DNA of 5,802 nt from positions 1 through 5,802 of the forward strand of contig CAMHKP010000033.1 in assembly GCA_946185785.1 (NCBI GenBank). The letters run 5' to 3'. Both the position numbers and the translations under genes were made by a program. This DNA comes from an uncultured Alphaproteobacteria bacterium (GTDB lineage Bacteria; Pseudomonadota; Alphaproteobacteria; Rs-D84). The notes under the pieces were generated by a model, which was not told where the DNA came from, ran no database searches, and worked only from the letters and a program-made list of their open reading frames with translations. Shown here piece by piece: positions 1-5,802 of the stretch. Every line of letters starts with the position of its first letter. The first letter of the stretch is position 1.

Positions 1-1
1 T

Positions 2-1825
2 GTTGTTAGTGGCGGTACAGCTCTTGGTGTTGCTGGTGCAACATTGGTTGTTGGGGGGGCGATTACAGAAAGCGTCAGTAACGCTTCAATTGATAATTAT
101 TCTACAAAGATGATTGTAGAAATTAACAAATGTAAAAATGCATCTTGTGCAGAAAAAATATTAAAGGAAAATTTGCAAAAAATTAGTAATTTGGCAGATA
201 AGTTAAATACAACAGATTTGCATGCGCTTGATAAAGAGTTGCCAAGGTTGGTGCGATTGTTGCCGAGTGATTCTGCTTTCTTGCAAGAATTAATAAAAGA
301 ATGTGTTGTTGAAGAGGGGGATAATAGTACTAATAATTGTCCTTTCTATGAGCATGGCACAGAACCAGAGGAAGTGTGGCGTGCCGTTGGAATTGCAATG
401 CAGGTTATCGGTTCAGTCCTTGTAATAGCGGATGCGTTTATGCAGTTGTCGAAAACTTCTGCGAGTATTACTGAAAGAATAGAGGATCTTAAGAAAACTG
501 GTTGGATACGACGTGGTAATCAATGGGTGAACCAGACAACCGGGGAAGTTATGGATAAGTTAAAACCAAATGTGTTGGCGTGGGATCCGAATCCAAATCT
601 GGCTGGTGGTGGACGTTGGAGAGGTTTGTTGTATGGTCATGGAACATCTGGCTCATTTACAAAGTCTGCTGATGTAATCAGGTATGTTACGGAACTTCCA
701 GGTGCTGCTGGTCGGGGAATCAATTGGTGGGAAATTGGTGCTGGTACTGGTGATATTGTGCTTAATGCTGCTACGGCTGGTGATAATGGTGGTCAACTTA
801 CAAATCCATTCTTGAATGGCAAGCCTGCCATAGGTACGGGTGATAACAGCGGTAATGACTACGGAGATAACAATGTTACTCGTAATGATGATGTTGGTGG
901 TGGAACATCTGGTGGCACAGTTGGTACTAGCACAGGAACTGGTACCGGTGCATCTGGCGGCACAGTTGGTAGTGGGGTTGGAACAGGCACTGGCACAAGT
1001 GGTACCAGCAGCAGTGGTAGCAGTAATATCACCAGCGGAAACAGCGGCGGCAATGTTGTAGTTGGTAGCGGTGGCTCGGGTTCTGGTAATACTGGATATT
1101 CGTCTGGTAATAATAACGTTACAAACCCTGGAACAACAAGCACAACCACATCATCAACGAATAATTCTGGGACTACTGGTTCCAGTGACAACACAGATAA
1201 TAGGAAGAAAGGTATATCTGGCTGGGGTGCGGCGGCAATTGGTGCAGGCGTTGCAGGTCTGGGGGTTGGTGCCGCATTGTTGATTGGTGGTGCTGGAAAG
1301 AATGATAAAACATCTGGTGCGACAACAACTATAAAAACGAATGGCAACGCAGAGTTGTTCAATAATATCCAATCGCGTGCAAACGAAACGATTGGTAATG
1401 TGAATAATTCAAATGTTGAACTGGTGCCGATTGAAACAGCAAAAGGTACCAAAGATACAATCGTTAGCATAGATGGTCATGCGGTGGTGGTTGCAAAACA
1501 CAACGGTAATCTGATTCCGTTTGTGGTTGATACGGAAAACGGTGTGACAAAATGGATGCCGTTCACAAATGTCAATATTAATACGCATGTGTTTAACAAA
1601 TATGTGCCAAAGACTGACATTATGCGTACAGCACAAATTGCTGAAAAATTGACAGAGGTATTGCCGCCATTACAGTTGCAATATTTCGCATCACCGAATG
1701 ATACTGGTATGCAATTTGCATCGCCCAGTATGAACGGATATACAATGATAAATGATAATTCATTGCGATATTTGTCGTTCAATTTCAATAAAAACACCCG
1801 TTTGGGTGTTTTTTTATTCGGGTAA
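2..1825 (+). CDS. Large Gly/Ser/Thr-rich membrane or surface protein, 5'-partial, function unknown
   Basis: The frame is open from base 2, so the true start lies outside the window; 607 codons are visible. I do not recognise a family. In order it shows a Gly-rich hydrophobic segment at the left edge (about 2-76) and a helical charged region with four cysteines (codons at 131, 146, 302 and 338) that could form disulfides if exported. A second hydrophobic helix follows at about 377-442, then a region rich in Trp, Gly and Asn (about 500-760). A low-complexity Gly/Ser/Thr/Asn linker (about 830-1200) contains a 15-residue repeat. A third, Gly/Ala-rich hydrophobic stretch (about 1211-1300) precedes a compact C-terminal domain. 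The membrane segments and low-complexity linker suggest an envelope or surface protein, which is inference. The last codons lie inside an intrinsic terminator and the stop is beyond it. The gene is certain as an open frame; its function is unknown. Confidence 0.8.
   Translation, partial: VVSGGTALGVAGATLVVGGAITESVSNASIDNYSTKMIVEINKCKNASCAEKILKENLQKISNLADKLNTTDLHALDKELPRLVRLLPSDSAFLQELIKECVVEEGDNSTNNCPFYEHGTEPEEVWRAVGIAMQVIGSVLVIADAFMQLSKTSASITERIEDLKKTGWIRRGNQWVNQTTGEVMDKLKPNVLAWDPNPNLAGGGRWRGLLYGHGTSGSFTKSADVIRYVTELPGAAGRGINWWEIGAGTGDIVLNAATAGDNGGQLTNPFLNGKPAIGTGDNSGNDYGDNNVTRNDDVGGGTSGGTVGTSTGTGTGASGGTVGSGVGTGTGTSGTSSSGSSNITSGNSGGNVVVGSGGSGSGNTGYSSGNNNVTNPGTTSTTTSSTNNSGTTGSSDNTDNRKKGISGWGAAAIGAGVAGLGVGAALLIGGAGKNDKTSGATTTIKTNGNAELFNNIQSRANETIGNVNNSNVELVPIETAKGTKDTIVSIDGHAVVVAKHNGNLIPFVVDTENGVTKWMPFTNVNINTHVFNKYVPKTDIMRTAQIAEKLTEVLPPLQLQYFASPNDTGMQFASPSMNGYTMINDNSLRYLSFNFNKNTRLGVFLFG
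905..994 (+). repeat. Two tandem 45-bp units encoding a 15-residue Gly/Thr repeat
   Basis: Two in-frame units at 905-949 and 950-994 encode TSGGTVGTSTGTGTG and ASGGTVGSGVGTGTG, and a third begins at 995. The first 21 bases (906-926 and 951-971) differ at one position. The repeat sits in the flexible linker of the unknown protein and may vary in copy number between strains. Confidence 0.75.
1790..1815 (+). terminator. Intrinsic terminator overlapping the end of the upstream gene
   Basis: CACCC (1795-1799) pairs with GGGTG (1804-1808) across a GTTT loop. The stem is extended by A1790-1794 against T1809-1813 and ends in seven Ts (1809-1815). It lies inside the coding frame of the upstream protein, whose stop is at 1823-1825. 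It insulates thrS control from upstream transcription. Confidence 0.85.
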
Positions 1826-1828
1826 TTA

Positions 1829-1857
1829 TTGACTTTTGGTGGGAAAATTATTAGAAT
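1829..1857 (+). promoter_or_regulatory. Promoter P1 of the thrS leader (sigma70 type)
   Basis: TTGACT (1829-1834) is followed by a 17-base spacer and TAGAAT (1852-1857), each one base from consensus. The predicted transcription start falls at about 1864-1867, at or within three bases of the ATG of the Thr-rich leader frame. It lies immediately after the upstream terminator. Confidence 0.75.
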
Positions 1858-1866
1858 ACCACTGTT

Positions 1867-1923
1867 ATGTTTAAGAATTTGTTTATTTTCACTACAACTA
1901 CAACAACCCCTGCGGGGGTGTAA
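1867..1923 (+). CDS. Putative threonine leader peptide controlling thrS (18 aa)
   Basis: ATG (1867) to TAA (1921-1923) encodes MFKNLFIFTTTTTTPAGV. The six adjacent Thr codons (ACT ACA ACT ACA ACA ACC, 1891-1908) use three different codons, so this is not a simple trinucleotide repeat. The frame starts within about three bases of the predicted start of transcription from P1 and has no Shine-Dalgarno sequence, so it is probably translated as a leaderless or near-leaderless message. It ends 84 bases before thrS, the gene for threonyl-tRNA synthetase. Leader peptides rich in the regulatory amino acid are known for E. coli thrL (thrABC) and pheM (pheST), and leaderless trpL is known in Sinorhizobium. 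By analogy, shortage of charged tRNA-Thr would stall the ribosome here and change folding of the following hairpin. Sequence and position are seen; the regulatory role is inferred. It could be a chance open frame, but the match of amino acid to downstream gene makes that unlikely. Confidence 0.75.
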   Translation: MFKNLFIFTTTTTTPAGV

Positions 1924-1942
1924 TTTCTATTTGCGCTTTTTT
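1903..1942 (+). promoter_or_regulatory. Candidate attenuator hairpin in the thrS leader
   Basis: CCCC (1907-1910) pairs with GGGG (1915-1918) around a TGCG loop. The stem is extended by A1906-T1919 and, past a bulged A1905, by C1904-G1920 and A1903-T1921. The 5' arm covers the last two Thr codons and the 3' arm the end of the leader frame. The following 1922-1932 is U-rich but imperfect, with a cleaner T6 run at 1937-1942. A ribosome stalled on the Thr codons would cover the 5' arm and block the hairpin. I did not find a convincing separate antiterminator. The hairpin is clear; its activity as a terminator is uncertain because the U tract is poor. Confidence 0.5.
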
Positions 1943-1958
1943 ATGCGCGCGCTATAAT
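1931..1958 (+). promoter_or_regulatory. Possible second thrS promoter P2
   Basis: TTGCGC (1931-1936), a 16-base spacer and a perfect TATAAT (1953-1958) would start transcription near 1965, downstream of the leader peptide and hairpin. If real, it gives thrS a basal supply that bypasses attenuation. The alternating GC tract at 1945-1952 can also pair with GCGC at 1933-1936 in RNA made from P1. Confidence 0.5.
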
Positions 1959-1993
1959 CAAAAAACGAAAATTTAAACAAAACATATAATAAA

Positions 1994-1999
1994 AGAAGG
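1994..1999 (+). promoter_or_regulatory. Ribosome binding site of thrS
   Basis: AGAAGG lies eight bases before the ATG at 2008. It fixes the start of the synthetase and so supports that the missing TGS domain is real and not a mis-called start. Confidence 0.8.
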
Positions 2000-2007
2000 T
2001 ACTTATT

Positions 2008-3741
2008 ATGTCTTATCCAATTGAAACGGTTCGGCATTCGTTGGCGCATGTTATGGCGGCAGCGGTTCAAAAGTTATTTCCAGATGTCAAATTCGCAGGT
2101 GGTCCGGCGATTGAAAATGGGTTCTATTATGACTTTGATACCGAACACAGATTTAGCGAAGAAGATTTCGCAAAGATAGAAAAAGAAATGCGCGAACTGA
2201 TTAAATCAAATGGTCGGTTCGAACAACGCTTTGTTAGTTTAGAAGAAGCAAAAGGTTTGTTCAAATTCCAGCCATACAAAATGGAATGGTTGAACGAATA
2301 TGATGCGGCGGGTGAACAATTGTCGGTTTATACTTTCCGCGACTTTACCGATTTGTGCCGTGGGCCACACGTGGAAAGTTCCAAAGATTTACCACGCGAT
2401 GGGTTCAAGATTCGCAACGTTGCCGGTGCATACTGGAAGGGTGATGCGAAAAACAAAATGTTGCAACGTATCTATGTTGACGCATTTTTAACCAAAGAAG
2501 ATTTGGAACAGTTCTTAAAGATGCAGGAAGAAGCCGCACAACGCGATAATCGTAAACTGGGTAAAGATATGGATTTGTTCCATTTTGAACCAGAATATGC
2601 CCCAGGTGCAGTGTTCTGGCACAATAATGGTTATCGTATTTATCGCAAACTTATTGATTATTTGCGTGCACGTCAAGAACGTGCTGGATATCTTGAAATA
2701 TCAACACCGTCAATTATGGATCGTTGTTTGTGGGAACGTAGCGGCCACTGGGCTAAATATGGTGCACATAATTATTCTGGAAAAACCCAAGATGGAAAAA
2801 CGTTCTGTGTAAAACCGATGTCTTGTCCAGGGGGAATGTTGGTGTTTGGTCAGGGTATTAAATCGTATAAAGATTTGCCGTTGTATTTGGCTGAATTCGG
2901 CAAAGTTTGTCGTTATGAAGCCGCGGGCGGCTTATCGGGCTTGATGCGTGTTCGCGAATTTACCCAAGACGATGCTCACATTTTCTGTACAGAAGAACAA
3001 TTGGAAGAAGAGGTCGTCAAAATCTTGCGCTTTATTAAAGATATTTATGGCAAGTTTGGTTTTGACAAGATTTCAATGAAATTGGCAACGCGTCCAAATT
3101 CAGAATTCCGTATTGGGTCTGATGAGGTTTGGGATAAAGCCGAAGGTGCATTGAAACATGCGCTGGATGCAAATGGTATTGAATACGAAATCGCTGAAGG
3201 TGATGCTGCATTCTATGGTCCAAAAATCGATAATTATTTAAAAGATTCAATGGGTCGTGTGTGGCAATGTGGAACGGTTCAATTGGATATGAATTTGCCA
3301 GAACGTTTTGACTTATCTTATGTTGGCGAAGATGGTGAAAAACATCGTCCAATTATGTTGCATCGTGCATTGTTGGGATCCATTGAACGCTTTATGGGTG
3401 TGTTGCTGGAATCAACGGGTGGTAATTTGCCATTGTGGTTATCGCCAGAACCAGTTGTCGTGACGCCAATTTCTGAAAAGCAGGCGGATTATGCAAACGA
3501 AGTGGTAAGCGCACTGCGTGCGGCGGGCGTATATTGTCGTGCTGATTTGCGTGACGAAAAAGTGAATTACAAGATTCGCGAATTGTCGTTGGCAAAAACG
3601 CCAATTATCGCCGTCGTTGGTGATAAAGAAGCAGCCGATAAAGCGGTGACGTTGCGTCGTCTGGGTGTTGAAAAGCAAGAAACGAAATCACTTGATGCGT
3701 TTGTTGCAGAAATGGCGGATGCAATTAAAATGCCATTATAA
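2008..3741 (+). CDS. thrS: Threonyl-tRNA synthetase, short form lacking the TGS domain
   Basis: Cytoplasmic class II synthetase that charges tRNA-Thr with threonine. The 577-residue product compares with 642 in E. coli. It begins at the editing (N2) domain, whose HxxxH (H10, H14) and CxxxH (C117, H121) residues are intact, so removal of mischarged Ser is expected. The catalytic core follows (about 185-480), with zinc and threonine ligands C273, H324 and H452 aligning to C334, H385 and H511 of E. coli at an offset of about 60. The anticodon-binding domain is at the C terminus (about 480-577). The N-terminal TGS domain is absent: the upstream bases hold a promoter and leader, and AGAAGG precedes this ATG. 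Variant core motifs are SCPGGM where the E. coli enzyme has NCPGH, and RYEAAGGLSG for RNEPSGSLHG. Two stop codons follow in tandem. Expression is probably controlled by the upstream Thr-rich leader. Confidence 0.97.
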   Translation: MSYPIETVRHSLAHVMAAAVQKLFPDVKFAGGPAIENGFYYDFDTEHRFSEEDFAKIEKEMRELIKSNGRFEQRFVSLEEAKGLFKFQPYKMEWLNEYDAAGEQLSVYTFRDFTDLCRGPHVESSKDLPRDGFKIRNVAGAYWKGDAKNKMLQRIYVDAFLTKEDLEQFLKMQEEAAQRDNRKLGKDMDLFHFEPEYAPGAVFWHNNGYRIYRKLIDYLRARQERAGYLEISTPSIMDRCLWERSGHWAKYGAHNYSGKTQDGKTFCVKPMSCPGGMLVFGQGIKSYKDLPLYLAEFGKVCRYEAAGGLSGLMRVREFTQDDAHIFCTEEQLEEEVVKILRFIKDIYGKFGFDKISMKLATRPNSEFRIGSDEVWDKAEGALKHALDANGIEYEIAEGDAAFYGPKIDNYLKDSMGRVWQCGTVQLDMNLPERFDLSYVGEDGEKHRPIMLHRALLGSIERFMGVLLESTGGNLPLWLSPEPVVVTPISEKQADYANEVVSALRAAGVYCRADLRDEKVNYKIRELSLAKTPIIAVVGDKEAADKAVTLRRLGVEKQETKSLDAFVAEMADAIKMPL

Positions 3742-3750
3742 TAAAGTGCA

Positions 3751-3790
3751 AAGTTCAGAGTTCAAAGTGCAAATTTTGAACTCTGGACTT
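3751..3790 (+). repeat. Long hairpin (inverted repeat) between thrS and the lipoprotein gene
   Basis: Arms 3751-3766 and 3775-3790 pair over 16 positions with a single T-G wobble (11 perfect pairs next to the loop) around an 8-base loop. There is no T tract after it, so it is not a standard terminator. A direct repeat AAAGTGCAAA (3743-3752 and 3764-3773) overlaps the left arm. It may be a dispersed intergenic repeat, an mRNA 3'-end stabiliser or a processing site. Confidence 0.75.
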
Positions 3791-3813
3791 GTATGAAAGA
3801 TAAGGAAACGAAC

Positions 3814-3957
3814 ATGAAAAAATTTGTATCACTTGTTTTACTGGGCGTTGTTGCGATATCTGTTATGGGATGTGTTCATAAATGTGAAACAGAACCAATT
3901 GTAGAAGAAAATCACAAACTGATTGTGCCACCACATTTTGGACAAATGCCTAAATAA
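3814..3957 (+). CDS. Small lipoprotein (47 aa), possibly BamF-like
   Basis: ATG at 3814 is preceded by AAGGA (3802-3806) at good spacing. The first 20 residues, MKKFVSLVLLGVVAISVMGC, are a lipoprotein signal peptide with a positive start, a hydrophobic core and lipobox VMGC, placing the lipidated Cys at residue 20. The mature part is only 28 residues, carries a second Cys (C23) and ends in LIVPPHFGQMPK. With no inner-membrane retention Asp after the Cys, the outer membrane is the likely location. The tail resembles the PLxVPPxF motif of alphaproteobacterial BamF (DUF3035), a lipoprotein of the outer-membrane assembly machine, but the DEF segment usually found before it is missing. That link is inference from memory. 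An in-frame ATG at 3793 would add seven residues but fits the signal peptide less well. It lies 72 bases after thrS. Confidence 0.8.
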   Translation: MKKFVSLVLLGVVAISVMGCVHKCETEPIVEENHKLIVPPHFGQMPK

Positions 3958-3980
3958 TATTTAAATTTGTTGATTACATT

Positions 3981-4008
3981 TTGTAATTGCCCATTTTTGT
4001 GGTATAAT
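3981..4008 (+). promoter_or_regulatory. Promoter of the SPOR protein-tatA operon
   Basis: TTGTAA (3981-3986), a 16-base spacer and a perfect TATAAT (4003-4008) with an extended TGG just before it (4000-4002). Transcription would start near 4015, leaving a leader of about 24 bases with GGGGGG (4025-4030) as ribosome site seven to eight bases before the ATG at 4039. Confidence 0.75.
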
Positions 4009-4038
4009 ATATGCATCAACAAATGGGGGGATTTTCGC

Positions 4039-4863
4039 ATGAATACGGAAGAAAACAATTTGGACTTATTAGATTTGGATGATGATACACCGGTTGAAAC
4101 ATTGCCGGAAACAACACCATTCGCAGCACCACGCCCGCGTAAGCCTTGGTTGCTGATGGGGTTGGGGTTGGTCGTTATTATTTTGGCGACTTATATCATT
4201 ATTCGCACGATTGGAAGTGATTCGTCTAAATCTGTTGAGATTAATTTAGATACACCAGAATTAGTTGTTGGTTCCGATTCGGTTGATGTGCCAAATGATA
4301 CATTAAATGTTCCTGCGAAACCTGTACCAGTGGAAGTGGCACCACAACCAGTGGTTCAGCCACAGCCAGCACCAGCACCGAAACCTGTTGTTGAAAGCAA
4401 TGGTGTTCCTGTTCGTGTTGTGTCTGATCGTCGTGATGTCACATTTAATCCAGAAAAACCAGTTGTTGAACAACCAAAACCAGTAGTTCAACAGCCAGCA
4501 CCAAAACCAGTTGTTGAACAACCGAAACCTGTGGCTAAACCAGCCGCACAACCAGTGGCTAAACCGGCAGCAAAACCAGCAGCGAAGCCAGCTGTACAAA
4601 AGACCGCGGTTGCACCACGTGGTTCTTGGTATGTTCAATTTGGTTCATATGGCACACGCGCAGCAGCCGAAGCAGCAGAACGTCAAATGCGTTCGGGTCA
4701 TAAGAGCCTGTTTGATGGCAAACAGTTTGTTATCTTGGCGGCACAATTGCCAAATGGTAAAACAACGTACAGATTGCGTGTAGCATTTACCACATCGAAT
4801 GATGCAAATGGTTTCTGCCAGAATGCAAAGTCTGATGGTTTGGATTGTTATGTTGCGAAATAA
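4039..4863 (+). CDS. SPOR-domain single-pass inner-membrane protein
   Basis: The 274-residue protein starts at the ATG at 4039, chosen because a GGGGGG ribosome site precedes it and because the in-frame TTG at 3967 lies upstream of the promoter -10. Residues 1-36 are acidic and cytoplasmic and end in basic RPRK. Residues 37-55 are one membrane helix, giving a type II topology with a periplasmic bulk. Residues about 90-192 are a Pro/Val/Lys/Ala-rich linker with repeated PKPVV and PAAKP units, which should span the periplasm. Residues about 195-274 are a SPOR domain, starting SWYVQFGSY and ending DCYVAK, with two cysteines near the end. SPOR domains bind peptidoglycan stripped of stem peptides, typically at the division site, so a role in septation or cell-wall remodelling is likely. 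It is the first gene of an operon with tatA, 14 bases downstream. Which SPOR protein it corresponds to (FtsN-like or other) cannot be settled here. Confidence 0.9.
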   Translation: MNTEENNLDLLDLDDDTPVETLPETTPFAAPRPRKPWLLMGLGLVVIILATYIIIRTIGSDSSKSVEINLDTPELVVGSDSVDVPNDTLNVPAKPVPVEVAPQPVVQPQPAPAPKPVVESNGVPVRVVSDRRDVTFNPEKPVVEQPKPVVQQPAPKPVVEQPKPVAKPAAQPVAKPAAKPAAKPAVQKTAVAPRGSWYVQFGSYGTRAAAEAAERQMRSGHKSLFDGKQFVILAAQLPNGKTTYRLRVAFTTSNDANGFCQNAKSDGLDCYVAK

Positions 4864-4864
4864 T

Positions 4865-4870
4865 AGGGGG
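4865..4870 (+). promoter_or_regulatory. Ribosome binding site of tatA
   Basis: AGGGGG directly follows the SPOR gene stop and lies seven bases before the ATG at 4878. It resembles the G-rich site of the preceding gene and supports translation of both from one message. Confidence 0.7.
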
Positions 4871-4877
4871 ATAAAAA

Positions 4878-5120
4878 ATGTTTGGACGCTTTGGATGGGC
4901 TGAAATCTTAGTTATCGTTGTATTGGTTGTGATTCTGTTCGGTCACAACAAGATTCCAGGTATGATGAAAAACTTGGCCGATGGGTTAAATGTTTTTAAA
5001 AAGGAATTAAAGACCGAAGAAAAAACAGAAGAACCAGTTAAGAAGCCTGTTGCAAAAAAAGCTGTTGCTAAAAAGAAACCAGTTAAAAAAGCACCAGTCA
5101 AAAAAACGACTAAAAAATAA
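4878..5120 (+). CDS. tatA: Twin-arginine translocase subunit TatA/E with a lysine-rich tail
   Basis: This inner-membrane protein assembles around TatBC to let folded proteins with twin-arginine signals cross. The 80-residue product has the family layout: a short N terminus with E9, a membrane helix (about 7-21), the F21-G22 hinge, then K25-I26-P27 and an amphipathic helix ending in F40-K41-K42. The N-terminal pattern (GWAEIL and FG hinge) fits TatA/E, and the short amphipathic helix argues against TatB. The C-terminal tail from about residue 53 is unusual: it is built from repeats of Lys, Ala, Pro and Val, with 13 Lys in 28 residues, like histone H1-type tails. It follows the SPOR gene by 14 bases and ends before a terminator, so tatB and tatC are not in this operon. 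Confidence 0.93.
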   Translation: MFGRFGWAEILVIVVLVVILFGHNKIPGMMKNLADGLNVFKKELKTEEKTEEPVKKPVAKKAVAKKKPVKKAPVKKTTKK

Positions 5121-5134
5121 AAATATTTAACAAT

Positions 5135-5162
5135 AAAAAAACGCGCCATTGGCGCGTTTTTT
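5135..5162. terminator. Bidirectional intrinsic terminator between tatA and dksA
   Basis: CGCGCC (5142-5147) pairs with GGCGCG (5151-5156) across a 3-base loop. It is flanked by seven As on the left (5135-5141) and six Ts on the right (5157-5162), so it has a U tract in both directions. It serves both convergent units; the last Ts overlap the dksA stop codon. Confidence 0.93.
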
Positions 5163-5592
5163 ATTCTTTACGTTGTTCGTATTCTTCCTGTTCTTCGATC
5201 GTCATGGTGGCCAGTGGTCGTGCCAACATACGCTGAAGCCCAATTTCATCACCAGATACAACACTGTAGCCGTATGTGCCGTCATCAATGCGTGCCAATG
5301 CAGCATCAATCTTGCGCATAAGATTGCTGTCGCGCTGGCTCATACGCAGATTTAATGTAATTTGCTGTTCCAGTGTTGCGCTGTCTGAATCATCACCAAC
5401 ACCGTCCGATGCAGATTTATCAGCCATACGAACAGAATTCAACACAGAATCAGATGAATTTAACAGTTCCTGTTTTTGAGCAGTTAACAAATGATAAAAA
5501 TACGCCAATTGTTCTGGGCACATATATGGCTCAGACTTTTTTGGAACATACTTTTGTGGTAATTCAATATTTTTATAATCTTTCTTTGCCAT
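5161..5592 (-). CDS. dksA: DksA/TraR-family RNA polymerase regulator lacking zinc-site cysteines
   Basis: DksA binds the secondary channel of RNA polymerase and, with ppGpp, retunes rRNA and amino-acid promoters during starvation. The 143-residue product matches the family throughout: an N-terminal segment with LPQKYVPKKSEPYM, two long helices forming the coiled coil with the tip motif DxxDxA (D67, D70, A72), then RKIDAALARIDDGTYGY and the globular IGLQRMLARPLAT. The four positions that hold zinc cysteines in E. coli DksA are S110, S113, T131 and E134, so no metal site remains; the only Cys is C25. From memory, many alphaproteobacterial DksA proteins keep two of the four. The tip aspartates needed for activity are present, so it is probably functional. 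AAAGG (5602-5606 on the complement) lies nine bases before the start, inside the end of the thioredoxin gene. One base separates the two genes, implying translational coupling. Confidence 0.9.
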   Translation of the reverse strand: MAKKDYKNIELPQKYVPKKSEPYMCPEQLAYFYHLLTAQKQELLNSSDSVLNSVRMADKSASDGVGDDSDSATLEQQITLNLRMSQRDSNLMRKIDAALARIDDGTYGYSVVSGDEIGLQRMLARPLATMTIEEQEEYEQRKE

Positions 5593-5593
5593 T

Positions 5594-5802
5594 TTATGAT
5601 GCCTTTAATTCATTAATCCAACTTGTCACCGTTTCTTCGTCCATAAGACCGGTGCGTGCTTCAACCAATTCACCGTTTTTAAACGCTAAAACGCACGGAA
5701 TGCTGCGAATACCGTATTGTGCAGGTGTACGTCGATTCGTTTCATCTATTTCAAATTTTACGAAATTCACATCATTAATTTTTTCGGAAACTGATTCAAA
5801 AA
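5594..5802 (-). CDS. trxA: Thioredoxin, C-terminal part (truncated by window end)
   Basis: The frame enters from the right edge and ends at TAA (5596-5594), giving the last 68 residues. The visible part carries the typical second half of a thioredoxin: VNFVKFEIDETN, then YGIRSIP with the cis-proline, FKNGE, a conserved Gly and the closing helix WINELKA. The WCGPC active site would lie outside the window and cannot be checked. Thioredoxin keeps cytoplasmic protein thiols reduced and supplies electrons to reductases. The residue after the cis-proline is Cys where E. coli Trx has Thr (IPC for IPT), which adds a thiol near the active site. It is followed one base later by dksA and appears to be the upstream gene of that operon. 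A thioredoxin-like protein of another subgroup is possible, but the length after the cis-Pro and the end point fit classical TrxA. Confidence 0.88.
   Translation of the reverse strand, partial: FESVSEKINDVNFVKFEIDETNRRTPAQYGIRSIPCVLAFKNGELVEARTGLMDEETVTSWINELKAS

Follow-up and report, generated by a model that had tools for sequence, protein, structure and literature searches.

A short reading frame with a run of threonine codons lies upstream of the gene for threonyl-tRNA synthetase (thrS) in an uncultured alphaproteobacterium, one of a group of gut bacteria whose genomes are very small, and it raises the question of whether a translating ribosome reads this frame as a gauge of charged tRNA-Thr and, if so, how that reading could reach the gene. 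The window, by which we mean the whole stretch of 5,802 nucleotides analysed, is contig 33 of a source genome of 0.56 Mb that is 70% complete, and its genus is that of Candidatus Enterousia (Alphaproteobacteria by NCBI class placement; GTDB order Rs-D84, an order name used in PMC12306168). Our best reading is sensing of the cognate tRNA by a translating ribosome: the threonine-codon frame and its hairpin, set between two promoter-like elements, probably form a sensor of charged tRNA-Thr that raises thrS expression when charging falls.

The initial annotation of this DNA had described a promoter, an 18-codon frame, six threonine codons, a hairpin and thrS, and all of them were found where it had placed them, on the plus strand. 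The predicted promoter P1 (1829..1857) combines a −35 box TTGACT (1829-1834), a 17-nt spacer and a −10 box TAGAAT (1852-1857), with 10/12 matches, and 9 nt beyond the −10 box begins the leader peptide frame MFKNLFIFTTTTTTPAGV, predicted to be leaderless, which runs from ATG 1867 to TAA 1921-1923. Six threonine control codons (ACT ACA ACT ACA ACA ACC, 1891..1908) lead into the hairpin hp1 (ACCCC-UGCG-GGGGU, 1906..1919; predicted −9.9 kcal/mol as a 17-mer), whose 5′ arm starts in the last threonine codon and whose 3′ arm reaches nearly to the stop codon; 3′ of hp1 lies the A/U-rich linker UAAUUUCUAUU (1921..1931), a poor U-tract. The gene itself (2008..3741, ATG 2008) encodes a threonine--tRNA ligase of 577 aa that matches TIGR00418 with 669 bits against a cut-off of 384, together with Pfam PF00587, PF03129 and PF07973; no Pfam match to a TGS domain was obtained in this protein.

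The leader is conserved across the order. After 109 thrS loci were oriented and five were dropped because the start motif was not found (L073, L096, L098, L100 and L107; L014 had been dropped earlier for want of upstream DNA), 104 Rs-D84 loci were analysed, and a Thr-run frame lay upstream of thrS in 93 of them: 70/70 in the genus, 16/23 in other genera of the family and 7/11 in other families. A first set from the genus had given 29/29 (30 fetched, one lacking upstream DNA). The 11 thrS loci without a leader include all four g4 loci and three of the seven f4 loci; among the dropped loci, the leader is present by eye at L073, and no Thr-rich ATG frame was found at the other four. In the Thr runs of the 93 leaders the third bases vary while threonine is kept, that is, the codons change synonymously; upstream of the last codon, usage is ACA 232, ACT 107, ACG 37 and ACC 26, in a set that was picked by its Thr motif. 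A short Thr-rich frame conserved despite nucleotide divergence was what the initial annotation had named as its own refutation test, and the prediction withstood it. At the DNA level, a strict pattern matched only 3/289 genomes of the class, all in the genus and the window among them. Elsewhere in Alphaproteobacteria, among 53 named thrS loci (49-52% identity, L175-L227), one carried a short frame with at least four Thr in six codons (L193, unconvincing).

The distance between promoter and frame is also regular. The ATG lies 6-10 nt 3′ of the best-scoring −10 box in 77/93 thrS leaders, where the 5′ end is a predicted one, and the frame is therefore predicted to be leaderless. When any P1 with at least 9/12 matches and an ATG 6-10 nt beyond its −10 box was counted, 85/93 leaders qualified, versus 3.3% of shuffled regions; the P1 spacer is 17 in 81/93. 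In 88/93 leaders, four to seven Thr are found among the last eleven residues, and these contiguous cognate codons stand near the end of the frame, as in leaderless leaders built on an amino-acid run.

What ties the codon run to the hairpin is its framing: in 93/93 leaders, the same Thr-selected set, the first G/C pair of hp1 falls at codon position 2 of the last threonine codon. This geometry also appears, by eye, with other hp1 sequences, namely CGCC/GGCG at L068, ACCC/GGGT at L097 and ACCGC/GCGGT in the leader of a second thrS-like gene (L366). Since this set had been selected by Thr, we also used a rule that is blind to the amino acid and asks only for a frame and a hairpin. It found candidates in 92/101 thrS upstream regions, where 80% of the six codons leading up to the hairpin code for Thr and codon position 2 holds in 86/92, and in 0/160 shuffled regions. 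At the window locus its top candidate was a different frame, formed by the last part of the upstream gene and the terminator of that gene. Together with the conservation in 93/104 loci, the blind rule rules out a chance origin of the leader.

The initial annotation had seen the hallmark of attenuation in the match between the amino acid of the run and the downstream enzyme, and this match extends to relatives as Thr with thrS, Ser with serS and His with hisS. For serS the blind rule gave 38/59, with Ser at 53% of the six codons and codon position 2 in 35/38; nine of these 59 loci had been preselected by an RNA model and 50 came from a protein search (the 30 best-ranked, and 20 hand-picked from 116 genomes with a match), and in the latter 50 a blind candidate was present in 29, four of them not Ser-rich. 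Other synthetases and rho gave 5/24, two of these being hisS. The RNA model, built of hp1, the linker and P2, matched 60/68 family genomes at E up to 1; 18 of its further matches were read, and 12 of these lie upstream of serS, one upstream of thrS and five at unrelated places (L238, L242-L245). Most of those serS leaders carry Ser runs, for example MKFKVIVFLSSSSPVGE, which as a kind have fewer codons and more interruptions than Thr runs. On either side of CCCC/GGGG the bases are A...U in 82/93 Thr leaders, and in the Ser leaders (n=36) they are U...A in 16 and U...U in 18, so that roughly half of the Ser leaders show a compensating change in the last pair. At all six hisS loci read (L353, L355, L371-L374) a His codon stands against a hairpin of different sequence, with HH in four and NH and VH in the others. 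Second thrS-like genes, in 3/3 genomes read, carry TTTT(T)A-stop leaders; their hairpins have other sequences, and the stop lies within the loop. NCBIfam was used to check one serS, one hisS and one second thrS, the other gene labels resting on similarity. The window genome's own serS has no leader, the second SerRS-like gene of genome G005 (L341) has no Ser leader, and a cognate run was absent from alaS, proS-like and glyS-like genes (labelled by eye) in up to seven genomes. A loose hairpin pattern matched many terminator-like sites and was set aside.

This tracking of the adjacent gene bears on the idea that the leader RNA or peptide acts in trans, with P2 driving thrS, as is reported of the trp attenuator RNA and peptide in Sinorhizobium meliloti, whose trpL is described in PMC10117765 as a leaderless leader frame. 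That precedent lends it some plausibility. Against it stand the tracking itself and the fact that the hairpin, not the peptide, is what fixes Pro-X-Gly-Val, because the L093 and second thrS leaders stop inside the loop; we regard action in trans as very unlikely. Three genomes of the genus with a diverged ThrRS (54-55% identity to that of the window) retain the leader, in keeping with a sensor that responds to the tRNA and not to the protein. In the E. coli thrS translational operator, tRNA-Thr-like hairpins near the start codon are bound by ThrRS; in hp1 and hp2 no anticodon-like loop was evident by eye. A T-box riboswitch was rejected, as no Rfam match was obtained at 1829-2010 at E up to 1, and seven more stretches, taken for their serS, hisS or second thrS leaders, gave none at the gathering threshold (one of them, L395, being misplaced and without a leader). 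The Rfam Thr_leader (RF00506) likewise had no match at the locus, its only match being below threshold and elsewhere, at 5132-5237 on the minus strand.

Ribosome-mediated attenuation, as the initial annotation proposed it for thrS, stands in part: a leader peptide with Thr codons is tied to thrS and conserved, and classical transcription attenuation is not borne out. The short leader with a cognate codon run upstream of the gene is there, as in a classical attenuator; an intrinsic terminator (GC stem plus U-tract) and a mutually exclusive antiterminator were not found. A canonical terminator was rejected for both hairpins, the score exceeding 0 in 1/93 leaders for hp1 and in 0/93 for hp2. Scored with its tail, hp1 reaches −3.0 in the window and a median of −13 over the 93 leaders, and two real terminators in the window reach +35 and +48 under the same scoring; compared with 300 random places in the window, hp1 falls between the 95th percentile (−17.8) and the 99th (+5.7). 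Folding of an alignment of 68 genus leaders revealed no competing fold of the classical antiterminator kind: only hp1 and hp2 exceed a probability of 0.3, and three more long-range pairs of the best fold stay below it. The same folding weighs against translational control, in which the pyrimidine-rich Phe codons of the leader would pair with the Shine-Dalgarno region of thrS unless they are shielded by a ribosome that has stalled in the Thr run. Such pairing is strong in some species (L012, L017 and L018, for example), yet there is little sign of coevolution over 91 loci, where a mean of 48% of the non-cognate partners equal or surpass the cognate pairing (permutation P 0.03), and we consider this mechanism highly improbable.

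The failure to find a canonical intrinsic terminator is, on the other hand, a point in favour of Rho, for which a rho gene was present in 7/8 genomes examined, that of the window included. The C-rich, G-poor stretch of Thr codons would here be a putative Rho loading site, masked by a held ribosome so that the P1 RNA reaches thrS, and otherwise used by Rho to end that RNA in the neighbourhood of hp1 and hp2. The C-rich stretch given by a Ser run (UCN) or by two His codons, however, is different and shorter, while the hairpin is the part that stays constant, and we judge termination by Rho unlikely. In its sensing step it overlaps our best reading.

Two elements that were missing from the list of the initial annotation, hp2 (1932-1949) and P2 (TTGCGC 1931-1936, TATAAT 1953-1958), follow the linker on the plus strand. 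The hairpin hp2 (UGCGC-UUUUUUAU-GCGCG, 1932..1949) is recognised by covariation of its arms. MAFFT left its 3′ arm unaligned, so it was tested by arm matching, in the 87 leaders that remained once 6/93 without a TTGY anchor were set aside: a perfect 4-bp complement occurs in 68/87, or 79/87 when G-U is allowed, compared with shuffle means of 1.7 (21 with G-U) and with 9.6% (43% with G-U) when arms are swapped between species. Overlapping hp2, the predicted P2 (1931..1958) has its boxes 16 nt apart and is recognised by conservation of its pattern. TTG-16/17-TATAAT (at least 5/6) is found 3′ of the leader in 82/93, versus a shuffle mean of 2.3 and maximum of 7. Its TTG follows close behind the leader stop, with 7 nt between them in the window, and the spacing is 16-17 in 81/87 despite hp2 loop lengths of 3 to 9. 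At hisS, TGnTATAAT comes after the leader in all six loci read; at serS the P2-like element is patchy, being not found or further from the leader at several loci. With such an element between the leader and the gene, thrS could be expressed independently of the leader transcript.

The same arrangement invites the thought that P2 is what the leader regulates: a P1 polymerase paused by hp1 would sit on the P2 −35 box, or run over P2, and leader translation would then regulate the firing of P2 rather than read-through. The closeness of the P2 TTG to the stop codon, the nearly constant spacing across variable hp2 loops and the TGnTATAAT at hisS all agree with interference of this kind. Spacing by itself is no proof that P2 is occluded, though, and the several serS loci at which the element was not found or is more distant speak against it; we hold it to be quite unlikely.

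We return to the sensing of tRNA-Thr charging by a ribosome on the leader. Seen in sequence, the evidence for it is the anatomy of the locus, its conservation, the framing of hp1, the covariation of hp2 and the agreement between codon run and enzyme at thrS, serS, hisS and the second thrS genes. Beyond these, we infer that the leader is translated, that ribosomes stall in it, that P1 and P2 are both active, that hp1 stops RNA polymerase and that the response has the sign given here. The P1 RNA would start at the leader AUG or a few nucleotides from it. A ribosome on a Thr codon of the run would have its leading edge on or in hp1. Run and hairpin are adjacent at all three kinds of gene, so that, judging by the geometry of the ribosome, one that is held on the run would prevent hp1 from closing. 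With charged tRNA-Thr in short supply, the ribosome would linger, hp1 would be blocked and the P1 RNA polymerase would proceed into thrS. With plenty of Thr, the ribosome would end at the stop codon beside hp1 and leave, and hp1 would form; P1 transcription would then be halted or paused before thrS, with basal expression left to P2, which is the version that we favour.

Several observations run against the sensor. The hairpin hp1 lacks a canonical terminator score, and a fold that would exclude it was not detected. Because hp1 is also covered by a ribosome at the stop codon, that ribosome would have to be released promptly for the replete state to arise. P2 could render the P1 transcript unimportant. 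The window genome lacks a leader at its own serS, as do 11/104 loci at thrS, and the shorter, interrupted Ser runs and the SerRS-like gene L341 count on the same side.

Leaders of related design are known. In the enterobacterial thr, his and phe operon attenuators, and in pheM-pheST, a cognate run meets the 5′ arm of a hairpin, with a U-tract terminator and a competing antiterminator; the Rs-D84 thrS leaders are likewise short and bring a cognate run up against a hairpin arm, and differ in that the terminator and the antiterminator were not found in them.

The initial annotation had considered a Thr leader on thrS new or little described. Its novelty is reduced, for a two-Thr leader, thrL, has been reported upstream of thrS in Streptomyces lividans: in the available text of PMC8079986 it is leaderless (MKRVRPFLETTPGFVPAR) and has one hairpin and no uridine-rich tract. 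The Rs-D84 leader resembles it in being a predicted leaderless Thr leader directly upstream of thrS without a U-rich tract. Unlike thrL, which that text presents for one species and without comparative support, it is order-wide, has more Thr and an hp1 framed on the last Thr, is common to serS and hisS, and is accompanied by a P2-like element. Mycobacterial leaderless poly-cysteine short ORFs (Canestrari 2020, as described in PMC9031893) are attenuators through which downstream expression follows Cys availability; they share the leaderless short frame, predicted here, and the contiguous codons of the sensed amino acid, but sense Cys, whereas in Rs-D84 the genes concerned encode synthetases, and the codon run matches the enzyme and meets a framed hairpin. 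In Sinorhizobium meliloti, SEP5 has been suggested to be a leader; it lies upstream of an aspartate dehydrogenase gene, contains six Thr and three Lys codons, and is likewise a short frame rich in Thr within the 5′ UTR of a gene from an alphaproteobacterium. As given in PMC10117765, it is conserved only in Sinorhizobium, mixes Thr with Lys and precedes a biosynthesis-related gene, unlike the synthetase gene here. In bacilli, an analysis of premature terminators in Firmicutes places His leader peptides upstream of hisS paralogs (PMC2965389); His-codon leaders on hisS or a paralog are common to both groups, and the Rs-D84 leaders differ in having no canonical terminator at thrS and in belonging to a multi-synthetase module. 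Cognate leaders also precede trpS and leuS in Streptomyces, where PMC1262725 describes them as classical attenuators, unlike those of Rs-D84. In the literature searched, which lay mostly outside subscription journals, no such leader was found for thrS or serS in Alphaproteobacteria.

Rs-D84 bacteria are reported, in the text of PMC12306168 available, to be without amino-acid biosynthesis pathways and standard amino-acid transporters, and with that biosynthesis absent the usual targets of leader-peptide control would be gone. A conserved synthetase leader would suggest that ribosomal amino-acid sensing outlives the biosynthetic operons and shifts to tRNA charging. We tentatively suggest, as a possibility short of even odds, that the order shares a module of leaderless mini-genes, each with a run of one amino acid set against a framed hairpin; these would control whether RNA polymerase that starts at a regulated promoter passes a basal promoter and enters the cognate gene, be it thrS, serS, hisS or second thrS. 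This would be a charging sensor with neither terminator nor antiterminator, retained by bacteria for which a loss of amino-acid biosynthesis is reported. With one framed hairpin, a predicted leaderless start and no canonical terminator, the system offers a compact test of leader control, and the trio of thrS, serS and hisS amounts to a natural swap experiment in which the geometry of frame and hairpin is constant while the codons and the enzyme differ. When about 40% of the complete genome G091 was scanned with a rule for a leaderless frame plus hairpin, 11 candidates emerged, and only three had a P1 score of at least 9, namely those of thrS, serS and hisS, for which 3 of the 20 stretches scanned had been picked; the hisS leader frame of this genome begins with GTG.

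Three members of the genus (L089 in G044, L090 in G127 and L091 in G151) encode threonyl-tRNA synthetases (ThrRS) that are 54-55% identical to that of the window, and despite this divergence all three retain a Thr leader of the same kind, that is, a short frame with a run of Thr codons upstream of thrS. At these loci thrS seems to have been exchanged, with the leader either remaining in place or moving along with the gene. Additional ThrRS-like genes with a short N-terminus are present in G008, G025 and G060 (L364, L365 and L366), each with its own Thr leader. Among seven loci of the order in which the ThrRS open frame reaches about 645-660 aa, the Thr leader was not found at six (L095, L096, L098, L100, L107 and L103, the last with scant upstream DNA); the exception is L104, where it is present.

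Upstream of thrS at L035 and L053, a different stretch takes the place of both the second hairpin (hp2) and the promoter-like element overlapping it (P2), and the two replacement stretches resemble each other. Despite this replacement, the leader and the first hairpin (hp1), which starts in the last Thr codon, are still present at both loci.

The serS gene of the window's own genome (L306, G000:C59:680-1400) is without the Ser leader, the Ser-codon counterpart carried by many genus members, and an additional gene for a seryl-tRNA synthetase-like protein in G005 (L341, G005:C8) also has none.

Elsewhere in the window, positions 2-1825 hold an open-ended frame of 607 aa that is rich in Gly, Thr, Ser and Asn and has no Pfam match. 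A strong terminator lies at the end of this frame, near 1795-1815, and three further sites in the genome carry the terminator sequence at 86-93% identity. The minus strand encodes a DksA-like protein (5161-5592) with a zinc-finger match under the Pfam cut-off.
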